DNA from: an uncultured Hyphomonadaceae bacterium
GTDB lineage: Bacteria; Pseudomonadota; Alphaproteobacteria; Caulobacterales; Maricaulaceae
Length of the DNA stretch: 64,000 nucleotides
Direction: 5' to 3'
Assembly (NCBI GenBank): GCA_913058335.1
Contig: CAJXPX010000006.1
Span: 124,001 to 188,000, forward strand
Part shown: piece by piece, positions 1-64,000 of the stretch
Position numbering within the stretch: the stretch's first letter is position 1
Layout of the letters: every line of letters begins with the position of its first letter
The notes under the pieces: generated by a model
What the model saw: only the letters and a program-made list of their open reading frames with translations
Databases searched by the model: none
What the model was told of the DNA's origin: nothing
Position numbers and translations under genes: made by a program

Positions 1-329
1 TCAACGACTGGCGTATGATCGCCCGCAGCTGATTCGCGCGCCACATCCCGCCACCAACCATACATAACGAAAGAGGCAAAGAGACAGCCAATTAGGAGAA
101 TAATCCACCCACCAGAAACAGATCCGTCGCCGGTCAGGGTTGACGACCAAGTATCGAGTCCCTTTGAAAAGAAGAACTCCATCATATTGTTGTCACCAGT
201 GCGTTGCACTAATCCAGCAAAGAAAACTACCATACCGGTTCCCCATACAAGGGCGGCCAGTCCCGACAGGAGGGGCCAAGGGCTAGGTGGAATGAGGTGA
301 TAGTCGTGTTCGACGGCGTGTCCGGCCAT
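1..329 (-). CDS. ctaE: Cytochrome c oxidase subunit III, N-terminal part (cut by window edge)
   Basis: This is subunit III of the aa3-type cytochrome c oxidase, an inner-membrane subunit that supports the catalytic core. The frame starts with ATG at 329 and runs off the left edge, so about 109 residues are visible. It opens MAGHAVEHDYHLIPPSPWP and is followed by a hydrophobic helix, which is the usual COX3 beginning. It is the last visible gene of a minus-strand cluster ctaC-ctaD-ctaB-small gene-ctaG-ctaE, a standard alphaproteobacterial order. About 130 bp separate it from ctaG, and I saw no gene in that gap. The call rests on the N-terminus and context, and both agree. Confidence 0.93.
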   Translation of the reverse strand, partial: MAGHAVEHDYHLIPPSPWPLLSGLAALVWGTGMVVFFAGLVQRTGDNNMMEFFFSKGLDTWSSTLTGDGSVSGGWIILLIGCLFASFVMYGWWRDVARESAAGDHTPVV

Positions 330-458
330 TATAAATTCCCTTTTGGGTCAGTCTGTCGGCTACCGTAAAGGCAAGCCTGATGTTCAGTTTTAAGCCTATA
401 GCCAAGCCCGTGAGACAAAACAATATCTATCCTGTCGCAGTTAGGCTGTGGCGAGACT

Positions 459-1034
459 TTAATTCAGTGTTTTTTCTGCATTTGAGCCGCTGGTTTCAGT
501 GGCTATCTGTGCATTACTGTCAGATTCAAAAAATGTGTAGCTCAATGTGATCTCTTTAACTTCGTCCATCCGCTTATCGTCATCCATTTGCGCGTCGACA
601 AAAAACAGGACAGGCAGAGGGAGTTCTTCCCCCGGTTCCACGCGTTGTTCCGTAAAGCAAAAACAGTCCGTTTTCACAAAAAACGGCCCGGCCTTGATAG
701 GCGTCACATTAAAGTTAGCCACACCTATAATCGGATGATCGCTTTCATTCTTGACCGTATAATAAGCAAGGCCGGATTGACCGAGCTGGACTTCCATCTC
801 TTTCTGCTGAGGTTTGAACACCCAAGGCATATTATCGGCAACATTTGAGTCAAATTTGACGGTCACTTTGCGATCAATGACTTCGGACAGATTTTCTTCG
901 GCTTGTTGAGTTGTCCCGCCATATCCCGTTATTTTGCAAAATGTATTGTATATTTTGGCGGAAGACATTCCAAGACCAAGCATGCCAAAGCCGACAACTA
1001 TTAAAATCAATAATGTACGTGTATTGACGCTCAT
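459..1034 (-). CDS. ctaG: Cox11-type copper chaperone for cytochrome c oxidase
   Basis: This is the assembly factor that inserts copper into the CuB centre of oxidase subunit I. It has one N-terminal membrane anchor (about residues 6-25) and a periplasmic domain carrying the copper-binding motif CFCF at about residues 124-127, followed by the conserved EQRVEPGEE stretch. At 191 aa it is normal for the family. I chose the ATG at 1034 over an in-frame GTG at 1040 because it leaves an AGAG ribosome-binding stretch at a usual distance. It lies 10 bp after a 50-residue small gene and before ctaE, which fits its role in oxidase assembly. Confidence 0.95.
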   Translation of the reverse strand: MSVNTRTLLILIVVGFGMLGLGMSSAKIYNTFCKITGYGGTTQQAEENLSEVIDRKVTVKFDSNVADNMPWVFKPQQKEMEVQLGQSGLAYYTVKNESDHPIIGVANFNVTPIKAGPFFVKTDCFCFTEQRVEPGEELPLPVLFFVDAQMDDDKRMDEVKEITLSYTFFESDSNAQIATETSGSNAEKTLN

Positions 1035-1044
1035 TCTCACTCTC

Positions 1045-1197
1045 TTAGGCTGATCCGCGCGTAACCATTGTCACAAAAACGAAAATCATAAAGGCCGCGA
1101 GGGCGACCGCAATGCCGATATTACGGCGTCCACGGGCTTTTAGCTCTGCGGCATTTGGTTCCACGAATCTTGTCGGTTTGTCGCGATATTCTTTCAT
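1045..1197 (-). CDS. Small single-pass membrane protein of the cox cluster (CoxF-like)
   Basis: This 50-residue protein starts with ATG at 1197 inside an ATGA overlap with the ctaB stop, so the two are almost certainly translationally coupled. The first 26 residues are charged (MKEYRDKPTRFVEPN, then ELKARGRR). Residues 27-45 form one hydrophobic helix and the tail is short. Small one-helix proteins in this position between ctaB and ctaG are known in alphaproteobacterial cox operons and are sometimes called CoxF. I assign that by position and shape, not by a diagnostic motif. A role in assembly or stability of the oxidase is inferred from context only. Confidence 0.8.
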   Translation of the reverse strand: MKEYRDKPTRFVEPNAAELKARGRRNIGIAVALAAFMIFVFVTMVTRGSA

Positions 1198-2189
1198 GAA
1201 ACAAAGCCTTTCATTAAGCCTTCGGCGGCCAGAACCCCGAAAATGGCAAAGAGGTAGATTATGGAGTAAGCAAAGAGGTTTCGAGCCGCCCGGTCGCCTT
1301 TCTGAACTTCGTAAAGAGACGCCTCATCAGAGGCCTCCTCGCGCTCGCCGGCGCGGGATTTCCAGACTTTATAGGACAAAGCGAGAAATCCCACATTCAG
1401 CCCTATCGCGGCGACGGCGTAAAATGCGCCCCCTAGCCCTGTAAAAAGCGGAACCAAACAGACGGCGAAAAGAATGAGTGCATAGACGAAAATCTGAAGA
1501 CGAGTGCTTTTTGCGCCGGCAACATTTGGCATCATCGGAATACCGACCCGGCCATAATCCCCGGTTTTATATAGGGCTAGAGCCCAGAAATGAGGCGGTG
1601 TCCACATAAAGGTAATCAGAAAAAGAATGACACTATCCAATGAAATTGATCCCGTCACAGCAACGTATCCGATCATGGGCGGGAAAGCCCCTGCCGCGCC
1701 GCCAATCACGATATTTTGCGGTGTCGTGCGTTTCAGCCACATTGTATAAACCACGAGATAAAAGAATATTGTGAAAGCCAGGAGAGACGCTGCGAGCCAG
1801 TTTGCCGCTATGGATAGCATCCAGACCGACGCGGCGGAAATCATAATCCCGAATGTCAGCGCTGCGGTCGGACTCATTTTTCCCTGAGGAATTGGTCTTT
1901 TCTTTGTGCGGGACATTTGCGCATCAATATCGGCATCGTACCACATGTTCAGCGCGCCAGACGCACCCGCGCCAGCAGCAATGCAGATAATGGACGCAAT
2001 GGCTTTCCAGATCGGGATAACCCCCGGAGCGCAGACAAGTCCCGCCCAAGCCGTGAACACGACAAGGCTCATTACGCGCGGCTTCATTAGTGCGAAATAG
2101 TCGCGCGGCTCGGCGATACTCATGCCTGTCGGCTGCGCCACAGGAAGATAGTCTTCCGCTTCTGATGATATTGTACTGGCCTCTGTCAT
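1194..2189 (-). CDS. ctaB: Protoheme IX farnesyltransferase (heme O synthase)
   Basis: This membrane prenyltransferase adds a farnesyl group to heme b to give heme O, the precursor of heme A of the oxidase. It has 331 residues with the UbiA-superfamily layout. The first Asp-rich motif is NMWYDADIDAQMSRTKKRPI (about residues 82-101), the family pattern N-x3-D-x3-D followed by R-T-x2-RP. About nine hydrophobic segments follow, with a second conserved loop around HFWALALYKTGDYGRVGIPM. It sits between ctaD and the small cox gene in the oxidase cluster. An intrinsic terminator lies between ctaD and this gene, so it may also have its own promoter. Confidence 0.96.
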   Translation of the reverse strand: MTEASTISSEAEDYLPVAQPTGMSIAEPRDYFALMKPRVMSLVVFTAWAGLVCAPGVIPIWKAIASIICIAAGAGASGALNMWYDADIDAQMSRTKKRPIPQGKMSPTAALTFGIMISAASVWMLSIAANWLAASLLAFTIFFYLVVYTMWLKRTTPQNIVIGGAAGAFPPMIGYVAVTGSISLDSVILFLITFMWTPPHFWALALYKTGDYGRVGIPMMPNVAGAKSTRLQIFVYALILFAVCLVPLFTGLGGAFYAVAAIGLNVGFLALSYKVWKSRAGEREEASDEASLYEVQKGDRAARNLFAYSIIYLFAIFGVLAAEGLMKGFVS

Positions 2190-2273
2190 TATCGCCCTTG
2201 TGCCTTTACATACTTTGAGTGCGCCTCATATCCCTTATCAGACAGCGTACGACAAGCTCTACTCTCATAACAT

Positions 2274-2305
2274 GAAAAAAAGCCGCAGTCAGGAACCGCG
2301 GCTTT
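2274..2305 (-). terminator. Intrinsic terminator after ctaD
   Basis: Read on the minus strand, the arms AAAAGCCGCGG and CTGCGGCTTTT form a hairpin around a short loop and run into seven T residues (plus-strand run of A at 2274-2281). It lies 24 bp past the ctaD stop and ahead of ctaB. It would end or reduce transcription from ctaC-ctaD into the assembly genes. Confidence 0.75.
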
Positions 2306-2329
2306 TCAAAGGGTTTTGCCTTTTAAAGC

Positions 2330-3976
2330 TTAATGCATCTTGTCTGCATCGTGCTCTGTAGGGTCTTCATCAATACGTGGAAGCGTGTTGAATTGGTGAT
2401 AAGGCGGAGGAGATGACAAGGTCCATTCCAAGGTTGTGGCGCCTTCACCCCAATAATTGTCGCCAACTTTACGACGGACAATAAAGGCTTCGATCAGCAT
2501 TAAGAAGAAGAACACGACACCAAGCAGAGTGATCATCGCGCCCATTGTTGAAACGTGGTTCCAAAGTTCGAAGTCGGCCGGATAATCTACATAGCGGCGC
2601 GGCATCCCGTTCATTCCGAGGAAATGCTGCGGGAAGAAAATGACGTTCACGCCAATAAAGAAAAGCCAGAAATGGGCGGCTGCTAAGAACTTATTGTACA
2701 TAATGCCGAACATTTTACCGAACCAGTAATAGAAGCCGGCAAAGATACCGAAGACAGCGCCCATAGACAGAACGTAATGGAAATGGGCCACAACATAATA
2801 AGTATCATGCAAAGCCGTATCTACGCCCGCATTGGCCAAGACCACGCCTGTCACGCCGCCGATAACGAAGAGGAAAATAAAGGCCAGCGCCCACTGCATT
2901 GGGATCGTGTAACGGATAGAACCGCCCCACATTGTCGCAAGCCAAGAGAAGATTTTCACGCCCGTCGGCACCGCAATCACGAGGGTTGCCGCCAGGAAAT
3001 AAGCCTTCAGATTCACATCCATACCTATGGTATACATATGATGAGCCCACACAACGAAGCCGACAACACCGATCGCGACCATCGCATAGGCCATGCCGAG
3101 ATAACCGAAAATCGGTTTCTTCGAGAAGGTCGAAACGATGTGAGAGATGATACCAAAGGCTGGCAAAATCATGATGTAAACTTCTGGGTGACCAAAGAAC
3201 CAGAACAAATGCTGGAACATCTGAGGATCGCCGCCACGGGCCGGGTCAAAGAACCCTGTTCCGCCGTCAATCCGGTCTGTGAACAACATGAAGAGCGCCG
3301 CCGCGAGAACAGGCAAAGCCAAAAGAAGCAAGAATGCAGTCACAAGAACAGACCACGCAAAGAGCGGCATTTTATGCATTGTCATGCCCGGCGCGCGCAT
3401 GTTCAAAATTGTTGTGATGAAGTTAATCGCCCCAAAGATAGACGAGAAACCCGCCGCCAGAAGACCGATAATAATAAAGTCAAAGGCCGGCCCCGGAGAG
3501 CCGCTGGTCGAGAGTGGCGGATACATGACCCAGCCGCCTCCAAATCCGTCCCCGCTTGCCGATCCCGGCAAGACAAAACTCACCAACAAGCAAATCAGGG
3601 CTGTCGGAAGGAGCCAGAAAGATAGGTTATTCATTCGCGGGAAGGCCATATCCGGCGCCCCGATCATAATCGGGACGAACCAGTTACCAAACCCGCCGAT
3701 CAAGGCCGGCATGACCATGAAAAAGATCATGATGAGTCCGTGCATAGACACGAAAACGAGATATTGATGCTCATTCGTAAAGAACTGGATGCCAGGCTCG
3801 CCCAACTCCATCCGCATCATAAAGGATAAAAACCCGCCGATAAGGCCGGAAATAATCCCGAATATCAAATAAAGCGTTCCGATATCCTTATGGTTGGTCG
3901 AATAAAACCAACGCGCAAAAAAGCTCGGCTTGTCGTCGCCGTAAGACCCGGTGTCATTGCCACTAATCGCAACCAT
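2330..3976 (-). CDS. ctaD: Cytochrome c oxidase subunit I (aa3 type)
   Basis: This is the catalytic heme-copper subunit, which reduces oxygen to water and pumps protons. It is 548 aa with 12 hydrophobic segments. All metal ligands are visible: the heme a His in [19 protein letters not shown], the CuB and cross-link pair in [17 protein letters not shown], the double His in [11 protein letters not shown], and the two heme ligands in [17 protein letters not shown]. The GHPEVY motif (with Glu) places it in the A-type mitochondrial-like oxidases. It begins 41 bp after the ctaC stop and is followed by an intrinsic terminator. Confidence 0.98.
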
Positions 3977-4017
3977 GATGTCTTTCCTTTATTCCTGACG
4001 TCTTTTGCGTCAGCTGA

Positions 4018-4881
4018 TTAATCGCGCGCGGCAAGAGTTGCCACACCTGATGTAGTTTGATTTTCTGAATTGTCGGCAACGGCCTCTGTGAAGCTTCCGC
4101 CATTGGCGACCCATTGGTTGAAGTCGGCCTGACTTACGGCGCGCACTTCAACAGGCATGAAATAATGACGGATACCGCATATCTCGGAACATTGGCCATA
4201 ATATGTGCCTTCTTCATAGACTTCGAACCAAGTCTCGTTAACCAGACCGGGAACCGCGTCCATTTTCACGCCAAAGCTCGGGACGGCCCAGCTGTGCATG
4301 TTACTGACGGACGTCACCAGAACCTTCACCTTTGTGCCAACAGGAACGACCAAAGGGGCGTCTGTTGCGAGAAGGTAGGGAACCCCTTCTTCCTGCGCCT
4401 GCGTTTCATCAAGTGGGTTAGAGATGATTTCGTCAATATCTTCGTAATCGGGGTAGCTATACTGCCAGTTCCACGTGTTACCGACGACTTTAACTGTCAT
4501 TTCAGTTTCGGGCAGACGATCCTGATAATAGAGAAGCTGCATACTTGGAACGACCATAACCAGAAGCAAAACAACCGGAGCAATCGTCCAGACGATTTCT
4601 ATCATAGTGTTGTGAGACGTTTTAGATGGGACCGGGTTTGCTTTCTCGCGAAAGCGGATCATGATGTAGAGCATCAAACTCACGACCAAAACGACAATCG
4701 CGCAGATGATAACAAACACCAAATTATGGACGTCTTGCAACTGCTCCATAACGGGCGTTGCTGGCTTTTGGAACCACATTCCGCCTTCGCTCGGCCTTCC
4801 GACCACATCTTGTGCATGAGCCGCAAATGCGCTCAAACCCGCTATGGCAGAACCGCCTAAGATTGCTTTTAAAAACCGCAT
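4018..4881 (-). CDS. ctaC: Cytochrome c oxidase subunit II
   Basis: This subunit holds the binuclear CuA centre that takes electrons from cytochrome c. It is 287 aa. A signal peptide ends near residue 23 (AAHA before QDVVG), two membrane helices lie at about residues 50-72 and 92-114, and a periplasmic cupredoxin domain follows. The CuA ligands are in HSWAVPSFGVK and YYGQCSEICGIRHYFMP. No C-terminal heme-c domain is present, so this is the aa3 and not the caa3 form. It is the first gene of the minus-strand oxidase cluster and shares a 173-bp divergent promoter region with tldD. Confidence 0.97.
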   Translation of the reverse strand: MRFLKAILGGSAIAGLSAFAAHAQDVVGRPSEGGMWFQKPATPVMEQLQDVHNLVFVIICAIVVLVVSLMLYIMIRFREKANPVPSKTSHNTMIEIVWTIAPVVLLLVMVVPSMQLLYYQDRLPETEMTVKVVGNTWNWQYSYPDYEDIDEIISNPLDETQAQEEGVPYLLATDAPLVVPVGTKVKVLVTSVSNMHSWAVPSFGVKMDAVPGLVNETWFEVYEEGTYYGQCSEICGIRHYFMPVEVRAVSQADFNQWVANGGSFTEAVADNSENQTTSGVATLAARD

Positions 4882-5054
4882 TTGGTCCTCTTTAACATTG
4901 TATCAGGACTATTATCCCGCTCGACATTACAATTTATAAAGACAATGACGCAAAAAGTCGTGAACAGACTTCGGCACGTATTGTCGCATTTGGGCGGTTG
5001 TCTATCCCGAGAGAGCGCTTAGATAAAGAGGGAATAGCCATAGAAAGCGCCGTA

Positions 5055-6470
5055 ATGTCAGATTTTGTCTTTGAAGACAGTGAATTAAACGCCGAAACAG
5101 CCCTCTCACAGCTCAATGAAACGCTACAAGGGGCAGATGACGGAGAATTATTTGTCGAGCGATCGGCCTCAGAATCGCTTACATTTGATGATGGTCGCCT
5201 GAAAAACGCCAGTTTTGACACGTCCAGAGGGTTTGGCCTGCGTTGCGTCGCCGGAGACACTTCCGGTTTTGCCCAAGGAACGGAAATGAGCCCGGGAGCA
5301 CTGGCCCGCGCCGCCAAAGCCGTGATTATGGCAAAACAAGGCTATGACGGCACACAATCAGAATCTCCGCAACGCACGAATAATCAACTCTATCCTGATA
5401 TCGATCCAGTTGCGGATCCGGGATTTGGGGTAAAGGTCAGCTTGCTTGAGGAAATTGACGCCTATTGCCGGGCGCTGGATTCCTCTGTGGTTCAAGTGAC
5501 GGCAACTCTATCCGGCAACCGCCGAGCTATCGCCATTTTACGTGCGGGCGGAGAACGCTATGATGATATCCGTCCCCTTGTCAGGTTGAACATCTCCATC
5601 GTCGCAGAAAAAGACGGACGTCGGGAGAGCGGCTATGCCGGAGCCGGAGGGCGTGAAGCCTATGATGGGTATGTCAAACCTGAATTCTGGAAGCCCCTCG
5701 CGCAAGAAGCGCTCCGTCAGGCGAAGGTCAATCTCAGCTCTGTCCCGGCCCCAGCGGGGCAAATGGATGTTGTTCTAGGCCCCGGTTGGCCCGGCATTTT
5801 GTTGCACGAAGCTATGGGCCATGGTCTTGAAGGTGATTTTATCCGCAAAGGCACCAGCGCTTTTGCCGGTATGATGGGTGAGCGCGTCGCGGCGCCGGGC
5901 GTAACGATTGTCGATGACGGAACAATAGAAGGTCGCCGCGGCTCTTTGACCATAGACGATGAAGGCACGCCGACATCACGCACGGTCTTGATTGAAGACG
6001 GCATATTAAAAGGCTTCATGCAAGACCGCCTCAATGCGCGCTTGATGGGGGTGAAAGCAACAGGAAATGGTCGCCGCGAAAGTTTCGCACACTCTCCTAT
6101 GCCGCGTATGACAAATACCTATATGCTTGGCGGCGAAAAAGATCCTGAAGAAATGCTCTCTGAATTGAAAGACGGGATTTACGCGACGAATTTTGGCGGC
6201 GGTCAGGTGGATATTACCAGCGGTAAATTCGTTTTCCAATGCACCGAAGCTTACCGCGTGAAAAACGGCCAGGTCGGGGATGCGCTTAAAGGCGTAACTC
6301 TCATCGGAGACGGCCCAAGTGTATTGCAACAAATCCGCCATGTCGGGAATGATATGGCCCTTGATCCCGGCATTGGCGTCTGCGGCAAGGCCGGGCAAGG
6401 CGTCCCCGTGGGCGTCGGTCAACCGAGTCTTTATGTCGAAAACCTCACAGTCGGCGGCAGTGCGGCCTAA
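5055..6470 (+). CDS. tldD: Metalloprotease TldD
   Basis: This is the catalytic subunit of the TldD/TldE peptidase, a cytoplasmic zinc protease that processes or degrades small unfolded or modified peptides. It is 471 aa from ATG 5055, close to the E. coli length. The zinc motif HEAMGH is at about residues 250-255 within LLHEAMGHGLEGD, and the C-terminal half has the family sequence GGGQVDITSGKFVF. An upstream in-frame TTG at 4998 has a poor N-terminal extension and was not used. The partner pmbA/tldE is in this window at 20674, not adjacent. It is divergent from ctaC. Confidence 0.95.
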   Translation: MSDFVFEDSELNAETALSQLNETLQGADDGELFVERSASESLTFDDGRLKNASFDTSRGFGLRCVAGDTSGFAQGTEMSPGALARAAKAVIMAKQGYDGTQSESPQRTNNQLYPDIDPVADPGFGVKVSLLEEIDAYCRALDSSVVQVTATLSGNRRAIAILRAGGERYDDIRPLVRLNISIVAEKDGRRESGYAGAGGREAYDGYVKPEFWKPLAQEALRQAKVNLSSVPAPAGQMDVVLGPGWPGILLHEAMGHGLEGDFIRKGTSAFAGMMGERVAAPGVTIVDDGTIEGRRGSLTIDDEGTPTSRTVLIEDGILKGFMQDRLNARLMGVKATGNGRRESFAHSPMPRMTNTYMLGGEKDPEEMLSELKDGIYATNFGGGQVDITSGKFVFQCTEAYRVKNGQVGDALKGVTLIGDGPSVLQQIRHVGNDMALDPGIGVCGKAGQGVPVGVGQPSLYVENLTVGGSAA

Positions 6471-6534
6471 GACTAAATTGCAACCTTTTAGGAAAAGCTG
6501 ACGTTACTCTAAAAATCATTTCACGGGGGACTTA

Positions 6535-6711
6535 ATGTCAACTTTTGCAATTTATCTAATCGGTTTTGTCGTATTTATTGGCGGATTAGCGATCGGCGCC
6601 TTTTTGCTAGGTGTCCCGCCCGTCTGGATTTCTGTTGGGGCCTTAATCCTAATCGGCATAGGAATTTTCTCGGGCGTGGGTAAAACGCGCCGCCGCGACA
6701 ATAGTCAATGA
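6535..6711 (+). CDS. Small two-helix membrane protein, unknown function
   Basis: This 58-residue frame has a strong ribosome-binding site (ACGGGGGA, about 5 bases ahead of ATG 6535). It encodes two hydrophobic helices (about residues 4-26 and 30-47) joined by a short PPVW turn and followed by a basic tail (GKTRRRDNSQ). The positive-inside rule puts the C-terminus in the cytoplasm. It lies 64 bp after tldD and 115 bp before the DUF937 gene on the same strand. I do not recognise a family. The good start signal and membrane pattern make it likely to be real. Confidence 0.7.
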   Translation: MSTFAIYLIGFVVFIGGLAIGAFLLGVPPVWISVGALILIGIGIFSGVGKTRRRDNSQ

Positions 6712-6826
6712 CTGTCTCTCAAACCCAGCACCCAGACACTTTCATTCCTTAGAGTTTTCTCTCGCTTCCACGGCATTAGCCTCCTATAAAACTGCTAACT
6801 TTAAATACTTATATGGCGAGAGAAGC

Positions 6827-7495
6827 ATGAGTGGATTGAACATGATGGACATGATTATGTCCTCAGCCGGAGGGAGCGCTCCGCAAGAAATTGGTCAACA
6901 ATTTGGATTGGACGCGAGCCAAAGCCAAAACGCGATTGCGGCGTTATTACCCGCCATTTCATCTGGGTTGAAACAGAATGCGTCGTCTCCGCAAGGTCTG
7001 TCCGGCTTGCTAAGTGCGTTGCAAAATGGCTCCCACGACCAATATCTTGACGTTCCTTCTAACCTGTCCCGGCCTGATGTTGTGGAAGAAGGCAATGGTA
7101 TTTTAGGGCATTTATTTGGCTCCAAAGAGGTCAGCCGCGCCGTTGCAAATAAAGCGTCCGAAAAATCCGGGGTCAGTACGGATATATTGAAAAAAATGCT
7201 TCCTATGGTGGCCATGATGGCGATGGGCAGTCTGAACAAACAAACGCGGGGACAGCAACAAAATGGCGGACTTCAGTCCATGCTTGGACAATTGGCCTCG
7301 GAGCAGCTTTTGGGAGGCAAAAAAGCAGGTTTGGGTTCAATGATTAGCGGCGTATTAGGCGGCAACGCCCGTAAGCAGGCTTCCGGGCAACAAACCCATC
7401 AGCAAGGCTTGGGTATGTTAGGAAAAATGCTCGATGCTGATGGCGACGGGAATACAATGGACGACATCCTCAACATGATGGTGAATCGGAAATAA
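6827..7495 (+). CDS. DUF937 domain protein
   Basis: This 222-residue protein is rich in Gly, Gln and Met and contains the DUF937 pattern. An N-terminal MMDMIMSSAGGSAPQEIGQQ segment is followed by repeated Leu/Gly-rich amphipathic helices. A later segment (GILGHLFGSKEVSRAVANKA, then SGVSTDILKKMLPMVAMMAM) is the family core. The C-terminus has an Asp-rich loop, DADGDGNTMDDIL, a common ending of this family that resembles a calcium-binding loop. The function of the family, which includes E. coli YidB, is not established. The gene ends 36 bp before a strong terminator shared with the convergent transporter gene. Confidence 0.85.
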   Translation: MSGLNMMDMIMSSAGGSAPQEIGQQFGLDASQSQNAIAALLPAISSGLKQNASSPQGLSGLLSALQNGSHDQYLDVPSNLSRPDVVEEGNGILGHLFGSKEVSRAVANKASEKSGVSTDILKKMLPMVAMMAMGSLNKQTRGQQQNGGLQSMLGQLASEQLLGGKKAGLGSMISGVLGGNARKQASGQQTHQQGLGMLGKMLDADGDGNTMDDILNMMVNRK

Positions 7496-7530
7496 GAGCA
7501 ACGCCTGCTACACCGATTGCTAAGACACAT

Positions 7531-7564
7531 AAAAATGCCCGCTCAGTTGAGCGGGCATTTTTAT
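7531..7564. terminator. Bidirectional intrinsic terminator
   Basis: The stem AAAAATGCCCGCTC with GAGCGGGCATTTTT around a four-base AGTT loop has A and T runs on both sides, so it works on either strand. It separates the plus-strand DUF937 gene from the convergent POT transporter. Confidence 0.9.
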
Positions 7565-7579
7565 TTTGAATGGCTCAAC

Positions 7580-9616
7580 CTAGACATGACCCTCAATTGT
7601 ATCCTCAACCTTGGACACATCAGCATGTTCTTCCTTCATCCAATGGCGAATGAGCGGCGCGATCAGAAGCATCAGAAAGCCAATACCCATTCCTATATAA
7701 CCAATTGAAGAGAAAACACGGATATAATTGCTTTTCGCTCCGGCAACGTCAACGATCTGCCCGCCCACCGTTTCGGCTCCGGCCGCAGCGGCAATCACGC
7801 CTGACAACGCGTTACCAAGTCCGGAATAAACAAACCAACCGGCCATAAACAGGCCTACCATTCTGGCGGGCGCCAATTTCGTCATGGCAGAAAGCCCGAC
7901 CGGACTGAGCATTAGCTCGGACATAGTATGCACCCAATAAATAGCAAAGATAAAGAAGACAGGGGTCAAAGCCGCGGGTCCAACGGATTTCATACCCGCG
8001 ACAAGGACAAGATAGCCGAGTCCCGCACCGAATACACCAAGCGCAAATTTAACGGGCGTCGAAGGCTCAATCTTGCGTTTCGCCAAAAAGACCCAGAGCC
8101 AAGCGATGATCGGCGCAAAGATAAAGATAAAGCCAGCATTCAGAGACTGGAAGACCGGAGTAGGTACGTCCCACCCCGCAATATTCGTGTCAACCAATCG
8201 GCTTGTCACCAATGTCAAGGATGACCCCGCTTGTTCAAATAGAGACCAGAAGGGAATTTGAGCCACTGCAAAATACAGGGCCGCCCACATACGTGTTCGT
8301 TCACGTCCTTTAAGTTTAACAAGGGAGTAAATTATAAAATATGCGAAGAAGGCGATGCCAACAAAGGCGGCAAGCGGTCCAATCACTTCGGCATAATTTA
8401 GCATTGTCATACACAATATGACGATAGCTACAGCGCTGAGGTAACAAGCCCATTCTATATTGATCGGACCCAAAACCTTTTCTTTGAGCTTTTCAACGGA
8501 AGGGGGGTTCGCGACGCCATGCAACCATTTTTGCCCAAACTGGAAAACAATCAGACCGAACAACATACCAATGCCGGCCAAACCGAATCCCCAAGCCCAG
8601 CCATAGACAATACCTAGAATGCCACAGGTCCAAGTCGCAAGAAAGCTTCCCAGATTGATGCCCATATAGAAAAGAGTAAATCCCCCGTCACGGCGGGGAT
8701 CGCCTTTTGGATATAAATCCCCTACAATCGTCGAGATATTTGGTTTTAGAAATCCAACCCCAGCAATAATTAAAGCCAAAGAGAAAAAGAGTATATTTAC
8801 GTAAAGAGGCTGCTTTACAATTGAGGTTGAATATTCCCCATCCGGAATGACGGCAATTGTATTGGACGTTTCCGGCTCTTTTTCCATGTTTGCGTCTTGC
8901 AGCACCAAGATATCCGTTTCGGAGACTTCTTCTAGAGGATATGTTTCCCCTAAGAAATTGACCCTGTCGCCGGTTTCTGAAGCCACTACATCATAAGATT
9001 GGCCATCCAGCACAAGAGTCGTTTTAGGTTCCGGTCCGGCGCACGCCATGCCAAACACTGCGCAAACATTCTGCAGAAGGTCGCGTGACTGGCGTTCAAT
9101 GACATAATTACCTTCTCCGTCATCATTGATTGGCAGATAATCAGTATCCCCAAGCGTGATAAACTTCGTGCTTTCAAACACGATGCGGCGCGAGGCACCG
9201 TCATAATCGATAAATAGTTTCCGGCGATCATCCCGCCCAATATCTTCTACAACATAAGCTCCGTCATTAAAGCTGATCGTCTCTTGTGAGCCCGATCCCT
9301 CAAAAGCCATACCGAAATGGCCTGCCACCAAAAGGATAGCGCCATAAGTTACAGCTTTGCGCTGGCCGAGATATTTATCGGAGAGTATACCCCCGACGAT
9401 CGACATGATGTAAACCAAAGCAATATAGCCGCCATAAATGAGGTTAGCTTGTGTATCTGTAAACAGAAAATGCTGAATAAGATAAAGAGCTAGAAGCCCG
9501 CGCATGCCGTAATAAGAAAACCGCTCCCACATTTCCGTTAAAAAACAGATGATCAATCCACGCGGATGACCCAAAAATGTTTTCGGCTCATGCGAGTCCA
9601 TATCAGAAACCGCCAT
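7580..9616 (-). CDS. POT/PTR2-family proton-dependent oligopeptide transporter with large periplasmic insert
   Basis: This is a proton-coupled di/tripeptide symporter of the major facilitator superfamily. The signature EMWERFSYYGMRGLLALYL is in helix 1, the motif GGILSDKYLGQRKAV follows helix 2, and FYMGINLGSFLATW marks the second PTR2 signature. At 678 aa it is longer than the usual 450-520 aa because residues about 107-270, between helices 3 and 4, form a hydrophilic insert with two Cys (185 and 192) and many beta-like stretches. Topology puts this insert in the periplasm. It is divergent from a TonB receptor gene, which suggests peptide uptake across both membranes; that link is inference. 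Confidence 0.92.
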   Translation of the reverse strand: MAVSDMDSHEPKTFLGHPRGLIICFLTEMWERFSYYGMRGLLALYLIQHFLFTDTQANLIYGGYIALVYIMSIVGGILSDKYLGQRKAVTYGAILLVAGHFGMAFEGSGSQETISFNDGAYVVEDIGRDDRRKLFIDYDGASRRIVFESTKFITLGDTDYLPINDDGEGNYVIERQSRDLLQNVCAVFGMACAGPEPKTTLVLDGQSYDVVASETGDRVNFLGETYPLEEVSETDILVLQDANMEKEPETSNTIAVIPDGEYSTSIVKQPLYVNILFFSLALIIAGVGFLKPNISTIVGDLYPKGDPRRDGGFTLFYMGINLGSFLATWTCGILGIVYGWAWGFGLAGIGMLFGLIVFQFGQKWLHGVANPPSVEKLKEKVLGPINIEWACYLSAVAIVILCMTMLNYAEVIGPLAAFVGIAFFAYFIIYSLVKLKGRERTRMWAALYFAVAQIPFWSLFEQAGSSLTLVTSRLVDTNIAGWDVPTPVFQSLNAGFIFIFAPIIAWLWVFLAKRKIEPSTPVKFALGVFGAGLGYLVLVAGMKSVGPAALTPVFFIFAIYWVHTMSELMLSPVGLSAMTKLAPARMVGLFMAGWFVYSGLGNALSGVIAAAAGAETVGGQIVDVAGAKSNYIRVFSSIGYIGMGIGFLMLLIAPLIRHWMKEEHADVSKVEDTIEGHV

Positions 9617-9824
9617 AAAACTCCCCTTTTGAGTTTATTTTTCGCTTGCCCCTCTTAAGCAAATCTAATCTTTGCTTTGCCATAAAGATTTTGGGGGCGC
9701 AAACCTCTGTTTTGCGGATTACAGCCCGTTAAGGGTAAAATTTACCGGAAGCGCCTCTTTTTAGGGTTGAGGCCTTAGGAATACCCGCTTAAGGCGATAA
9801 AACGGAAAAGGTAGGGACATTATT

Positions 9825-11891
9825 TTGCGACATATCGCATGTTATTTATTATCTAGTGCCGCAATATGGGCATTACCTATTTATGCTATGGCACAAAATA
9901 ATAGCCTATCTGAGCTCGCGCCGCCGCAGATATACACCCCGGACTATTTCAAAAAATTCAATCCGAATACAGCGCGAGAGATGGTTTCCCGCCTTCCAGG
10001 ATTTACGTTGCAAGGGGGCGAAGGAACGGAACGCGGCTTTGGACAAGCCTCACTCAACATTCTCATCAATGGCCGTCGTCCATCCTCCAAATCTTCGGAT
10101 GCGAGCGAAATTTTACGGCGCATTCCGGCCGTCACTGTTACGAGGATCGAAATTATTGACGGGGCATCACTCGATATTCCTGGCTTATCAGGGCAAGTTG
10201 CTAACATTGTCGCTACCTCCGGCACTCTTGAGGGAAGTTGGCGCTACGCCGCTCGGTTCGAAGAAGGTACTGAGCCGCAACTCTATGAAGGCGCACTGAA
10301 TCTTTCCGGTAAAAAGGGTCAGCTAGAATATGTTCTGGGCCTTTCAGTTGAGCAGTTTACCTTTACAGAAAACGGGCCTGAACAATATTTCAATGGAAAT
10401 GGGATTTTAATTGAAGACCGGATTGAAGAGGGAGCCTATCAGGATCAAGAGCCGGAAATAGACCTGAATCTAACTTATAATCGCTTAAACGGGGATGTCG
10501 CTAATCTCAACCTCGCCGGCTCTCTTCAAAACACCAATAGCGGCGTCAATGAATTCTTTGAATCTGTGACCTCGCAAGGAATCTCAGGCCAGTCTCGCAG
10601 TAATAGCGGCGAGGATGAGTATAAATATGAGATTGGCGGCGATTATTCCACAGACCTGTTAATATTTGGAACGGATGGACGCCTGAAATTGATCGGTCTG
10701 CATAATTTAGATAATTCTGACATAAGCAGTGTCTTTGAATTTCAAGCTTTTGGTGCGCCGCTGCAGACTCAAAGGTTTTTGCAAGACGATGTCACAAAAG
10801 AATATATTGTACGGGGAGAATATACTTGGAAAACAGGCGGCGGGCGTGACTGGACGGCGTCACTTGAAGGGGCATTTAACAAGCTGGATAGCAAAACGGC
10901 ACTCTTTATCAATGATGGGAATGCCATTCCGGATGATGTGCAGGTGGAGGAAAAACGGGTTCAAGGCAATGTCACACAAAGCTGGGCTCTAAATAAAAAA
11001 ATCAATCTACAAACATCGCTCGGAGCCGAGTATTCCGAAATCCATGTTGTCAGCGAAGCTCCGCCGGCCAGGACATTCTTACGTCCGAAAGGGTTTATCA
11101 GCGCGTCTTACTCGCCGTCCCCACGCTATACATGGCGCGCGAAAATAGAGCGATCTGTCGGGCAGTTAAATTTTAATACATTTATTTCGACGATCAATCT
11201 GGTTGAGAATCTGGAAAATGAAGGCAATGACAACATTGTTCCGGAACAGAAATGGCGAACAGAACTCGCCCTAGAACGCAAAGACAGCAAAGGCCTCTCC
11301 GGCACGATTCGGGGATATATCGACTTTGTCGATGACCCAGTGGATAGAGTGATCATTACTCGCACGTCAGATGGAGCGGTCCTTGATGGTCCCGGAAATC
11401 TGGACTCAGCCCTTGTCTATGGGGCCAGTGCCAATTTGACTTGGCTCTTAGATGATTTTGGACTGGAAGGCCTGAGGCTGGAGGGGTTTGGATCTGTCTC
11501 TGACAGTGAAATCGAAGATCCATTGACGGGCGAAGACCGCGCCATCAACTCCACTATTCTCTGGCTTTATTCGCTTGAACTCAGACAAGATATTCCAAAT
11601 TCGCCTTATGCGTGGGAAGCCGCAATCGAACAAGGACGTCAAAGCCCGGTCTTTCGTTTATCTGATACGTTTGACACCCGTTTCATTCGCCCTGAATCCC
11701 GCTTGTCATTCATTCATAAAGATCTTTTGGGAATGCAATGGACACTTGATTTGACTAATATTTTTGATTTCAAGTCGCAACAAGAACGCTTGATATTTTC
11801 GCCGAACCGTAATGGCGATATTGTGCAAAGACGGTTTTTCAGTCGCCAACGCGGTCAGCGTATTTCTATTTCCATCACGGACACATTTTAA
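9825..11891 (+). CDS. TonB-dependent outer-membrane receptor
   Basis: This is an outer-membrane gated channel of 688 aa. The best start is TTG at 9825, because it gives a complete signal peptide (MRHIACYLLSSAAIWALPIY, cleaved near AMAQ) and follows AGGTAGGGA at a good distance. The plug domain spans about residues 40-140, with MVSRLPGFTLQGGEG, NILINGRRPSSKS and IPAVTVTRIEIIDG. A long beta-barrel follows and ends in an aromatic C-terminal residue (ISITDTF). This subclass with a short plug is common in Maricaulales and sphingomonads. The substrate is unknown. Its tail overlaps the gshA tail by four bases. Confidence 0.9.
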   Translation: MRHIACYLLSSAAIWALPIYAMAQNNSLSELAPPQIYTPDYFKKFNPNTAREMVSRLPGFTLQGGEGTERGFGQASLNILINGRRPSSKSSDASEILRRIPAVTVTRIEIIDGASLDIPGLSGQVANIVATSGTLEGSWRYAARFEEGTEPQLYEGALNLSGKKGQLEYVLGLSVEQFTFTENGPEQYFNGNGILIEDRIEEGAYQDQEPEIDLNLTYNRLNGDVANLNLAGSLQNTNSGVNEFFESVTSQGISGQSRSNSGEDEYKYEIGGDYSTDLLIFGTDGRLKLIGLHNLDNSDISSVFEFQAFGAPLQTQRFLQDDVTKEYIVRGEYTWKTGGGRDWTASLEGAFNKLDSKTALFINDGNAIPDDVQVEEKRVQGNVTQSWALNKKINLQTSLGAEYSEIHVVSEAPPARTFLRPKGFISASYSPSPRYTWRAKIERSVGQLNFNTFISTINLVENLENEGNDNIVPEQKWRTELALERKDSKGLSGTIRGYIDFVDDPVDRVIITRTSDGAVLDGPGNLDSALVYGASANLTWLLDDFGLEGLRLEGFGSVSDSEIEDPLTGEDRAINSTILWLYSLELRQDIPNSPYAWEAAIEQGRQSPVFRLSDTFDTRFIRPESRLSFIHKDLLGMQWTLDLTNIFDFKSQQERLIFSPNRNGDIVQRRFFSRQRGQRISISITDTF

Positions 11892-13255
11892 AAAATACAT
11901 TCTTTATACGTGCGGGTGATATCGCCGTCCCAAGCACCTTTATAAAGGCGGATGAGGCGGTCAGCATTGCTCTCGCCAATCAACGCCATGCGGTCCAGCT
12001 CTTGCAAAAAGACTGTTTCGTTTTCGCCGTGCGAATTCATTTTCGCTCGGGCATTGAGACCGGCGCGGGAAATTTCGAGGATATCTTTGGCCATTTCCTG
12101 TAAAGTTTTGCCTCTGAATTCAGTTTGAAATCCATGCCTCGGAACATCGACCCGTAATTTCTGACGCTCTTCTGTTGTCCAGTCTTTCACATAATCCCAC
12201 GCCGCATCCAGCGCAGAACTGTCGTATAGCAGTCCGACCCAGAAGGCTGGCAGCGCGCAAAGCTCATCCCAAGGTCCGGTATCAGCGCCGCGCATTTCCA
12301 AAAACTGTTTAAGGCGGACCTCCGGAAAAATAGTTGATAGGTGGTCTTCGAAATCAGAAAGAGTTGCGACCTCGCCGGGCACGACATCCAGATTACCGTC
12401 TAAAAAATCACGAAATGACTTCCCGGCGGCATTTAAATATTCGCCGTTTCGGTAAACAAAATACATCGGCACATCGAGCGCGTAATCGACATATTGTTCA
12501 TAGCCGAAGCCCTCGTCAAAAACGAAAGGCAGCATACCTGTGCGGTCATTATCTGTATTGAGCCACACACGGGAGCGATACGACTTATAACCATTAAGCT
12601 CCCCTTCCTTGAAAGGCGAATTAGCAAAGAGCGCCGTCGCCAAAGGTTGAAGCGCCAGACTAACTCGGAATTTTTTGACCATATCGGATTCGGATCCGAA
12701 ATCGAGATTGGTCTGGACCGTACAGGTGCGGAACATCATTTCCCGGCCATGCGTGCCCACTTTTTGCATGTAGTCGCGCATGATCTGGTAACGCCCTTTT
12801 GGCATGATCGGCACGTCTTCGAGCCTTGTGTCCGGCCGGAAACCAAGAGACAGAAAGCCTGCATCAATTTCATCTGCGACTTCTTTTACTTCCCGCAAGT
12901 GGCGGGTTACTTCGGCGCAAGTTTGGTGGACATGCTCCAGTGGCGCGCCGGAAAGCTCAAACTGCCCACCAGGCTCTAGAGACACCGATGCTCCATCGCG
13001 TTTAAGCGCAATTAACTTCCCGTTTTCCTCAACGGGCTGCCAATCAAATCTTTGCAGACCTTCGAGCATGGCTTTGATAGAACAGGGACCGTCATAAGGC
13101 AGCGGTAGCAACTTGGTTTTACAAAATCCAATTTTCTCGTGCTCGGTTCCAATTCGCCAGTCTTCTAGCGGTTTTTCCCCGGCGGCCAGATAGTCGATCA
13201 TTTGCGCTTTATCGCGTAAAGGCACTGAATTTTTACCGGAGCTGGGAGCGGCCAT
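11888..13255 (-). CDS. gshA: Glutamate-cysteine ligase (plant/alphaproteobacterial type)
   Basis: This enzyme makes gamma-glutamylcysteine from glutamate and cysteine with ATP, the first step of glutathione synthesis. It is 455 aa and belongs to the plant-like class found in alphaproteobacteria. Visible family segments are DWRIGTEHEKIGF near the N-terminus (metal and ATP site), LEPGGQFELSGAPLEHVHQT, and MMFRTCTVQTNLDFGSE. The C-terminal region is complete. It is convergent with the TonB receptor; the two stop codons share the bases TTAA at 11888-11891. The 205-bp stretch upstream (13256-13460) holds no gene that I can see. Confidence 0.95.
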   Translation of the reverse strand: MAAPSSGKNSVPLRDKAQMIDYLAAGEKPLEDWRIGTEHEKIGFCKTKLLPLPYDGPCSIKAMLEGLQRFDWQPVEENGKLIALKRDGASVSLEPGGQFELSGAPLEHVHQTCAEVTRHLREVKEVADEIDAGFLSLGFRPDTRLEDVPIMPKGRYQIMRDYMQKVGTHGREMMFRTCTVQTNLDFGSESDMVKKFRVSLALQPLATALFANSPFKEGELNGYKSYRSRVWLNTDNDRTGMLPFVFDEGFGYEQYVDYALDVPMYFVYRNGEYLNAAGKSFRDFLDGNLDVVPGEVATLSDFEDHLSTIFPEVRLKQFLEMRGADTGPWDELCALPAFWVGLLYDSSALDAAWDYVKDWTTEERQKLRVDVPRHGFQTEFRGKTLQEMAKDILEISRAGLNARAKMNSHGENETVFLQELDRMALIGESNADRLIRLYKGAWDGDITRTYKECIF

Positions 13256-13460
13256 GAGAAGTCCTGGGGAAATCAGTCGAAATACTCTGCTCCCTTACCG
13301 CCTCGCCTTCTTTGTAACAAGGCTACAGAAGGGCCATGACCTCACTTTAATTTGAAGCCCGCCTTAAACTGTAAAATTTTGTGATGGGCGGCAGCCGCAG
13401 AATGGCTTTGCCGATCTCCGCTCTATTGCCTATGACCCTTTAACAAAAAGGAGCCCGGAA

Positions 13461-14582
13461 ATGGCCATCGACTTTATTGATTTGAAAACGCAACAAGAAC
13501 GCCTTCGTCCGCAAATAGATAGCGCAATCGCGGCCGTACTGGATCACGGCCAGTATATTCTAGGACCTGAGGTTAAAAAGTTTGAATCTGAATTGGCACG
13601 ATTCGGACAGGCTGAGCATGTTTTGGGCTGCGCGAATGGAACGGACGCACTGCTTCTGCCAATGATGGCCTGGGAAATGCCGCGCGGGGTCGCCGTTTTT
13701 TGCCCGAGCTTTACCTATTGCGCGACAGTTGAAGTGATCGCCCTCCTTGGCGGCGTGCCGGTCTTTGTCGATATAGACCGCGACACCTATAATATGTGTC
13801 CGGACAGCCTGTCCAAAGCTATTGCAGGCGTGAAAGCCGAAGGTAAGTACACGCCTTGGGGCGTAATATCTGTCGATTTGTTCGGGCAATCAGCGGATTA
13901 TGACCGCTTGACCCCGATTGTTCGGGAACACGGCCTGAAACTCATCGCTGACAGCGCGCAAGCCTTTGGCACCACGCTGAACGGAAAGCAACCTCTTGAA
14001 TATGCCGACGTCGCAACCACCAGCTTCTTTCCGGCTAAACCTTTGGGATGTTACGGAGACGGGGGCGCGGTTCTGACGAATGACGCAGAGCATTTGCGTA
14101 TTATGCGCAGCGTTCACATGCATGGCTCGGGTCGCGATAAATATGACAATGTCAGAGTGGGTCTAAATTCCCGTTTAGATTCGATACAAGCGGCTATTCT
14201 TTTGCAAAAGCTCTCCATTTTTGACGAAGAGATCAAGCTTCGTAATAAAATTTCCCAACGTTATATTGACGGGTTAAAAAGCAATACCCTTCGCGTACCC
14301 TCCGTTATGGACGGCGTGGTGTCAACTTGGGCACAATTCACCATAGAGGTCCCTGACCCCGACGGGTTTGGAGCCGCGTTACGCGACAAAAATATTCCGA
14401 CTGCGCGGTATTACCCACAGCCGGTTCACAAACAGACCGCCTATCAGAATCACCCTATCGGCGCAGGCGGGTTGGCCAATACAGAAGACGCCATGACCAA
14501 AGTCATTGCCCTGCCCATGCACCCTTATCTGGACCAGAATACCCAGGACAGGATTATTGAAACCGCTAAATCAATTCTTTGA
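13461..14582 (+). CDS. DegT/DnrJ/EryC1/StrS-family PLP aminotransferase
   Basis: This is a PLP-dependent sugar aminotransferase of the WecE/ArnB type, 373 aa. The PLP lysine is K193 in TTSFFPAKPLGCYGDGGA, the cofactor-binding DSAQAFG motif is at residues 164-170, and the substrate-loop pattern ANGTDALLLPM is near residue 60. Such enzymes aminate a keto sugar nucleotide for cell-surface glycans. No sugar dehydratase or glycosyltransferase lies next to it, so the substrate cannot be named. The ATG is preceded by AAAAAGGAGCCC. It converges on rsmE across a 52-bp gap. Confidence 0.92.
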   Translation: MAIDFIDLKTQQERLRPQIDSAIAAVLDHGQYILGPEVKKFESELARFGQAEHVLGCANGTDALLLPMMAWEMPRGVAVFCPSFTYCATVEVIALLGGVPVFVDIDRDTYNMCPDSLSKAIAGVKAEGKYTPWGVISVDLFGQSADYDRLTPIVREHGLKLIADSAQAFGTTLNGKQPLEYADVATTSFFPAKPLGCYGDGGAVLTNDAEHLRIMRSVHMHGSGRDKYDNVRVGLNSRLDSIQAAILLQKLSIFDEEIKLRNKISQRYIDGLKSNTLRVPSVMDGVVSTWAQFTIEVPDPDGFGAALRDKNIPTARYYPQPVHKQTAYQNHPIGAGGLANTEDAMTKVIALPMHPYLDQNTQDRIIETAKSIL

Positions 14583-14618
14583 TTAGAAGGAATTGCGTAT
14601 TTTTGGTGCATCCCTCAC

Positions 14619-14650
14619 GGGCGTTCTACATCTATTACAGATGCACGCCC
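14619..14650. terminator. Nested hairpin between convergent genes
   Basis: The sequence GGGCG, then CATCT, a five-base loop, AGATG and CGCCC form a two-part hairpin that overlaps the rsmE stop. It lacks a clear T run, so it is only a possible termination or RNA-end structure for the convergent DegT and rsmE genes. Confidence 0.35.
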
Positions 14651-15375
14651 CAATCGCCTTGCACGGCCTGCCATAAACTTAGGAGTGACAGCGCCGCTGT
14701 GTCCGCGCGCAAAATACGGGGGCCCAAGCTCACTCTTATAACATCTTTATGGCCGCGTAGAGCGTCACGTTCTTCTTCGGTAAAGCCGCCCTCCGGCCCG
14801 ATTAAAAGCGTCGCCGGAGCTGGCGCTTTGCTCAGAGCTTCTATAGCCGGAGTGCCCTCTCCGGCTTCATCCGCAAAAATGATATGACGCCCGGATTGCG
14901 TCCCGAGCCAATCCAAAAGTTTTTCCGGTTTAAACAAATCTGGAATATCCAGACGCTCGGTCTGCTCTGCTGCCTCAATAATTTGAGCCCGGGCCTTGTC
15001 GAGATTAAGCTTCGGGAATTGCGTGCGCGCTGTTAAGATTGGCTCAAACCGAGCCACGCCAAGCTCCGTGGCCTTTTCAAAAATAAACGCCGTGCGGTGA
15101 CGTTTCACCGGTGCAAACGCCAAAGTCACATTCGGCATGGCCATAGGCTTGCGTAGCTGCTTACGCAAAGCGATTTCGGCCTGGCGTTTTGACAGTTTGG
15201 TTAGTTTCCCCAACCATTCCCCATTGCGGCCGTTAAATACTCTCACCTCATCCCCTTCACACATCCGCAAGACGGTGGCGAGATAATGAATTTGATCTTT
15301 TGGCAGACTGACCGATTCTCCTGCTGTGAGGGACTCTTTGAAAAACAGGCGTTTCAGGGTATAATTTTCGCGCAT
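14635..15375 (-). CDS. rsmE: 16S rRNA (uracil-1498-N3)-methyltransferase
   Basis: This SPOUT-class enzyme methylates U1498 of 16S rRNA using SAM. It is 246 aa from ATG 15375, matching the family length. A longer frame from 15483 would add an unusual basic extension running across the start of ubiA, so I rejected it. An N-terminal PUA-like region is followed by the SPOUT domain, with the SAM-binding knot LLIGPEGGFTEEERDAL near residues 187-203 and SLGPRILRADTAALSLLSLW near the end. It is divergent from ubiA, and their starts are 69 bp apart. Confidence 0.94.
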   Translation of the reverse strand: MRENYTLKRLFFKESLTAGESVSLPKDQIHYLATVLRMCEGDEVRVFNGRNGEWLGKLTKLSKRQAEIALRKQLRKPMAMPNVTLAFAPVKRHRTAFIFEKATELGVARFEPILTARTQFPKLNLDKARAQIIEAAEQTERLDIPDLFKPEKLLDWLGTQSGRHIIFADEAGEGTPAIEALSKAPAPATLLIGPEGGFTEEERDALRGHKDVIRVSLGPRILRADTAALSLLSLWQAVQGDWGVHL

Positions 15376-15443
15376 GGGATTGTCATAACGGATGAAGGGG
15401 CGATAAGCATCCCCCATGACAGTTTTGCGCAAATTTTTCTGAA

Positions 15444-16391
15444 ATGACCGAACCCACACATATCGCCGACTCATCCAAGACACATTGGGTGAACCGCACG
15501 CCGCTTTCCTTTCGTCCCTATCTTCAGCTTTCGCGACTTGACCGACCTGTCGGTTATTGGCTGCTCACTTTACCGGGGTGGATTGGACTGTCCTTTGCGA
15601 CGCTGTCTCATGGGTTTTTGTGGAGTGATCTAATATGGGCGGCGCTCATCCTGATAGGCGCCATTGCCATGCGCGGAGCGGGCTGCACCTACAATGATAT
15701 TGTCGATCAAGATTTGGACGCAAAGGTCGAGCGTACATCGCTCCGCCCCCTTCCCGCAGGAACCCTCACAACGAAGCAAGCTTGGATTTGGGTTTTTGCG
15801 CAATGCTTTGTCGGGCTCATCGTGCTGCTCTGCCTGCCAAGGCTCGCTCAGTTAATTGCGCTTTGCTCTATCCCTCTCGTCGCGGCTTATCCTTTCATGA
15901 AAAGAATAACTTGGTGGCCTCAGGTCTGGCTGGGACTAACCTTTAATTGGGCCGTTTTGGTCGCCTACGCCGCAAAGACTGGTGAGGTAAGCCTTCCTCT
16001 CTTCTTCCTTTATGCCGGGCTGATTTTTTGGACGATAGGCTATGATACGATCTATGCCTGTCAGGACATTGAAGACGACACAATGATTGGTGTGAAGAGT
16101 TCCGCGAGGGGGTTTGGTAAGAAAGTGAGGCTAGCCGTGAGCCTTTGCTACGCGGCGTTATTAGTCTTACTAATTATTTCAGCGTCCCTCAGTCTACCGA
16201 CCTGGCGTAGTCGTTATTTTTCTTTTGCGGCGGTTTTAATTATCCTTCCATTCGCTGGGCATTTAATGTGGCAGATTAAGAGTTTTCGCTTGAACCCAAG
16301 CACTCACTATTTGAAATTATTCAAATCAAATTTTTGGGCTGGTCTTGTATTAGCAACTTCAGTTGCCTTTGGGTCCGTGTTTTTGGGCTAA
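15444..16391 (+). CDS. ubiA: 4-hydroxybenzoate polyprenyltransferase
   Basis: This integral membrane enzyme joins 4-hydroxybenzoate to a polyprenyl chain in ubiquinone synthesis. It is 315 aa with about eight helices. The first Asp-rich motif is CTYNDIVDQDLDAKVERTS followed by RPLPAG, and the second is GYDTIYACQDIEDDTMIGVK. It is divergent from rsmE. The other ubiquinone genes here are ubiE (39349) and ubiG (61722), so the pathway is dispersed. The start ATG at 15444 lies upstream of the conserved LSRLDRPVGYWLL, which is the usual N-terminal layout. Confidence 0.95.
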   Translation: MTEPTHIADSSKTHWVNRTPLSFRPYLQLSRLDRPVGYWLLTLPGWIGLSFATLSHGFLWSDLIWAALILIGAIAMRGAGCTYNDIVDQDLDAKVERTSLRPLPAGTLTTKQAWIWVFAQCFVGLIVLLCLPRLAQLIALCSIPLVAAYPFMKRITWWPQVWLGLTFNWAVLVAYAAKTGEVSLPLFFLYAGLIFWTIGYDTIYACQDIEDDTMIGVKSSARGFGKKVRLAVSLCYAALLVLLIISASLSLPTWRSRYFSFAAVLIILPFAGHLMWQIKSFRLNPSTHYLKLFKSNFWAGLVLATSVAFGSVFLG

Positions 16392-16484
16392 CCATATCCA
16401 CACTCACCAAAGCGTGATGGAAACTTCACCCCGGCCTTATGCGTAAGCTCTTATATAAGAAGAACACGATTGAGGAGGTCTTCT

Positions 16485-17051
16485 ATGTTAGATAATAAAT
16501 TAAATCGTCGCACCTTGGGATTTGCGGGAGCCGCCTTTGCGCTTTCTGCCTGTACCGGCAATTCCAAAGCAACCGAAGTGCCAACCGGGCCGATGCCTGA
16601 TGAACAAGATATGCCACAAGGCAGCACAGACAATACTATGGAGACAAGTATGAGTAACGAAAATTGGGCCAATCTCTCTGAATCAGAGTGGAAAGACCGC
16701 TTAACCCCTCAGGAATTTGATGTTCTTAGGAAAGAAGCCACTGAAAAATCCTTTTCGCACGAATTTAATGACGTTGCCCCGGGCGGCAAATTCGTCTGTG
16801 CTGGATGCGCCCTCCCATTATTTGAATATGACACAAAGTTTGACTCCGGTACGGGCTGGCCGAGTTTCTATACCTTTATTGACGGCGCGGTAGAGACAAA
16901 GAAAGACTTTAAACTGGTCTTTCCGCGTACAGAATATCATTGCGCCCGCTGCGGCGGCCATCAAGGTCATGTCTTTAAAGACGGCCCGCAACCAACAGGT
17001 CTACGCTACTGCAATAACGGCGTAGCTCTCGATTATGTAGAAAAGGCCTAA
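16485..17051 (+). CDS. msrB: Peptide-methionine (R)-S-oxide reductase, Tat-type lipoprotein
   Basis: This enzyme reduces the R form of methionine sulfoxide in proteins. It is 188 aa from ATG 16485, which follows the strong site GAGGAGGT. The catalytic domain starts near residue 65. It has zinc pairs CAGC and CARC, the motif SGTGWPSFY, and the catalytic Cys in RYCNNGVALDY. The N-terminus is unusual: NRRTLGF (Arg 8-9) resembles a twin-arginine signal and LSAC (Cys 23) is a lipobox. The protein is therefore probably exported folded and lipid-anchored, facing the periplasm. A Pro/Met/Glu-rich linker follows. The MsrA at 37741 is also a lipoprotein. Confidence 0.93.
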   Translation: MLDNKLNRRTLGFAGAAFALSACTGNSKATEVPTGPMPDEQDMPQGSTDNTMETSMSNENWANLSESEWKDRLTPQEFDVLRKEATEKSFSHEFNDVAPGGKFVCAGCALPLFEYDTKFDSGTGWPSFYTFIDGAVETKKDFKLVFPRTEYHCARCGGHQGHVFKDGPQPTGLRYCNNGVALDYVEKA

Positions 17052-17089
17052 TACAACTAAGTTGGCTTGAATTTTTCTAAGAATAAATT

Positions 17090-17118
17090 GCCCGCTCTGC
17101 TGCTAAAGCGAAGCGGGC
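17090..17118. terminator. Hairpin downstream of msrB
   Basis: The arms GCCCGCT and AGCGGGC enclose a 15-base loop 39 bp after the msrB stop. The following CTCTTAC is only weakly T-rich, so termination may be partial. Confidence 0.5.
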
Positions 17119-17158
17119 TCTTACAGAATTATAGTTAATTCTCGATTAACGCTTCCTC

Positions 17159-17174
17159 AAATTTCATGAAATTT
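17159..17174. promoter_or_regulatory. Perfect 16-bp palindrome in a gene-free stretch
   Basis: AAATTTCATGAAATTT reads the same on both strands. It lies in the 377-bp stretch without a gene between msrB and the ZIP gene, about 32 bp upstream of a possible -10 element (TATAAG at 17206) for the RNA candidate described next. It has the shape of a dimeric regulator operator. No regulator can be named. Confidence 0.4.
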
Positions 17175-17280
17175 CATACTTGCCAAATCACTTTTCGTGC
17201 GTAGGTATAAGTTATCAATTGCCGTTCCATGGTGGAGCCGCGTTTATGAAAGGAGGTGTGATTTGTTTATCTGTTTTGAG

Positions 17281-17421
17281 GGGTCTGCCCGAAGCTGTTA
17301 GATCAGCCCTTTCGTAAAAGCGAAATCTGGGTAATTAAGCTATCTATTAATGAAACCGGCATGACGTCCGGTGAGACCCAAACTTCAAAAGAGAGCCCCT
17401 TCATACTGTGAAGGGGCTTTT
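17281..17421 (+). ncRNA. Candidate structured RNA with terminator
   Basis: No convincing gene lies in 17052-17428. Bases 17281-17286 (GGGTCT) are complementary to 17374-17379 (AGACCC). Between them are three smaller hairpins: GCTG/CAGC, TTTCG/CGAAA flanked by CCC/GGG, and ACCGG/CCGGT. Together they suggest a closed multibranch fold of about 99 nt. A strong terminator follows directly (17394-17421: arms AGCCCCTTCA and TGAAGGGGCT, then TTTTCTTTT). A perfect Shine-Dalgarno string AAAGGAGGTG lies at about 17248-17257, just upstream. I do not recognise it as 6S, SRP, tmRNA or RNase P RNA. The fold was drawn by eye. Confidence 0.4.
17394..17421 (+). terminator. Intrinsic terminator
   Basis: A 10-bp stem AGCCCCTTCA/TGAAGGGGCT with loop TACTG is followed by TTTTCTTTT on the plus strand. 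It ends just before the ZIP gene stop, so it can serve the RNA candidate on the plus strand and, less well, the ZIP gene on the minus strand. Confidence 0.8.
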
Positions 17422-17428
17422 CTTTTGA

Positions 17429-18151
17429 CTAGCCCACAAGGCCGTAACCAATTAGCCCAACTGTGAAACCGAGCAAACCGCCATAGGCGGGAAAAAGTCC
17501 GCAATCCTCATCATGGCTTTCCGGAATAATATCTTCAAACACTAGATAGAGAATCCCCCCCGCGCAAAAGGTTGTAATCATTCCGAGGGGGAGATCGTTG
17601 GCTTCATAGACGAAGAGCCCCATCATCGCTGCTACCATGCCGACAAGGGGAGCCAAAGCCATTAACGGAACAGCCAGCCGGCCTGTCTTTTTTCCGCCCA
17701 TTTGCATTTCGCGAAACGCGTTAAACCCTTCGGGTAAGTTTTGCGCCGCAATAATTACCGCCAGAAATACCGCCTGCCCGAATTCCAATGAAATAACCGC
17801 ACCGAGCACAATCGCTTCAGGGACAAAGTCCAGCATTAGGGCCAATAATTGACCCACTGGCGTGTTGCGTTTTTTAAGCCACCAAGAGAGCCCCATAAAT
17901 ACAAGTCCCCCAATTAGAAAAGTCCCGGCGGCCAACCAAAGTGGCTGGGACTTTACGCCGTGGGGCACTAGAACGAGTCCAATCGCTCCTATCAACGCGC
18001 CGCCGCCAAAAGCTATGATCCCGTGTCGGAGCGGCATTCCAATAAATTCAATCCGCTCTTTATTAAACCAGCCAATAATGGCGCCCAACGTCGCGGCTAA
18101 ACCGGAAAGGCCAGCGAGCAAAATTGCGCTGAGAATAAAATTTGTTTCCAT
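17429..18151 (-). CDS. ZIP-family divalent metal transporter
   Basis: This inner-membrane importer of zinc, iron or manganese has 240 aa and about eight helices. Metal-site motifs are visible in helix 4 (LMLDFVPEAIVLGAVISLE) and helix 5 (AAQNLPEGFNAF, where the usual first residue His is Gln). A His/Asp/Glu-rich stretch, EDIIPESHDEDCG, lies in a late loop. The metal cannot be named from sequence. It is divergent from a MarR-type regulator (starts 89 bp apart), which is a candidate controller. No Fur or Zur box was obvious by eye. Confidence 0.85.
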   Translation of the reverse strand: METNFILSAILLAGLSGLAATLGAIIGWFNKERIEFIGMPLRHGIIAFGGGALIGAIGLVLVPHGVKSQPLWLAAGTFLIGGLVFMGLSWWLKKRNTPVGQLLALMLDFVPEAIVLGAVISLEFGQAVFLAVIIAAQNLPEGFNAFREMQMGGKKTGRLAVPLMALAPLVGMVAAMMGLFVYEANDLPLGMITTFCAGGILYLVFEDIIPESHDEDCGLFPAYGGLLGFTVGLIGYGLVG

Positions 18152-18240
18152 TTTGACCCCTACTCTTGTGTAGCTTAATCTGTCGGGACGTTTCTGATGT
18201 TCAGACCTTACAGACTTTTCCGATCAAGGACATTCACAAT

Positions 18241-18681
18241 ATGGCTATTGCACGCACAGTTGATCGTCGTTTATTCTTTGTTTTGGATCGGGTTCATACG
18301 CGTTTGTCGCAACAGGCGGATGCCGTTTTGGCCAAAGGCTCGGCGCTTGGCCGCTCTCAAGCGTTGGTCCTCGTGTTTCTTGGATATAATGATAATTGTC
18401 GAATGAGTGATTTGGCCGAAGGGACAGGGCGGAATAACGCAGCCATTTCAGGGCTCGTCGAGCGAATGGAAGAGGCAGGGTTAGTTGAACGGCAACCCTC
18501 TTACGGCGACCGCCGGGTCAAAACAGTGGCTTTGACCGCGCAAGGCTGGGCCAAGCGTGAGGATGTGATGAATGATTTCCGGGATTTCAATACACAATTG
18601 ACCAAAGGGCTCAATGATTCTGAAATCGAGGCGGTTTTTAAGTTTTTACGCCTCGCTCCCACACAATTTAAGCAGACCTAA
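18241..18681 (+). CDS. MarR-family transcriptional regulator
   Basis: This 146-residue winged-helix regulator has its recognition helix in MSDLAEGTGRNNAAISGLVERMEEAG and its wing in RQPSYGDRRVKTVALTAQG. I chose ATG 18241, with AAGGA about 10 bases upstream, because an upstream extension from 18166 has no family counterpart. MarR proteins usually repress their own or a divergent gene and respond to a small ligand or oxidant. No Cys is near the N-terminus, so an OhrR-type switch is unlikely. The divergent ZIP gene is the obvious target candidate. Confidence 0.9.
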   Translation: MAIARTVDRRLFFVLDRVHTRLSQQADAVLAKGSALGRSQALVLVFLGYNDNCRMSDLAEGTGRNNAAISGLVERMEEAGLVERQPSYGDRRVKTVALTAQGWAKREDVMNDFRDFNTQLTKGLNDSEIEAVFKFLRLAPTQFKQT

Positions 18682-18841
18682 GTCACTTTAAGCCAATCTA
18701 ATTCAAAATAACCTAAATAACCCCTTACTCTCGCCGCAATCGGAGGCTTTATAGGTTAAATTAACAGTTGATGGGAACCGGGCGACTCGTTCAGTCGTTT
18801 CTTTCCTGAACAAACATTAATTTCGAAAGAGGATTCTTAAG

Positions 18842-19405
18842 GTGTCAATTTCATCTCACAGCTTGTTTGCAAAAATTGGAGTGGCGACTCTTTTTTCTGT
18901 GGGTATTGTGGCATTTGGTAGTTCGGTCTCAGGTGTCGCCAAGGCCCAGCTAAGTCCTACATCGGTAAATATGGATGCAACTGAAATTGAGTCCAGAGTT
19001 TATGCTCTCCCAAAAGAAACGCCCGAAGCTGTTTTAGCCGCCACAGCGATTCCCCCCGCCCGCAATCTTTCCACTCAGGAAAGCGATCGGAAACTAACGA
19101 ATAACTGTGTTGAAGGCGGATATGAAAAGGAAGAATGTCTCTGCGCAACACAGATTTTGAAATATGAGCTTCCTTTACGGGAATATGATGCAGCAGCGCT
19201 TATTTTTGCCTTAGAAGCAGACCCTGATTCAACAGATGAAAGCTTGAACCGGGAAGAGGCAAGAACCGAACTCTATAAAAAAGGGTTTTCTGAAACAGAG
19301 CTAGCAGATTTGGATCGTATGAACCGCTCGCTGATGGACGCGTCTGATTTTGCTCAGCGTTGTAATGAAGCGGAGGCCTATTTTTCGCCTCCTACTGATG
19401 AATAG
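18842..19405 (+). CDS. Secreted protein of unknown function
   Basis: This 187-residue frame probably starts at GTG 18842, which follows GAAAGAGGATTC at a normal distance. It begins with a signal peptide (hydrophobic residues about 9-28, likely cleaved near VAKA). The mature part is acidic and contains a Cys group, NNCVEGGYEKEECLCATQ, plus a last Cys in FAQRCNEAE, which could form two disulfides in the periplasm. I do not recognise a family with certainty. It stands alone between the MarR gene and the FrnE-like gene. Confidence 0.75.
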   Translation: MSISSHSLFAKIGVATLFSVGIVAFGSSVSGVAKAQLSPTSVNMDATEIESRVYALPKETPEAVLAATAIPPARNLSTQESDRKLTNNCVEGGYEKEECLCATQILKYELPLREYDAAALIFALEADPDSTDESLNREEARTELYKKGFSETELADLDRMNRSLMDASDFAQRCNEAEAYFSPPTDE

Positions 19406-19500
19406 CTGGACTTAATCCCTGATTTTCTGAAAGGTTTTCCGCGGTAGGTAAAAACGGTTAGCGGATAGACGTTCGCTCCCTGACAGGTTAAGCCCTGATT

Positions 19501-20184
19501 ATGGCTAAAAAGAAATCCAAAAAACCGATAAATCAAACTGTTCAAGTCGATATCGTGTCTGATGTTGTGTGCCCTTGGTGCTGGCTAGGCTATCGTCTAT
19601 TTGACAAAGCCCGGAAGCAATATAACCAACCGGTCCAGTTGAGCTGGCGGCCTTACATGCTTGACCCAACCGTACCGGCAGAAGGGATGGACTATAAGGC
19701 CTACATGAAAAATAAATTTGGAAGCGGTCCCAACGATAAGTTTTCCGCTATGCGGGACATGCTCATAGAAAAAGGCCCGGACGTCGGAATTGATTTCAAA
19801 TTCGGGAATATTTTCCGTCGGCCCAACACTCTCAACGCACACAGATTGATTAAATGGGCTCAGAACAATGAAGACACGGGCACCGAAGCCGCTGAAAAAT
19901 TATTCATGGCTTTTTTTACTGAAGGCGAAGATATTGGGGACATATCTGTTTTGACGCGCGTCGCCGAAGAAGTGGGACTGGATGCCGATTTGACCAAGTC
20001 CTTATTAGAAGGCGACCAAGATGCAAAAGCTGTACAGGAAGAGATTATGTTCTTTCGCGGACTTGGTATTTCTGGTGTTCCCACATTCATCTATAATGGC
20101 CAATTTGCCATACAAGGGGCACAAGACCCTCAAAATCATCTCGACGCCATGAAAAAAGCCGCCGAGATAGAAGTAGAAGAATAA
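19501..20184 (+). CDS. FrnE-like DsbA-family oxidoreductase
   Basis: This thioredoxin-fold protein of the DsbA/FrnE branch has 227 aa. The active-site motif is CPWC (Cys 24 and 27) within DVVCPWCWLGYRL, followed by the FrnE-type segments PYMLDPTVP and NTLNAHRLIKWA, and the cis-Pro loop GISGVPTFIYNGQFAIQGAQ. There is no signal peptide; the N-terminus is basic (MAKKKSKKP), so it acts in the cytoplasm. FrnE relatives are linked to oxidative-stress defence. The next gene, a MAPEG protein, starts 9 bp after its stop, so the two are likely cotranscribed. Confidence 0.9.
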   Translation: MAKKKSKKPINQTVQVDIVSDVVCPWCWLGYRLFDKARKQYNQPVQLSWRPYMLDPTVPAEGMDYKAYMKNKFGSGPNDKFSAMRDMLIEKGPDVGIDFKFGNIFRRPNTLNAHRLIKWAQNNEDTGTEAAEKLFMAFFTEGEDIGDISVLTRVAEEVGLDADLTKSLLEGDQDAKAVQEEIMFFRGLGISGVPTFIYNGQFAIQGAQDPQNHLDAMKKAAEIEVEE

Positions 20185-20193
20185 GGTGGCTTT

Positions 20194-20598
20194 ATGACAC
20201 TTTTTGAAATCGTAGCGTTATACGTGGCGCTTCATCTAATTGTTGCTTCTTTCTTGGTGTATCGTGTCGGACAAATACGCCTCAAAGAAAAGGTCAGTCT
20301 TGGAGACGGCGGAAATGCTCAACTAAATGCCCGAATAAGAGCCCATGGGAATTATATAGAGAACACACCATTAGCTCTTATCGGATTGGTGGCTCTTGCA
20401 ATGTTAAGCGCGCCGGCACTTTTACTTCATCTGTTCGGCATGGCCTTTTTAATTGGGCGACTTGTCCATGCCCACGGAATGGCACAGGATGGAGCCAATG
20501 GCCGAGGAAGAGGGATTGGCGCAATTTTGACGTTACTCACCTATGTTGGGACAGCCTTATCCCTTCTTTATTTTATTTTCACGTCTGATTACATTTGA
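20194..20598 (+). CDS. MAPEG-family membrane protein
   Basis: This is a four-helix membrane protein of 134 aa in the family that includes microsomal glutathione transferases. The family features are a polar segment after helix 1 (LNARIRAHGNYIENTPLALI, containing the conserved R-A-H-x-N-x-x-E motif) and a second conserved helix, GRLVHAHGMA. Bacterial members often act with glutathione in detoxification. It follows the thioredoxin-fold gene by 9 bp, and gshA in the same window supplies glutathione synthesis; a common role is inference. Confidence 0.88.
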   Translation: MTLFEIVALYVALHLIVASFLVYRVGQIRLKEKVSLGDGGNAQLNARIRAHGNYIENTPLALIGLVALAMLSAPALLLHLFGMAFLIGRLVHAHGMAQDGANGRGRGIGAILTLLTYVGTALSLLYFIFTSDYI

Positions 20599-20673
20599 GG
20601 CAGATAGGCGCCGCACTGACATCCCTTGTACTTATCACGTGTCACTCCAGAAAAGACCTGATAACAGACCCTG

Positions 20674-22059
20674 ATGAAAACCCAGTCGCCTGAAACTGTT
20701 TCCGAAGCTCCCATTAGCGTGGAAGGCCTTTCCCCCACGCTCGACGCCCTTTTGTCTTACGCCAAATCGGCCGGGGCGGAACAATGCGACGCTGTCGCCA
20801 CACATGGACGTTCAATTTCTGTCGCCGTGCGCGAAAGAGAACTGGAAGACGTTGACAGTAGTGAAGGCCGAGACGTGGGCCTGCGTGTTATTGTGGATGG
20901 ACGCCAAGCCTGTGTTTCCAGTTCCGATATGTCGGATATTTCGCTTAAAATGCTCGCGGAACGTGCTGTCGCTATGGCGAAACTCGCGCCGCGTGACCCT
21001 TATTGCGGGCTCGCCGAGAAAGGTTTGCTTTCTGATCCAAACACTCTTCCCGATCTGGAATTATTTGACCCCATATTGCGTACACCTGAAATTCTGAAGT
21101 CCCGCGCTTTGGAAGTCGAAGACGCGGCCCTTGCTGTCCAAGGCGTCACACAAGCTGAAGGCGCGAGCGCGAGCTGGGCAAGTTCGGCTATTTATTTCGC
21201 GACTTCTGAAGGTTTTGGATCTGGCTGGCAATCTTCCCGCCACGGTCTCTCCGTCAGCGCCATTGCCGGAAAAAACGGCTCAATGGAGCGGGATTTCGAT
21301 TATGACGGAACGCGCTGGCTCGAAGACCTCCGTTCCCCCGCAGAAATTGGCAAAGGCGCAGGCGAGCGGGTGATTGCCCGACTTGGAAGCCGCAAAATTA
21401 AATCCGTTCAATTGCCGGTAATTTTTGAGGAACGGTTAGCAGGCTCGCTGATATCCGCCTTTCTTAGCGCGATTAACGGCAATGCCATTGCCAGGGGCGT
21501 TTCCTTTCTGAAAGGTCAGATGGGCGAAAAAATCTTTGGTGATGGGATTCAGATAATTGATGACCCTCTCATAATTCGGGGTCAAGGTTCCCGGCCTTGG
21601 GACGGAGAAGGTCTCTCGGTTCAAAAACGCGCCCTGATCGAAAACGGAATTTTGCAAACCTGGCTACTAAATCTTTCAGCCGCGCAGCAATTAGGGTTGG
21701 AAACTACCGCCCACGCCACGCGCGGCATTGGATCTCCTCCCGGCATTAGTGCGACAAATAGCTATCTTGTGCCCGGTACGAAAACACCCGAAGATTTGAT
21801 GCAAGATATGGGAGAAGGTCTTTTGGTCACAGAAATGTTCGGCCCCTCACTTAATTCCAATACGGGCGATTATTCTGTCGGTGTCGCGGGTATCAAAATT
21901 GAAAATGGCCAACGGGCTTACCCGGTCTCTGAAATTACTATTGCGGGTAATTTGAACGACGTTTTTCGGACAATGGTACCAGCCAATGATATTAAATTTG
22001 ACGGTGCGACTAATGCGCCGAGCCTGTTGGTAGAAGGTCTAACGGTTGCCGGCGCCTGA
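20674..22059 (+). CDS. pmbA: TldE/PmbA, partner subunit of the TldD protease
   Basis: This 461-residue protein is the noncatalytic half of the TldD/TldE metalloprotease, which matures or degrades small peptides. It shares the TldD fold but lacks the HExxxH zinc site, as expected. Family segments include GRDVGLRVIVDGRQA and STSPPG-like surroundings (ATRGIGSPPGISATNSYL), and the C-terminal NSNTGDYSVGVAG. Its 3' end overlaps the next gene by 14 bp, so pmbA and the inositol-monophosphatase fusion are an operon. The catalytic partner tldD lies at 5055. Confidence 0.93.
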   Translation: MKTQSPETVSEAPISVEGLSPTLDALLSYAKSAGAEQCDAVATHGRSISVAVRERELEDVDSSEGRDVGLRVIVDGRQACVSSSDMSDISLKMLAERAVAMAKLAPRDPYCGLAEKGLLSDPNTLPDLELFDPILRTPEILKSRALEVEDAALAVQGVTQAEGASASWASSAIYFATSEGFGSGWQSSRHGLSVSAIAGKNGSMERDFDYDGTRWLEDLRSPAEIGKGAGERVIARLGSRKIKSVQLPVIFEERLAGSLISAFLSAINGNAIARGVSFLKGQMGEKIFGDGIQIIDDPLIIRGQGSRPWDGEGLSVQKRALIENGILQTWLLNLSAAQQLGLETTAHATRGIGSPPGISATNSYLVPGTKTPEDLMQDMGEGLLVTEMFGPSLNSNTGDYSVGVAGIKIENGQRAYPVSEITIAGNLNDVFRTMVPANDIKFDGATNAPSLLVEGLTVAGA

Positions 22060-23149
22060 AAATATATGCTTCTCGCTAAACGAAGAACGTGCCCTTTTAG
22101 AGCGCGTAGTTTGCAAAGCAGGTCAAATTGCCAAAAACGCCTTCGAAGCTAATAAAGCGGTTGTCTGGGACAAAGTGCAGGGGCATCCGGTCACAGATGC
22201 AGACATTGCCGTAAATGATTATCTCGAGAAACATTTAGCCAACGCCCGGCCTGATTATGGTTGGCTCTCCGAAGAAACAAAAGATGATTTGTCCCGCCAT
22301 ACTTGTCAGCGGACTTTTGTCGTCGATCCGATTGACGGCACCCGCGCCTTTATTGAACGCACACCAAATTTCGCAGTCTCTGTGGCAATTGTCGAAAATG
22401 GTCACCCCATTGTCGGTGTAGTGTTCAATCCTTTGAAAGACGAATTTTATTCTGCGCAGAAGGACGGGGGCGTTACATTAAACGGAAAGCCTATTCAGTG
22501 CTCTAAACGTGAAAAACTCGAAGGCGCGGAAATGGTCGGCTATCCAAGAAAATTCCGGCGGCTTGGGTTTCCGGCAATGCGCGTCAGGATATCTAATTCC
22601 ATGGCATACCGTATGGTTATGGTTGCCAGCGGCCAAGCCGACTGTACAGTTGCTTTCACGCCAAAATCTGATTGGGATATTGCAGCGGCCACTTTAATTG
22701 CCTCTGAAGCCGGAGCTATCACCACCAATCTTCGGGGCGAGCGTCCAAGATTTGATAAGGACAGCACTTCCGGGTTTGGAATCATTTGTGCTGGCCCCAA
22801 ACTCCACGCTTTGTTAGTAGATCGGGTGAAACCTTTGCTTGCGAAATTTGATACAAGCGAAGATAAGCAGCGCGACTTCAAAGAAATGGGAACGAAAATG
22901 TCTGATCGTGAAATGAAATCCATTCAACTTTTGCATATCGTCATGGGCGGTGAATTGGTTGACCCAATGCGCACTGAATTCAAAGATTTGAAAAAGGTGG
23001 ATTTCGTCGGCGCTTTTGCAAGTTTCGAGGACGCTCAGAAAGCCTGGAGAGCCGCAGCCCAAAGAACTGTTGACAGCGCACACACACGTTATTTCATTCT
23101 CCACGCCCATGACCTGCTCGACCCGGACGGAGATGGAATCATTGGGTAA
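22046..23149 (+). CDS. Inositol monophosphatase-family protein fused to a DUF4170 domain
   Basis: This 367-residue protein has two parts. Residues about 10-265 are an IMPase/CysQ-like Mg-dependent phosphatase: EE at 76-77, DPIDGT at 94-99 and SDWDIAA near 208-214 are the metal ligands. Residues about 292-360 (QLLHIVMGGELVDP to YFILHAHDLLDPDG) match DUF4170, which in many alphaproteobacteria is a separate small gene next to such a phosphatase. The start is probably TTG 22046 after AGAAGG, overlapping pmbA by 14 bp, since no ATG exists before the core. The substrate is uncertain; sugar phosphate or PAP are possible. Confidence 0.88.
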   Translation: MPAPENICFSLNEERALLERVVCKAGQIAKNAFEANKAVVWDKVQGHPVTDADIAVNDYLEKHLANARPDYGWLSEETKDDLSRHTCQRTFVVDPIDGTRAFIERTPNFAVSVAIVENGHPIVGVVFNPLKDEFYSAQKDGGVTLNGKPIQCSKREKLEGAEMVGYPRKFRRLGFPAMRVRISNSMAYRMVMVASGQADCTVAFTPKSDWDIAAATLIASEAGAITTNLRGERPRFDKDSTSGFGIICAGPKLHALLVDRVKPLLAKFDTSEDKQRDFKEMGTKMSDREMKSIQLLHIVMGGELVDPMRTEFKDLKKVDFVGAFASFEDAQKAWRAAAQRTVDSAHTRYFILHAHDLLDPDGDGIIG

Positions 23150-23164
23150 GCGCATTTTCGCTAC

Positions 23165-24943
23165 ATGACCTCCGCGCCCGAACAGGTAACGGATAGGCAA
23201 CGCCTATCTCGTTTCTGGCGAGACTATATCTGGCCGCAAAGGGGAAAGCTTTTTGCGGCTATTTTTTTTATGGCACTTTTGGCCGCCGCAACAGCAGCCT
23301 ATACTTGGGTCATCAGTCTTATTATCGATCAAGCTGGTCAGATGGACGAAAGCCCGGATGCCTATGAGGCGGCCAAACGATACGCCCTTATTATTTTACC
23401 TGTTCTTATTCTGGTGCCCTTTGTTTCAGGTCTCGCCAACTACCTCCAACGTATTCTGACCAACGCTATCGCGCTCAACGCGGTTGGCAAAATGCAGAAG
23501 CAGATGTTCACCAGCGCGCATAACGCCGACTACGCCGCCTTTTCCCGCGAACCGACCGGAAACTTGATTTCAAAATTCACTAACGATGTAACCATTGTCT
23601 CAAACGCCACTATTCGCGGTTTGGGCAATGTCATAAAAGATGTATTGACCGTTGTTTTTACCATTGGCGCCATGCTCTGGCATAATTGGCAGCTCTCTCT
23701 AGTAATGACAGTGTTTCTCTTGGCCTTCTGGCCCATTATAGCGATTTCAAAAAAAATGCGGGGGAATGCCCGTGACGTTCAGGAACATGTCGGTTTGATT
23801 ACTTCAGAGCTGAAAGAAAGTTTTGGCGGGGCCCGTATGGTTAAAGCTTACGGACTAGAAGAATCAGAGGCGCAGCGACTCGGTCGATCTTTTGATGAAC
23901 GGATAAGATTGTTTCTTCGTCTTGTCACCCAACAGGCCCGCGTCGATCCTATTCTTGAAGTCTTGGGCGGAATGGCCATTGCGGGAGTGGTTGTTTTTGG
24001 CATGTATCAAGTCAATGCCGGCCTTGCCACGGCCGGCTCTATTGGCGCGGTTCTGACAGGTCTAGTTATTCTCTCCCCCCGCCTGCGAGCCCTAGGAACG
24101 CTCAATAATGTCCTTCAAGAAGGCCTGTCTTCTGTCTCGCGTATTTACGGCGTAATTGATATTCGACCTACAATTATCGAAGTCTCCAACGCCAAAATCT
24201 TAGAAAAATCTGAGGGCCACATAAAACTGAATGCCGTGACATTTGCCTATGAAGACGGCACTCAAGCCCTACGAGATGTTACGGTCGAAGCCAGGCCCGG
24301 ACAAACGGTGGCCTTAGTTGGCGCCTCCGGCGGCGGCAAATCCACGATTATCAACCTTATTCCCCGTCTTTACGAAGCGAGCGAAGGATCCGTTGAAATA
24401 GACGGCCAGGATATTCGAAATATTACCCTCGCCTCTTTGCGCCGCAATATGGCGCTGGTTAGCCAGAATGTGACCCTGTTTGACGATACGGTCGCGGCCA
24501 ATATTGGCTTGGGGGATCAAAATGCAGATCTTGAGGCCATCATAAACGCCGCTAAACACGCCGATGCGCATGATTTCATTTCTGTTCTTCCCAACGGATA
24601 TGACACCCGGCTGGGCGAGGATGGCTTGAGTCTGTCTGGAGGCCAAAGGCAGCGCCTCTCTATTGCGCGCGCGATATTACGTGACGCGCCAATTTTGTTG
24701 CTGGACGAAGCCACTTCTGCGCTCGACGCAGAGTCGGAAGCCAAGGTTCAAGCCGCGTTGGAGCGGTTGGAAGCCGGGCGAACCACGGTGGTCATCGCAC
24801 ATCGTCTCTCGACCGTCCAGAAAGCTGATCTCATCTATGTTCTAGAAAATGGACACATTGTGGAAAGCGGGACACACGAGTCTCTGAGCATAAAAAAAGA
24901 CGGGACTTATGCCCGCCTTCTCGCCTTACAATTAAGGGCCTAA
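23165..24943 (+). CDS. MsbA-like ABC exporter, fused permease and ATPase
   Basis: This 592-residue half-transporter has six membrane helices (residues about 30-320) and a C-terminal ATPase. The ATPase has Walker A GASGGGKST near residue 384, Q-loop LVSQNVTLFDD, signature LSGGQRQRLSIARA, Walker B ILLLDEATSALD and the H-loop VIAHRLS. It resembles MsbA-type lipid A or lipid exporters. It begins 15 bp after the phosphatase fusion, continuing the pmbA operon. The substrate cannot be fixed from sequence alone. Its end is 2 bp from the convergent NDUFA9-like gene. Confidence 0.92.
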   Translation: MTSAPEQVTDRQRLSRFWRDYIWPQRGKLFAAIFFMALLAAATAAYTWVISLIIDQAGQMDESPDAYEAAKRYALIILPVLILVPFVSGLANYLQRILTNAIALNAVGKMQKQMFTSAHNADYAAFSREPTGNLISKFTNDVTIVSNATIRGLGNVIKDVLTVVFTIGAMLWHNWQLSLVMTVFLLAFWPIIAISKKMRGNARDVQEHVGLITSELKESFGGARMVKAYGLEESEAQRLGRSFDERIRLFLRLVTQQARVDPILEVLGGMAIAGVVVFGMYQVNAGLATAGSIGAVLTGLVILSPRLRALGTLNNVLQEGLSSVSRIYGVIDIRPTIIEVSNAKILEKSEGHIKLNAVTFAYEDGTQALRDVTVEARPGQTVALVGASGGGKSTIINLIPRLYEASEGSVEIDGQDIRNITLASLRRNMALVSQNVTLFDDTVAANIGLGDQNADLEAIINAAKHADAHDFISVLPNGYDTRLGEDGLSLSGGQRQRLSIARAILRDAPILLLDEATSALDAESEAKVQAALERLEAGRTTVVIAHRLSTVQKADLIYVLENGHIVESGTHESLSIKKDGTYARLLALQLRA

Positions 24944-24945
24944 AA

Positions 24946-25926
24946 TTACGCTTCTTCCGGCCAGCTATCCTTACCCGGTTGATGAAATTCGCCATATTTA
25001 CGGTATTTCATCAAATAGGACGGAATAATCGCTTCAACTGTTTCCGGCGTAATACCGAGCGCGTCAAAACCCTGCGCTCCCTCAGATAAAACATTGTCAT
25101 TTTTCAGATTTTTGACTTGGTCACGCGTCAAGAACGGCTCCATGAAGGGCAAAGCTCCGACCATTTCGCCGCCAAAGCCCATCATATTGGCCGCAAACCA
25201 TGGCACTGGTACTAGGAAGCGCTTTTTTGCAATCACGTCGAGCATCAGTTCCAGTAGCTCTTTGAAAGTATAAACCCTCGGCCCGCCCAGCTCATAAGTC
25301 TGCATATTTGCACCGGCTTCAACCCGGCGGGCAATGGCATCCGCCACATCCGCCACATAAGCAGGCTGGAATTGAGTTTGCCCACCGCCAATCAGGGGCA
25401 ATACCGGAGAGAGTTGCGCCATTGAAGCAAAACGGTTGAAAAATTCGTCTTCATTACCGAATAAAATAGACGGACGCAAAATATCCGCAGTTGGCACATG
25501 CTCGCGCACTATGTCTTCACCTTCACCCTTTGTGCGGGCATAGTCGCTCTTGCTATCTTTATCTGCGCCAATTGCAGAGACATGAACAAAGTTCGTAATA
25601 CCCTCTGCGGCGACCGCCTTGGCCAAAGTTTCAGCGCCGCGAACATGCAATGATTCAAAGCTTTGTTGTCCGGCTTCGTAAAGTATAGCGACTAAGTTTA
25701 TAACTGCATCGGAACCTTCGACCGCGCGCTGAACGGATTTTTCATAACGCAAATTCGCCTGCATGAGCTGCACTTGGCCGACATTCCCGATAACTCTCAG
25801 ATCCATTCCGATATGCGGGCGGCGCATTGGCACACGGACGCGGTAGCCCTTGGCTACTAGAGCGCGCACAACATGTTTACCAAGAAAGCCTGAGCCGCCG
25901 AAAACTGTAACCAAACCGTTTTTCAT
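24946..25926 (-). CDS. NDUFA9-like NAD(P)-binding atypical SDR
   Basis: This 326-residue Rossmann protein begins with the dinucleotide motif VFGGSGFLGKHVV (residues 8-20) and contains the extended-SDR-like segments AVINLVAILYE, FVHVSAIGAD and SDYARTKGEGE (the usual YxxxK is seen as YARTK). It belongs to the complex I NDUFA9 subfamily, which occurs in alphaproteobacteria as a complex I-associated or ubiquinone-related protein. Its exact role in bacteria is not settled. It is followed 60 bp upstream by the LMW-PTP gene on the same strand. Confidence 0.9.
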   Translation of the reverse strand: MKNGLVTVFGGSGFLGKHVVRALVAKGYRVRVPMRRPHIGMDLRVIGNVGQVQLMQANLRYEKSVQRAVEGSDAVINLVAILYEAGQQSFESLHVRGAETLAKAVAAEGITNFVHVSAIGADKDSKSDYARTKGEGEDIVREHVPTADILRPSILFGNEDEFFNRFASMAQLSPVLPLIGGGQTQFQPAYVADVADAIARRVEAGANMQTYELGGPRVYTFKELLELMLDVIAKKRFLVPVPWFAANMMGFGGEMVGALPFMEPFLTRDQVKNLKNDNVLSEGAQGFDALGITPETVEAIIPSYLMKYRKYGEFHQPGKDSWPEEA

Positions 25927-25986
25927 GTCTCACCTGAACATCACTATTAAATTCGCCGGATGATTAGTCCCTATCGCGGGCTATGT

Positions 25987-26451
25987 CTATAAATTTGCTC
26001 TGATTTCGGCGACCAAACCTTCACTGGCCCGTTCAATCAAATCCAAAACATCATCAAACCCTCTATTTCCCCCATAATAGGGGTCTGGGACATTTCGATC
26101 TATCACACCGTCGGCAAAGTCTAGAAAAAGTCTAGGGGGCGTTCTGGCGAAGGCGGGTTTTATACGGCGTAGATGGGACAGGTTGTAACTGTCCATTGCC
26201 AAGATATAATCGAAACGATTAAAGTCTTCACCCTCTACTTGACGGGACATTTGCCCGTCAAAACTATAGCCGCGCCTCTTGCCTGCCTTGACGCTGCGGG
26301 GATCCGGTTCTTCTCCGTTATGCGCCCCGGAGGTTCCGGCGCTTTCAATTTCGACATCAAGACCCGCCTCGACGGCTTTTTGACGAAAGACCGCTTCTGC
26401 CGTAGGAGAACGGCATATATTCCCAAGACAAATGAACAAGACAGAGGGCAT
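25987..26451 (-). CDS. Low-molecular-weight protein tyrosine phosphatase
   Basis: This 154-residue cytoplasmic phosphatase has the P-loop CLGNICRSPTAEAV at residues 8-21 (catalytic Cys 8, Arg 14) and the general-acid Asp in NVPDPYYGG. It is the typical family length. The ATG at 26451 lies only 9 bp from the divergent sirtuin start, so both ribosome-binding regions and promoters must lie inside the opposite genes. There are no adjacent exopolysaccharide genes or tyrosine kinase to suggest a substrate. Confidence 0.95.
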   Translation of the reverse strand: MPSVLFICLGNICRSPTAEAVFRQKAVEAGLDVEIESAGTSGAHNGEEPDPRSVKAGKRRGYSFDGQMSRQVEGEDFNRFDYILAMDSYNLSHLRRIKPAFARTPPRLFLDFADGVIDRNVPDPYYGGNRGFDDVLDLIERASEGLVAEIRANL

Positions 26452-26460
26452 GAAGAGATT

Positions 26461-27171
26461 ATGTCAAAACCAAATCACATTGTCATCCTTACAGGCGCGG
26501 GAATTAGTGCAGAGAGCGGTATCGACACGTTCAGGGCAGAGGGTGGATTATGGGAGCAATATCCAGTTGAACAAGTCGCGACCCCCGAAGGGTTTGCCGC
26601 CGACCCTGCGCTCGTTCATCACTTTTATAACATGCGCCGCGCTGCCCTAAAAACTGTAAAGCCCAACCCGGCCCATTTCGCCTTGGCGGAATTGGAGAAA
26701 GGATTAGAGGCCCGAGGGGGTTCTCTCACGATCATCACGCAGAATGTGGATAATTTGCACGAGCAAGGCGGGGCCCGAAACGTCATTCATATGCACGGCG
26801 TTCTTACTTCTCTGCTCTGCCAGTATTGTGGACATCGGTGGGAATTTCATGAGGACACAACCTCTGAAGATAGCTGTATTGCCTGTCAAAGAACCTCTGG
26901 GCCCCGCCCCGACATTGTTTGGTTCGGAGAAATACCCTATGAGTTAGACCGCATTGATCAAATCATGAAACAGGCTGACCTTTTTGTCTCTATTGGGACG
27001 AGCGGCGCAGTTTACCCAGCCGCCGGACTGGTGAGTGAAGCCCGACAACTCGGAACAAAAACTCTTGAGCTCAATCTGGAAGAAAGTCAGGGCACGAAAT
27101 TTTTTGATGAGAGCCGTTTGGGCAAAGCTGGAGAAATTGTACCGGAGTGGGTGGCGGAAATTTTGGGATAA
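26461..27171 (+). CDS. cobB: Sirtuin (NAD-dependent protein deacylase, CobB type)
   Basis: This 236-residue Sir2 protein removes acyl groups from lysines, using NAD. Motifs are GAGISAESGIDTFR (residues 12-25), TQNVDNLHEQGG, the catalytic HMHG, and zinc Cys pairs CQYC and CIAC. Tyr 56 and Arg 59 in FYNMRRAAL form the YxxR pattern of class III sirtuins, known to bind succinyl or other acidic acyl groups. ATG 26461 was chosen because the sirtuin core begins at once after it; upstream in-frame sequence reads through the divergent phosphatase gene. Confidence 0.94.
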   Translation: MSKPNHIVILTGAGISAESGIDTFRAEGGLWEQYPVEQVATPEGFAADPALVHHFYNMRRAALKTVKPNPAHFALAELEKGLEARGGSLTIITQNVDNLHEQGGARNVIHMHGVLTSLLCQYCGHRWEFHEDTTSEDSCIACQRTSGPRPDIVWFGEIPYELDRIDQIMKQADLFVSIGTSGAVYPAAGLVSEARQLGTKTLELNLEESQGTKFFDESRLGKAGEIVPEWVAEILG

Positions 27172-27267
27172 CTAGCGAAGGCTTTAGCCCTGAACCGATG
27201 CGTCGAAAACAGCTCCGAATCCAAAAGTTCAGTGTAATAAGGACCGAACAGTCACCTCTCAAAAAAT

Positions 27268-27287
27268 GCCCGGCACGAGGGCCGGGC
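27268..27287. repeat. GC-rich palindrome, REP-like copy 1
   Basis: GCCCGGCACGAGGGCCGGGC is a hairpin with 7-bp arms, 97 bp after the sirtuin gene. Its core matches the element at 47130-47151 except for one base. With six A residues on its left, it could also terminate a minus-strand transcript. Confidence 0.55.
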
Positions 27288-27680
27288 TTGAAGTTGGTAG
27301 CATCGGGGAAAAAAGATGCGTAAAACCTAAATAGGGATATGGCTCTGATTAGACAAAACATTGCCGCTTTCGCCCAACGAAATCCCTGATCATGCTGTGT
27401 TATTAGAAACTAAATTCTACATATGTTGAGTTTTTGTGCTTGTGTGAAAATAGTTCCACTAAACTCAGTAGATTCTAAGGTTTTGTCCTGGCCTAAATGA
27501 CGTTAAGGATAAATTTAGGGCAGGCTCTCATCTGTGTCCTTTCAAGCGCCATCACGACGCTCTTCCCGCTGTTTGTTTATGCGAACCTCTTAAATTTCAC
27601 TAAATTTTAATAAAATAACTCGCTGCAGTTCATATTTCGCCTTCATATAGGGGCATCGTTAACCCTTATAAGGACCTCTT

Positions 27681-27725
27681 ATGTTTGTGTGTTTCGTTAT
27701 TCTCTCAGGCCTGATTTACAACTAG
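27681..27725 (+). other. 14-residue ORF followed by a terminator; possible leader or small RNA
   Basis: The stretch 27172-27822 has no ordinary gene. In it, AAGGA precedes an ATG at 27681 by about nine bases, and the frame MFVCFVILSGLIYN ends at 27725. Eight bases on, an intrinsic terminator begins (27733-27764). This is the layout of a leader peptide with attenuator, or of a small RNA carrying a tiny frame. The downstream gene is yaiI, which gives no hint of the signal. Real translation is unproven. Confidence 0.35.
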
Positions 27726-27732
27726 CCTGCCT

Positions 27733-27764
27733 AAACCTCTTGGCGTTTCAGACGTCGGTTTTTT
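27733..27764 (+). terminator. Intrinsic terminator upstream of yaiI
   Basis: The arms AAACC/GGTTT and GGCGT/ACGTC make a two-part stem around the loop TTCAG, followed by six T residues. It lies 59 bp before the yaiI start, so it ends a transcript that begins upstream or regulates yaiI. Confidence 0.6.
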
Positions 27765-27822
27765 GTTTTACCTGCCTATCAGTTTGATAGGGTGTAGAAT
27801 AATAATTATCTGAAAGACGCCC

Positions 27823-28272
27823 ATGGTTCATATTTATATTGATGCTGATGCCTGCCCGGTGCGAGAGGAAACCTATAAAGTCGCCCGGAGACATGAAGCG
27901 TCCGTGACGGTTGTCAGCAATTCGTTTTTGCGCGTGCCGCGCGAGCCTTTAATCCAATTTGTCTGTGTGTCTGATGATTTTGATGCAGCAGATGATTATA
28001 TTGCCGAACGAGCCAAGCCCGGCAGTTTGGTCGTCACGTCCGATATTCTCTTGGCCGAAAGATGCCTGAAATCCGGAGCCTTTGTGCTTGCACCAACCGG
28101 GAAAGCTTTCACAATGGATACGATTGGCGGGCAGCTCGCGACGCGGGCCATTATGGCTGATCTACGCGCCGGGGCGGATATGCCCACAATCGGAGGGCCC
28201 CCGCCTTTCACGGATAGAGATAGGTCCCGTTTTCTCGAGGCGCTTCACCTCTGGCTTACCAAGGCCGTTTAA
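27823..28272 (+). CDS. yaiI: YaiI/YqxD-family protein (DUF188)
   Basis: This 149-residue protein is of the UPF0178 family, related in fold to PIN/NYN nucleases. The family start HIYIDADACPVREETYKVA is intact, and TSDILLAERCLKSGA and the closing FTDRDRSRFLEALH are also conserved. Acidic residues D7, D9 and further Asp residues could bind metal. The function is not known in any organism I can cite. It is preceded by the 14-codon ORF and terminator and followed, after 95 bp, by dapD. Confidence 0.93.
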   Translation: MVHIYIDADACPVREETYKVARRHEASVTVVSNSFLRVPREPLIQFVCVSDDFDAADDYIAERAKPGSLVVTSDILLAERCLKSGAFVLAPTGKAFTMDTIGGQLATRAIMADLRAGADMPTIGGPPPFTDRDRSRFLEALHLWLTKAV

Positions 28273-28367
28273 GGCTTATTTCTGAGACCAAATAACGGGC
28301 TGGAATTGACTTCAAAGCGCGCGTGCCTATTGTGCGCGCGATTTAAAACCCACTATTGGATGATGAT

Positions 28368-29198
28368 ATGACCGCAACTGATCTCGAAACTGCCATCGAA
28401 GCTGCATGGGATGACAGAGCGTCCCTGTCCCCGGAGACCAAAGGCGAACGCCGCGACGCAATTGAAACGGCTATTATGGGTCTTGATTCCGGAAAATTCC
28501 GGGTTGCTTCCCCAGGCGAGAATGGCGAGTGGGTCGTGCATCAATGGCTTAAAAAAGCTGTTCTACTTGGGTTTAGATTAGAAGCGAATGTCGTAATGGA
28601 CGGCGGCCCGGCAAGCGGCGCTTGGTTCGATAAAGTGCCGTCTAAATTTTCCGGATGGACGGAAGCAGATTTTAAAAAAGCTGGTTTTCGGGCTGTTCCG
28701 CCTTGCGCCGTTCGCCGCGGCGCCTATATCGCCCCAGGAGCTGTTTTAATGCCCTCTTACGTAAATCTCGGCGCCCATGTCGGCGCAGGTACTATGGTTG
28801 ACACTTGGGCCAGTGTCGGCTCCTGCGCTCAAGTTGGTAAAGATTGCCACATTAGCGCCGGCACGGGCATTGGCGGGGTTTTAGAGCCCCTTCAGGCCAA
28901 TCCAACCATTATTGAAGATAACTGCTTTATTGGCGCGCGCTCGGAGGTCGTAGAAGGCGTTATCGTCCGCGAAGGGTCCGTTTTAGCTATGGGTGTGTTT
29001 ATCTCTCAATCTACAAAAATATTTAATCGAAATACAGGCGATATTAGCTATGGGGAGGTTCCAGCCTATTCCGTAGTCGTACCGGGAACTTTACCGTCCA
29101 ACGATGGAAGTCATAGCTTGGACTGCGCCGTTATCGTGAAAACCGTAGATGCAAAAACTCGCTCTAAGACGGGTGTCAATGAATTGCTTCGGGATTGA
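28368..29198 (+). CDS. dapD: 2,3,4,5-tetrahydropyridine-2,6-dicarboxylate N-succinyltransferase
   Basis: This enzyme carries out the succinyl-CoA-dependent step of lysine and meso-diaminopimelate synthesis. It is 276 aa from ATG 28368, the usual length. The left-handed beta-helix with hexapeptide repeats is visible ([47 protein letters not shown]). It feeds cell-wall and lysine synthesis together with lysC and murI in this window, though none of these are adjacent. A long perfect terminator follows the stop. Confidence 0.96.
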
Positions 29199-29222
29199 GT
29201 GTTTTCTACTGGACTAATGTTG

Positions 29223-29260
29223 ATATAAATAAGGCCCCTTTCGCGGGGCCTTATTTATAT
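29223..29260 (+). terminator. Long perfect hairpin after dapD
   Basis: A 16-bp perfect stem (arms 29223-29238 and 29245-29260) with loop TTTCGC has a GGCCCC core and AT-rich base. The 3' side is T-rich rather than a pure T run. It lies between dapD and the convergent secreted-protein gene and can act on both strands. Confidence 0.8.
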
Positions 29261-29286
29261 CTCATCGAATATAGTTAAAGGGCAAT

Positions 29287-29769
29287 CTAAAATTCAGTTT
29301 TAACACCCGCGCCTGCGACCGTATATAAAGGCTCAACATAGCGACCATCCGGCATAGTGGCGGATCTATAATTGTTATGTTTTTTATATTTGATATTTTG
29401 CGCTTCTTGATCGGAACGATCCGGCATTCCAAAATAAGCACGACTATCCGGTGCGAGTTCATATTTCAAAACAGGCTTTTCCTGTTCGTAGAGCCGTTTA
29501 TCGTGAGTTTTGACGATTATCGGCTCTTCTAAAGTTTCAATTGGTTGCACATTGATGTGTCTTTGAGAGCCATTAAAATCTATTGTTTTCAACCTTTCTT
29601 CTTCGTCATTTGTAAGGAAAGTTGAGGAACTATCAGTTTTCACGAATTGCCAGACGCGTTGTTCGCCGTCATCGACAACCAGCTTATTTTCGTCATCGGC
29701 ATGAGCCCCCACCGCCGCTGTTAGAGCTAAGGTGATACTGAATATACCAATCATGATTTGCTTTTTCAT
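29287..29769 (-). CDS. Secreted protein of unknown function
   Basis: This is a 160-residue protein from ATG 29769. A signal peptide MKKQIMIGIFSITLALTAAV is cleaved near GAHA before DDENK. The mature part is polar and rich in Asp, Glu, Lys and Tyr, with no Cys and no family that I recognise. An upstream in-frame extension to 29940 would put an odd sequence before the signal peptide and was rejected. It converges on dapD. Upstream lie overlapping inverted repeats and a divergent small charged gene. Confidence 0.75.
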   Translation of the reverse strand: MKKQIMIGIFSITLALTAAVGAHADDENKLVVDDGEQRVWQFVKTDSSSTFLTNDEEERLKTIDFNGSQRHINVQPIETLEEPIIVKTHDKRLYEQEKPVLKYELAPDSRAYFGMPDRSDQEAQNIKYKKHNNYRSATMPDGRYVEPLYTVAGAGVKTEF

Positions 29770-29797
29770 ATTTATTTTACGTCGGCCTTTGCAAATC

Positions 29798-29843
29798 GTT
29801 CCGCTTTGGGCTGCGGAACTACATTTTTGCTCAGTCGTAGTTC
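29798..29843. promoter_or_regulatory. Two overlapping inverted repeats between divergent genes
   Basis: GTTCCGC (29798) pairs with GCGGAAC (29813-29819), and GAACTAC (29816) pairs with GTAGTTC (29837-29843). The two share the bases GAAC, so only one hairpin can form at a time. They could be alternative RNA structures or overlapping operators for the divergent genes at 29769 and 29867. Confidence 0.4.
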
Positions 29844-29866
29844 TACTATTGAAATAAGGATTTTTT

Positions 29867-30007
29867 ATGACCAATGAAAATAAGACGCCCCACAACCCAA
29901 CTAAAAAAGAACTGAAATCGGAAAAGGAACTTAAAAACAACCTTAAGGATGCGGATTTTCCTGAAATGAAACATCAAGCCGATGCAGCTCTAGGCGAAGA
30001 AGAATAG
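29867..30007 (+). CDS. Small highly charged protein, unknown function
   Basis: This 46-residue frame has a good ribosome-binding site (AATAAGGA, six bases before ATG 29867). The product is almost entirely polar: MTNENKTPHNPTKKELKSEK then alternating Lys, Glu, Asp and Asn, ending ALGEEE. It has one likely amphipathic helix or coiled segment and no hydrophobic core, so it is probably disordered or a partner-binding peptide. It lies opposite the discarded N-terminal extension of the secreted-protein gene. Confidence 0.6.
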   Translation: MTNENKTPHNPTKKELKSEKELKNNLKDADFPEMKHQADAALGEEE

Positions 30008-30115
30008 AGCCCTTCAATATAGATTTTGGCGGCCCGAAATATAGGATGCATAAATTTATCTTTTTCGGGGAACTTTTTAACCTGCCAGTGAGTTAAGAAA
30101 ATATATCAATACAAC

Positions 30116-30192
30116 GCGCTATGATCCCTCCCCTTGATATTAGCGCATTCGGCCCGGAGACTGCTCCCCTTCTCAGTCTCCGGGCCTTTTTT
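30116..30192 (+). ncRNA. Candidate small RNA with two C-rich (anti-Shine-Dalgarno) loops
   Basis: Two hairpins stand in a row in the gap before creA. The first has arms GCGCTA (30116-30121) and TAGCGC (30141-30146) and a loop containing CCCTCCCC. The second has a 13-bp stem, GGCCCGGAGACTG (30151-30163) and its complement (30174-30186), with loop CTCCCCTTCT, and runs into six T residues, a textbook terminator. Both loops expose sequences complementary to ribosome-binding sites, as in the alphaproteobacterial cuckoo/ar14-type small RNAs. The 5' end is not defined; an AT-rich ATATAT lies just upstream. Confidence 0.6.
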
Positions 30193-30208
30193 GTTTTAGG
30201 ATGAGCTT

Positions 30209-30700
30209 ATGAAATTTAAGCAAATATCAAAATTGTTTTGTTCCGTTCTATTTAGCGCATTGCTCTCCGCTTGTGGGAGTTCGGGACAGAACGATGTCGG
30301 AGAAATTAACAACGACATGACGGGGAATGAAATTAAGATTGACTCTTTTGAAGATGAGAAGGTTTCCGGAATCACCTGTCATATTGCCCATTTTGATCGC
30401 GGCGTAATCGATAGACTTAGAAAAGGCTCATGGTTTGAAAACCCTTCCAATGGCTCTATCAATTGCGAGCAAACAGGACCGATAATTATAGGTGATATTA
30501 AGCGCGGGAAAAGCGGTGAAACTTTACTAAAGCAAAAGCAAGCCCTCTGGTTCAAAACCCTCAGCGTCAGGCGCGTTTATGATGAAGACGCCAATACGCT
30601 CATTTATCTGATTTATTCAAAAAAGGTAGTCGACGGTTCGGCAAAGATGAGCATCAGCACGGTTCCACTTTATGGCCGAGAGGTTACTTGGGACAATTAG
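30209..30700 (+). CDS. creA: CreA-family lipoprotein
   Basis: This is a 163-residue protein of the CreA family, conserved in proteobacteria and of unknown function. The N-terminus is a lipoprotein signal with lipobox LSAC (Cys at about residue 22). Family segments are DSFEDEKVSGITCHIAHFD, a second Cys in SINCEQTGP, SLV-like KTLSVRRVYDEDANTLIYL and YSKKVVDGSAKMSISTVP. It begins only 17 bp after the T run of the small-RNA terminator, so any transcript from upstream must read through that terminator. Confidence 0.9.
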   Translation: MKFKQISKLFCSVLFSALLSACGSSGQNDVGEINNDMTGNEIKIDSFEDEKVSGITCHIAHFDRGVIDRLRKGSWFENPSNGSINCEQTGPIIIGDIKRGKSGETLLKQKQALWFKTLSVRRVYDEDANTLIYLIYSKKVVDGSAKMSISTVPLYGREVTWDN

Positions 30701-30772
30701 GCGTTCGCAATATAAAGCGCCATCTAAGCGGCTTTCTTAATCCTTCTACTCAATTTTATAATTTTAAACATG

Positions 30773-30798
30773 AAAAAACCCGCCCTAAAGGACGGGTT
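30773..30798 (-). terminator. Intrinsic terminator of the DUF5710 gene
   Basis: On the minus strand the stem AACCCGTCC/GGGCGGGTT (one mismatch, loop TTTA) is followed by six T residues. It lies 33 bp past the stop at 30831. Confidence 0.8.
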
Positions 30799-30830
30799 CC
30801 GCTTTGTCCTACATCCCTAAATCGCCCCAA

Positions 30831-31067
30831 TCATGACGCCAAAGGGAGCTCAAAATTTTGATTATGAGCGATTTTTGCTTGTTTCGCTGCATAACTATTC
30901 GATCTCAGAGATTGCTCGGCTTGAGCCTCTTTTCGCCAATCAAATATAGTCGCTAAAGCGCTGCCGGACGGGCAATACCACCGTTTTACAGATGGATCCC
31001 ACCGCGCGCCGAGCCTTTTAGCCAGCTCGCGATCTTTATAACTTACATTCAAATACTTCTTGGTCAT
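30831..31067 (-). CDS. DUF5710-domain protein
   Basis: This is a 78-residue protein starting at ATG 31067 after GCGAGGTGGTG. The first 40 residues have the DUF5710 pattern: KKYLNVSYKDRELAKRLGAR followed by WDPSVKRWYCPSG. This small domain is found alone or attached to topoisomerase-like, primase-like and mobile-element proteins, and its role is not defined. The second half is a polar Ala/Gln-rich tail. It stands alone between creA and putA, with no other mobile genes nearby, and has its own terminator. Confidence 0.8.
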   Translation of the reverse strand: MTKKYLNVSYKDRELAKRLGARWDPSVKRWYCPSGSALATIFDWRKEAQAEQSLRSNSYAAKQAKIAHNQNFELPLAS

Positions 31068-31165
31068 AACACCACCTCGCGTTCCGTAATTAGAACATAG
31101 CATGAACAAACGCCAAATGCAAGGAATTTATTCATACCTTAGAGGTGGGTATAATCTTCAGAAAA

Positions 31166-34100
31166 TCAAATACTCTCAAGGTTAAGCAACGCCGCATTGC
31201 CTCCAGAGGCAGTCGTATTCACGCTTAGAGACTTTTCCGTCATAAACCGCAGAAGGTAATTTGGCCCTCCCGCTTTGAGACCCGTTCCAGATAGTCCTTG
31301 TCCTCCGAAAGGCTGTGAGCCCACAATAGCGCCCACCATGTTTCGGTTCACATACACATTTCCGACCAAAGCGCGTTTCGCCAGCATTTTCCAGCGGTTT
31401 TCAATTCGGGTATGTATCCCGAACGTCAAGCCATATCCCGTCGAAAAGACTTCTTCGAGGGTTTTAGAAACCTCTTTGGCTTTAAACCGAACGACATGAA
31501 GGATGGGCCCGAAATGTTCTTTTTCCAATTCATGTATGGAATTGATTTCAAACATATGCGGGACAACGAAAGTGCCTTCTGTTTTTGTCTTCGGCGAAGG
31601 AGAAGCGTGCCACGGGCACCCAGACGCCTTCATCTTTTCTATGTGATCATTAAGGGACTTTTGCGCTTTTTCATCAATGACCGGACCGACATCTGTACTC
31701 AAAGAATGTGTATTTCCGACGACAAGATCATCCATCGCGCCTTTGATCATCTTGATAACTCTATCCGCAATATCGGCCTGAATATACAAAACGCGCGTGG
31801 CTGAGCAGCGTTGCCCAGCACTGAGAAAGGCCGAGCTTATAACATCATCAGTCACTTGTTCGGGCAATGCCGTGCCGTCAACAATCATACAATTCTGACC
31901 GCCTGTTTCAGCAATCAGCGGAATGATAGCGCCTTCTTTTTCTGCCAAAGTCCTATTAATCAATCCCGCTGTTGCCGTGCCGCCTGTAAAAGCAACGCCA
32001 TCCACGCCGTCATGACTTGTTAGAAGACCACCAATTTTTCCGTCTCCGACGATCAGGCTCAGCACATCTTTCGGAATACCAGCCTCATAAAATAGGTCTG
32101 CCGTTCTTTTCGCAATGCGCGGAGTCTGCTCGGCCGGCTTGGCTAAAACGCAATTCCCGACCACAAGGGCCGCAGCGATCTGACCTGTAAAAATAGCCAG
32201 AGAGAAATTCCAAGGGCTGATACACACAAAAGTCCCGCGAGACCCATAGGAGAGTTGATTGGTTTCCCCGACAGGTCCGGGCAAATCTATCGGCTCACTC
32301 ATCATCTTCCGGGCTTGCGCCGCGTAATAACGGCAAAAATCTACGGCTTCGCGAACTTCATCATTCGCGTCAGCCCAGCTTTTCCCGGCTTCCTTAATGA
32401 GAATATTCATTAATTCAGTTTTGTTTTTTTCGAGCAAATCCGCCGTCACAACCAACATGTCGGCGCGCTCCTTCACAGGACGTCCCTGCCACTCGAAATA
32501 AGCTTTATCAGCTTTTTCAAAGGCTTTATCGATGTCCTTTTCCGTTGCCTCTTTCGGCATTTCAGGAAGATCTTGATCTAGCGCTTCTTGGACTTTTTCC
32601 AAATGCGGCTTCCAAGACAAGTCCAAGCCGGAAGAGTTTTCCCGCTCTGGCAGAAAAATGTCATTCGGGCGTAAAATTGACGTATGCGCAATCGTATCAA
32701 ATTCTTTTACGCGGGCGACGGGGTCGCGAACAACCTCGGAAATAGGTACATCCGGATCCAGATATTTATTGACGAAAGAGCTATTTGCTCCGTTCTCAAG
32801 AAGGCGCCTTACAAGATAAGCCAAGAGATCTTTGTGCCCCCCTACCGGCGCATAAATTCTGACGGGTGGCATATTTTCATACTGTTTTTTAGCTGAACTA
32901 TAGACAATATCGCCCATCCCAAAAAGGCGCTGGAATTCGAATTTATCGGCATTATCCCCTGCCATCGCCATAACCGCCGCAATTGTATGGGCGTTATGGG
33001 TCGCAAATTGCCCAAAAAAGACGTCTCGGTTTTCCATAATTTGCTGCGCGCAAGCCAAATAGGCAACATCTGTATTTGGCTTTCGGGTAAAAACAGGGAA
33101 ATCGGGATGATTACCGGCTTGCGCCAGTTTTATTTCGGTATCCCAGTAAGCGCCTTTGACGAGACGAATATGGAAGCGTTGTTCCAGTTCCCGCCCTAAA
33201 TTTGCAATAAAATCGATAACTTTCGGGGCGCGGCGGCCAAAAGCTTGAATCGCCAAACCAAAACGCGCCCTCCCGGCTGAATCGAGCTTTCTCGCAACAT
33301 AATCAAACACTGCAAGAGAGATTTCCAAGCGATCAGCTTCTTCTGCATCTAATGTAACATCAACGCCAAGTTCAACGGCCCGCCTAGCCATATCGACGAC
33401 TAAACCTCCGATTTCGGGAACGGCGCTATCCCAATGACTAACATGGTAATGTGGAGATAAGGCAGAGAGCTTAACAGAGATGCCCTGCCGCGCTTTGCCT
33501 TTGGCCGCATCGGCACCAATAACTTCTAGCGCATTTTTATACGCCTCCAAATAGCGTTTGGCATCCTCCTGTGTTCGAGCCGCTTCGCCAAGCATGTCAA
33601 AAGAATATCCCTGCTTATCTCCGAATCTTTTACGACCATTTTTAATAGCGCGTTTGATTGTTTGCCCCTGCACAAATTCCTGCCCCATCATGCGCATAGC
33701 GTTCATGACAGCGTTCCGAATTACGGGTTCACCGAGGCGGTTCGTAAGTTTGGAAATAACATTTGTCGGAGTCGTTCTGAACTCCTCAGATAATCCCGTG
33801 ACCCGGCCAGTCAAAAGCAAGCCCCAAGTCGAGGCATTGACCCAAACTGTATCGGCTTTACCTAAATGTTTACCCCAATCATATGGTGACAGTTTATCGC
33901 CAATTAGCGCGTCGCGCGTTTCCGCATCGGGCACACGTAAAAGCGCTTCTGCCAGGCACATAAGAGCAATGCCTTCTTCGTTGCCCAAGCCATATTCGGA
34001 CATAAACGCATCAAGCATAGACCGGTCTTTTTTCCGGTTTCGGGACAGCTTAACCATGTCCTCGGCTTCGCTATAAATAGTCGCGTATTGCTCGTCCGTG

Positions 34101-34207
34101 AGGTCAATCTTCTCTAATAGCTCCTTTATAACCTTTTCTTCGGATTTAAATTTATCCGCAGTTATGGCGTCCAGTCCTTCAGGCCAATAAGAGAGTAGTT
34201 TAGTCAT
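31166..34207 (-). CDS. putA: Bifunctional proline dehydrogenase / 1-pyrroline-5-carboxylate dehydrogenase
   Basis: This enzyme oxidises proline to glutamate in two steps and passes electrons to quinone. It has 1013 residues. The N-terminal half is the FAD proline dehydrogenase barrel (VTLDAEEADRLEISLAVFDY, RLVKGAYWDTEIK, FATHNAHTI). The C-terminal half is an aldehyde dehydrogenase with Glu in AETGGQNC near residue 767 and the catalytic Cys in SAGQRCSATRVL near 799. It lacks the N-terminal ribbon-helix-helix domain of E. coli PutA, so it cannot repress its own gene. Upstream inverted repeats at 34387-34428 are a possible control site. Confidence 0.95.
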   Translation of the reverse strand: MTKLLSYWPEGLDAITADKFKSEEKVIKELLEKIDLTDEQYATIYSEAEDMVKLSRNRKKDRSMLDAFMSEYGLGNEEGIALMCLAEALLRVPDAETRDALIGDKLSPYDWGKHLGKADTVWVNASTWGLLLTGRVTGLSEEFRTTPTNVISKLTNRLGEPVIRNAVMNAMRMMGQEFVQGQTIKRAIKNGRKRFGDKQGYSFDMLGEAARTQEDAKRYLEAYKNALEVIGADAAKGKARQGISVKLSALSPHYHVSHWDSAVPEIGGLVVDMARRAVELGVDVTLDAEEADRLEISLAVFDYVARKLDSAGRARFGLAIQAFGRRAPKVIDFIANLGRELEQRFHIRLVKGAYWDTEIKLAQAGNHPDFPVFTRKPNTDVAYLACAQQIMENRDVFFGQFATHNAHTIAAVMAMAGDNADKFEFQRLFGMGDIVYSSAKKQYENMPPVRIYAPVGGHKDLLAYLVRRLLENGANSSFVNKYLDPDVPISEVVRDPVARVKEFDTIAHTSILRPNDIFLPERENSSGLDLSWKPHLEKVQEALDQDLPEMPKEATEKDIDKAFEKADKAYFEWQGRPVKERADMLVVTADLLEKNKTELMNILIKEAGKSWADANDEVREAVDFCRYYAAQARKMMSEPIDLPGPVGETNQLSYGSRGTFVCISPWNFSLAIFTGQIAAALVVGNCVLAKPAEQTPRIAKRTADLFYEAGIPKDVLSLIVGDGKIGGLLTSHDGVDGVAFTGGTATAGLINRTLAEKEGAIIPLIAETGGQNCMIVDGTALPEQVTDDVISSAFLSAGQRCSATRVLYIQADIADRVIKMIKGAMDDLVVGNTHSLSTDVGPVIDEKAQKSLNDHIEKMKASGCPWHASPSPKTKTEGTFVVPHMFEINSIHELEKEHFGPILHVVRFKAKEVSKTLEEVFSTGYGLTFGIHTRIENRWKMLAKRALVGNVYVNRNMVGAIVGSQPFGGQGLSGTGLKAGGPNYLLRFMTEKSLSVNTTASGGNAALLNLESI

Positions 34208-34386
34208 ATATGTTTTCCAAAAAGATGTGTGTCGTCAGTATGAGATAGAGCTGTATAAATATGGACTGTAAAGCGAAGTCTGCAGAAAAGCCCTTGCCTT
34301 AAATAGCATGAGAACGGAAATTTGTTCCAATATTAGGGCAGTAGCGTCATTATCACGGCTCGAGCGCTCTTATTCTGGTAATTTGT

Positions 34387-34428
34387 GCCATGTTTGGCAG
34401 GCGGGTAATTTAAATGTTTAACAAACAT
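34387..34428. promoter_or_regulatory. Inverted repeats upstream of putA
   Basis: TGCCATGTTTGGCA (34387-34400) and ATGTTTAACAAACAT (34414-34428) are each nearly perfect palindromes, 13 bp apart, and share ATGTTT. They lie in the 280-bp stretch between putA and tRNA-Leu, which otherwise holds nothing recognisable. They look like a tandem operator. Confidence 0.4.
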
Positions 34429-34487
34429 GGTGCAATATACACCAAGGGTTAAGTATCGATCTTGAATCAATAATAGAACTTTGAAAA

Positions 34488-34571
34488 TGGTACGGGTGGT
34501 CGGAATCGAACCGACACTCCAAAGGAACGGGATTTTGAATCCCGCGCGTCTACCAATTCCGCCACACCCGC
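34488..34571 (-). tRNA. tRNA-Leu (anticodon CAA)
   Basis: Read on the minus strand, the sequence starts GCGGGTGTGGCGGAATTGG and ends with an encoded CCA. The acceptor arms GCGGGTG and CACCCGT pair with one G-U. The D loop has the GGTAGACGC pattern of Leu tRNAs, and the anticodon stem CGGGA/TCCCG holds the loop TTCAAAA with anticodon CAA at 34535-34537. A short variable arm and the T arm with GGTTCGATTCC complete the cloverleaf. The length of 84 with CCA fits a class II tRNA. It reads UUG codons. Confidence 0.95.
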
Positions 34572-34694
34572 ATGTCAATCGGCCCTTTTCGCTCAAGGCC
34601 TTTGGTAAGGCGCGCAACATAGCTGTGCTTTTTCAATCGTCAACCATTTTGGCCATATACTTGATATTAAAGTCTGCTCTATAGGGCTCGCACG

Positions 34695-35300
34695 ATGAAA
34701 GGTCATTTTGCATTTCTAGAACGCTGGTATGAAGCAACAAAAGCGCTCGCGCGGCATCCTCGGGCAATGCCGGCTTTAGCGATTGTTTCCTTTGCCGAAA
34801 GCTCCTTTTTTCCTGTACCTGTCGATGTCATGGTTATTCCTATGGTTCAAGCTGAGCCCAAAAAGTGGTGGAAAATTGCCGCCACCGCCGCACTCTTTTC
34901 CATTTTGGGCGGTATCTTCGGATATTTGATTGGATTGGTTTTCTTTGAAACGCTCGCTCAACCTGTTTTAGAGGCCCTCGGAAAGACCTCACAAATGCAG
35001 GATTTTCGGGAAAATATAAACCAGAACGGCGCTCTATGGGTCTTTGGAGCAGGGCTAACGCCTTTTCCTTATAAGGTTATTACGATTATGAGCGGCGCCG
35101 TTCCCATTAATTTTGGTGTATTTTTAGCGGCCAGTATCTTGGCGCGCTCTTTGAGGTTTTTCGCGGTTGCTGGAATTGTCCGCGCTTTCGGCGCCAAGGC
35201 CGAAGAAATTATGAAAAAACATTTTGGCCTCTTTACCATCGGCGTGTTTATTCTGCTCATGGCTGCGTGGTTTGGGTATAAATCCTTATCCGGGCACTAA
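34695..35300 (+). CDS. YqaA-like DedA/VTT-domain membrane protein
   Basis: This 201-residue membrane protein is of the SNARE-associated/DedA superfamily, YqaA branch. The N-terminal segment FAESSFFPVPVDVMVIPMV has the family re-entrant loop, and GAGLTPFPYKVITIMSGAV carries the conserved P-x-x-x-x-T/S pattern. A C-terminal helix follows. DedA-type proteins influence membrane lipid transport and proton-motive balance; the exact role here is unknown. Its end overlaps the end of murI on the opposite strand by 15 bp. Confidence 0.88.
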   Translation: MKGHFAFLERWYEATKALARHPRAMPALAIVSFAESSFFPVPVDVMVIPMVQAEPKKWWKIAATAALFSILGGIFGYLIGLVFFETLAQPVLEALGKTSQMQDFRENINQNGALWVFGAGLTPFPYKVITIMSGAVPINFGVFLAASILARSLRFFAVAGIVRAFGAKAEEIMKKHFGLFTIGVFILLMAAWFGYKSLSGH

Positions 35301-36110
35301 TCCGACGACTTGCTCAAACCCGTAAGAGCGGAAGGCGATTTTCCGTTGAGGCGTGCTATTCGGTCCGATAAGAAAAGCCATATCCTTGCGCAAAGCTCGA
35401 GACGGTTTTTCAATCGGATTCAAGATTACCTCCACGCGCTTAGCAATGGCAGCGCCGCTATCAATCCATTTAATTGTTTGTCGGGTAGATTGTTGAAGTT
35501 CGTCCAGCAAAAGTGGGAAATGCGTACACGCCAAGACTACAGCGTCAATATCCGCCCCTTCTCGGCCCTCGAAAAGAGGCGCAATTTCCCGCCTGATATC
35601 ATTTAAATCCAAAACTTCGCCTGCAAGTTTGCGCTCGGCCAAATCAACCAAGTTAACAGACCCTTGAAGTACGACCTGGCAGTTCTTGGCAAAACGCTGA
35701 ATGAGGCTATCGACATATTTTCGGCGAACTGTCCCTGGGGTTCCCAAAACACCGATTGTTTTCGTGCGGGACCACGCAGCCGCTGGCTTGATTGCTGGCA
35801 CCACACCAATAACAGGTATATCAACCTTATCCCTGATGGCTTCCAGAGCCGTGACAGACGCCGTGTTGCAAGCTATAACGATACAGTCGGGCGATGTCAT
35901 ATAGCTGAGCGTAGCCAGCAGGCCCGGCAAGCGGTTAACAAGCTCCGCCTCTGACTTTTCTCCATAAGGCCTGAAGGCATCATCAGCGACATAGTCCAGC
36001 GCAAGGTCTGGCAAGTGTTTTCGTATTTCGCCCACCACCGACAAACCGCCTACCCCGGAATCAAAGATCAGGGCGCGGTGATGCTTATATATCTGAAAAT
36101 CTGACCGCAT
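35286..36110 (-). CDS. murI: Glutamate racemase
   Basis: This enzyme makes D-glutamate for peptidoglycan. It is 274 aa. The family motifs are intact: FDSGVGGLSVV (residues 16-26), the first catalytic Cys 81 in ACNTASV, GTPGTVRRKYVDSLI, and the second catalytic Cys 195 in ACTHFPLL. The cytoplasmic enzyme needs no cofactor. The last 15 bp overlap the tail of the convergent DedA-like gene. Upstream there are 143 bp with no gene, shared with a divergent glycosyltransferase. Confidence 0.96.
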   Translation of the reverse strand: MRSDFQIYKHHRALIFDSGVGGLSVVGEIRKHLPDLALDYVADDAFRPYGEKSEAELVNRLPGLLATLSYMTSPDCIVIACNTASVTALEAIRDKVDIPVIGVVPAIKPAAAWSRTKTIGVLGTPGTVRRKYVDSLIQRFAKNCQVVLQGSVNLVDLAERKLAGEVLDLNDIRREIAPLFEGREGADIDAVVLACTHFPLLLDELQQSTRQTIKWIDSGAAIAKRVEVILNPIEKPSRALRKDMAFLIGPNSTPQRKIAFRSYGFEQVVGLVPG

Positions 36111-36253
36111 TCATCCCCTCTCTGGCTAAATCTCTATTTTTTCTCCGTCCCCTTGCGCCGTTTTGCAGGGTATCATCAACAAAGTCTTAGCCTGAAAGAG
36201 AATGTCAGCGAAAGTGAGTTTATTTTACGGATTTTCCAAGGCATAGCCCGACC

Positions 36254-37744
36254 ATGTCAGTTATGTCCTTAAAAAACAGATCATATTCTGAATGGCTTCT
36301 GCTCGTTATCGTCGGGACGCTCATTCTGCGCTGGACATTGATGATTGCATCCCCGCTCGACCTGCACGGCGATGAAGCGCAATATTGGGCTTGGTCGCGG
36401 GATTTAGATTGGGGCTATTTTTCTAAACCGCCCTTAATTGCCTGGATCATCGCCGCCTTCACCTCTGTCTTTGGACAAGCTGAATGGGCCATTCGTCTTC
36501 CATCTGCGCTCCTGCACAGCCTGACAACATGGGTTATTTACATCACAACCCGCAAAGTTTTTGATAGTAGAACAGGGTTTTGGGCGGCCTGTTTTTATCT
36601 CTTTATGCCTGGAGTCTGGCTCTCCTCAACGATCATTAGCACAGACGTCCCTTTGCTTCTCTGCTGGGCTTTAGTCTTGAACGCTTGGGCCTATTTACGG
36701 GAGACGCCAAGCTGGCCGAGAAGTCTCCAACTTGGACTCGCCCTCGGATTTGGTCTGCTGGCCAAATATGCCATGCTCTTTTTCTTGCCGATTCTGGGAG
36801 TTGCGATTTTGTTCGATAAAAAGTCACGGCGGGCGCTCTTGGGGACGAAAGGGTTAGCCGCAGGGGCCTTGGCCGCCGCGCTGTTCATTCCAAATATCAT
36901 TTGGAATTTAAATCATGACTTCGCTACTTTGTCGCATACGGCGGAAAATGCGAACCTGTCCGGCTCGCTCCTTAATCCGCTTGAACTACTGAGCTTTTGG
37001 GGGAGCCAATTTGGGGTTTTTGGACCGGTCGCCTTTCCGGTCTTAATTATAGCGTTATTCAACTGGCAACGCTTGCCGCTTTTTGGGCGCTGGATTGCCG
37101 GGTTAGCGTTATTGCCCTTATTCATCATTTCTTTGGAGGCGTTATTGTCACGGGCAAATGCAAACTGGGCCGCAACGGCCTATATTGCGGCGCCAATAGT
37201 TGTCGCGGTTTATGCCGTCACCCGCCCGAAACTCATGACCGCCTTAAAAATCGGCTTGATCGCTCAAAGTGCTGTTATGATTATATCCGGAATTGCCCTG
37301 ACGGTTCCCGCTTGGGCCAATGCAATCGGATTGTCCAATTCAGTGAAACGTTCACGCGGCTGGTCGGAAACTGTTCAGGTTATCAAAGAAGTCTATGAGG
37401 AAGGTCATGACGGCCAAAGTTTCAGTGGCGTCGCATCAGATAATCGCTTGGTGTTTTATGACGCGCTTTATTACGGCTTGAATGAAATAGCGCCGCTTTC
37501 CATGTGGAAGCTCTCCCCTGCCCCCGGCAATCATGCGGAAATGATCAGTCCTCTGACGCGCACAGAAAAACCTGTCTTGCTCCTGACTTATTATGAGGGA
37601 CGGGATGATCTATACTATGAGGATTTTGAGAGGCTCGTCCCTCTCGATCCTATTAATATCGATCTGGGCGGCGGCAAGAGTCGTTACCTTAATGTCTGGG
37701 CCGGATATGGATATACTCCGCCGGAGGCGGCGCGGGCGCGCTAG
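36254..37744 (+). CDS. ArnT-like membrane glycosyltransferase (GT39/GT83 type)
   Basis: This is a 496-residue polytopic protein with about 11-12 helices. The first periplasmic loop has the catalytic acidic motif DLHGDEAQYWAW followed by YFSKPPLIAW, typical of ArnT and PMT-like enzymes that move a sugar from a polyprenyl phosphate carrier. The C-terminal periplasmic part is short. Such enzymes modify lipid A or other envelope glycans, and the acceptor cannot be named. There are no neighbouring arn genes. It converges on msrA, and the stop codons share CTAG. Confidence 0.88.
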   Translation: MSVMSLKNRSYSEWLLLVIVGTLILRWTLMIASPLDLHGDEAQYWAWSRDLDWGYFSKPPLIAWIIAAFTSVFGQAEWAIRLPSALLHSLTTWVIYITTRKVFDSRTGFWAACFYLFMPGVWLSSTIISTDVPLLLCWALVLNAWAYLRETPSWPRSLQLGLALGFGLLAKYAMLFFLPILGVAILFDKKSRRALLGTKGLAAGALAAALFIPNIIWNLNHDFATLSHTAENANLSGSLLNPLELLSFWGSQFGVFGPVAFPVLIIALFNWQRLPLFGRWIAGLALLPLFIISLEALLSRANANWAATAYIAAPIVVAVYAVTRPKLMTALKIGLIAQSAVMIISGIALTVPAWANAIGLSNSVKRSRGWSETVQVIKEVYEEGHDGQSFSGVASDNRLVFYDALYYGLNEIAPLSMWKLSPAPGNHAEMISPLTRTEKPVLLLTYYEGRDDLYYEDFERLVPLDPINIDLGGGKSRYLNVWAGYGYTPPEAARAR

Positions 37745-38445
37745 TCCGTCACCACTTCGCCCCAGAGGTCTTCGAGACGGCCATCACGGCCACATCGTGT
37801 CCGATAGAATTTATATTTCAAACTGCTTTTTTTGTAATAATCCTGATGATAGTCTTCGGCTTTGTAAAACGTCCCAAGCTCTTTAACGGGCGTGACAATT
37901 GGCGCGTCAAACGGTTTAGTTTGTTTTATATCGGCAAGAGAGGCCTCTGCTGCCGCCTTTTGGTCGGGGGACGCAAAAATCGCCGTGCGGTAACTGTCTC
38001 CCTGATCGCAAAACTGTCCGTTCGCATCCGTCGGGTCGACTGTTTTCCAATAATAATCCAGTAAGTCTTCATAAGTCACAACTGAAGAATCGTAATAAAT
38101 CTCTGCCGCTTCGTAATGACCCGTTCCGCCATAAGTCACTTCGTCATAGGTCGGATTTTCAGTTGTCCCTCCTGTATAGCCAGATACCACTTCACTGACC
38201 CCGTCGAGTTTTTCAAAATCCGCTTCAACGCACCAAAAACAACCGCCTGCAACGACGGCGGTTTTCACGCCGCTATCTTTCATAACGCCATCCGCCATGG
38301 CTTCGGTTTCTTTCATTTGTGAGGAAGACTCAGAACTGGGTTCCGGCGGACCCTGTTCAGTTTGAACTTGGCTTTCCGCAGCAGAGCAGGCGATCAGGGC
38401 CAGAGGAAGAGCGAGGGAAGTAAAGTATAAGGTTGTTTTTTTCAT
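37741..38445 (-). CDS. msrA: Peptide-methionine (S)-S-oxide reductase, lipoprotein form
   Basis: This enzyme reduces the S form of methionine sulfoxide. It is 234 aa. The catalytic motif GCFWC is at residues 68-72 (Cys 69), followed by the MsrA segments SGYTGGTTENPTYDEV and GHYEAAEIYYD. The first 20 residues are a lipoprotein signal with lipobox LIAC (Cys 20), then a 40-residue Ser/Glu/Gln-rich linker, so the enzyme should be anchored in the envelope. This parallels msrB at 16485. The stop shares CTAG with the convergent glycosyltransferase gene. Confidence 0.95.
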   Translation of the reverse strand: MKKTTLYFTSLALPLALIACSAAESQVQTEQGPPEPSSESSSQMKETEAMADGVMKDSGVKTAVVAGGCFWCVEADFEKLDGVSEVVSGYTGGTTENPTYDEVTYGGTGHYEAAEIYYDSSVVTYEDLLDYYWKTVDPTDANGQFCDQGDSYRTAIFASPDQKAAAEASLADIKQTKPFDAPIVTPVKELGTFYKAEDYHQDYYKKSSLKYKFYRTRCGRDGRLEDLWGEVVTD

Positions 38446-38560
38446 GAGTTAGTTTTCCCATAGGAGAGGTTCACATACCAATCACACTGGCGTTACGAAA
38501 ACGAAGCGGTTTAAATATTTACACTTACGTCTCAGTGGATTTGGCGCAAAATCAGGTCGT

Positions 38561-39265
38561 CTATGCCCGGCATTCAGGAAATGAGGTCTCGCCTATTTCT
38601 AATAAGGCTGTCTCGCCCTTAGACCAGAACATGACGGTTTGTGCCTCAATATTGGCTTGGTATTTCTCGCCCGATGCGGACGGAACGCGTGGAAGGTCAT
38701 AAGAGACGCCGTCAACCTTCAGCTGGATCATATCATCACCAGGCATAATCGCAGCATTCGTATCGCCGCAAGTATAGACTCGCATATCTATATCTCCGCT
38801 ACCCTGTGTTGGAGACGTGTTTTGACGTAAAATCAGTAAACCCATATCCACATTTTCAGGCCCCGGCTCAACGAGGTGGGCTGTATCAGTATTAAATAAT
38901 AAACGGTCATTTCCATCATTGATAACAGCTCTAACCGAATATCTCCCCCTGGACTCAAGCTCGTCCGCGTCCACATCTAACTTAAAATCTACCGGCACTT
39001 GTTGCCCGGCAAATTCAATCCTTTGCTCTGCCAAAACAGTCGCGGCGCGATCAGCAATGGAGATATCCTGAAGCTTAATCTCTGCAACGGCACCAGGCGG
39101 CAAAGCTATGCGTTCACGATAGCTGATTTGACCGACAATTTCTTTTATTTCAGATTGGTTTCCGGCCACGTCAGAAGATTCAGAAGTTGTATTTGTTGCG
39201 CCCGTACAAGCGGCAAGACCAGCTACTAGGATAAGCATTGAAAGGGCAGGCATTAACGGTCGCAT
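38561..39265 (-). CDS. Envelope lipoprotein with YbaY-like and MliC-like regions
   Basis: This is a 234-residue lipoprotein from ATG 39265, with lipobox LAAC at about residue 20. Residues about 45-150 (IVGQISYRERIALPPGAVAE to LLILRQN) match the YbaY/YscW-type lipoprotein domain. The last 75 residues (MRVYTCGDTNAAIMPGDDMI to MFWSKGETALLEIG) resemble MliC, a C-type lysozyme inhibitor, with paired Cys. A lysozyme-inhibitor role is inferred from that resemblance. A longer upstream start would place nonconserved residues before the signal and was rejected. Confidence 0.75.
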   Translation of the reverse strand: MRPLMPALSMLILVAGLAACTGATNTTSESSDVAGNQSEIKEIVGQISYRERIALPPGAVAEIKLQDISIADRAATVLAEQRIEFAGQQVPVDFKLDVDADELESRGRYSVRAVINDGNDRLLFNTDTAHLVEPGPENVDMGLLILRQNTSPTQGSGDIDMRVYTCGDTNAAIMPGDDMIQLKVDGVSYDLPRVPSASGEKYQANIEAQTVMFWSKGETALLEIGETSFPECRA

Positions 39266-39348
39266 GAAAAACTCCACAATTACAAATAAATACAATTTAA
39301 ATTACTTATAACTTGGAAAAACGTTCCCCATTTCAAAGGCGGGATATA

Positions 39349-40113
39349 TTAGATTTTCCACCCGGTATGAAGCGCGGCTATTCCTCCGCTATAATCATCA
39401 TATCCCACTCGGCTAAAGCCCGCCTGTTGTACCATTTCGGCAAATTGGGTCTGCTTCGGGAACCGGCGAATAGATTCGACCAAATATTGATAGCTATCGC
39501 GGTCCTTGGCAAGCGCTTGTCCTAATCTCGGGATAACCGAGAAGGAGTAGGCGTCATAAAACTCCCGGAGCCATTTGGTAGGCGGGGTCGAAAATTCCAG
39601 AACAGCTAAGCGCCCTCCCGGTTTTAAAACCCGGAAAAACTCTCGTAAAGCCAAATCGCGGTCTGTCACATTCCGAATGCCAAAGGCAATCGTCACCGCA
39701 TCAAATTGCGCATCAGAAAAAGGCAGGTTTTGCGCGTCTCCGCAAACCCGCGACAAATTCATACCGGCATCTTTTTTCTCGCTCACACCCGCCAACAGCA
39801 TTTGGGCATTGATGTCACAAATAATGGCGCTGGCCGGGTCTCCGCCGCGCCGCGTCCGAACCTCTTCGGCAGCTTGAATGAAACGGCGAGCCAAATCCCC
39901 CGTCCCTCCCGCAACATCCAACAGGGCTTCTCCCGGTTGCGGGTTTAGCTTTGCCATCGTCATGTTTTTCCAGACCCGGTGAATACCCATACTCATCGCG
40001 TCATTCATCAAATCATAACTGCCCGCGACAGAATCAAATACGCCGCGCACACGCGAGGCCTTTTGGCTCTCGGGAATTTCTTCAAATCCAAAATCTATGG
40101 TTTTTTCTGTCAT
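39349..40113 (-). CDS. ubiE: Demethylmenaquinone/2-polyprenyl-6-methoxybenzoquinol methyltransferase
   Basis: This SAM-dependent C-methyltransferase acts in ubiquinone synthesis. It is 254 aa. The N-terminal family motif YDLMNDAMSMGIHRVWK is followed by the SAM-binding motif LLDVAGGTGDLARRF, then FDAVTIAFGIRNVTDRDLAL and the C-terminal YQYLVESIRRFP. It lies 37 bp from the LysR gene on the same strand, downstream of it. No quinone gene is adjacent. Confidence 0.96.
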   Translation of the reverse strand: MTEKTIDFGFEEIPESQKASRVRGVFDSVAGSYDLMNDAMSMGIHRVWKNMTMAKLNPQPGEALLDVAGGTGDLARRFIQAAEEVRTRRGGDPASAIICDINAQMLLAGVSEKKDAGMNLSRVCGDAQNLPFSDAQFDAVTIAFGIRNVTDRDLALREFFRVLKPGGRLAVLEFSTPPTKWLREFYDAYSFSVIPRLGQALAKDRDSYQYLVESIRRFPKQTQFAEMVQQAGFSRVGYDDYSGGIAALHTGWKI

Positions 40114-40150
40114 GAGAAGAGCTTTATCAGCGAAGGGTCAAAACAGCCAG

Positions 40151-41128
40151 CTATTCTGCCGCGTCGAGAAGACGCCCTGTTTTGGACGCCGGGCCTTTAC
40201 TCGATTCATAATCAAAAGCAGAGCGCCCGCCCGTTCTGAAATACTCTTGGTCCTGCTTAAAGGCTTTAACCAAAAAATCGAAAACAGCTCGAATTCGTGT
40301 GGATCGACGCAAATCCTGATGCGCCACCAAGTAAAGATCTTCGGTCGGCGTAATGTCCGGCAAGATGCGCTGTAAATCTTTGCGGCGGTGTGTATCACGG
40401 CCGCACAAAGATTCCATCCCGATTCCGTAGCCATGTTCCAGCGCCTCTCCAAATGCCCAGATGGAGTTTGTCTGAAAAGTCACGCGCTTCGGCGGATAGA
40501 TAACCTCATCGCCGTCACGTAACCAGAGCTGTTTACCGTCCATGATATTAGCCATGATACCGTCATGATCGCCGATCTCTTCCAAGGTTGTCGGCTGTCC
40601 GTTTTCAGTAATATAATCGGATGATGCATAAAACCCGAACGACACTTTTGCCACTTTCCGCCCAATCAAGGAATTTTGCTCTCCCGGACTTTCCCACCGC
40701 AAGGCAATGTCGGCCTCCCGTTGGGCCAGATTGAAGTCCCTGAATCCAATTCCAAGATCAATCAAAATGTCTGGGTGTTCTTCGCGAAAACGCTGAATAA
40801 CGCCTGGAAGCCAAGCCGTCCCTATGCCTTCGGTTGCAGAGAGGCGAACCACGCCGGAAAGCGAGTCTTCCAAAGTTGCGGAGCTACGGTCAATAGCGGA
40901 GGCTTCATCCTGCATGCGCCGGATGTGATCCAACATAGATTGACCAAATCGGGTCGGTACCAAGACACCGTCTTCGCGGCGTAAAAGGGGAGTTTTGAAA
41001 TGATCCTCAAGCGCTCGGATACGCCGGCCAACAGTGGGCTGACTCATACCTAATTTTTTGCCGGCAGCCGTTAGACTTCCGACCTCCGTCACAGCGAGCA
41101 AAATGGGGTAGTCAGACCAGTTTTTCAT
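40151..41128 (-). CDS. LysR-family transcriptional regulator
   Basis: This 325-residue regulator begins at ATG 41128 after TGAGGC. The N-terminal helix-turn-helix is in VTEVGSLTAAGKKLGMSQPT followed by VGRRIRALEDHF, and the substrate-binding domain spans about residues 90-300. The effector is unknown. An upstream in-frame start at 41191 would add an unlikely N-terminus before the HTH. The neighbouring genes are ubiE (downstream) and a divergent DUF983 gene, which is a possible target. Confidence 0.92.
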   Translation of the reverse strand: MKNWSDYPILLAVTEVGSLTAAGKKLGMSQPTVGRRIRALEDHFKTPLLRREDGVLVPTRFGQSMLDHIRRMQDEASAIDRSSATLEDSLSGVVRLSATEGIGTAWLPGVIQRFREEHPDILIDLGIGFRDFNLAQREADIALRWESPGEQNSLIGRKVAKVSFGFYASSDYITENGQPTTLEEIGDHDGIMANIMDGKQLWLRDGDEVIYPPKRVTFQTNSIWAFGEALEHGYGIGMESLCGRDTHRRKDLQRILPDITPTEDLYLVAHQDLRRSTRIRAVFDFLVKAFKQDQEYFRTGGRSAFDYESSKGPASKTGRLLDAAE

Positions 41129-41291
41129 AGCCTCAACATTACAGAAATGAACGGAACAAGTCAATTCTATGCAGATATTTATGAGGGCCATGAGGCTTAT
41201 AAATACAGCTTGATGTCAGATTATGCCGCCAAATCGCCGCAGGCTGCCTTTTGACTTAGCGCTCTTAGGCTTCACATCCTATATAGGATTT

Positions 41292-41678
41292 ATGTCACAT
41301 CCTGACCTTAGAGAAAATTTTCCGAACAGCCTTTGGGCCGCTATGGGACGAGGCGCTTTGTTAAGATGCCCCCGGTGCCGTAAAGGACGCCTGTTTCAAG
41401 GCTACCTCAAACCGGTTCAAAATTGCCAGAATTGCCATAAAAAATGGGACACAGTACGCGCGGATCTCGCACCCGCTTGGGCCTCTATGACCCTATCCGC
41501 CCATGTAATTGTGGTTGTATATCATTTCTTCTTTTTCGACACGTCAATTGCCAACTGGATAGCAACGTCTTCTTTGATTGGAATTGCCGCTCTTATCTCT
41601 CTGCTTAGCCTGCCCTCTTTCAAGGGCCTGTTCATGGCGCTTGTCTGGTGGAACCGGATGGAAGCACAGCAGGGTTAG
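41292..41678 (+). CDS. DUF983 membrane protein
   Basis: This is a 128-residue protein of a family common in alphaproteobacteria. A zinc-type segment CPRCRKGRLFQGYL is followed by CQNC, and then come two membrane helices (about residues 60-82 and 90-112). ATG 41292 with GGA upstream gives the family length; a start at 41223 would add 23 residues and cannot be fully excluded. The function is unknown; similar genes are often near cytochrome oxidase or cell-envelope genes. It is followed by the SAM-I riboswitch of the next operon. Confidence 0.85.
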   Translation: MSHPDLRENFPNSLWAAMGRGALLRCPRCRKGRLFQGYLKPVQNCQNCHKKWDTVRADLAPAWASMTLSAHVIVVVYHFFFFDTSIANWIATSSLIGIAALISLLSLPSFKGLFMALVWWNRMEAQQG

Positions 41679-41733
41679 CGCTCGCTCTGAATAATTCTTG
41701 ACGCCGCCGTCCTGGCCCCTCATATCCACCCTA

Positions 41734-41820
41734 CTCATCAAGACCGACCGAGGGACAGGCCCTTTGACGTCGGGGCAACCCAGAAGGTGCCAAATCCTGC
41801 GGCGAAAGTCGGAAGATGAG
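41734..41820 (+). promoter_or_regulatory. SAM-I type (S-box) riboswitch
   Basis: The outer stem is CTCATC (41734-41739) with GATGAG (41815-41820). Between them are the S-box core elements in order: AAGAC after P1, GAGGGACAGGCCCTTTGA, GGGGCAACC, AAGGTGCCAAATCCTGC. These match the SAM-I consensus closely. The element lies 75 bp before metX, whose pathway leads to methionine and SAM. It should switch the metX-metB operon off when SAM is plentiful. Confidence 0.92.
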
Positions 41821-41863
41821 ACGAAGAGGCTCCCTGCCCTCGTTTTCTCCCGCTTTTGATTGC

Positions 41864-41893
41864 AGACTGGCCCTAAAACATTAGGATTAGTCT
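41864..41893 (+). promoter_or_regulatory. Hairpin sequestering the metX ribosome-binding site
   Basis: CCTAA (41872-41876) pairs with TTAGG (41881-41885) around AACA, and AGACT (41864-41868) pairs with AGTCT (41889-41893). The stem covers the AGGA ribosome-binding site of metX just before ATG 41896. With the SAM-I aptamer upstream, it is a candidate expression platform acting on translation. Confidence 0.55.
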
Positions 41894-41895
41894 AT

Positions 41896-42867
41896 ATGGC
41901 AACCGACGCGCACATCGCCAAAGACATTCAACTGGACCGCGGAACGGTTAGTTTGCAACGTGGCTGTGATATAAAAAACGACGTCGTGCGAGGCCGGTTT
42001 TATGGCAACCCCGAAGGGCCGCTCCTAATCGTGTTGGGCGGTATTTCGGCGACACGGTTTGTGGCGGATGGCGGGTGGCTCAATCGCGGATGGTGGTCTA
42101 AACTCGTGCGCAAGGGCGGCGCGATAGATCTTAATAAATTCCGTGTCCTCGGTGTGGATTTTGCTCCTGGCACAGGCGGGCTGGACTGTCCGGAAACTAT
42201 CACAACTGCCGACCAAGCAAAACGGATAGTCGACCTCCTCGAAGCTGAAAAACTCGGCCCCGCCAAAGCAATGATCGGCTCGTCCTATGGCGGGATGTGT
42301 TCGCTCGCCCTTGCTCAGAATCACTCAGACTGGGTGGAAAACCTTTGCATTATCGGCGCAGCGCACAAGCCTTATCCGATTGGCGTAGGATGGCGCGGGA
42401 TACAGCGCCGTGTTGTGCGTCTCGGATTAGAAGCGGGCAAGCCCGAAGCGGGTCTCAAGCTCGCCCGCGAACTCGCCATGACGACTTACCGCACGCCAGA
42501 AGAATTTGCTGATCGCTTTACCCTCAGTGAGACAGGCCGTAATCCGTTCAGTTTCGATATTTGCGATTATTTAGGCTCTCGCGGGGACGTCTTCGCGCAA
42601 GACATGGATGCGCGGCGTTTCTTGGCGCTCTCGGAATCTGTCGATCTTCACCGGGTTGAGCCGGAAAACATCACGACACCGACCTTGCTCATGACCGCGA
42701 TTTCAGATCAGCTCGCCCCCCTCCCCGATATGCGCGAACTTCGTGACCGCCTCGCCGGGCCAAGCGAACTCTTTACATTCACCAGCCTTTACGGCCACGA
42801 TGCATTCTTGAAAGAATACGACGCCATGAGCCCGAGGCTTGAGGCGTTTTGCAAGGAGTTGGTTTGA
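41896..42867 (+). CDS. metX: Homoserine O-acyltransferase, MetX family (probably O-succinyl type)
   Basis: This enzyme acylates homoserine in methionine synthesis. It is 323 aa from ATG 41896 with an alpha/beta-hydrolase fold. The nucleophile is Ser 130 in MIGSSYGGM, with the Asp in AISDQLAPL and the His in YGHDAFL. The oxyanion region reads VLGGISATRFVAD. The length and this sequence resemble the shorter MetX enzymes shown in other bacteria to use succinyl-CoA, so the product may be O-succinylhomoserine. The next gene, a cystathionine gamma-synthase, prefers that product. An in-frame TTG at 41860 was rejected because it lies inside the RNA hairpin. Confidence 0.9.
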   Translation: MATDAHIAKDIQLDRGTVSLQRGCDIKNDVVRGRFYGNPEGPLLIVLGGISATRFVADGGWLNRGWWSKLVRKGGAIDLNKFRVLGVDFAPGTGGLDCPETITTADQAKRIVDLLEAEKLGPAKAMIGSSYGGMCSLALAQNHSDWVENLCIIGAAHKPYPIGVGWRGIQRRVVRLGLEAGKPEAGLKLARELAMTTYRTPEEFADRFTLSETGRNPFSFDICDYLGSRGDVFAQDMDARRFLALSESVDLHRVEPENITTPTLLMTAISDQLAPLPDMRELRDRLAGPSELFTFTSLYGHDAFLKEYDAMSPRLEAFCKELV

Positions 42868-42891
42868 TGAAGACAAAACCGAAAATAGATT

Positions 42892-44037
42892 ATGACAAAT
42901 AAACCCGACCTCCAGACCCAAATTGTTCAAGCCGAAATCGGCGCAGACCCGGCGTTCCGTTCTGTTGCGCCGCCGCTTTACACCACCTCTACTTATCTCT
43001 GGCCGAGTGTAGAGGAAAAGGGCCCTTATGATTATGGTCGGACGAATAATCCGAACCGCGATGGTCTGGCCAAAGCTTTAGCGGCGCTGGAAGGCGGGGC
43101 GGCTGCGGCTATTACCTCTTCGGGAATGAGCGCAATTGATCTTTGTCTCAACCTAATAAAAGCGGATGACCTCATTGTTGCGCCGCATGATTGTTACGGC
43201 GGCACGCACCGACTTTTGACACACCGCGCCGAACAAGGCCGTATTCGGGTTCTGTTTATTGACCAATCAGATTCCGACGCCTTGCACGCCGCGCTCGACG
43301 AAAAACCGGCCATGGTTTTGATAGAGACGCCGTCCAACCCGCTCATGCGGTTGGTGGATATTGCAAAGATTGCGAAACTATCCAAAGCTTGCGGCGCGAT
43401 CGTCGTCGCGGATAATACTTTTCTTTCACCCGTGCGGCAGCAGCCTTTGGCACTTGGCTGTGATATAGTCGTCCATTCCACGACAAAATATCTCAACGGG
43501 CACAGCGATGTCGTCGGCGGCGCGGTAATTGCCAGAACCGAAGAGCACGGCGAAAAATTGGCGTGGTGGGCGAATTGTTCCGGCGTTACAGGTTCTCCCT
43601 TTGACAGTTGGCAGACCCTACGCGGCCTTAGAACCCTATCTGCGCGGATGGACATACAAGAGAGAAACACTCAGGCGATTGCCAAATTCCTCCAGAAACA
43701 TAAATCCGTGATTAAAGTCTATTATCCAGGGCTGCGCTCTGACCCTGGACACAAGATAATGAAAGCCCAGCAATCTGGCCCCGGCGCAATGTTGTCTTTT
43801 GAAGTTCAAGATGCGGCAACAGCTTCGAAAATTCTAAATTCTATTGAAATTTTCCAACTCGCCGCCTCTCTCGGGGGGGTCGAAAGTCTGATTTGTCAGC
43901 CGTCCACCATGACCCACCGCGGCATGGCGGAAGAGGCGCGGCTTAAAGCCGGTATCAGCGATAAATTATTACGTCTGTCTGTCGGAATGGAAGCAGAAGT
44001 GGACCTCATAAACGCCTTAAGGCAATCTTTTTCTTAA
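42892..44037 (+). CDS. metB: Cystathionine gamma-synthase
   Basis: This PLP enzyme joins O-succinylhomoserine and cysteine to cystathionine. It is 381 aa. The PLP lysine is K199 in HSTTKYLNGHSDVVGG, and the cofactor region is YDYGRTNNPNRDGL. It matches E. coli MetB closely in APHDCYGGTHRL and VVADNTFLSP, and in AWWANCSGVTGSPFDSW. It starts 24 bp after metX, so both are under the SAM-I riboswitch. A direct sulfhydrylase activity cannot be excluded from sequence. Confidence 0.9.
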   Translation: MTNKPDLQTQIVQAEIGADPAFRSVAPPLYTTSTYLWPSVEEKGPYDYGRTNNPNRDGLAKALAALEGGAAAAITSSGMSAIDLCLNLIKADDLIVAPHDCYGGTHRLLTHRAEQGRIRVLFIDQSDSDALHAALDEKPAMVLIETPSNPLMRLVDIAKIAKLSKACGAIVVADNTFLSPVRQQPLALGCDIVVHSTTKYLNGHSDVVGGAVIARTEEHGEKLAWWANCSGVTGSPFDSWQTLRGLRTLSARMDIQERNTQAIAKFLQKHKSVIKVYYPGLRSDPGHKIMKAQQSGPGAMLSFEVQDAATASKILNSIEIFQLAASLGGVESLICQPSTMTHRGMAEEARLKAGISDKLLRLSVGMEAEVDLINALRQSFS

Positions 44038-44160
44038 AAATCATTTATATTGGAAATATTTTTCAGAGATTTAATATAATTCGCAAGTGACCAGTAAATT
44101 TTTTCCTTGAGCCCCTCACATCTTTCACTTAAAGAATTTATCGAGTTTAAGCAGGATAAC

Positions 44161-44304
44161 ATGAACCCTATTAATAATCAGAAAGACCCAGACGTCATAG
44201 TCGCCGCGCAAGAGATTAGCGTGAACGATTTGCCGTCTATTGGACTCCTTCTCCTATCTTTAGTGGTGGTGCTGCTGATTAGCGGAGTCGCGAGCGGGTT
44301 TTAG
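44161..44304 (+). CDS. Probable leader peptide of the ilv-leu operon
   Basis: This 47-codon frame begins with ATG 44161, AGGA seven bases upstream. Residues 29-43 read LLLLSLVVVLLISGV, so 12 of 15 are Leu, Val or Ile, and the peptide ends SGF. The last codons (GCG AGC GGG TTT) contain GAGCGGGT, identical to the 3' arm of the terminator that follows. The end product of the operon is exactly these three amino acids. The layout is that of an attenuator leader. A shorter start at GTG 44221 would still contain the run. The alternative is a small membrane protein, since the run could also be a helix. Confidence 0.8.
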   Translation: MNPINNQKDPDVIVAAQEISVNDLPSIGLLLLSLVVVLLISGVASGF

Positions 44305-44354
44305 AATAAATGTAAATTCTAGATATCACCCGCTCCAACCAGAGCGGGTTTTTT
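44292..44354 (+). promoter_or_regulatory. Transcription attenuator for branched-chain amino acid genes
   Basis: The terminator stem ACCCGCTC (44328-44335) and GAGCGGGT (44342-44349), loop CAACCA, is followed by six T residues. A second exact copy of GAGCGGGT lies at 44292-44299, inside the leader frame just before its stop at 44302-44304. It can pair with the same ACCCGCTC to form an antiterminator. A ribosome stalled at the Leu/Val/Ile run leaves 44292-44299 free, so the operon is on. One that reaches the stop covers it, so the terminator forms and transcription ends. This is inferred from sequence geometry. Confidence 0.82.
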
Positions 44355-44387
44355 ATTGCGTATAAATTGGTGAGTTGAAACGAAATT

Positions 44388-46070
44388 ATGACTGAAAAGA
44401 ACGACACAAAGCGAAGTGATGCGATTGTCAAAGGCCCGAGCCGCGCCGCTGCGCGCGCTATGCTACGCGCCTCGGGCATGGACGACGAAAACTTCGAAGG
44501 CCCCATCATTGCGGTCTTCAATACATGGACCAATATGGGCCCGTGCAACATGGACCTCGACAAACTCGCTGTTCCGGTTCGGGCTGGCATCCGTGCTGCA
44601 GGCGGGACGCCGGTCGATTTCAACTCCATCGCCGTTTCCGATGGTATAACGATGGGCAGTGAAGGGATGCGCGCCAGTTTAATGTCGCGCGAAGTGATTG
44701 CAGATTCGATCGAACTCGCCGTCAAAGGTCACAGCCTTGACGGCGTTATTATTTTGGTGGGGTGTGATAAAACCATTCCGGCGGCGGGCATGGCCTTGGC
44801 CCGGATGAACGTTCCCGGACTCGTGCTTTACGGCGGCTCTATCATGCCCGGAAATCACAAAGGCAAAGACCTTTCGGTTCAGGACGTCTTCGAAGCGGTA
44901 GGGGCCTGCGCCGCCGGCATAATTGATGACGAAGAATTAAAAGATATTGAAAAAGCCGCCTGTCCCGGGGCGGGGGCTTGCGGCGGTCAATTCACCGCCA
45001 ATTCGATGGCTATGGCAATGACTTTTCTTGGCCTCTCTCCAATGGGAATAAATGATATTCCGGCGGTAGATGAAGAAAAGAACAAAGCGGCTTATCGCGC
45101 CGGACAAATTGTTGTTGAGTGTGTGAAAGAGAACCGCCTACCACGGGACATGGTCACGCACACTTCATTAATGAATGCCGCAATTGCGCTTTCTGCGACG
45201 GCCGCTTCGACCAATGCGATTTTACATTTGCTCGCCATCGCCTCCGAGGCCGAAGTCAAGGACTTCAATATTGACGCTTTCGACAGCATCTCCCGAAATA
45301 CCCCTGTCATCGGCGACCTAAAGCCGGGTGGAAAGTATATGGCGTTCAATCTGTATGAAGCCGGAGGTTCAGCCTTAATCGGTCAACGCCTCGTTGAAGA
45401 CGGGCGGATTGAGGATAGCCCGACTGTTACGGGTCGAAGCCTGTTCGAAGAAATCATCGACGCCAAAGAAGCGGAAGGGCAAGACGTTGTTCGTCATTTT
45501 GATAACCCTGTTAAATCCCGCGGCGGCTACGGCATTCTTTACGGTGACCTCGCGCCCGAAGGCTGCGTCGTCAAACTCGCAGGTCACGGCGCGCTATTCT
45601 TTGAAGGCACGGCAAGAGTGTTCGAATCCGAAGAAGAGTGCTTCGAGGTCGTCCAAAATAACGGCATCAATAAGGGCGATGTTATCATCATCCGTAATGA
45701 AGGCCCCGCAGGCGGGCCGGGCATGCGCGAAATGCTTGGCGTCACGGCCGCCCTCGTCGGGCAGGACCTTGCCGACCATGTTGCACTTATCACTGACGGA
45801 CGTTTTTCCGGCGCCAGCTACGGCTTTGTGATTGGCCATGTCGCGCCCGAAGCGGCCCATGGCGGGCCTATCGCCTTTGTTCAAAACGGGGACAAAGTCA
45901 CAATTGATGTCGAGGCACAAACCATCAATGTCGAGGCCGATTTGAAAGCCAGATCTAAGGGCTGGACACCGCCCAAAGCAAAATACCCCAGCGGGGCCTA
46001 TGCCAAATTTGCTAAACTCGTCGGCAGCGCGTCTAAGGGTGCCATAACTTCTTTTCCTTTTTCCAATTAA
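44388..46070 (+). CDS. ilvD: Dihydroxy-acid dehydratase
   Basis: This iron-sulfur enzyme dehydrates dihydroxy acids to the keto acids of valine and isoleucine. It is 560 aa. Cluster Cys residues are seen in [18 protein letters not shown] and [15 protein letters not shown]. The C-terminal motif [11 protein letters not shown] and [12 protein letters not shown] are typical. It is the first structural gene of a nine-gene plus-strand operon and starts 33 bp after the attenuator T run, so its transcription should depend on attenuation. Confidence 0.97.
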
Positions 46071-47117
<1,047 letters not shown>

Positions 47118-47129
47118 ACCCGTAAACTC

Positions 47130-47151
47130 GTCCCGGCCCTTGTGCCGGGAC
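47130..47151. repeat. GC-rich palindrome, REP-like copy 2
   Basis: GTCCCGGC and GCCGGGAC form an 8-bp stem with loop CCTTGT in the 56-bp gap between ilvC and ilvB. Its inner core on the minus strand, CCCGGCACAAGGGCCGGG, differs from the copy at 27268 by one base. With no T run, it may stabilise an mRNA end or act as a REP element. Confidence 0.55.
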
Positions 47152-47173
47152 CTATCACGGCAAGGACGAAAAC

Positions 47174-48916
47174 ATGACCACAGCCATGCAGTTTGACATA
47201 CAGAGAGCCGAAATTCTCGAAGACCGCGAGCCGAAATCAGGCGCGCAGCTCTTGCTGGAATCGATTGCCGCGCAAGGCGTGGAAACTATTTTTGGTTATC
47301 CCGGCGGCGCGATCATGCCGGTTTATGACGTCTTGCCACGTGTGCCTCAGCTGAGTCATATCCTTTGCCGCCATGAACAGGGGTGCGGCATGGCCGCGAT
47401 TGGCTATGCCCGCGCCACTGGGAAAACCGGCACGGCCTTTGCCACTTCTGGTCCCGGCGCGACCAATCTCGTTACTTCCATTGCTGAGGCCTATCTCGAC
47501 TCGGTTCCTGTGGTTTTTGTCACCGGTCAGGTCGCGACAAACCTCATCGGAACGGATGCGTTTCAGGAGGTCGATATTTTCGGTATTACCCTGCCCATCG
47601 TCAAACACAGCTATATTGCCCGCGACCCGGCCGATATTCCGGGCATGGTGGCCGAAGCCTATTTCATCGCAGGCGAAGGCCGCCCCGGCCCTGTTCTGAT
47701 TGACCTCCCGAAAGACGTTGCCAACGCACTTACGACAGAGCGTCATCGCTGGCGGCCTTACCCAAAGCAAAAGCCCGAAATGGGCAAAAGCAAAGACATA
47801 GCGGCGGCTGAAAAACTTATGCGCGATGCCAAAAAGCCGCTCTTTTATATTGGCGGCGGCATTGCTCAGGGTGACGGAGTCCAGGAAATTCGTGACCTTG
47901 TGGAGCGGACGCAAATTCCCGTTGTTTCAACATTAAAGGGTCTCGGCTCGCTTCCGAATGATCATCCGAATTATTTAGGGATGCTCGGCATGCACGGCCT
48001 TCGCGCCGCCAATTACGCGGTGCAGGAGTGTGACTTGCTCATAGTCGCAGGCGCGCGGTTTGATGACCGCGCCACCGGAAAACTGGACACGTTCGCGCCG
48101 AACGCCAAAGTCGTTCATCTGGATATTGACGTTGCGGAAATAGATAAACTCCGTCGCGTGAATGTCGGCTTGGACGGGTCACTTAAAAAGAACCTCGCCG
48201 CACTTGATCCCTTCAAGGACAACGCCGAGCATGAGGATATTAGCGAGTGGACAAAGCTCTGCTATGACCGCCGCACGGAACATGCGTGGGATTATAAATC
48301 GCCCATCACCAATATGACGAGCGGCGGCATTTACGCCCCTAAGCTCCTCCACGATCTCTCGCGCCGCGCGGACGACAGCGCAATCATCACTTGTGATGTG
48401 GGACAGCATCAAATGTGGGTGGCGCAGCATTGTTACTTCGATGATCCGAAAGATCACATCACGTCCGGGGGATTGGGGACCATGGGCTTCGGTCTGCCTG
48501 CTGGCCTCGGCGCAAAACTCGGCGCGCCGGACAGAACCGTTATCACGGTGTCCGGCGACGGGTCTATCATGATGAACATTCAAGAACTCGCAACGCTCAA
48601 CCGTTACGACATTCCGCTGAAAATCGTCCTGCTCGATAACTCAGCCCTGGGTATGGTGCGCCAATGGCAAGAAGTGTTCTTTGAGAAAAACTACTCCGAA
48701 GTGAATCTTGACGACAATCCGGATTTCGCCGCCGTCGCCAAGGCGTTTCAAATCGACGCCTTTACCATCACGCGCGGCGATGAGGTTGACGCGGGTATAG
48801 ACCGCCTGCTCTCCACAAACGGCCCCGTCCTCATGCACGTCAAAATCGATACGGCCGAAAATGTCTGGCCGCTCGTCCCGCCCGGGCGAAGCAATGCCGA
48901 TATGATGGAGCGGTAG
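47174..48916 (+). CDS. ilvB: Acetolactate synthase, large (catalytic) subunit
   Basis: This ThDP- and FAD-dependent enzyme condenses pyruvate with pyruvate or 2-ketobutyrate, the first common step of valine, leucine and isoleucine. It is 580 aa. The N-terminal domain has GYPGGAIMPVYDVL and the catalytic Glu in CRHEQGCGMAA. The ThDP-binding motif is GDGSIMMNIQELATLNRYD with a metal site ending in LLDNSALGM. A 112-bp gap with only weak hairpins separates it from the small-subunit gene. Confidence 0.97.
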   Translation: MTTAMQFDIQRAEILEDREPKSGAQLLLESIAAQGVETIFGYPGGAIMPVYDVLPRVPQLSHILCRHEQGCGMAAIGYARATGKTGTAFATSGPGATNLVTSIAEAYLDSVPVVFVTGQVATNLIGTDAFQEVDIFGITLPIVKHSYIARDPADIPGMVAEAYFIAGEGRPGPVLIDLPKDVANALTTERHRWRPYPKQKPEMGKSKDIAAAEKLMRDAKKPLFYIGGGIAQGDGVQEIRDLVERTQIPVVSTLKGLGSLPNDHPNYLGMLGMHGLRAANYAVQECDLLIVAGARFDDRATGKLDTFAPNAKVVHLDIDVAEIDKLRRVNVGLDGSLKKNLAALDPFKDNAEHEDISEWTKLCYDRRTEHAWDYKSPITNMTSGGIYAPKLLHDLSRRADDSAIITCDVGQHQMWVAQHCYFDDPKDHITSGGLGTMGFGLPAGLGAKLGAPDRTVITVSGDGSIMMNIQELATLNRYDIPLKIVLLDNSALGMVRQWQEVFFEKNYSEVNLDDNPDFAAVAKAFQIDAFTITRGDEVDAGIDRLLSTNGPVLMHVKIDTAENVWPLVPPGRSNADMMER

Positions 48917-49029
48917 GGGGTGTTAAATAATTCACATCCCACATTCGTCATTACCCGACCTGGTTTGGCTATCAAGTTGGTGAATGACAAAACAACATTT
49001 AATTTTCGTTCGTCAATTTTCGGAGAAAC

Positions 49030-49338
49030 ATGATGGCTGAATTACAACGTGATAAGACATTCGAACCTTCAGGTATTCAAGGCAAGCTGAAAGCCGTCCT
49101 TCACGACGTTCAGGGCACGCTTTTGCGCACGCTCGGCACGATCGAACGGCGCGGATATGATTATCGCGACGTGCATTGTACCCAGCGCGTGGACGGAAAT
49201 TTCGACTTGCTCGTCCATGTCGAGGATACGGGCGGACCGAATGATCTTGACCTTCTCTGCCGACAACTGGAACGACTGTACAATGTCGTCTCCGCCGAGC
49301 GCGTTGGACGACGTACAAGAGCTGAACACGCAGAGTAA
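49030..49338 (+). CDS. Acetolactate synthase small subunit, short IlvM-like ACT protein
   Basis: This 102-residue protein has one ACT domain, 'GTLLRTLGTIERRGYDYRD' to 'LERLYNVVSAERVG', with a short N-terminal lead and a basic tail. Proteins of this shape regulate acetolactate synthase, here the ilvB product, and can confer valine feedback. Most alphaproteobacterial versions (IlvH) are about 160-180 aa and have a second domain. The single-domain form resembles enterobacterial IlvM. Two start codons are possible, ATG 49030 and ATG 49033; the second has better spacing from GGAG. Confidence 0.78.
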   Translation: MMAELQRDKTFEPSGIQGKLKAVLHDVQGTLLRTLGTIERRGYDYRDVHCTQRVDGNFDLLVHVEDTGGPNDLDLLCRQLERLYNVVSAERVGRRTRAEHAE

Positions 49339-49363
49339 TCCAATTATTTAAATAGATAACACC

Positions 49364-50914
49364 ATGACCGACACACACGTCAAAATTTTTGATACCACTT
49401 TACGCGACGGCGAACAGGCGCCCGGCTTTTCCATGAGCGCGGGCCAAAAGCTACAAATGGCAAAAGCGCTGGAGGCCCTGAATGTCGATGTGATGGAAGC
49501 TGGATTCGCCGCGGCTTCCCCCGGTGATTTCGAAGCCGTCAAAACGATAGCCACCGAAGTCAAAGAATCGGTGGTTTGCTCCCTCTCGCGCTGCAATGAA
49601 GGCGACATTCGCGCCAGTGGCGAGGCCATAAAACCTGCCGCACAAGGCCGCATCCATACCTTCATCGCAACCTCGCCGCTGCACCGCGAATTTAAACTTA
49701 AAATGTCCAAGGACGAAATAGTGCGCCGCGCAATTGCCGGCATTGAACTCGCTCGTAATTACACGGACGATGTCGAATTTTCCTGCGAAGACGCCATCCG
49801 CACGGAACGCGATTATTTGAAACGGGTCTGCGAAGCCGCCATCAAAGCCGGCGCCACGACAATCAATATTCCGGATACAGTTGGCTATACCACACCCGAA
49901 GAAATTCAGGATCTATTCGAATTTCTAGTGCGCGAAATCGAAGGGGGAGAAGAGGTAATCTTCTCGGCCCATTGCCATAATGATTTGGGTTTGGCCGTTG
50001 CCAACTCATTGGCGGCCGTACGCGGCGGCGCTCGGCAGGTGGAATGTGCCCTGAACGGCATTGGCGAACGGGCGGGCAATAGCGCACTTGAGGAAGTCGC
50101 CATGGCCCTTCGCACGCGGGCCGATTTTTATGGCCTTTCTACGCAATTAAAAACGCAAGGGCTTTACGGCGCGTCGAAACTCCTCGCGACGATTACGGGC
50201 AACCCCGTTCCGCGCAATAAAGCCATCATCGGCAAGAACGCCTTCGCGCATGAAAGCGGCATTCATCAGCACGGCGTGCTTGCCAATCGCGAAACTTATG
50301 AAATCATGAAACCCGAAGATGTCGGGGTCAGCACGGACAATCTCATTCTCGGCAAACATTCGGGTCGCGCCGCTCTGAAAGACCGCGCGCAAAAGCTCGG
50401 CTTTGATTTGGGCGAGAACCAGCTCCAGACTGTGTTCGTCTCGTTCAAAGCCTTAGCCGACGAGAAAAAAGAAGTGTTCGACGCCGATATTGAAGCCATC
50501 ATTTTGGGCGAAGCTGTGGGCGAAAGTGGGCCGTGGCATATCGACAGTCTCTATGTCTCCGCTGGGTCGGATGATGGCAAAAACCCTGTAGCGACAGTAA
50601 AACTCCACCATGATGACGGGCGCGAAGAAAAATGGAGCCAAGAAGCTGCCGGGCCGGTCAATGCGACTTTCCTCGCCATATCGCACATCACCGGACAGCC
50701 GCTCCATCTCGACAGTTTTTCGGTTCAATCCGTATCGGAAGGCGAAGACGCCATGGCCGAAGCCTCGGTTCAGGTCAGCACAGAGTTTAACGCCTATCAT
50801 GGCCGCGGAACAAGCACGGACACCGTCCTCGCCGGAGCGCGGGCCTATCTCGACGTCATCAACCGCATTGAACGGAGAGCCGATCGCCAAAAAGCGATCG
50901 CAGCGCAGCATTAG
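49364..50914 (+). CDS. leuA: 2-isopropylmalate synthase
   Basis: This enzyme adds acetyl-CoA to ketoisovalerate, the first step of leucine synthesis. It is 516 aa. The catalytic domain begins [18 protein letters not shown] and has the metal motif [14 protein letters not shown]. The C-terminal regulatory domain (about residues 390-510) is the leucine-sensing LeuA dimer domain. It lies 25 bp after the small subunit gene and 2 bp before leuC. Confidence 0.97.
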
Positions 50915-50916
50915 AA

Positions 50917-52320
50917 ATGACTGAACACCCTAAAACCCTCTTCGATAAAATTTGGCATCGTCACATTGTTGTGCCGGAGTCTTCAGCCCATCCGGCAACG
51001 GTCTATATTGATCTGCATCTCATCCATGAAGTCACGAGCCCGCAGGCCTTTACCGTGTTACGCGAGCGCGGATTGAAAGTCCGCCGCCCGGATCGGACGC
51101 TGGCCACCATTGATCATTCCACTCCGACTTTGAAAAATACTGACGGTTCGCGCCCTTTTGTGACGGAGCAAGCCGAAAAACAGGTCGATATGCTGCTCGC
51201 AAACACAAAAGAATACGGCATTGAAACGCACGGATTCGATTCGGACTATCGCGGCATTGTTCACGTGATGGGGCCGGAGCTGGGCGCGACACAGCCCGGC
51301 ATGACCATTGTCTGCGGCGACAGTCATACCTCGACCCACGGCGCATTCGGCGCGATTGCGTTTGGCATTGGTACAACGCAAGTCGGCCATGTTTTGGCCA
51401 ATCAGTGCCTTCTCATGCGCAAACCCAAAACCATGGCCATTCATGTCGACGGAGAATTGGGCGACGGCGTATCTGCCAAAGACGTCATCCTTGCCATTAT
51501 CGCTGAAATCGGCGTTGGCGGCGGAACCGGTTACGCGCTGGAATATCGTGGGTCTGTGTTCGAAAACATGACGATGGATGAACGCATGACGGTTTGTAAC
51601 ATGTCGATTGAGGCCGGCGCGAGATGCGGATTAATTGCGCCGGATGAAATCACATTTAATTATTTAAAAGGGAGGAAATTCGCGCCTGATAATTTTGATG
51701 CCGCCTGTAAAGACTGGGCGAGCCTCGCCACGGATGACGGCGCAGCTTACGATAAAGAAGTCCACCTCAAGGCCGAGGACATCCGCCCCATGGTGACATA
51801 CGGCACCCACCCCGGCATGGCGATGCCGATTGACGGAATGGTTCCTGCCGCCACAGATGAAGCCGAAGAAAAAGCGCTCGGATATATGTCGATGACAGCG
51901 GGCGGCCCGATTACGGGCGCAAAAGTAAACCGAGTCTTTATCGGCTCCTGCACCAATTCTCGAATGGACGACCTCCGCTCTGCCGCGCGTATTATGAAAG
52001 GCCGCAAAGTCATTGAAGGCGTTACCACGATTGTTGTTCCTGGCAGCGAGCAAATCAAAACCGAAGCTGAAGCCGAAGGTCTGCACAAAATATTCACGGC
52101 GGCGGGTGCAGAATGGCGCGAGCCGGGGTGTTCGATGTGTATCGCCATGAACGGTGATAAAGCGATGCCGGGCGAATTAGTTGTTTCGACCTCCAACCGA
52201 AATTTTGCGGGCCGACAAGGCCCGGGCGCAAGAACGGTTCTCGCCAGCCCGGAAACAGCCGCCGCCGCCGCCGTGACAGGCGTGATCACAGATGCCCGAA
52301 CCTTAAAGGGAGCCGCCTAA
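50917..52320 (+). CDS. leuC: 3-isopropylmalate dehydratase, large subunit
   Basis: This is the aconitase-like subunit that carries the [4Fe-4S] cluster and isomerises 2- to 3-isopropylmalate. It is 467 aa. The cluster ligands are the Cys in [12 protein letters not shown] and the pair in [12 protein letters not shown]. The substrate residues [12 protein letters not shown] are present. Its last base overlaps the first base of leuD, so the two subunits are coupled in translation. Confidence 0.97.
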
Positions 52321-52895
52321 TGACCTTTGCTCCCCTTACCACCATCACGTCTAAAACCCTCGTCCTTCCGGCAGCAAATATTGATACGGATCAGATTATT
52401 CCCGCGCGGTTTTTGACCGTGACGTCCCGCGACGGCCTTGGCGAACATGCGTTTCATGACTGGCGCTATACTGAAGACGGCTCGGCCACGGATCATATCC
52501 TCAATACGGACGACGCCAAGCAATGCAAAATCCTGATTGGCGGGCACAATTTCGGATGTGGGTCCTCGCGCGAACACGCGCCTTGGTCCCTAACAGATTA
52601 CGGCTTTCGTGTCGTTATTAGCTCTGAGATTGCGGATATTTTCAAAAGCAATTCCCTGAAAAATGGACTTCTCCCAATTGTAATTGATAAACGCGCCCAT
52701 GAATGGCTGCTCGATAATCCCGGAGCGGATGTCACGGTTGATTTGGAAAGCTGTGAAGTACGCCTGCCGCGCAATGGCGGAACTTATAAATTCGAAATCG
52801 ACGAATTTTCCCGCCACTGCCTGATGCAAGGCGTGGATGAAATGGGGTACCTCGAAATGCAGGCTGACGCGATCAAAGCGTATGAGGCAAATTAA
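52320..52895 (+). CDS. leuD: 3-isopropylmalate dehydratase, small subunit
   Basis: This 191-residue partner of LeuC completes the active site. Family motifs are ANIDTDQIIPARFL near residue 18 and GGHNFGCGSSREHAPW near residue 65. The start ATG at 52320 overlaps the leuC stop (TAATG), and the stop is directly followed by the leuB ATG. The order leuC-leuD-leuB is the common one. Confidence 0.97.
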   Translation: MTFAPLTTITSKTLVLPAANIDTDQIIPARFLTVTSRDGLGEHAFHDWRYTEDGSATDHILNTDDAKQCKILIGGHNFGCGSSREHAPWSLTDYGFRVVISSEIADIFKSNSLKNGLLPIVIDKRAHEWLLDNPGADVTVDLESCEVRLPRNGGTYKFEIDEFSRHCLMQGVDEMGYLEMQADAIKAYEAN

Positions 52896-53942
52896 ATGAA
52901 TATAAATTTTTCTTATCTACCCGGCGATGGTATCGGTCCGGAAGTCGGTGAAGCGGCGATGACTGTCCTGAAAGCGATGGCGACAAAGTTTGACCACTCT
53001 TTGGAGTGTGAATTTCATCTGGTCGGCGGCGCCGCCATTGATGCAAAAGGCGAGCCCTTACCGGTAGAGACATTTGAGTCCTGTAAACGCACTGGCGCTA
53101 TCCTTCTCGGCGCAGTCGGCGGCCCAAAATGGGATCATTTAAAAGGTTCAGACCGGCCTGAGCTTGGCTCTCTGTTGCCTTTGCGCAAAAATCTAAATCT
53201 CTACGCCAATATACGCCCTTGCAAACCTTTTCCGGCTTTGATCGACAAAGCCCCGCTGAAACGCGAAAGACTTGAAGGCACAGATTTTGTTGTCATGCGA
53301 GAACTCACCGGCGGTATTTATTTTGGTGAGAAAGGACGCGATGAAAGCGGCGCATTTGATGAATGTCGTTATTCCGAGAGTGAAGTCCGACGCATCGCCG
53401 TCAAAGCTTTTGATCTCGCTATGACACGCAAGAAAAAGGTCACTTCTGTCGATAAATCAAATGTGCTGGAAACGTCCCGCCTTTGGCGTGAGGTCGTGAT
53501 CGAGGTCGCCAAAGACTATCCCGAAGTTGAACTGGAACACCTCCTCGTCGATGCTATGACCATGCACATGCTTACTCACGCCCAAGACTTTGATGTCATT
53601 CTGACAGAAAATATGTTTGGAGATATATTGACCGATGAAGCTTCTGTACTCTGCGGATCAATGGGCGTCATACCCTCAGCCTCTCTCTCGCACGGTAAGA
53701 CCGGAATGTACGAGCCTATTCACGGCAGCGCGCCGGATATAGCCGGCCAAGGCAAAGCCAATCCGCTCGCTATGATATTGTCCGCCGCCTGGATGCTGCG
53801 CCTGTCTTTTGGTTTGGACAAAGAAGCAGCCGCCATTGAAAACGCGGTCGAGGCCGCATTGCAAGCAGGTCAAACGACAGGTGATTTAGGCGGAGCATTG
53901 AATACATCCCAAGTGGGTGATTGGATCGCCCAGAATGTCTAA
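52896..53942 (+). CDS. leuB: 3-isopropylmalate dehydrogenase
   Basis: This NAD-dependent enzyme oxidises and decarboxylates 3-isopropylmalate to the leucine precursor. It is 348 aa. The N-terminal YLPGDGIGPEVGEAA, GAVGGPKWDHL and the metal and cofactor region DVILTENMFGDILTDEA, followed by HGSAPDIAGQGKANP, are all present. It directly abuts leuD and overlaps ilvA by 8 bp. Confidence 0.97.
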   Translation: MNINFSYLPGDGIGPEVGEAAMTVLKAMATKFDHSLECEFHLVGGAAIDAKGEPLPVETFESCKRTGAILLGAVGGPKWDHLKGSDRPELGSLLPLRKNLNLYANIRPCKPFPALIDKAPLKRERLEGTDFVVMRELTGGIYFGEKGRDESGAFDECRYSESEVRRIAVKAFDLAMTRKKKVTSVDKSNVLETSRLWREVVIEVAKDYPEVELEHLLVDAMTMHMLTHAQDFDVILTENMFGDILTDEASVLCGSMGVIPSASLSHGKTGMYEPIHGSAPDIAGQGKANPLAMILSAAWMLRLSFGLDKEAAAIENAVEAALQAGQTTGDLGGALNTSQVGDWIAQNV

Positions 53943-55461
53943 AGTCAATCTTCATGATCTCAAAGCCCGCATTGAAGCCGCCAATGTCTACGCGCTGGCC
54001 AAACGCACGCCCTGTGAGCTTGCTCCGAAATTGAGCCTTGAGCTTGGTCGAAACACATGGCTCAAACGGGAAGACATGCAAGATGTGTTTAGCTTCAAAA
54101 TTCGCGGGGCAACCAATCGGATTGCTGGTCTGACGGATGAAGAGCGCGCCCGCGGTGTTTGCGCGGCAAGCGCCGGAAATCATGCCCAAGGCGTAGCAGC
54201 GGCTGGCGCTTATTATAATACGGCGGCTGTCATTTTCATGCCCGTTACAACGCCCGCCATTAAAGTCACAGCCGTGGAAAGTCTCGGCGCAGAAACACGG
54301 CTTGTCGGGGATAATTACGACGAAGCGTGCAAAGCCGCTCTGGACTACGCCGAAGAAACGGGCGCGGTCTTTATCCATCCCTTTGACGAAACAGATGTCA
54401 TTGCAGGGCAAGGCACCGTCGGCCGCGAAATTCTAGAGCAAATGCCCCGCACACCAGACGCCGTTTACGTATGCACCGGCGGCGGCGGGTTAGTCTCCGG
54501 CGTGGGCGCTTGGATTAAATCTGTCTCCCCCAAGACGCGCATTATCGCGGTAGAACCCAAGGGCGCGCCCACCCTCGCGACATCTCTAAAAGCAGGCGTC
54601 CCAACCCCGCTGGAGAAAGTCGACAGCTTTGCCGATGGTGTTGCTGTGAAGCTTATCGGGACCAATACATTGGAGATTGCCAAACTCGTCGTGGATGAAG
54701 TTGTCCTCGTTTCGAATGATGAGATTTGCGCCGCCGTCAAAGATGTGTTTGAGGCCACGCGGACCGTCGTAGAGCCAGCCGGAGCCTTGGCTCTTGCGGG
54801 ACTCATAAAGCATACACGCGACGGACAAGCGCCGGAGGGCGATTGCGTTGTGACAATTTCTGGCGCGAACGTAAATTTTGATCGAATCGGCCACATGGTT
54901 GAGCGCGCAGAACTCGGCGCCGGCGAAGAAATGCTTTTTGCCGCCGCTATTCCCGAACGGCCCGGGGCATTTTTGAATTTCTGCAATGCGATGGGCCGAC
55001 GCCCCGTCACCGAATTTAATTACCGATACGCCGAAAGCGAAATTGCTCACGTCCTCGTTGGGATAAAAACCCGCGATCTGGATGAACGAGCTAAAGTCAT
55101 ATCAGATATGGCGAGCCATGATATTACTGTCACCGATTTATCCCAAGATCGCCTCGCTAAACGGCATTTGCGGCACATGGTCGGCGGACGGGCCAGCGCC
55201 GATATTCCCGAAGTGCTATTCCGGTTTGAATTTCCGGAACGTCCCGGCGCTTTGACGGACTTCCTTGTCGCCTTAGACGCGCGCTGGAATATCAGCCTGT
55301 TCCATTATCGTAATCACGGCAATTCAACGGGTCATGTCCTTTGTGGATTTCAGGTTCCGAATGGCGATGTCGATGAACTGGAGGAGAGTCTGGCTAAAAC
55401 GGGTTATCCGATGGCCGTAGAGACCGACAGCAAAGCCTATGAATATTTCTTGCGGGCTTAA
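53935..55461 (+). CDS. ilvA: Threonine dehydratase (biosynthetic)
   Basis: This PLP enzyme deaminates threonine to 2-ketobutyrate, the start of isoleucine synthesis. It is 508 aa from ATG 53935. The PLP lysine is in DVFSFKIRGATNR, the phosphate loop is in CAASAGNHAQGVAAA, and two C-terminal ACT-like regions contain PERPGAFLNF and PERPGALTDFL, where isoleucine binds. The start overlaps leuB by 8 bp. An in-frame GTG at 53917 is possible but less likely. It completes the isoleucine branch of the operon. Confidence 0.95.
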   Translation: MSKVNLHDLKARIEAANVYALAKRTPCELAPKLSLELGRNTWLKREDMQDVFSFKIRGATNRIAGLTDEERARGVCAASAGNHAQGVAAAGAYYNTAAVIFMPVTTPAIKVTAVESLGAETRLVGDNYDEACKAALDYAEETGAVFIHPFDETDVIAGQGTVGREILEQMPRTPDAVYVCTGGGGLVSGVGAWIKSVSPKTRIIAVEPKGAPTLATSLKAGVPTPLEKVDSFADGVAVKLIGTNTLEIAKLVVDEVVLVSNDEICAAVKDVFEATRTVVEPAGALALAGLIKHTRDGQAPEGDCVVTISGANVNFDRIGHMVERAELGAGEEMLFAAAIPERPGAFLNFCNAMGRRPVTEFNYRYAESEIAHVLVGIKTRDLDERAKVISDMASHDITVTDLSQDRLAKRHLRHMVGGRASADIPEVLFRFEFPERPGALTDFLVALDARWNISLFHYRNHGNSTGHVLCGFQVPNGDVDELEESLAKTGYPMAVETDSKAYEYFLRA

Positions 55462-55543
55462 ATCAGGTGCTCCGGAAGAATGTGAACCTTTTCCTCACAG
55501 CCACGTTTAAAAACTAATTAGCCTTACTCCTCAAAGGAAAACC

Positions 55544-56179
55544 ATGATTAAAATGAAACAGGTTGTCTGGTTCGCGCTCGTCCTGCCCCTTATGGCATGT
55601 AGTGATAACGCATCTGACTCTGTGCAGGTGGGTGACGAACCAGTCATTGAGGAGTTGCAATCAGATGAGGGAGACGACTCATCACCTACTCCAGATGATA
55701 GTGAACCGGAATCCGACGGGTTTGATAGCGCCTATTCTAAACTGAATTTGGAAAATTGCGAGGTAATTGAAAGCAGCGCAGAAAGCGCCGATAAAACTTA
55801 TCAATGTGATGGCTACAAAGATATGGATATTTTCGCGCGCGATGGGGACGGTCGTTTTACGCTCGCAGCAGGTCAATCGCCTGACTTTCTAGTTCAGCGC
55901 CAACCCTTTAATCAACCTGGAGAGAAAATAGAATGGCGCCTCAAAGACGGACAGGCGCACGCCCTTATTTATCGCCTCAATTTGCAGGACCCTAAACCAG
56001 AGGGAGCCGGAGATAACGTGCTGGTAGTTGCGAGCCTGCCCGCAGGAGGCCAAAGCGGATGCGCTCAGGCACTCGTAAAACAAGGTCCAAACCAAACCAA
56101 GGCCGCGAGGCGTTATGCCGATATGATTAATGAAAAATCAGACTGTCCCAATGACCCAGCCATTATGGACGGTGAATGA
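55544..56179 (+). CDS. Lipoprotein of unknown function
   Basis: This 211-residue protein has a signal with lipobox LMAC (Cys at about residue 19). A long acidic linker follows, rich in Asp, Glu, Ser and Pro (about residues 20-65). The rest is polar and has four Cys: NCEVIES, YQCDG, SGCAQAL and SDCPNDP. I do not recognise a family. It lies 82 bp after ilvA; whether the operon continues into it is unclear. A similar lipoprotein plan is seen at 60991. Confidence 0.75.
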   Translation: MIKMKQVVWFALVLPLMACSDNASDSVQVGDEPVIEELQSDEGDDSSPTPDDSEPESDGFDSAYSKLNLENCEVIESSAESADKTYQCDGYKDMDIFARDGDGRFTLAAGQSPDFLVQRQPFNQPGEKIEWRLKDGQAHALIYRLNLQDPKPEGAGDNVLVVASLPAGGQSGCAQALVKQGPNQTKAARRYADMINEKSDCPNDPAIMDGE

Positions 56180-56187
56180 ATGAGAGT

Positions 56188-57294
56188 TTAGGCCGCCAAG
56201 GCTCCGCTTTTGGCCATATAAATAAACTGCCCGGCATCATTAAGTCGGCGCGTCACCAAATCACGGTTTTTTAGACAGTTTAAATGCGCCACACTTTCGC
56301 CTACCGCCATTATACGGTTGCTGTCAGTAATTTCACGACGAAACAAAACGGAATAAACTTCAGTCGCCAGACGCGGTTGATTACAAAACTCCAGCAAACG
56401 CTGAAGGGCTTTTTCATGGTGCTCAATCAGCTTATCAAGACGTTTATGGGCTCCTCGGAATGGGATCCCGTGCGCTGGCCCAATCAACGCATCATTCGGC
56501 AGTTCAAGTTTTAAACGATGACAAGAAGAAATCCAGTCTTCTAGCGGATTGCCTTCGGGCTCAGTCGGCCAGACACTGACATTCGAGCTGATATTGGGTA
56601 GAAGTTGATCCCCGCTCAGACAGAGATTAAGCTCTGGGCAGAAAAGGCAGGCATGTTCCGGGGAGTGACCGGACCCAATAATTACCCGCCATTCGCGACC
56701 GCCGATTTGTCCTAATTCGCCATCCACTAACCGGTCATAGCTTTGTGGCAATTCCGAAATCGCTTTTCCGAACCCGCCAAACCGTTCTTTGTAAAGTTCA
56801 AGTTGCGCGTCAGTAAATCCCGTCTTCTTATAAAAGCGAAGACTTTCCGGCGGCGCCGCGCGGCCTGTATCGGCCGCCATAAGGCGGCAGAGAAAATACT
56901 CCCCGCGCGTCATTAAAAGCGGTGCGCCAAATTCGCGGCACATCCATCCGGCGAGCCCCGTATGGTCCGGATGTAAATGGGTGCAAATAACCCGGTTAAT
57001 CGGACGCCCCCCCATTAGTTCTTTGAAATGCTTACGCCAAATTTCCTTACTGTCGCGATTACCGATACCAGTATCAACGACGACCCAGCCATCTCCGTCT
57101 TGCAAAGCCCAGAGATTAATATGATCCAATCCTTGCATTGGCAGAGCAAAACGTAGCCAGAAAACGCCCTCAGCAATTTCATGTACGTCACCAGGCTGCG
57201 GCGTTTCCTGCGTGATAAATTCAAGCTTTGGGAGCGGAGACCGGTCAGGCACCATGGATTGGTCAGCAGGTTGTTTTACAGCAGAGCGTGTCAT
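56188..57294 (-). CDS. MBL-fold metallo-hydrolase
   Basis: This 368-residue protein has a metallo-beta-lactamase domain with the zinc motif HLHPDHTG (residues 106-113), then GSGHSPEHAC and LSGDQLLPNISSNV, and a later His in IGPAHGIPFRG. A C-terminal winged-helix-like extension follows (about residues 280-368), as in the family with such an added domain that includes the RNA-binding or lactonase-type proteins. The substrate is not known. The start at 57294 has a weak ribosome-binding site. Confidence 0.85.
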   Translation of the reverse strand: MTRSAVKQPADQSMVPDRSPLPKLEFITQETPQPGDVHEIAEGVFWLRFALPMQGLDHINLWALQDGDGWVVVDTGIGNRDSKEIWRKHFKELMGGRPINRVICTHLHPDHTGLAGWMCREFGAPLLMTRGEYFLCRLMAADTGRAAPPESLRFYKKTGFTDAQLELYKERFGGFGKAISELPQSYDRLVDGELGQIGGREWRVIIGSGHSPEHACLFCPELNLCLSGDQLLPNISSNVSVWPTEPEGNPLEDWISSCHRLKLELPNDALIGPAHGIPFRGAHKRLDKLIEHHEKALQRLLEFCNQPRLATEVYSVLFRREITDSNRIMAVGESVAHLNCLKNRDLVTRRLNDAGQFIYMAKSGALAA

Positions 57295-57556
57295 ATATCA
57301 TCATAACCCATACATTTTCAAAAGCCAGAAAGCATTCCGTATGGATTGCATGCTCGTTAAAAAAACTCGAAAAGTATCTTCTGGCAGGTCATAAAAGGGA
57401 TAGAGAATGTGCCTCTGACCACACGGGGCGCAATGGTGGCCAGAGGCGAAGGTTGAAAACCCGAAGGTCTTCACCAAATCCTCTATATGGGGGCCTCTTG
57501 AAATTGTCACGTCATAAAAGCGTGATTTACTGTGAACTTTACCAAATAATTGAGGA

Positions 57557-58168
57557 TTAGTCCGTCCATTGCGTTATTTTGGCGCTCATATTTGGACGGC
57601 CTCGCGGCGTGGCGGCTACCTCTGGCGTGCCAATATAAATATATCCAGCCAGCCGTTCATTCCCATTTACTCCTAAAGCGGAATTGACAGCCTCATCATA
57701 TCCATACCATTCGGTCAGCCATTGCGCGCCAAATCCGTGAGCTTGGGCGGCCAAGCATAGATTAAAACAAACCGCCCCGGCGGAAAGCTCCTGCTCCCAT
57801 TGTGGCGTGCCGCGGGGGCATTCTATAGGGGAAGAGATCACAGCAATAACAACGGGGGCGCGTAAAAGTCTTTCCCCTTCGAATATGGCCCGGTCTTCTG
57901 GCATTTCGGGATTATTGCGAATAAAGGCAGAGGCGATGTGACGACCAAACCGGGATCTGGCCTCGCCCTGAAAAACAACGAAACGCCAAGGCTCTAATTT
58001 CCGATGATCGGGAACGCGCGCTGCAATTTGCAGAATTTGGTTCAGCTCGTCCTCCGACGGTCCCGGCTCTCCCATAACCTTAGCCAAATTGGAGCGCCGT
58101 TGTTTGAGGAACTCAATTATCTCTGAATTTTCGGAGGGAAGCGGGAAAGTCTTTTGCGAGTCGGTCAT
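57557..58168 (-). CDS. Nitroreductase-family protein (YdjA-like)
   Basis: This FMN-dependent flavoprotein is 203 aa from ATG 58168. The family segments KQRRSNLAK, AARVPDHRKLEPWRFVVFQG and the C-terminal GYIYIGTPEV, with AATPRGRP, are present. The short form resembles E. coli YdjA. The in vivo substrate is unknown; it likely reduces nitro or quinone compounds with NAD(P)H. It is divergent from a RidA gene, with starts 42 bp apart. A longer start upstream runs into that region and was rejected. The 262-bp gap 57295-57556 holds no supported gene. Confidence 0.88.
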   Translation of the reverse strand: MTDSQKTFPLPSENSEIIEFLKQRRSNLAKVMGEPGPSEDELNQILQIAARVPDHRKLEPWRFVVFQGEARSRFGRHIASAFIRNNPEMPEDRAIFEGERLLRAPVVIAVISSPIECPRGTPQWEQELSAGAVCFNLCLAAQAHGFGAQWLTEWYGYDEAVNSALGVNGNERLAGYIYIGTPEVAATPRGRPNMSAKITQWTD

Positions 58169-58209
58169 AGCTACTCTATAGCGGAGTTTGATCAAGGAGA
58201 ACAATCGCA

Positions 58210-58695
58210 ATGACATCATCCGAAACCACATCCCATGAAGACATTCTCGCAGATATGGGTCTAAGCCTGCCAGAGGCGGCGGCGCCTGTGGCGAATTACA
58301 TGCCTTTTGTAATAAGCGGTAATCTGGTCTTTATTTCCGGTCAAATTTCAAAAATAGGCGACAATTCTATAGAAGGGAGATTGGGGGAAGACCTTACAGT
58401 GGAAAGAGGACAAGATGCTGCGCGGTTATCGGCGCTTAATCTTATTGCCCAGATGAAAGCTGCTTGCGATGGAGATCTTTCACGGATCAAGCGCATCGTT
58501 AAACTCGGCGGATTTGTTCAAGCCGCTCCGAATGCAACGCAGGCAGACATTCCCAAAGTTATCAATGGTTGCTCTGACCTCATGGTAGATGTTTTTGGCG
58601 AATCAGGACGTCATGCCCGTTTCGCCGTTAGTGCGCCAAGCCTTCCACTAGATGTGGCAGTGGAAATTGACGCGGTCATAGAAATTGAAGTTTAG
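58210..58695 (+). CDS. RidA/YjgF-family protein
   Basis: This 161-residue protein is of the RidA superfamily, longer than classical RidA (about 128 aa), as in the subgroup with an N-terminal extension. The segments ISGNLVFISGQISKIGDNSI and HARFAVSAPSLPLDVAVEI are characteristic, with the conserved Arg in the second. Classical RidA hydrolyses reactive imines made by PLP enzymes such as IlvA, and ilvA is about 2.7 kb away. Whether this member does so is uncertain. Its last bases overlap the lysC end. Confidence 0.88.
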   Translation: MTSSETTSHEDILADMGLSLPEAAAPVANYMPFVISGNLVFISGQISKIGDNSIEGRLGEDLTVERGQDAARLSALNLIAQMKAACDGDLSRIKRIVKLGGFVQAAPNATQADIPKVINGCSDLMVDVFGESGRHARFAVSAPSLPLDVAVEIDAVIEIEV

Positions 58696-59978
58696 GGGGC
58701 GCTAACTTTTAATTTCGCCGCCTGATCTAACTCAAAAGCGCTATGAAGTGCGCGGACAGCAAGTTCTGTATATTCCGCATCGATCAGGACCGAGATTTTA
58801 ATCTCTGATGTCGCAATGACTTTTACATTAATGTTGCGTTTCGCCAATGCCTCGAACATCGTTTGCGCGACTCCGGTATGAGAGCGCATTCCAATCCCGA
58901 CAACAGAGACTTTGGTCACATCCGAATCTGATTTTACACCTTCAAATCCGATTGAGTCTTTTGATTTTTCTAAAGCGGCCAGCGCTTTTTCAAGGTCGCG
59001 CTTTCCCACCGTATAGGTTAGGTTGGCGGCGCTATCACTTTTTGAAATGCCCTGAACAATCATGTCCACAATAACATTGGCTTCGGCCATCGCCTTACAG
59101 ACTTTGGCCACCATGCCGGGCTGATCTTTCAGACGCAGCAAGGTGATTTGCGCTTCATCGCGTGAATAGGCAACGCCGCTTACGACACGTTCTTCCATGG
59201 TTTCGTCCTCATGACAGACTAGGGTTCCGGGGTTCTCTTCTCCGGCGCGGGCCATACTGGTCAGCACACGGATCGGGAGATTGTAATTCATAGCCAATTC
59301 AACGGAGCGGGTCTGCAAAACCTTTGCGCCGAGGCTGGCCAGTTCAAGCATTTCTTCAAAAGCAATATTATTCAGGCGTCGTGCGTCTTTCGCAATGCGC
59401 GGGTCAGTCGTGTAGATACCATCCACATCTGTATAGATGTCGCATCTATCTGCCTTCAAGGCCACGGCCAATGCCACGGCAGAAGTATCTGACCCGCCGC
59501 GCCCCAGCGTGGAAATCCGCCTTTGCTCATTTACGCCCTGAAAGCCTGCGACGACAGCGATATTGCCGTCAGCGAGGGACGGGCCAATTGCAGAGCTTTC
59601 GATCTCGGCAATCCGTGCCATGGAATGTGCCATATCCGTGCGCAGGGGAATCTGCCAGCCTAGCCAGCTCCGCGCGCGAAGACCTCGGCGGCGCAAGGCA
59701 ATAGCAAGGAGTCCTGACGTGACTTGTTCACCGCTAGCGACAATCGAGTCGTATTCATCCTCAATCGCATCGCCCCATTTTTTTCCATCTGGGCCAGCAT
59801 CGGCGTCCAGTTCATCTACTAATGCGACTAAACGGTTCGTCTCTCCGCTCATGGCCGAAACAACCACTGCCACTTCATTCCCGCCTTTGGCCTCTTCTTC
59901 AACAAGAGAGGCCACATGCCGGATACGTTCCAGATTAGCGACTGACGTGCCGCCGAATTTCATGACAATTCTGGCCAT
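58692..59978 (-). CDS. lysC: Aspartate kinase
   Basis: This enzyme phosphorylates aspartate, the first step to lysine, threonine, methionine and isoleucine. It is 428 aa. The kinase domain begins MKFGGTSVANLERI and has TLGRGGSDTSAVALAVAL and DVDGIYTTDPR. Two ACT domains at the C-terminus (about residues 260-428) bind the feedback inhibitors. It is convergent with the RidA gene, sharing TTAG at 58692-58695. It feeds homoserine to metX-metB and threonine to ilvA in this window. Confidence 0.96.
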   Translation of the reverse strand: MARIVMKFGGTSVANLERIRHVASLVEEEAKGGNEVAVVVSAMSGETNRLVALVDELDADAGPDGKKWGDAIEDEYDSIVASGEQVTSGLLAIALRRRGLRARSWLGWQIPLRTDMAHSMARIAEIESSAIGPSLADGNIAVVAGFQGVNEQRRISTLGRGGSDTSAVALAVALKADRCDIYTDVDGIYTTDPRIAKDARRLNNIAFEEMLELASLGAKVLQTRSVELAMNYNLPIRVLTSMARAGEENPGTLVCHEDETMEERVVSGVAYSRDEAQITLLRLKDQPGMVAKVCKAMAEANVIVDMIVQGISKSDSAANLTYTVGKRDLEKALAALEKSKDSIGFEGVKSDSDVTKVSVVGIGMRSHTGVAQTMFEALAKRNINVKVIATSEIKISVLIDAEYTELAVRALHSAFELDQAAKLKVSAP

Positions 59979-60021
59979 TAGATATTTCGTGCTAAACCCT
60001 GTTATATATCAGCGGGCTTGT

Positions 60022-60042
60022 GGCGCGGATGCGCCGTTTTTT
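60022..60042 (+). terminator. Terminator-like hairpin upstream of lysC
   Basis: GGCGC GGAT GCGCC, one G, then six T residues on the plus strand. No plus-strand gene ends just before it, as the bases to its left are the lysC 5' end. It may end an antisense or leader transcript running toward the M50 gene. Confidence 0.4.
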
Positions 60043-60176
60043 CAACTCAAATCGACGGATTTGTTTCGTTTTAGTGGCTATTTGTCGCTAATTCCGATAA
60101 GATTTTCTAGTTCAGCACGTCAAAATCGGTCAAACTGTTTTAAACGCTGGAAATTTAGGAACTTAAGGTCCGAATA

Positions 60177-60872
60177 TTGATAACCCGAAAAGCACTTCTT
60201 TGGCGCCTTGCTCTGATTTGCGCCCTTTATTTCGGGCTGATTTATTTCGGTGGTATTTGGGGTTGGCGTCTTCTTTACCCTATTCGAATTTTTGTCACTG
60301 TCCTACACGAATTTGGTCATGCTTTCGCAGCAATCATAAGCGGCGGCTCTGTAGACTATATCCAAATCAACCCCGACAGCGGCGGGCTGACAGTCACGCG
60401 CGGCGGATCACAAGGCTTGATAATATTGGGCGGCTATCTCGGGAGCGTATCTTTCGGGAATGCTTTAGTCTTTATCGGGGCAGCCAAACCCAAATGGATA
60501 AAGTCGACTTTAATCGTAATTATCACCATTTTAGTGCTCGCCGGCATTATTTGGTTTAATTCCGTTTTCACTTTTTTAATTCTGGTTGGTTTTGCCGTGA
60601 GTTTATATTTCATTGGATTTAAAACCCGCTATGCACGGGAAAGCCTTCTTGTCTTGGGCGTGCTTAGTTTACTCTATATCTTGCAAGATACCGCACATGG
60701 CCCAGTCTCTGATTTACAAGCTTTCGAGTCGGAAATCGGGCTCTTTCCCGCAGGGGTTTGGATGATTCTGTGGCTGTGTCTTGCTTTGGCGCTTTTGGCG
60801 TTCAACCTGAAAAATTTGCTTGGCGGCTCTACCCTTACCACCGCTTCATCGACTTCACCCAATAAAAGTTGA
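60177..60872 (+). CDS. M50-type membrane metalloprotease (M50B-like)
   Basis: This 231-residue membrane protein has the zinc motif HEFGH at residues 44-48 in the second helix and several further helices, the layout of the M50B-like family (PF13398-type). These proteins resemble site-2 proteases, but activity is not established for this subgroup. The start is probably TTG 60177 after AAGG, since no ATG precedes the first helix. It stands between lysC (divergent) and an unknown lipoprotein. Confidence 0.85.
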   Translation: MITRKALLWRLALICALYFGLIYFGGIWGWRLLYPIRIFVTVLHEFGHAFAAIISGGSVDYIQINPDSGGLTVTRGGSQGLIILGGYLGSVSFGNALVFIGAAKPKWIKSTLIVIITILVLAGIIWFNSVFTFLILVGFAVSLYFIGFKTRYARESLLVLGVLSLLYILQDTAHGPVSDLQAFESEIGLFPAGVWMILWLCLALALLAFNLKNLLGGSTLTTASSTSPNKS

Positions 60873-60990
60873 AACCAACCTCCTTTCTTTGGCGTTCACT
60901 TTGGGTCCCTGTATATTATTTGGGTTTTAAAACAGATTGTTCGCCTTAGGCGATGATCATAACTTCACCCTTAGCTGAACTGGAAATGAT

Positions 60991-61638
60991 ATGTTCAAAA
61001 TAAAAAATACAACAATCCTAAGCACATTTATTCTCTCCGCCGCTTTGATCGGCTGTAATAATAATTCTGATCCTGTGCCTGATCCGATGGAACCGCAAGC
61101 ATCTGACACCAGTGAGATGATCGATTCTCCGGCGGCAACGGAGACTGAAACAGATATGGCGGGCTCCGATACGTCTCCGACTCAATCACAAATCTCTGAG
61201 TCCCAAAACATGGATGAGAGCGCCGTTCTGACTAAAGACGGGTATGGTAGTTATGTCATTGGCGATACGCTGGAGGAGACAGGTCTGGTTTTGGGGACGA
61301 ATGTACCCGAACAGGGAAATTGCCTTTACGCCACAAACGGGCAAGATCGAAAAGTTTTGTTTATGTTGATTGATGAAAAACTCGCCCGTATTGATGTGAA
61401 GGAAGGAAGTCTTTCTTTGCCAACGGGCGTAGGCCTCGGATCCTCCGGCGAGGACATCAAATCTGCCTATGCAGGTAAATTGGTCATCACACCCGGCAAA
61501 TATGAGCCCACATTGGAAGACTACACTGTGACATTTTCCGAAACACGAGGCGCCGTTTTTCAGGTTAAAAACGATGAAGTCCAAAGTTATCGGGTGGGTC
61601 AGTTTCCCCAGGTTTCATGGGTCGAAGGTTGTTCATAG
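60991..61638 (+). CDS. Lipoprotein of unknown function
   Basis: This 215-residue protein has a lipobox LIGC (Cys about residue 22). A linker of about 60 residues is rich in Asp, Glu, Ser, Thr and Met. The globular part has two Cys (QGNCLYATN and VEGCS) and a beta-like pattern: DGYGSYVIGD, LVLGTNVPEQ and VGLGSSGEDIKSAY. This resembles small DUF-type envelope proteins, but no family is certain. It lies between the M50 protein gene and ubiG. Confidence 0.75.
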   Translation: MFKIKNTTILSTFILSAALIGCNNNSDPVPDPMEPQASDTSEMIDSPAATETETDMAGSDTSPTQSQISESQNMDESAVLTKDGYGSYVIGDTLEETGLVLGTNVPEQGNCLYATNGQDRKVLFMLIDEKLARIDVKEGSLSLPTGVGLGSSGEDIKSAYAGKLVITPGKYEPTLEDYTVTFSETRGAVFQVKNDEVQSYRVGQFPQVSWVEGCS

Positions 61639-61721
61639 CTATTTCGGTTCGCGTCAGTTCGTCTCATAGTAAGCGGCGTCTTCTGCTTACTTTGGGGGCG
61701 GCTTTGGGATAAAGCAAAGCT

Positions 61722-62492
61722 ATGGCCTATTCCGAAAAGACCCCTGAGCATCTCTCATCCGTTTCCGTCGACCCGATGGAAATGGAAAGCTTTTCCCGTA
61801 TGGCCGCAGATTGGTGGGACCCGAGCGGGCCGTTTAAGCCGCTTCATATTATGAACGGTTCCCGACTTGAATTTATCCGCGATACGCTTTGTGAGCATTT
61901 TCACCGCGACCCGAAAGCGTCCAAACCGCTCAAAGGCCTACGCCTTCTTGATATTGGATGTGGGGGCGGACTTTTATGCGAGCCTATGGCCAGAATGGGC
62001 GCAAATGTAACAGGCGTGGACGCGCTGGAAAAGTCTTTGAAAACAGCCAAAACTCACGCCGAACAAGTGGGGGTGGAGGTCAAGTACATCCACGGCACCG
62101 TCGAACAGCTCATTGAAAGCGGCGAAAACCCTTTTGACGCTGTCTTGAATATGGAAGTCATAGAGCATGTCGTTAGTCCTCACGACTTTATATCAGATTG
62201 CGCAAAACTAGTAAGGCCCGGCGGTCTCATGATTACATCAACCATAAACCGGAGCTTTAAAGCCTTCGCCTTTGCCATAGTCGGGGCGGAGTATATCCTG
62301 CGGTGGTTGCCTCGCGGGACCCATCAATATGATAAACTTGTCAAACCCCGCGAAATGCAGCGATACCTTAAGGACGCAGGACTCATAGCCGAGCCGTCCG
62401 TTGGAATGACCTTAAATCCGCTTACAAATAAGTGGGCTATATCTGACGACTTGGGAATAAATTACCTGACTGTGGGTAAGTTTTTAAATTAA
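61722..62492 (+). CDS. ubiG: Ubiquinone biosynthesis O-methyltransferase
   Basis: This SAM enzyme carries out both O-methylations in ubiquinone synthesis. It is 256 aa. The N-terminal AADWWDPSGPFKPLHIMN is the family signature. The SAM motif is LLDIGCGGGLLCEPMAR near residue 80, and FDAVLNMEVIEHV and TINRSFKAFAFAIVGAEYIL follow. The start ATG at 61722 gives the family N-terminus. lysC is close by, in the opposite orientation; in some alphaproteobacteria lysC and ubiG are neighbours. Confidence 0.96.
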   Translation: MAYSEKTPEHLSSVSVDPMEMESFSRMAADWWDPSGPFKPLHIMNGSRLEFIRDTLCEHFHRDPKASKPLKGLRLLDIGCGGGLLCEPMARMGANVTGVDALEKSLKTAKTHAEQVGVEVKYIHGTVEQLIESGENPFDAVLNMEVIEHVVSPHDFISDCAKLVRPGGLMITSTINRSFKAFAFAIVGAEYILRWLPRGTHQYDKLVKPREMQRYLKDAGLIAEPSVGMTLNPLTNKWAISDDLGINYLTVGKFLN

Positions 62493-62675
62493 GGCATCGT
62501 TAACTAATTAACTTAATTGCCTGAAATATCGATGAGTCTTAATTAGGCCACTTTCTTCAATGATAATAACACTCTAAATCGTTAATATCCGTTAACCATC
62601 TTGACACATAGTTAATGGAACCGAATGACTTTGGTAAACATTACCCTGTGTATAAGTCTGTGAAAGGAAGAGGTT
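62493..62675. promoter_or_regulatory. AT-rich region with TTAA repeats upstream of the ParB-like gene
   Basis: The gap contains many TTAA and GTTAAC words, including TTAA six bases ahead of TTAAC (about 62582-62595), near the CtrA pattern TTAA-N7-TTAA but one base short. A GAGTC site (62534-62538) fits the CcrM methylation pattern GANTC. These point to possible cell-cycle control; the evidence is by eye. Confidence 0.35.
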
Positions 62676-63383
62676 ATGAAACACACAGAATTAAAGACAG
62701 CGCCACTTAACGCCTTTAAAACACTTCGGGCTCCTATTCTATGCGGGCAGAATCTTAACGATGTTAAAAACCTTGAGAGATCAATTCTGGAATTTGGGCT
62801 GATGTCACCCGTTATTGTGTCGGTTGCCGGGAAGGATCTTGTTGTTATTGACGGGAAAAAGCGCCTCGCAGCGATTAAACGCCTGTCTTTTGCTGGTACA
62901 TTGCCGCGCAGCCTTGTTAATATTCCTTATATTTTGACCGCTGAAGCCAAACAAATGGATTTTCGGGCGGCCTCCGTTTTCTCCGGTCGTGACCTCTATC
63001 AAGCCGTCATGGAGCTGAAGGCATCCGGAAACGCGATTGAAAAGATTGCCGAGCGGCTCTATTTGGATCGACGCTCAGTGAATGAAACGATTAGCCTATC
63101 ACGGCTCTCTACCCGGCTGCGTCAAGCCTACTTCGCCAAGACTATTTCATTTGAACAGGCTCTGGCTTTTACCGCTTTGCCTGACAAGGCCGCTCAAGAC
63201 GCTCTTTTAATTCGACTTGGCCCATTTGCAAAACCACACGATATTCTCGAAACGATACGGGAAGATAAAAAACAAGCTGAAATCAGAGCGGAAGAAAAGT
63301 GCGAAAATAATGTCTTTAGCCTGCCTCTACTCGAAAACAGCTATACGGATTACGCGCATATATCTTCCAAGGTCGCCGCTTAA
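62676..63383 (+). CDS. ParB/Spo0J-like protein without a neighbouring ParA
   Basis: This 235-residue protein has a ParB N-terminal domain (SILEFGLMSPVIVSV and VIDGKKRLAAIKRL, residues about 35-70) and a central helix-turn-helix (KIAERLYLDRRSVNETISL, about 120-140). The tail is short and polar. The canonical ParB box is replaced by D-G-K-K-R, so it is not the classical chromosome ParB. No parA or repA lies next to it. Members of this kind act in partition, regulation or plasmid control. AT-rich repeats upstream may be its control region. Confidence 0.82.
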   Translation: MKHTELKTAPLNAFKTLRAPILCGQNLNDVKNLERSILEFGLMSPVIVSVAGKDLVVIDGKKRLAAIKRLSFAGTLPRSLVNIPYILTAEAKQMDFRAASVFSGRDLYQAVMELKASGNAIEKIAERLYLDRRSVNETISLSRLSTRLRQAYFAKTISFEQALAFTALPDKAAQDALLIRLGPFAKPHDILETIREDKKQAEIRAEEKCENNVFSLPLLENSYTDYAHISSKVAA

Positions 63384-63395
63384 ACCTATAATTAT

Positions 63396-63857
63396 TTAAT
63401 TCAGCTTTTTATCGGATTTACTCTCTTCCGGAACATAAACATCTGGGAGAGGCGCAATACTAACGCCTTCTTCAGCCAGTTCGGACGCTTCGCGGAGGGA
63501 GGCTTTTCCGTATATCCCACGGCTTTCTTTTTCGCCGTAATGCATAGCCCGTGCTTCATCTGCAAATTTATCGCCAACATTTTCGCAATTTTTTCTAATC
63601 TCTGCCTTTACCGCCTCAGCCATTTTCCTGGCTTCCGCGCTCATAACGGATAAAGATTTCTGGTGCGTCTCGCGGGTTTGCTCCTTTTTGCGAGACGTTG
63701 TCACATTCGGGGCCATGATCGTTTTTCTTACCTCAGAGCTCGCGCAAACGGCGCAGCAGAGCAAACCCTCTTTCTCCTGCCGATCATAATCGGAGGAGTT
63801 GGAAAACCACGCCTCAAAAACGTGTTCTTTTTCGCATATGAGATCATATCGGATCAT
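63396..63857 (-). CDS. DUF1178-family protein
   Basis: This 153-residue protein is of a family found mostly in alphaproteobacteria. The N-terminal zinc-ribbon-like part has MIRYDLICEKEHVFEAWF and LLCCAVCASSEVRKTIMAP. The middle is a charged helix with many Glu and Lys, and the C-terminus has GIYGKASLREASELAEEGV. In many relatives it follows a nitrilase-like carbon-nitrogen hydrolase gene, as it does here. The function is unknown. Confidence 0.93.
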   Translation of the reverse strand: MIRYDLICEKEHVFEAWFSNSSDYDRQEKEGLLCCAVCASSEVRKTIMAPNVTTSRKKEQTRETHQKSLSVMSAEARKMAEAVKAEIRKNCENVGDKFADEARAMHYGEKESRGIYGKASLREASELAEEGVSIAPLPDVYVPEESKSDKKLN

Positions 63858-63928
63858 AGATTTAATTTAAGAACGCTTCTGAATTTTCCAAGGGTGCCCT
63901 GTCAGGCCAAGCTCTAAACAAGCAAGCT

Positions 63929-64000
63929 CTAGAATGGCCGGGTATCCGCCCAGGCCGGAATACGTTTGCGCGCTTTTTCCACCTCGGACAGATCAATCTC
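63929..64000 (-). CDS. C-terminal end of a carbon-nitrogen hydrolase (nitrilase family), partial
   Basis: Only 23 residues and the stop at 63929-63931 are visible: EIDLSEVEKARKRIPAWADT, then RPF. The ending D-L-x-x-V-x-x-A-R-x-x-I-P and final R-P-F are typical of the nitrilase-like hydrolase that precedes DUF1178 in alphaproteobacteria. The frame runs off the right edge. It is identified from the tail and gene order, so the call is moderate. Confidence 0.65.
   Translation of the reverse strand, partial: EIDLSEVEKARKRIPAWADTRPF

Follow-up and report, generated by a model that had tools for sequence, protein, structure and literature searches.

Attenuators that join control codons to alternative hairpins are represented in Rfam by Trp_leader and other leader families. 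As regards branched-chain amino acids (BCAA), ilvGMEDA is named among the attenuated operons in one source, where the race of ribosome against polymerase assumed in the present model is also described (PMC1183508). In Caulobacter crescentus, a published attenuator precedes ilvBN, and a ribosome that pauses at tandem Ile and Val codons of its leader controls the terminator (PMC4117421), which is the principle proposed for the leader considered here. An alphaproteobacterial ilvB leader peptide is mentioned as previously described in a further paper (PMC1273637). The literature searched contained no paper joining ilvD, leader peptide, attenuation and alphaproteobacteria, and none joining Hyphomonadaceae and an attenuator.

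The locus compared here with these systems belongs to an uncultured Hyphomonadaceae bacterium with a genome of 3.06 Mb. Judged by IlvD, its named relatives are Hellea, Litorimonas, Algimonas, and Robiginitomaculum, which together with their kin make up the clade referred to below. Between metB and ilvD in the window, namely the whole stretch of 64,000 nucleotides that was analyzed, lies a short frame followed by a terminator and by BCAA genes (Table 1). With a probability of about 0.93, it can be read from the sequence as the leader of a ribosome-mediated transcription attenuator of the ilvD-to-ilvA operon, having the layout of ilvL. The coordinates of frame, arms, and terminator in a preliminary description of this DNA all proved right on direct reading.

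Table 1. Leader, RNA arms, and BCAA genes in the window, with the basis of each assignment.
Feature	Position	Strand	Basis or detail
Probable leader promoter	44106..44134	+	-35 CTTGAG 44106-44111, 17-nt spacer, -10 TTAAAG 44129-44134
Shine-Dalgarno-like AGGA	44153..44156	+	precedes leader ATG; sequence reading
Leader peptide ORF, 47 codons	44161..44304	+	ATG 44161-44163, stop TAG 44302-44304; direct reading
Leu/Val/Ile codon run forming the control region (codons 29-40)	44245..44280	+	core V36 V37 L38 L39 I40 at 44266-44280
Arm 2, antiterminator 5' arm, GAGCGGGT	44292..44299	+	inside last leader codons
Inner antiterminator helix	44300..44323	+	44300-44307 with 44316-44323; predicted fold
Arm 3, ACCCGCTC	44328..44335	+	common to antiterminator and terminator
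3' side of intrinsic terminator: arm 4 GAGCGGGT with T run	44342..44354	+	arm 4 44342-44349, T to 44354
ilvD, first structural gene	44388..46070	+	NCBIfam PRK00911 732.7 bits, cut-off 644
ilvC	46092..47117	+	NCBIfam PRK05479 537.8 bits, cut-off 336
ilvB, IlvG type (acetolactate synthase 2 catalytic subunit)	47174..48916	+	NCBIfam PRK08978 843.6 bits, cut-off 738; tree
Acetolactate synthase small subunit, ACT domain, IlvM-like (ilvN)	49030..49338	+	Pfam ACT_5 34.2 bits, cut-off 27
leuA, leuC, leuD, leuB	49364..53942	+	
ilvA, last gene of conserved block	53917..55461	+	

The frame encodes the peptide MNPINNQKDPDVIVAAQEISVNDLPSIGLLLLSLVVVLLISGVASGF, in which 12 of the 15 residues at 29-43 are Leu, Val, or Ile, and ends 23 nt upstream of the terminator hairpin. 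No match to the peptide was found in Pfam at E up to 0.1 or in NCBIfam at E up to 1. Shine-Dalgarno-like triplets are present at -16 to -5 in 28 of 39 clade leaders. The promoter hexamers, picked by eye and predicted from the sequence, find a parallel in relatives, as 26 of 39 clade regions have CTTG[AT] 40-75 nt upstream of the leader start (0.07 expected per window of that size from flanking sequence); a scan gave another promoter-like site at 44051-44080, one being found where shuffles gave 1.0. In the preliminary description, the leader was held to be unusually long and membrane-helix-like. The hydrophobic C-terminus stands, but neither trait is distinctive: leaders of 38-50 codons precede ilvC-ilvG under family code f47, others of at least 37 codons (with predicted start codons) precede ilvD in other genomes of families f1 and f5, and the runs of several relatives contain charged or polar residues. 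The 39 leaders extracted from the clade themselves range from 32 to 55 codons, again with predicted start codons.

The hydrophilic N-terminal half (44161-44245 in the window) carries a PKVKVA-like motif that is conserved as amino acids, with synonymous changes at several positions, and is kept in many relatives from Hellea, Litorimonas, and Algimonas. Over the clade leaders, pN/pS is 0.50 for the N-terminal part, 0.41 for the run, and 0.74 for the C-terminal part. This half is thus conserved although attenuation needs only the C-terminal codons.

The 47-codon frame with its Leu/Val/Ile run and subsequent terminator was recovered as first described, together with the exact copy of the terminator 3' arm inside the frame and the ability of both copies to pair with arm 3. 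Such a copy is what is expected of the kind, since arm 3 of every attenuator is the pairing partner of arm 2 as well as of arm 4. The two helices are predicted to be mutually exclusive. The predicted antiterminator can extend to 16 pairs (44292-44307 with 44316-44323 and 44328-44335) and reaches -20.0 kcal/mol (z -6.9; 0 of 200 shuffles as stable), vs. -14.3 for the terminator. Its inner helix varies in sequence by lineage and is drawn in most of 39 folds, while the 200-nt stretch 44161-44360 as a whole folds better than 200 of 200 shuffles (z -3.24).

According to the proposed mechanism, transcription would start shortly upstream of the leader. Scarcity of charged Leu-, Val-, or Ile-tRNA would slow the leading ribosome on the codon run with its front edge short of arm 2, which would be free to pair with arm 3, and with no terminator formed the operon would be transcribed. 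Given enough charged tRNA, the ribosome would reach the stop codon and cover arm 2, leaving arm 3 to pair with arm 4, and transcription would end near 44354. The distance between the control codons and arm 2 fits this scheme. In the clade, the CGGG within arm 2 starts 8-17 nt past the core codons, at 14 nt in 21 of 39 leaders. A ribosome covers about 10-13 nt ahead of its A site. Given this general figure, a ribosome stalled on the core would free arm 2 and one at the stop codon would cover it. As to an upstream protector (1:2) helix, the clade as a whole does not exceed shuffles (median z -0.34, with values below -1.5 in 9 of 39). In the absence of a conserved protector, the antiterminator may form by default when the leader is not translated, resulting in read-through, unlike the textbook trp case.

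The arrangement of copied arms at the leader is not due to chance. Counting each distinct site once, the two strands of the window contain six strict terminators, and only that of the ilvD leader has the 7-mer of its 3' arm repeated in the 70 nt upstream; 200 Markov windows, taken on one strand each, gave 18 strict terminators, none with an arm copy. On both strands of 38 clade loci, 51 strict terminators were counted, and the exact 7-mer copy was seen in 12, all 12 being at the ilvD leader. A shorter copy that still pairs is found in most of the other clade loci.

The 63 loci drawn on for conservation comprise 35 clade loci with upstream sequence, three without (L033, L059, and L067), and 25 from other groups, among which the one inspected (L077) has no leader. 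Adding L001, L004, L006, L016, and L019 to the 35 gives 40 upstream regions; 14 further loci, judged by length to be contigs already represented, are not counted again. The preliminary description had named the loss in relatives of the duplicated arm and the Leu/Val/Ile run as evidence against a BCAA attenuator. A pairing arm 2 and the run were found by script at the same place in 39 of the 40 regions, which supports that reading; from these 39 the script extracted a leader and a terminator accompanied by a copied or a pairing arm. In the fortieth, L053, leader and terminator are visible on direct reading, and this locus is left out of all counts with n = 39 because its terminator lies more than 400 nt upstream of ilvD, where the script failed. 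Among the 39 regions, arms 2 and 3 form at least five pairs in 38, the antiterminator is matched in stability by at most 10 of 200 shuffles in 37, and its stability exceeds that of the terminator in 31. The weak cases are L049 (29 of 200 shuffles as stable) and L066 (98 of 200, with the arm chosen by the script); in the latter the script took another arm, and by eye a pairing of CGGGCTC with GAGCCCG is possible. The frames of L042 and L055 stop sooner, and arm 2 directly follows their stop codon. Its retention past the stop indicates that arm 2 is preserved for its role in the RNA, not for the codons it contains.

Covariation of arms 2 and 3 in a MAFFT alignment of the clade did not exceed that of shuffles (0.051 vs. 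0.059; 444 of 500 shuffles as high), 79.6% of the cells being paired, a result that can be attributed to arms that hardly vary and to some rows out of register. Covariation in the terminator is weak as well, with two of eight pairs changed on both sides. GCGGG and the T run after it are invariant in the 39 aligned rows, but these rows were selected by script for the GCGGG-T pattern. Between the attenuator terminator and ilvD, L055 has a 38-nt tandem repeat in three copies (L055:9871-9989), and similar-looking repeat stretches were seen by eye upstream of ilvD in L056 and L061.

The five core columns of the run are occupied by Leu, Val, or Ile in 85, 92, 100, 95, and 79% of 39 aligned leaders, 26 leaders having all five, seven having four, and six having only three. 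Codon choice within the run departs from that in ilvD of 32 relatives (with kinship of the rows uncorrected), GTG making up 59% of Val codons vs. 26%, ATT 84% of Ile codons vs. 52%, and TTG 2% of Leu codons vs. 19%. Pooled over the clade leaders, the run comprises 630 codons, of which 453 encode Leu, Val, or Ile and 43 encode Ala, Phe, Met, or Trp. In L050, L052, L054-L057, and L078, the run is broken by E, K, R, D, or N, yet at least three of the five core positions remain Leu, Val, or Ile.

These features also bear on whether the frame could simply be the gene of a small membrane protein, with the terminator marking an ordinary gene end after it or after metX-metB. While the hydrophobic C-terminus and the amino acid conservation of the PKVKVA-like half would suit such a protein, the scarcity of Ala, Phe, Met, and Trp and the charged or polar interruptions with a preserved core would not, and neither the second arm nor its spacing would be explained. 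Run composition, codon choice, and the interruptions in relatives point to sensing by codons rather than to a membrane helix, and the membrane protein was set aside as the main function of the leader on account of residue make-up and of charged interruptions in several relatives, which speak against an essential membrane helix. As for an ordinary terminator, similar stems do occur at the ends of ordinary genes in the same genome. However, among the 40 weaker matches of the RNA model there, the five sites inspected include none with such a leader: four (L095, L097, L098, and L100) are at same-strand gene ends and one (L101) lies between genes. With the same model, the ilv site reaches 63.6 bits, compared with 34.3 for the second-best match. 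Taken together, this makes the membrane protein with an ordinary gene end very improbable. Across the order, the model matched 38 of 299 genomes at E ≤ 0.01, a figure that includes ordinary terminators among its weak matches and is therefore not a count of attenuators. ACCCGC-like terminator stems recur in the host genome (e.g., G000:C9:151657-151747), some of them matching the model on both strands.

Direct sensing of an amino acid or tRNA by a riboswitch or T-box, with the frame being incidental, is scarcely credible: the 5' region is structured, as it would be in such an element, but all Rfam families fall short of their gathering scores in the leader region, and the codon run is the conserved coding feature. 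The Trp, Phe, and Thr leader families of Rfam likewise stay below their gathering scores there; for Trp_leader (RF00513), the score is 20.5 against 41, so that the region is not a member.

The downstream gene content from ilvD to ilvA is as previously described, and it is conserved: 25 of 38 clade loci contain the full series ilvD-ilvC-ilvB-ilvN-leuA-leuC-leuD-leuB-ilvA, and the remaining 13, which are cut short, follow the same order. The best NCBIfam match of the small subunit, PRK11152, gives 17.6 bits and falls below its cut-off of 68. Terminator-like sites inside the operon are not in excess (13 vs. 16.4 in shuffles, sd 4.2), and together with the gene order this makes it plausible that a single transcript, and hence one switch, would cover the whole pathway through ilvA. 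Alternatively, the attenuator may serve ilvD-ilvC-ilvB only, with the leu genes and ilvA having their own promoters. Intergenic spacing does differ widely in relatives, as in the ilvB-ilvN gaps of L037 (about 1 kb) and L060 (1.3 kb) inside an operon that is tight in the window, and promoter-like sites inside the operon, any of which may be active, occur at shuffle frequency (12 vs. 9.8 expected). Against this restriction to the first genes, which appears doubtful, are the tight spacing from leuA to ilvA in the window, the conserved order, and the terminator-like sites at no more than chance level. The attenuator spanning ilvD to ilvA provides a clear regulatory prediction for a nine-gene BCAA operon in marine alphaproteobacteria.

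Upstream of the leader, metX and metB are found in 23 of 30 loci having more than 3.5 kb of upstream sequence and are absent there in L044, L055, L056, L060, L061, L064, and L078. In the window, these genes are preceded by a SAM-I riboswitch (RF00162) at 41732-41822, with 74.3 bits for a cut-off of 44.4, giving two RNA switches in a row, namely a SAM switch for the methionine genes and then the candidate BCAA attenuator.

Leaders of this layout can be found well outside the clade. In f1 and f5 genomes beyond it, all eight regions with ilvD-ilvC-ilvB have a leader (L021, L023-L028, and L030), no leader was found in the two (L020 and L022) without ilvC within 1.5 kb after ilvD, and in L029, with ilvD-leuA-leuC, a terminator is present and no leader was found. 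Of 29 ilvB regions belonging to other classes of the phylum, 26 contain both a leader and a terminator, in an ilvL-type layout with arm 2 inside the frame, and none was found within 1.5 kb in L149, L168, and L177. For these eight f1/f5 and 26 other-class leaders, an arm near or in the end of the frame pairs with the terminator 5' arm better than mononucleotide shuffles in 32 of 34 cases, the misses being L030 and L174. The arms change together across lineages (GAGCGGG, GGGAGCGG, GGTGCGGG, GTGCGGGG, and AGCGGGGG), each having a matching arm 3. Elsewhere in the window's order (families f2-f4), 9 of 17 regions upstream of ilvB show a short frame that is rich in BCAA and has different arms, and the IlvB belongs to a different clade.

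In a tree of 70 IlvB proteins, whose rows, like the distant loci, are best matches and not an even draw, the window, 12 clade rows, and five of seven further f1/f5 rows group with all 29 other-class rows (100/100). The two remaining f1/f5 rows, L180 and L181, have such a leader, but their IlvB falls with the order's other families. The large set is probably of IlvG type and mostly gammaproteobacterial, given that the window IlvB passes the PRK08978 cut-off and that the IlvL peptide of E. coli is present without any change in f50 genomes. The grouping of the window IlvB with other classes, and not with the other families of its order, suggests horizontal exchange in one direction or the other. 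It can be asked whether switch and operon travel together, as the ilvL layout is here found beside an IlvG-type synthase outside enteric bacteria. They do not always do so, since L149 (G460), the nearest IlvB row outside the order, with ilvD-ilvC-ilvB-ilvN-ilvA, has neither leader nor terminator in roughly 750 nt before ilvD. A broader proposal would have the leader doing two jobs, its N-terminal half acting as a peptide, for example through exit-tunnel tuning of ribosome movement or as a small membrane-anchored product, and its C-terminal codons as a sensor, with leader and operon exchanged as a module between gamma- and alphaproteobacteria. This combination is improbable. The understanding of attenuation is left unchanged, the conserved N-terminal half being the one point worth a test.

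Among the leaders compared, those of f47 before ilvC-ilvG (L152-L155, L167, and L173) resemble that of the window in their length and in an arm 2 (GGTGCGGG) that lies in the frame and pairs with the terminator 5' arm; their run ends in LIT, and their IlvB belongs to the same supported set of the tree as that of the window (98/96). They differ in having ilvC instead of ilvD as the first gene and another arm sequence, and one f47 genome read further has the order ilvC-ilvB-ilvA-leuA-leuC-leuD-leuB. The ilvL leader of E. coli K-12 (ilvXGMEDA; NP_418215.1; NCBIfam PRK10424) has 32 codons, an arm 2 further from the stop, and the gene order ilvX-G-M-E-D-A, unlike the window, and PRK10424, to which the ilvL peptide itself scores 81.9 bits (cut-off 59), has no match in the window peptide at E up to 1. 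Like the window, however, it has a Leu/Val/Ile run rich in GTG and ATT, an arm 2 in the frame (GTGCGGGG) that pairs with the terminator sequence CCCCGCAC (equalled by 4 of 200 shuffles), and acetolactate synthase II genes downstream. The probable switch in the window is well supported and ordinary in kind, the same as that of E. coli ilvL, and it occurs in a lineage for which the literature searched gave no earlier report.
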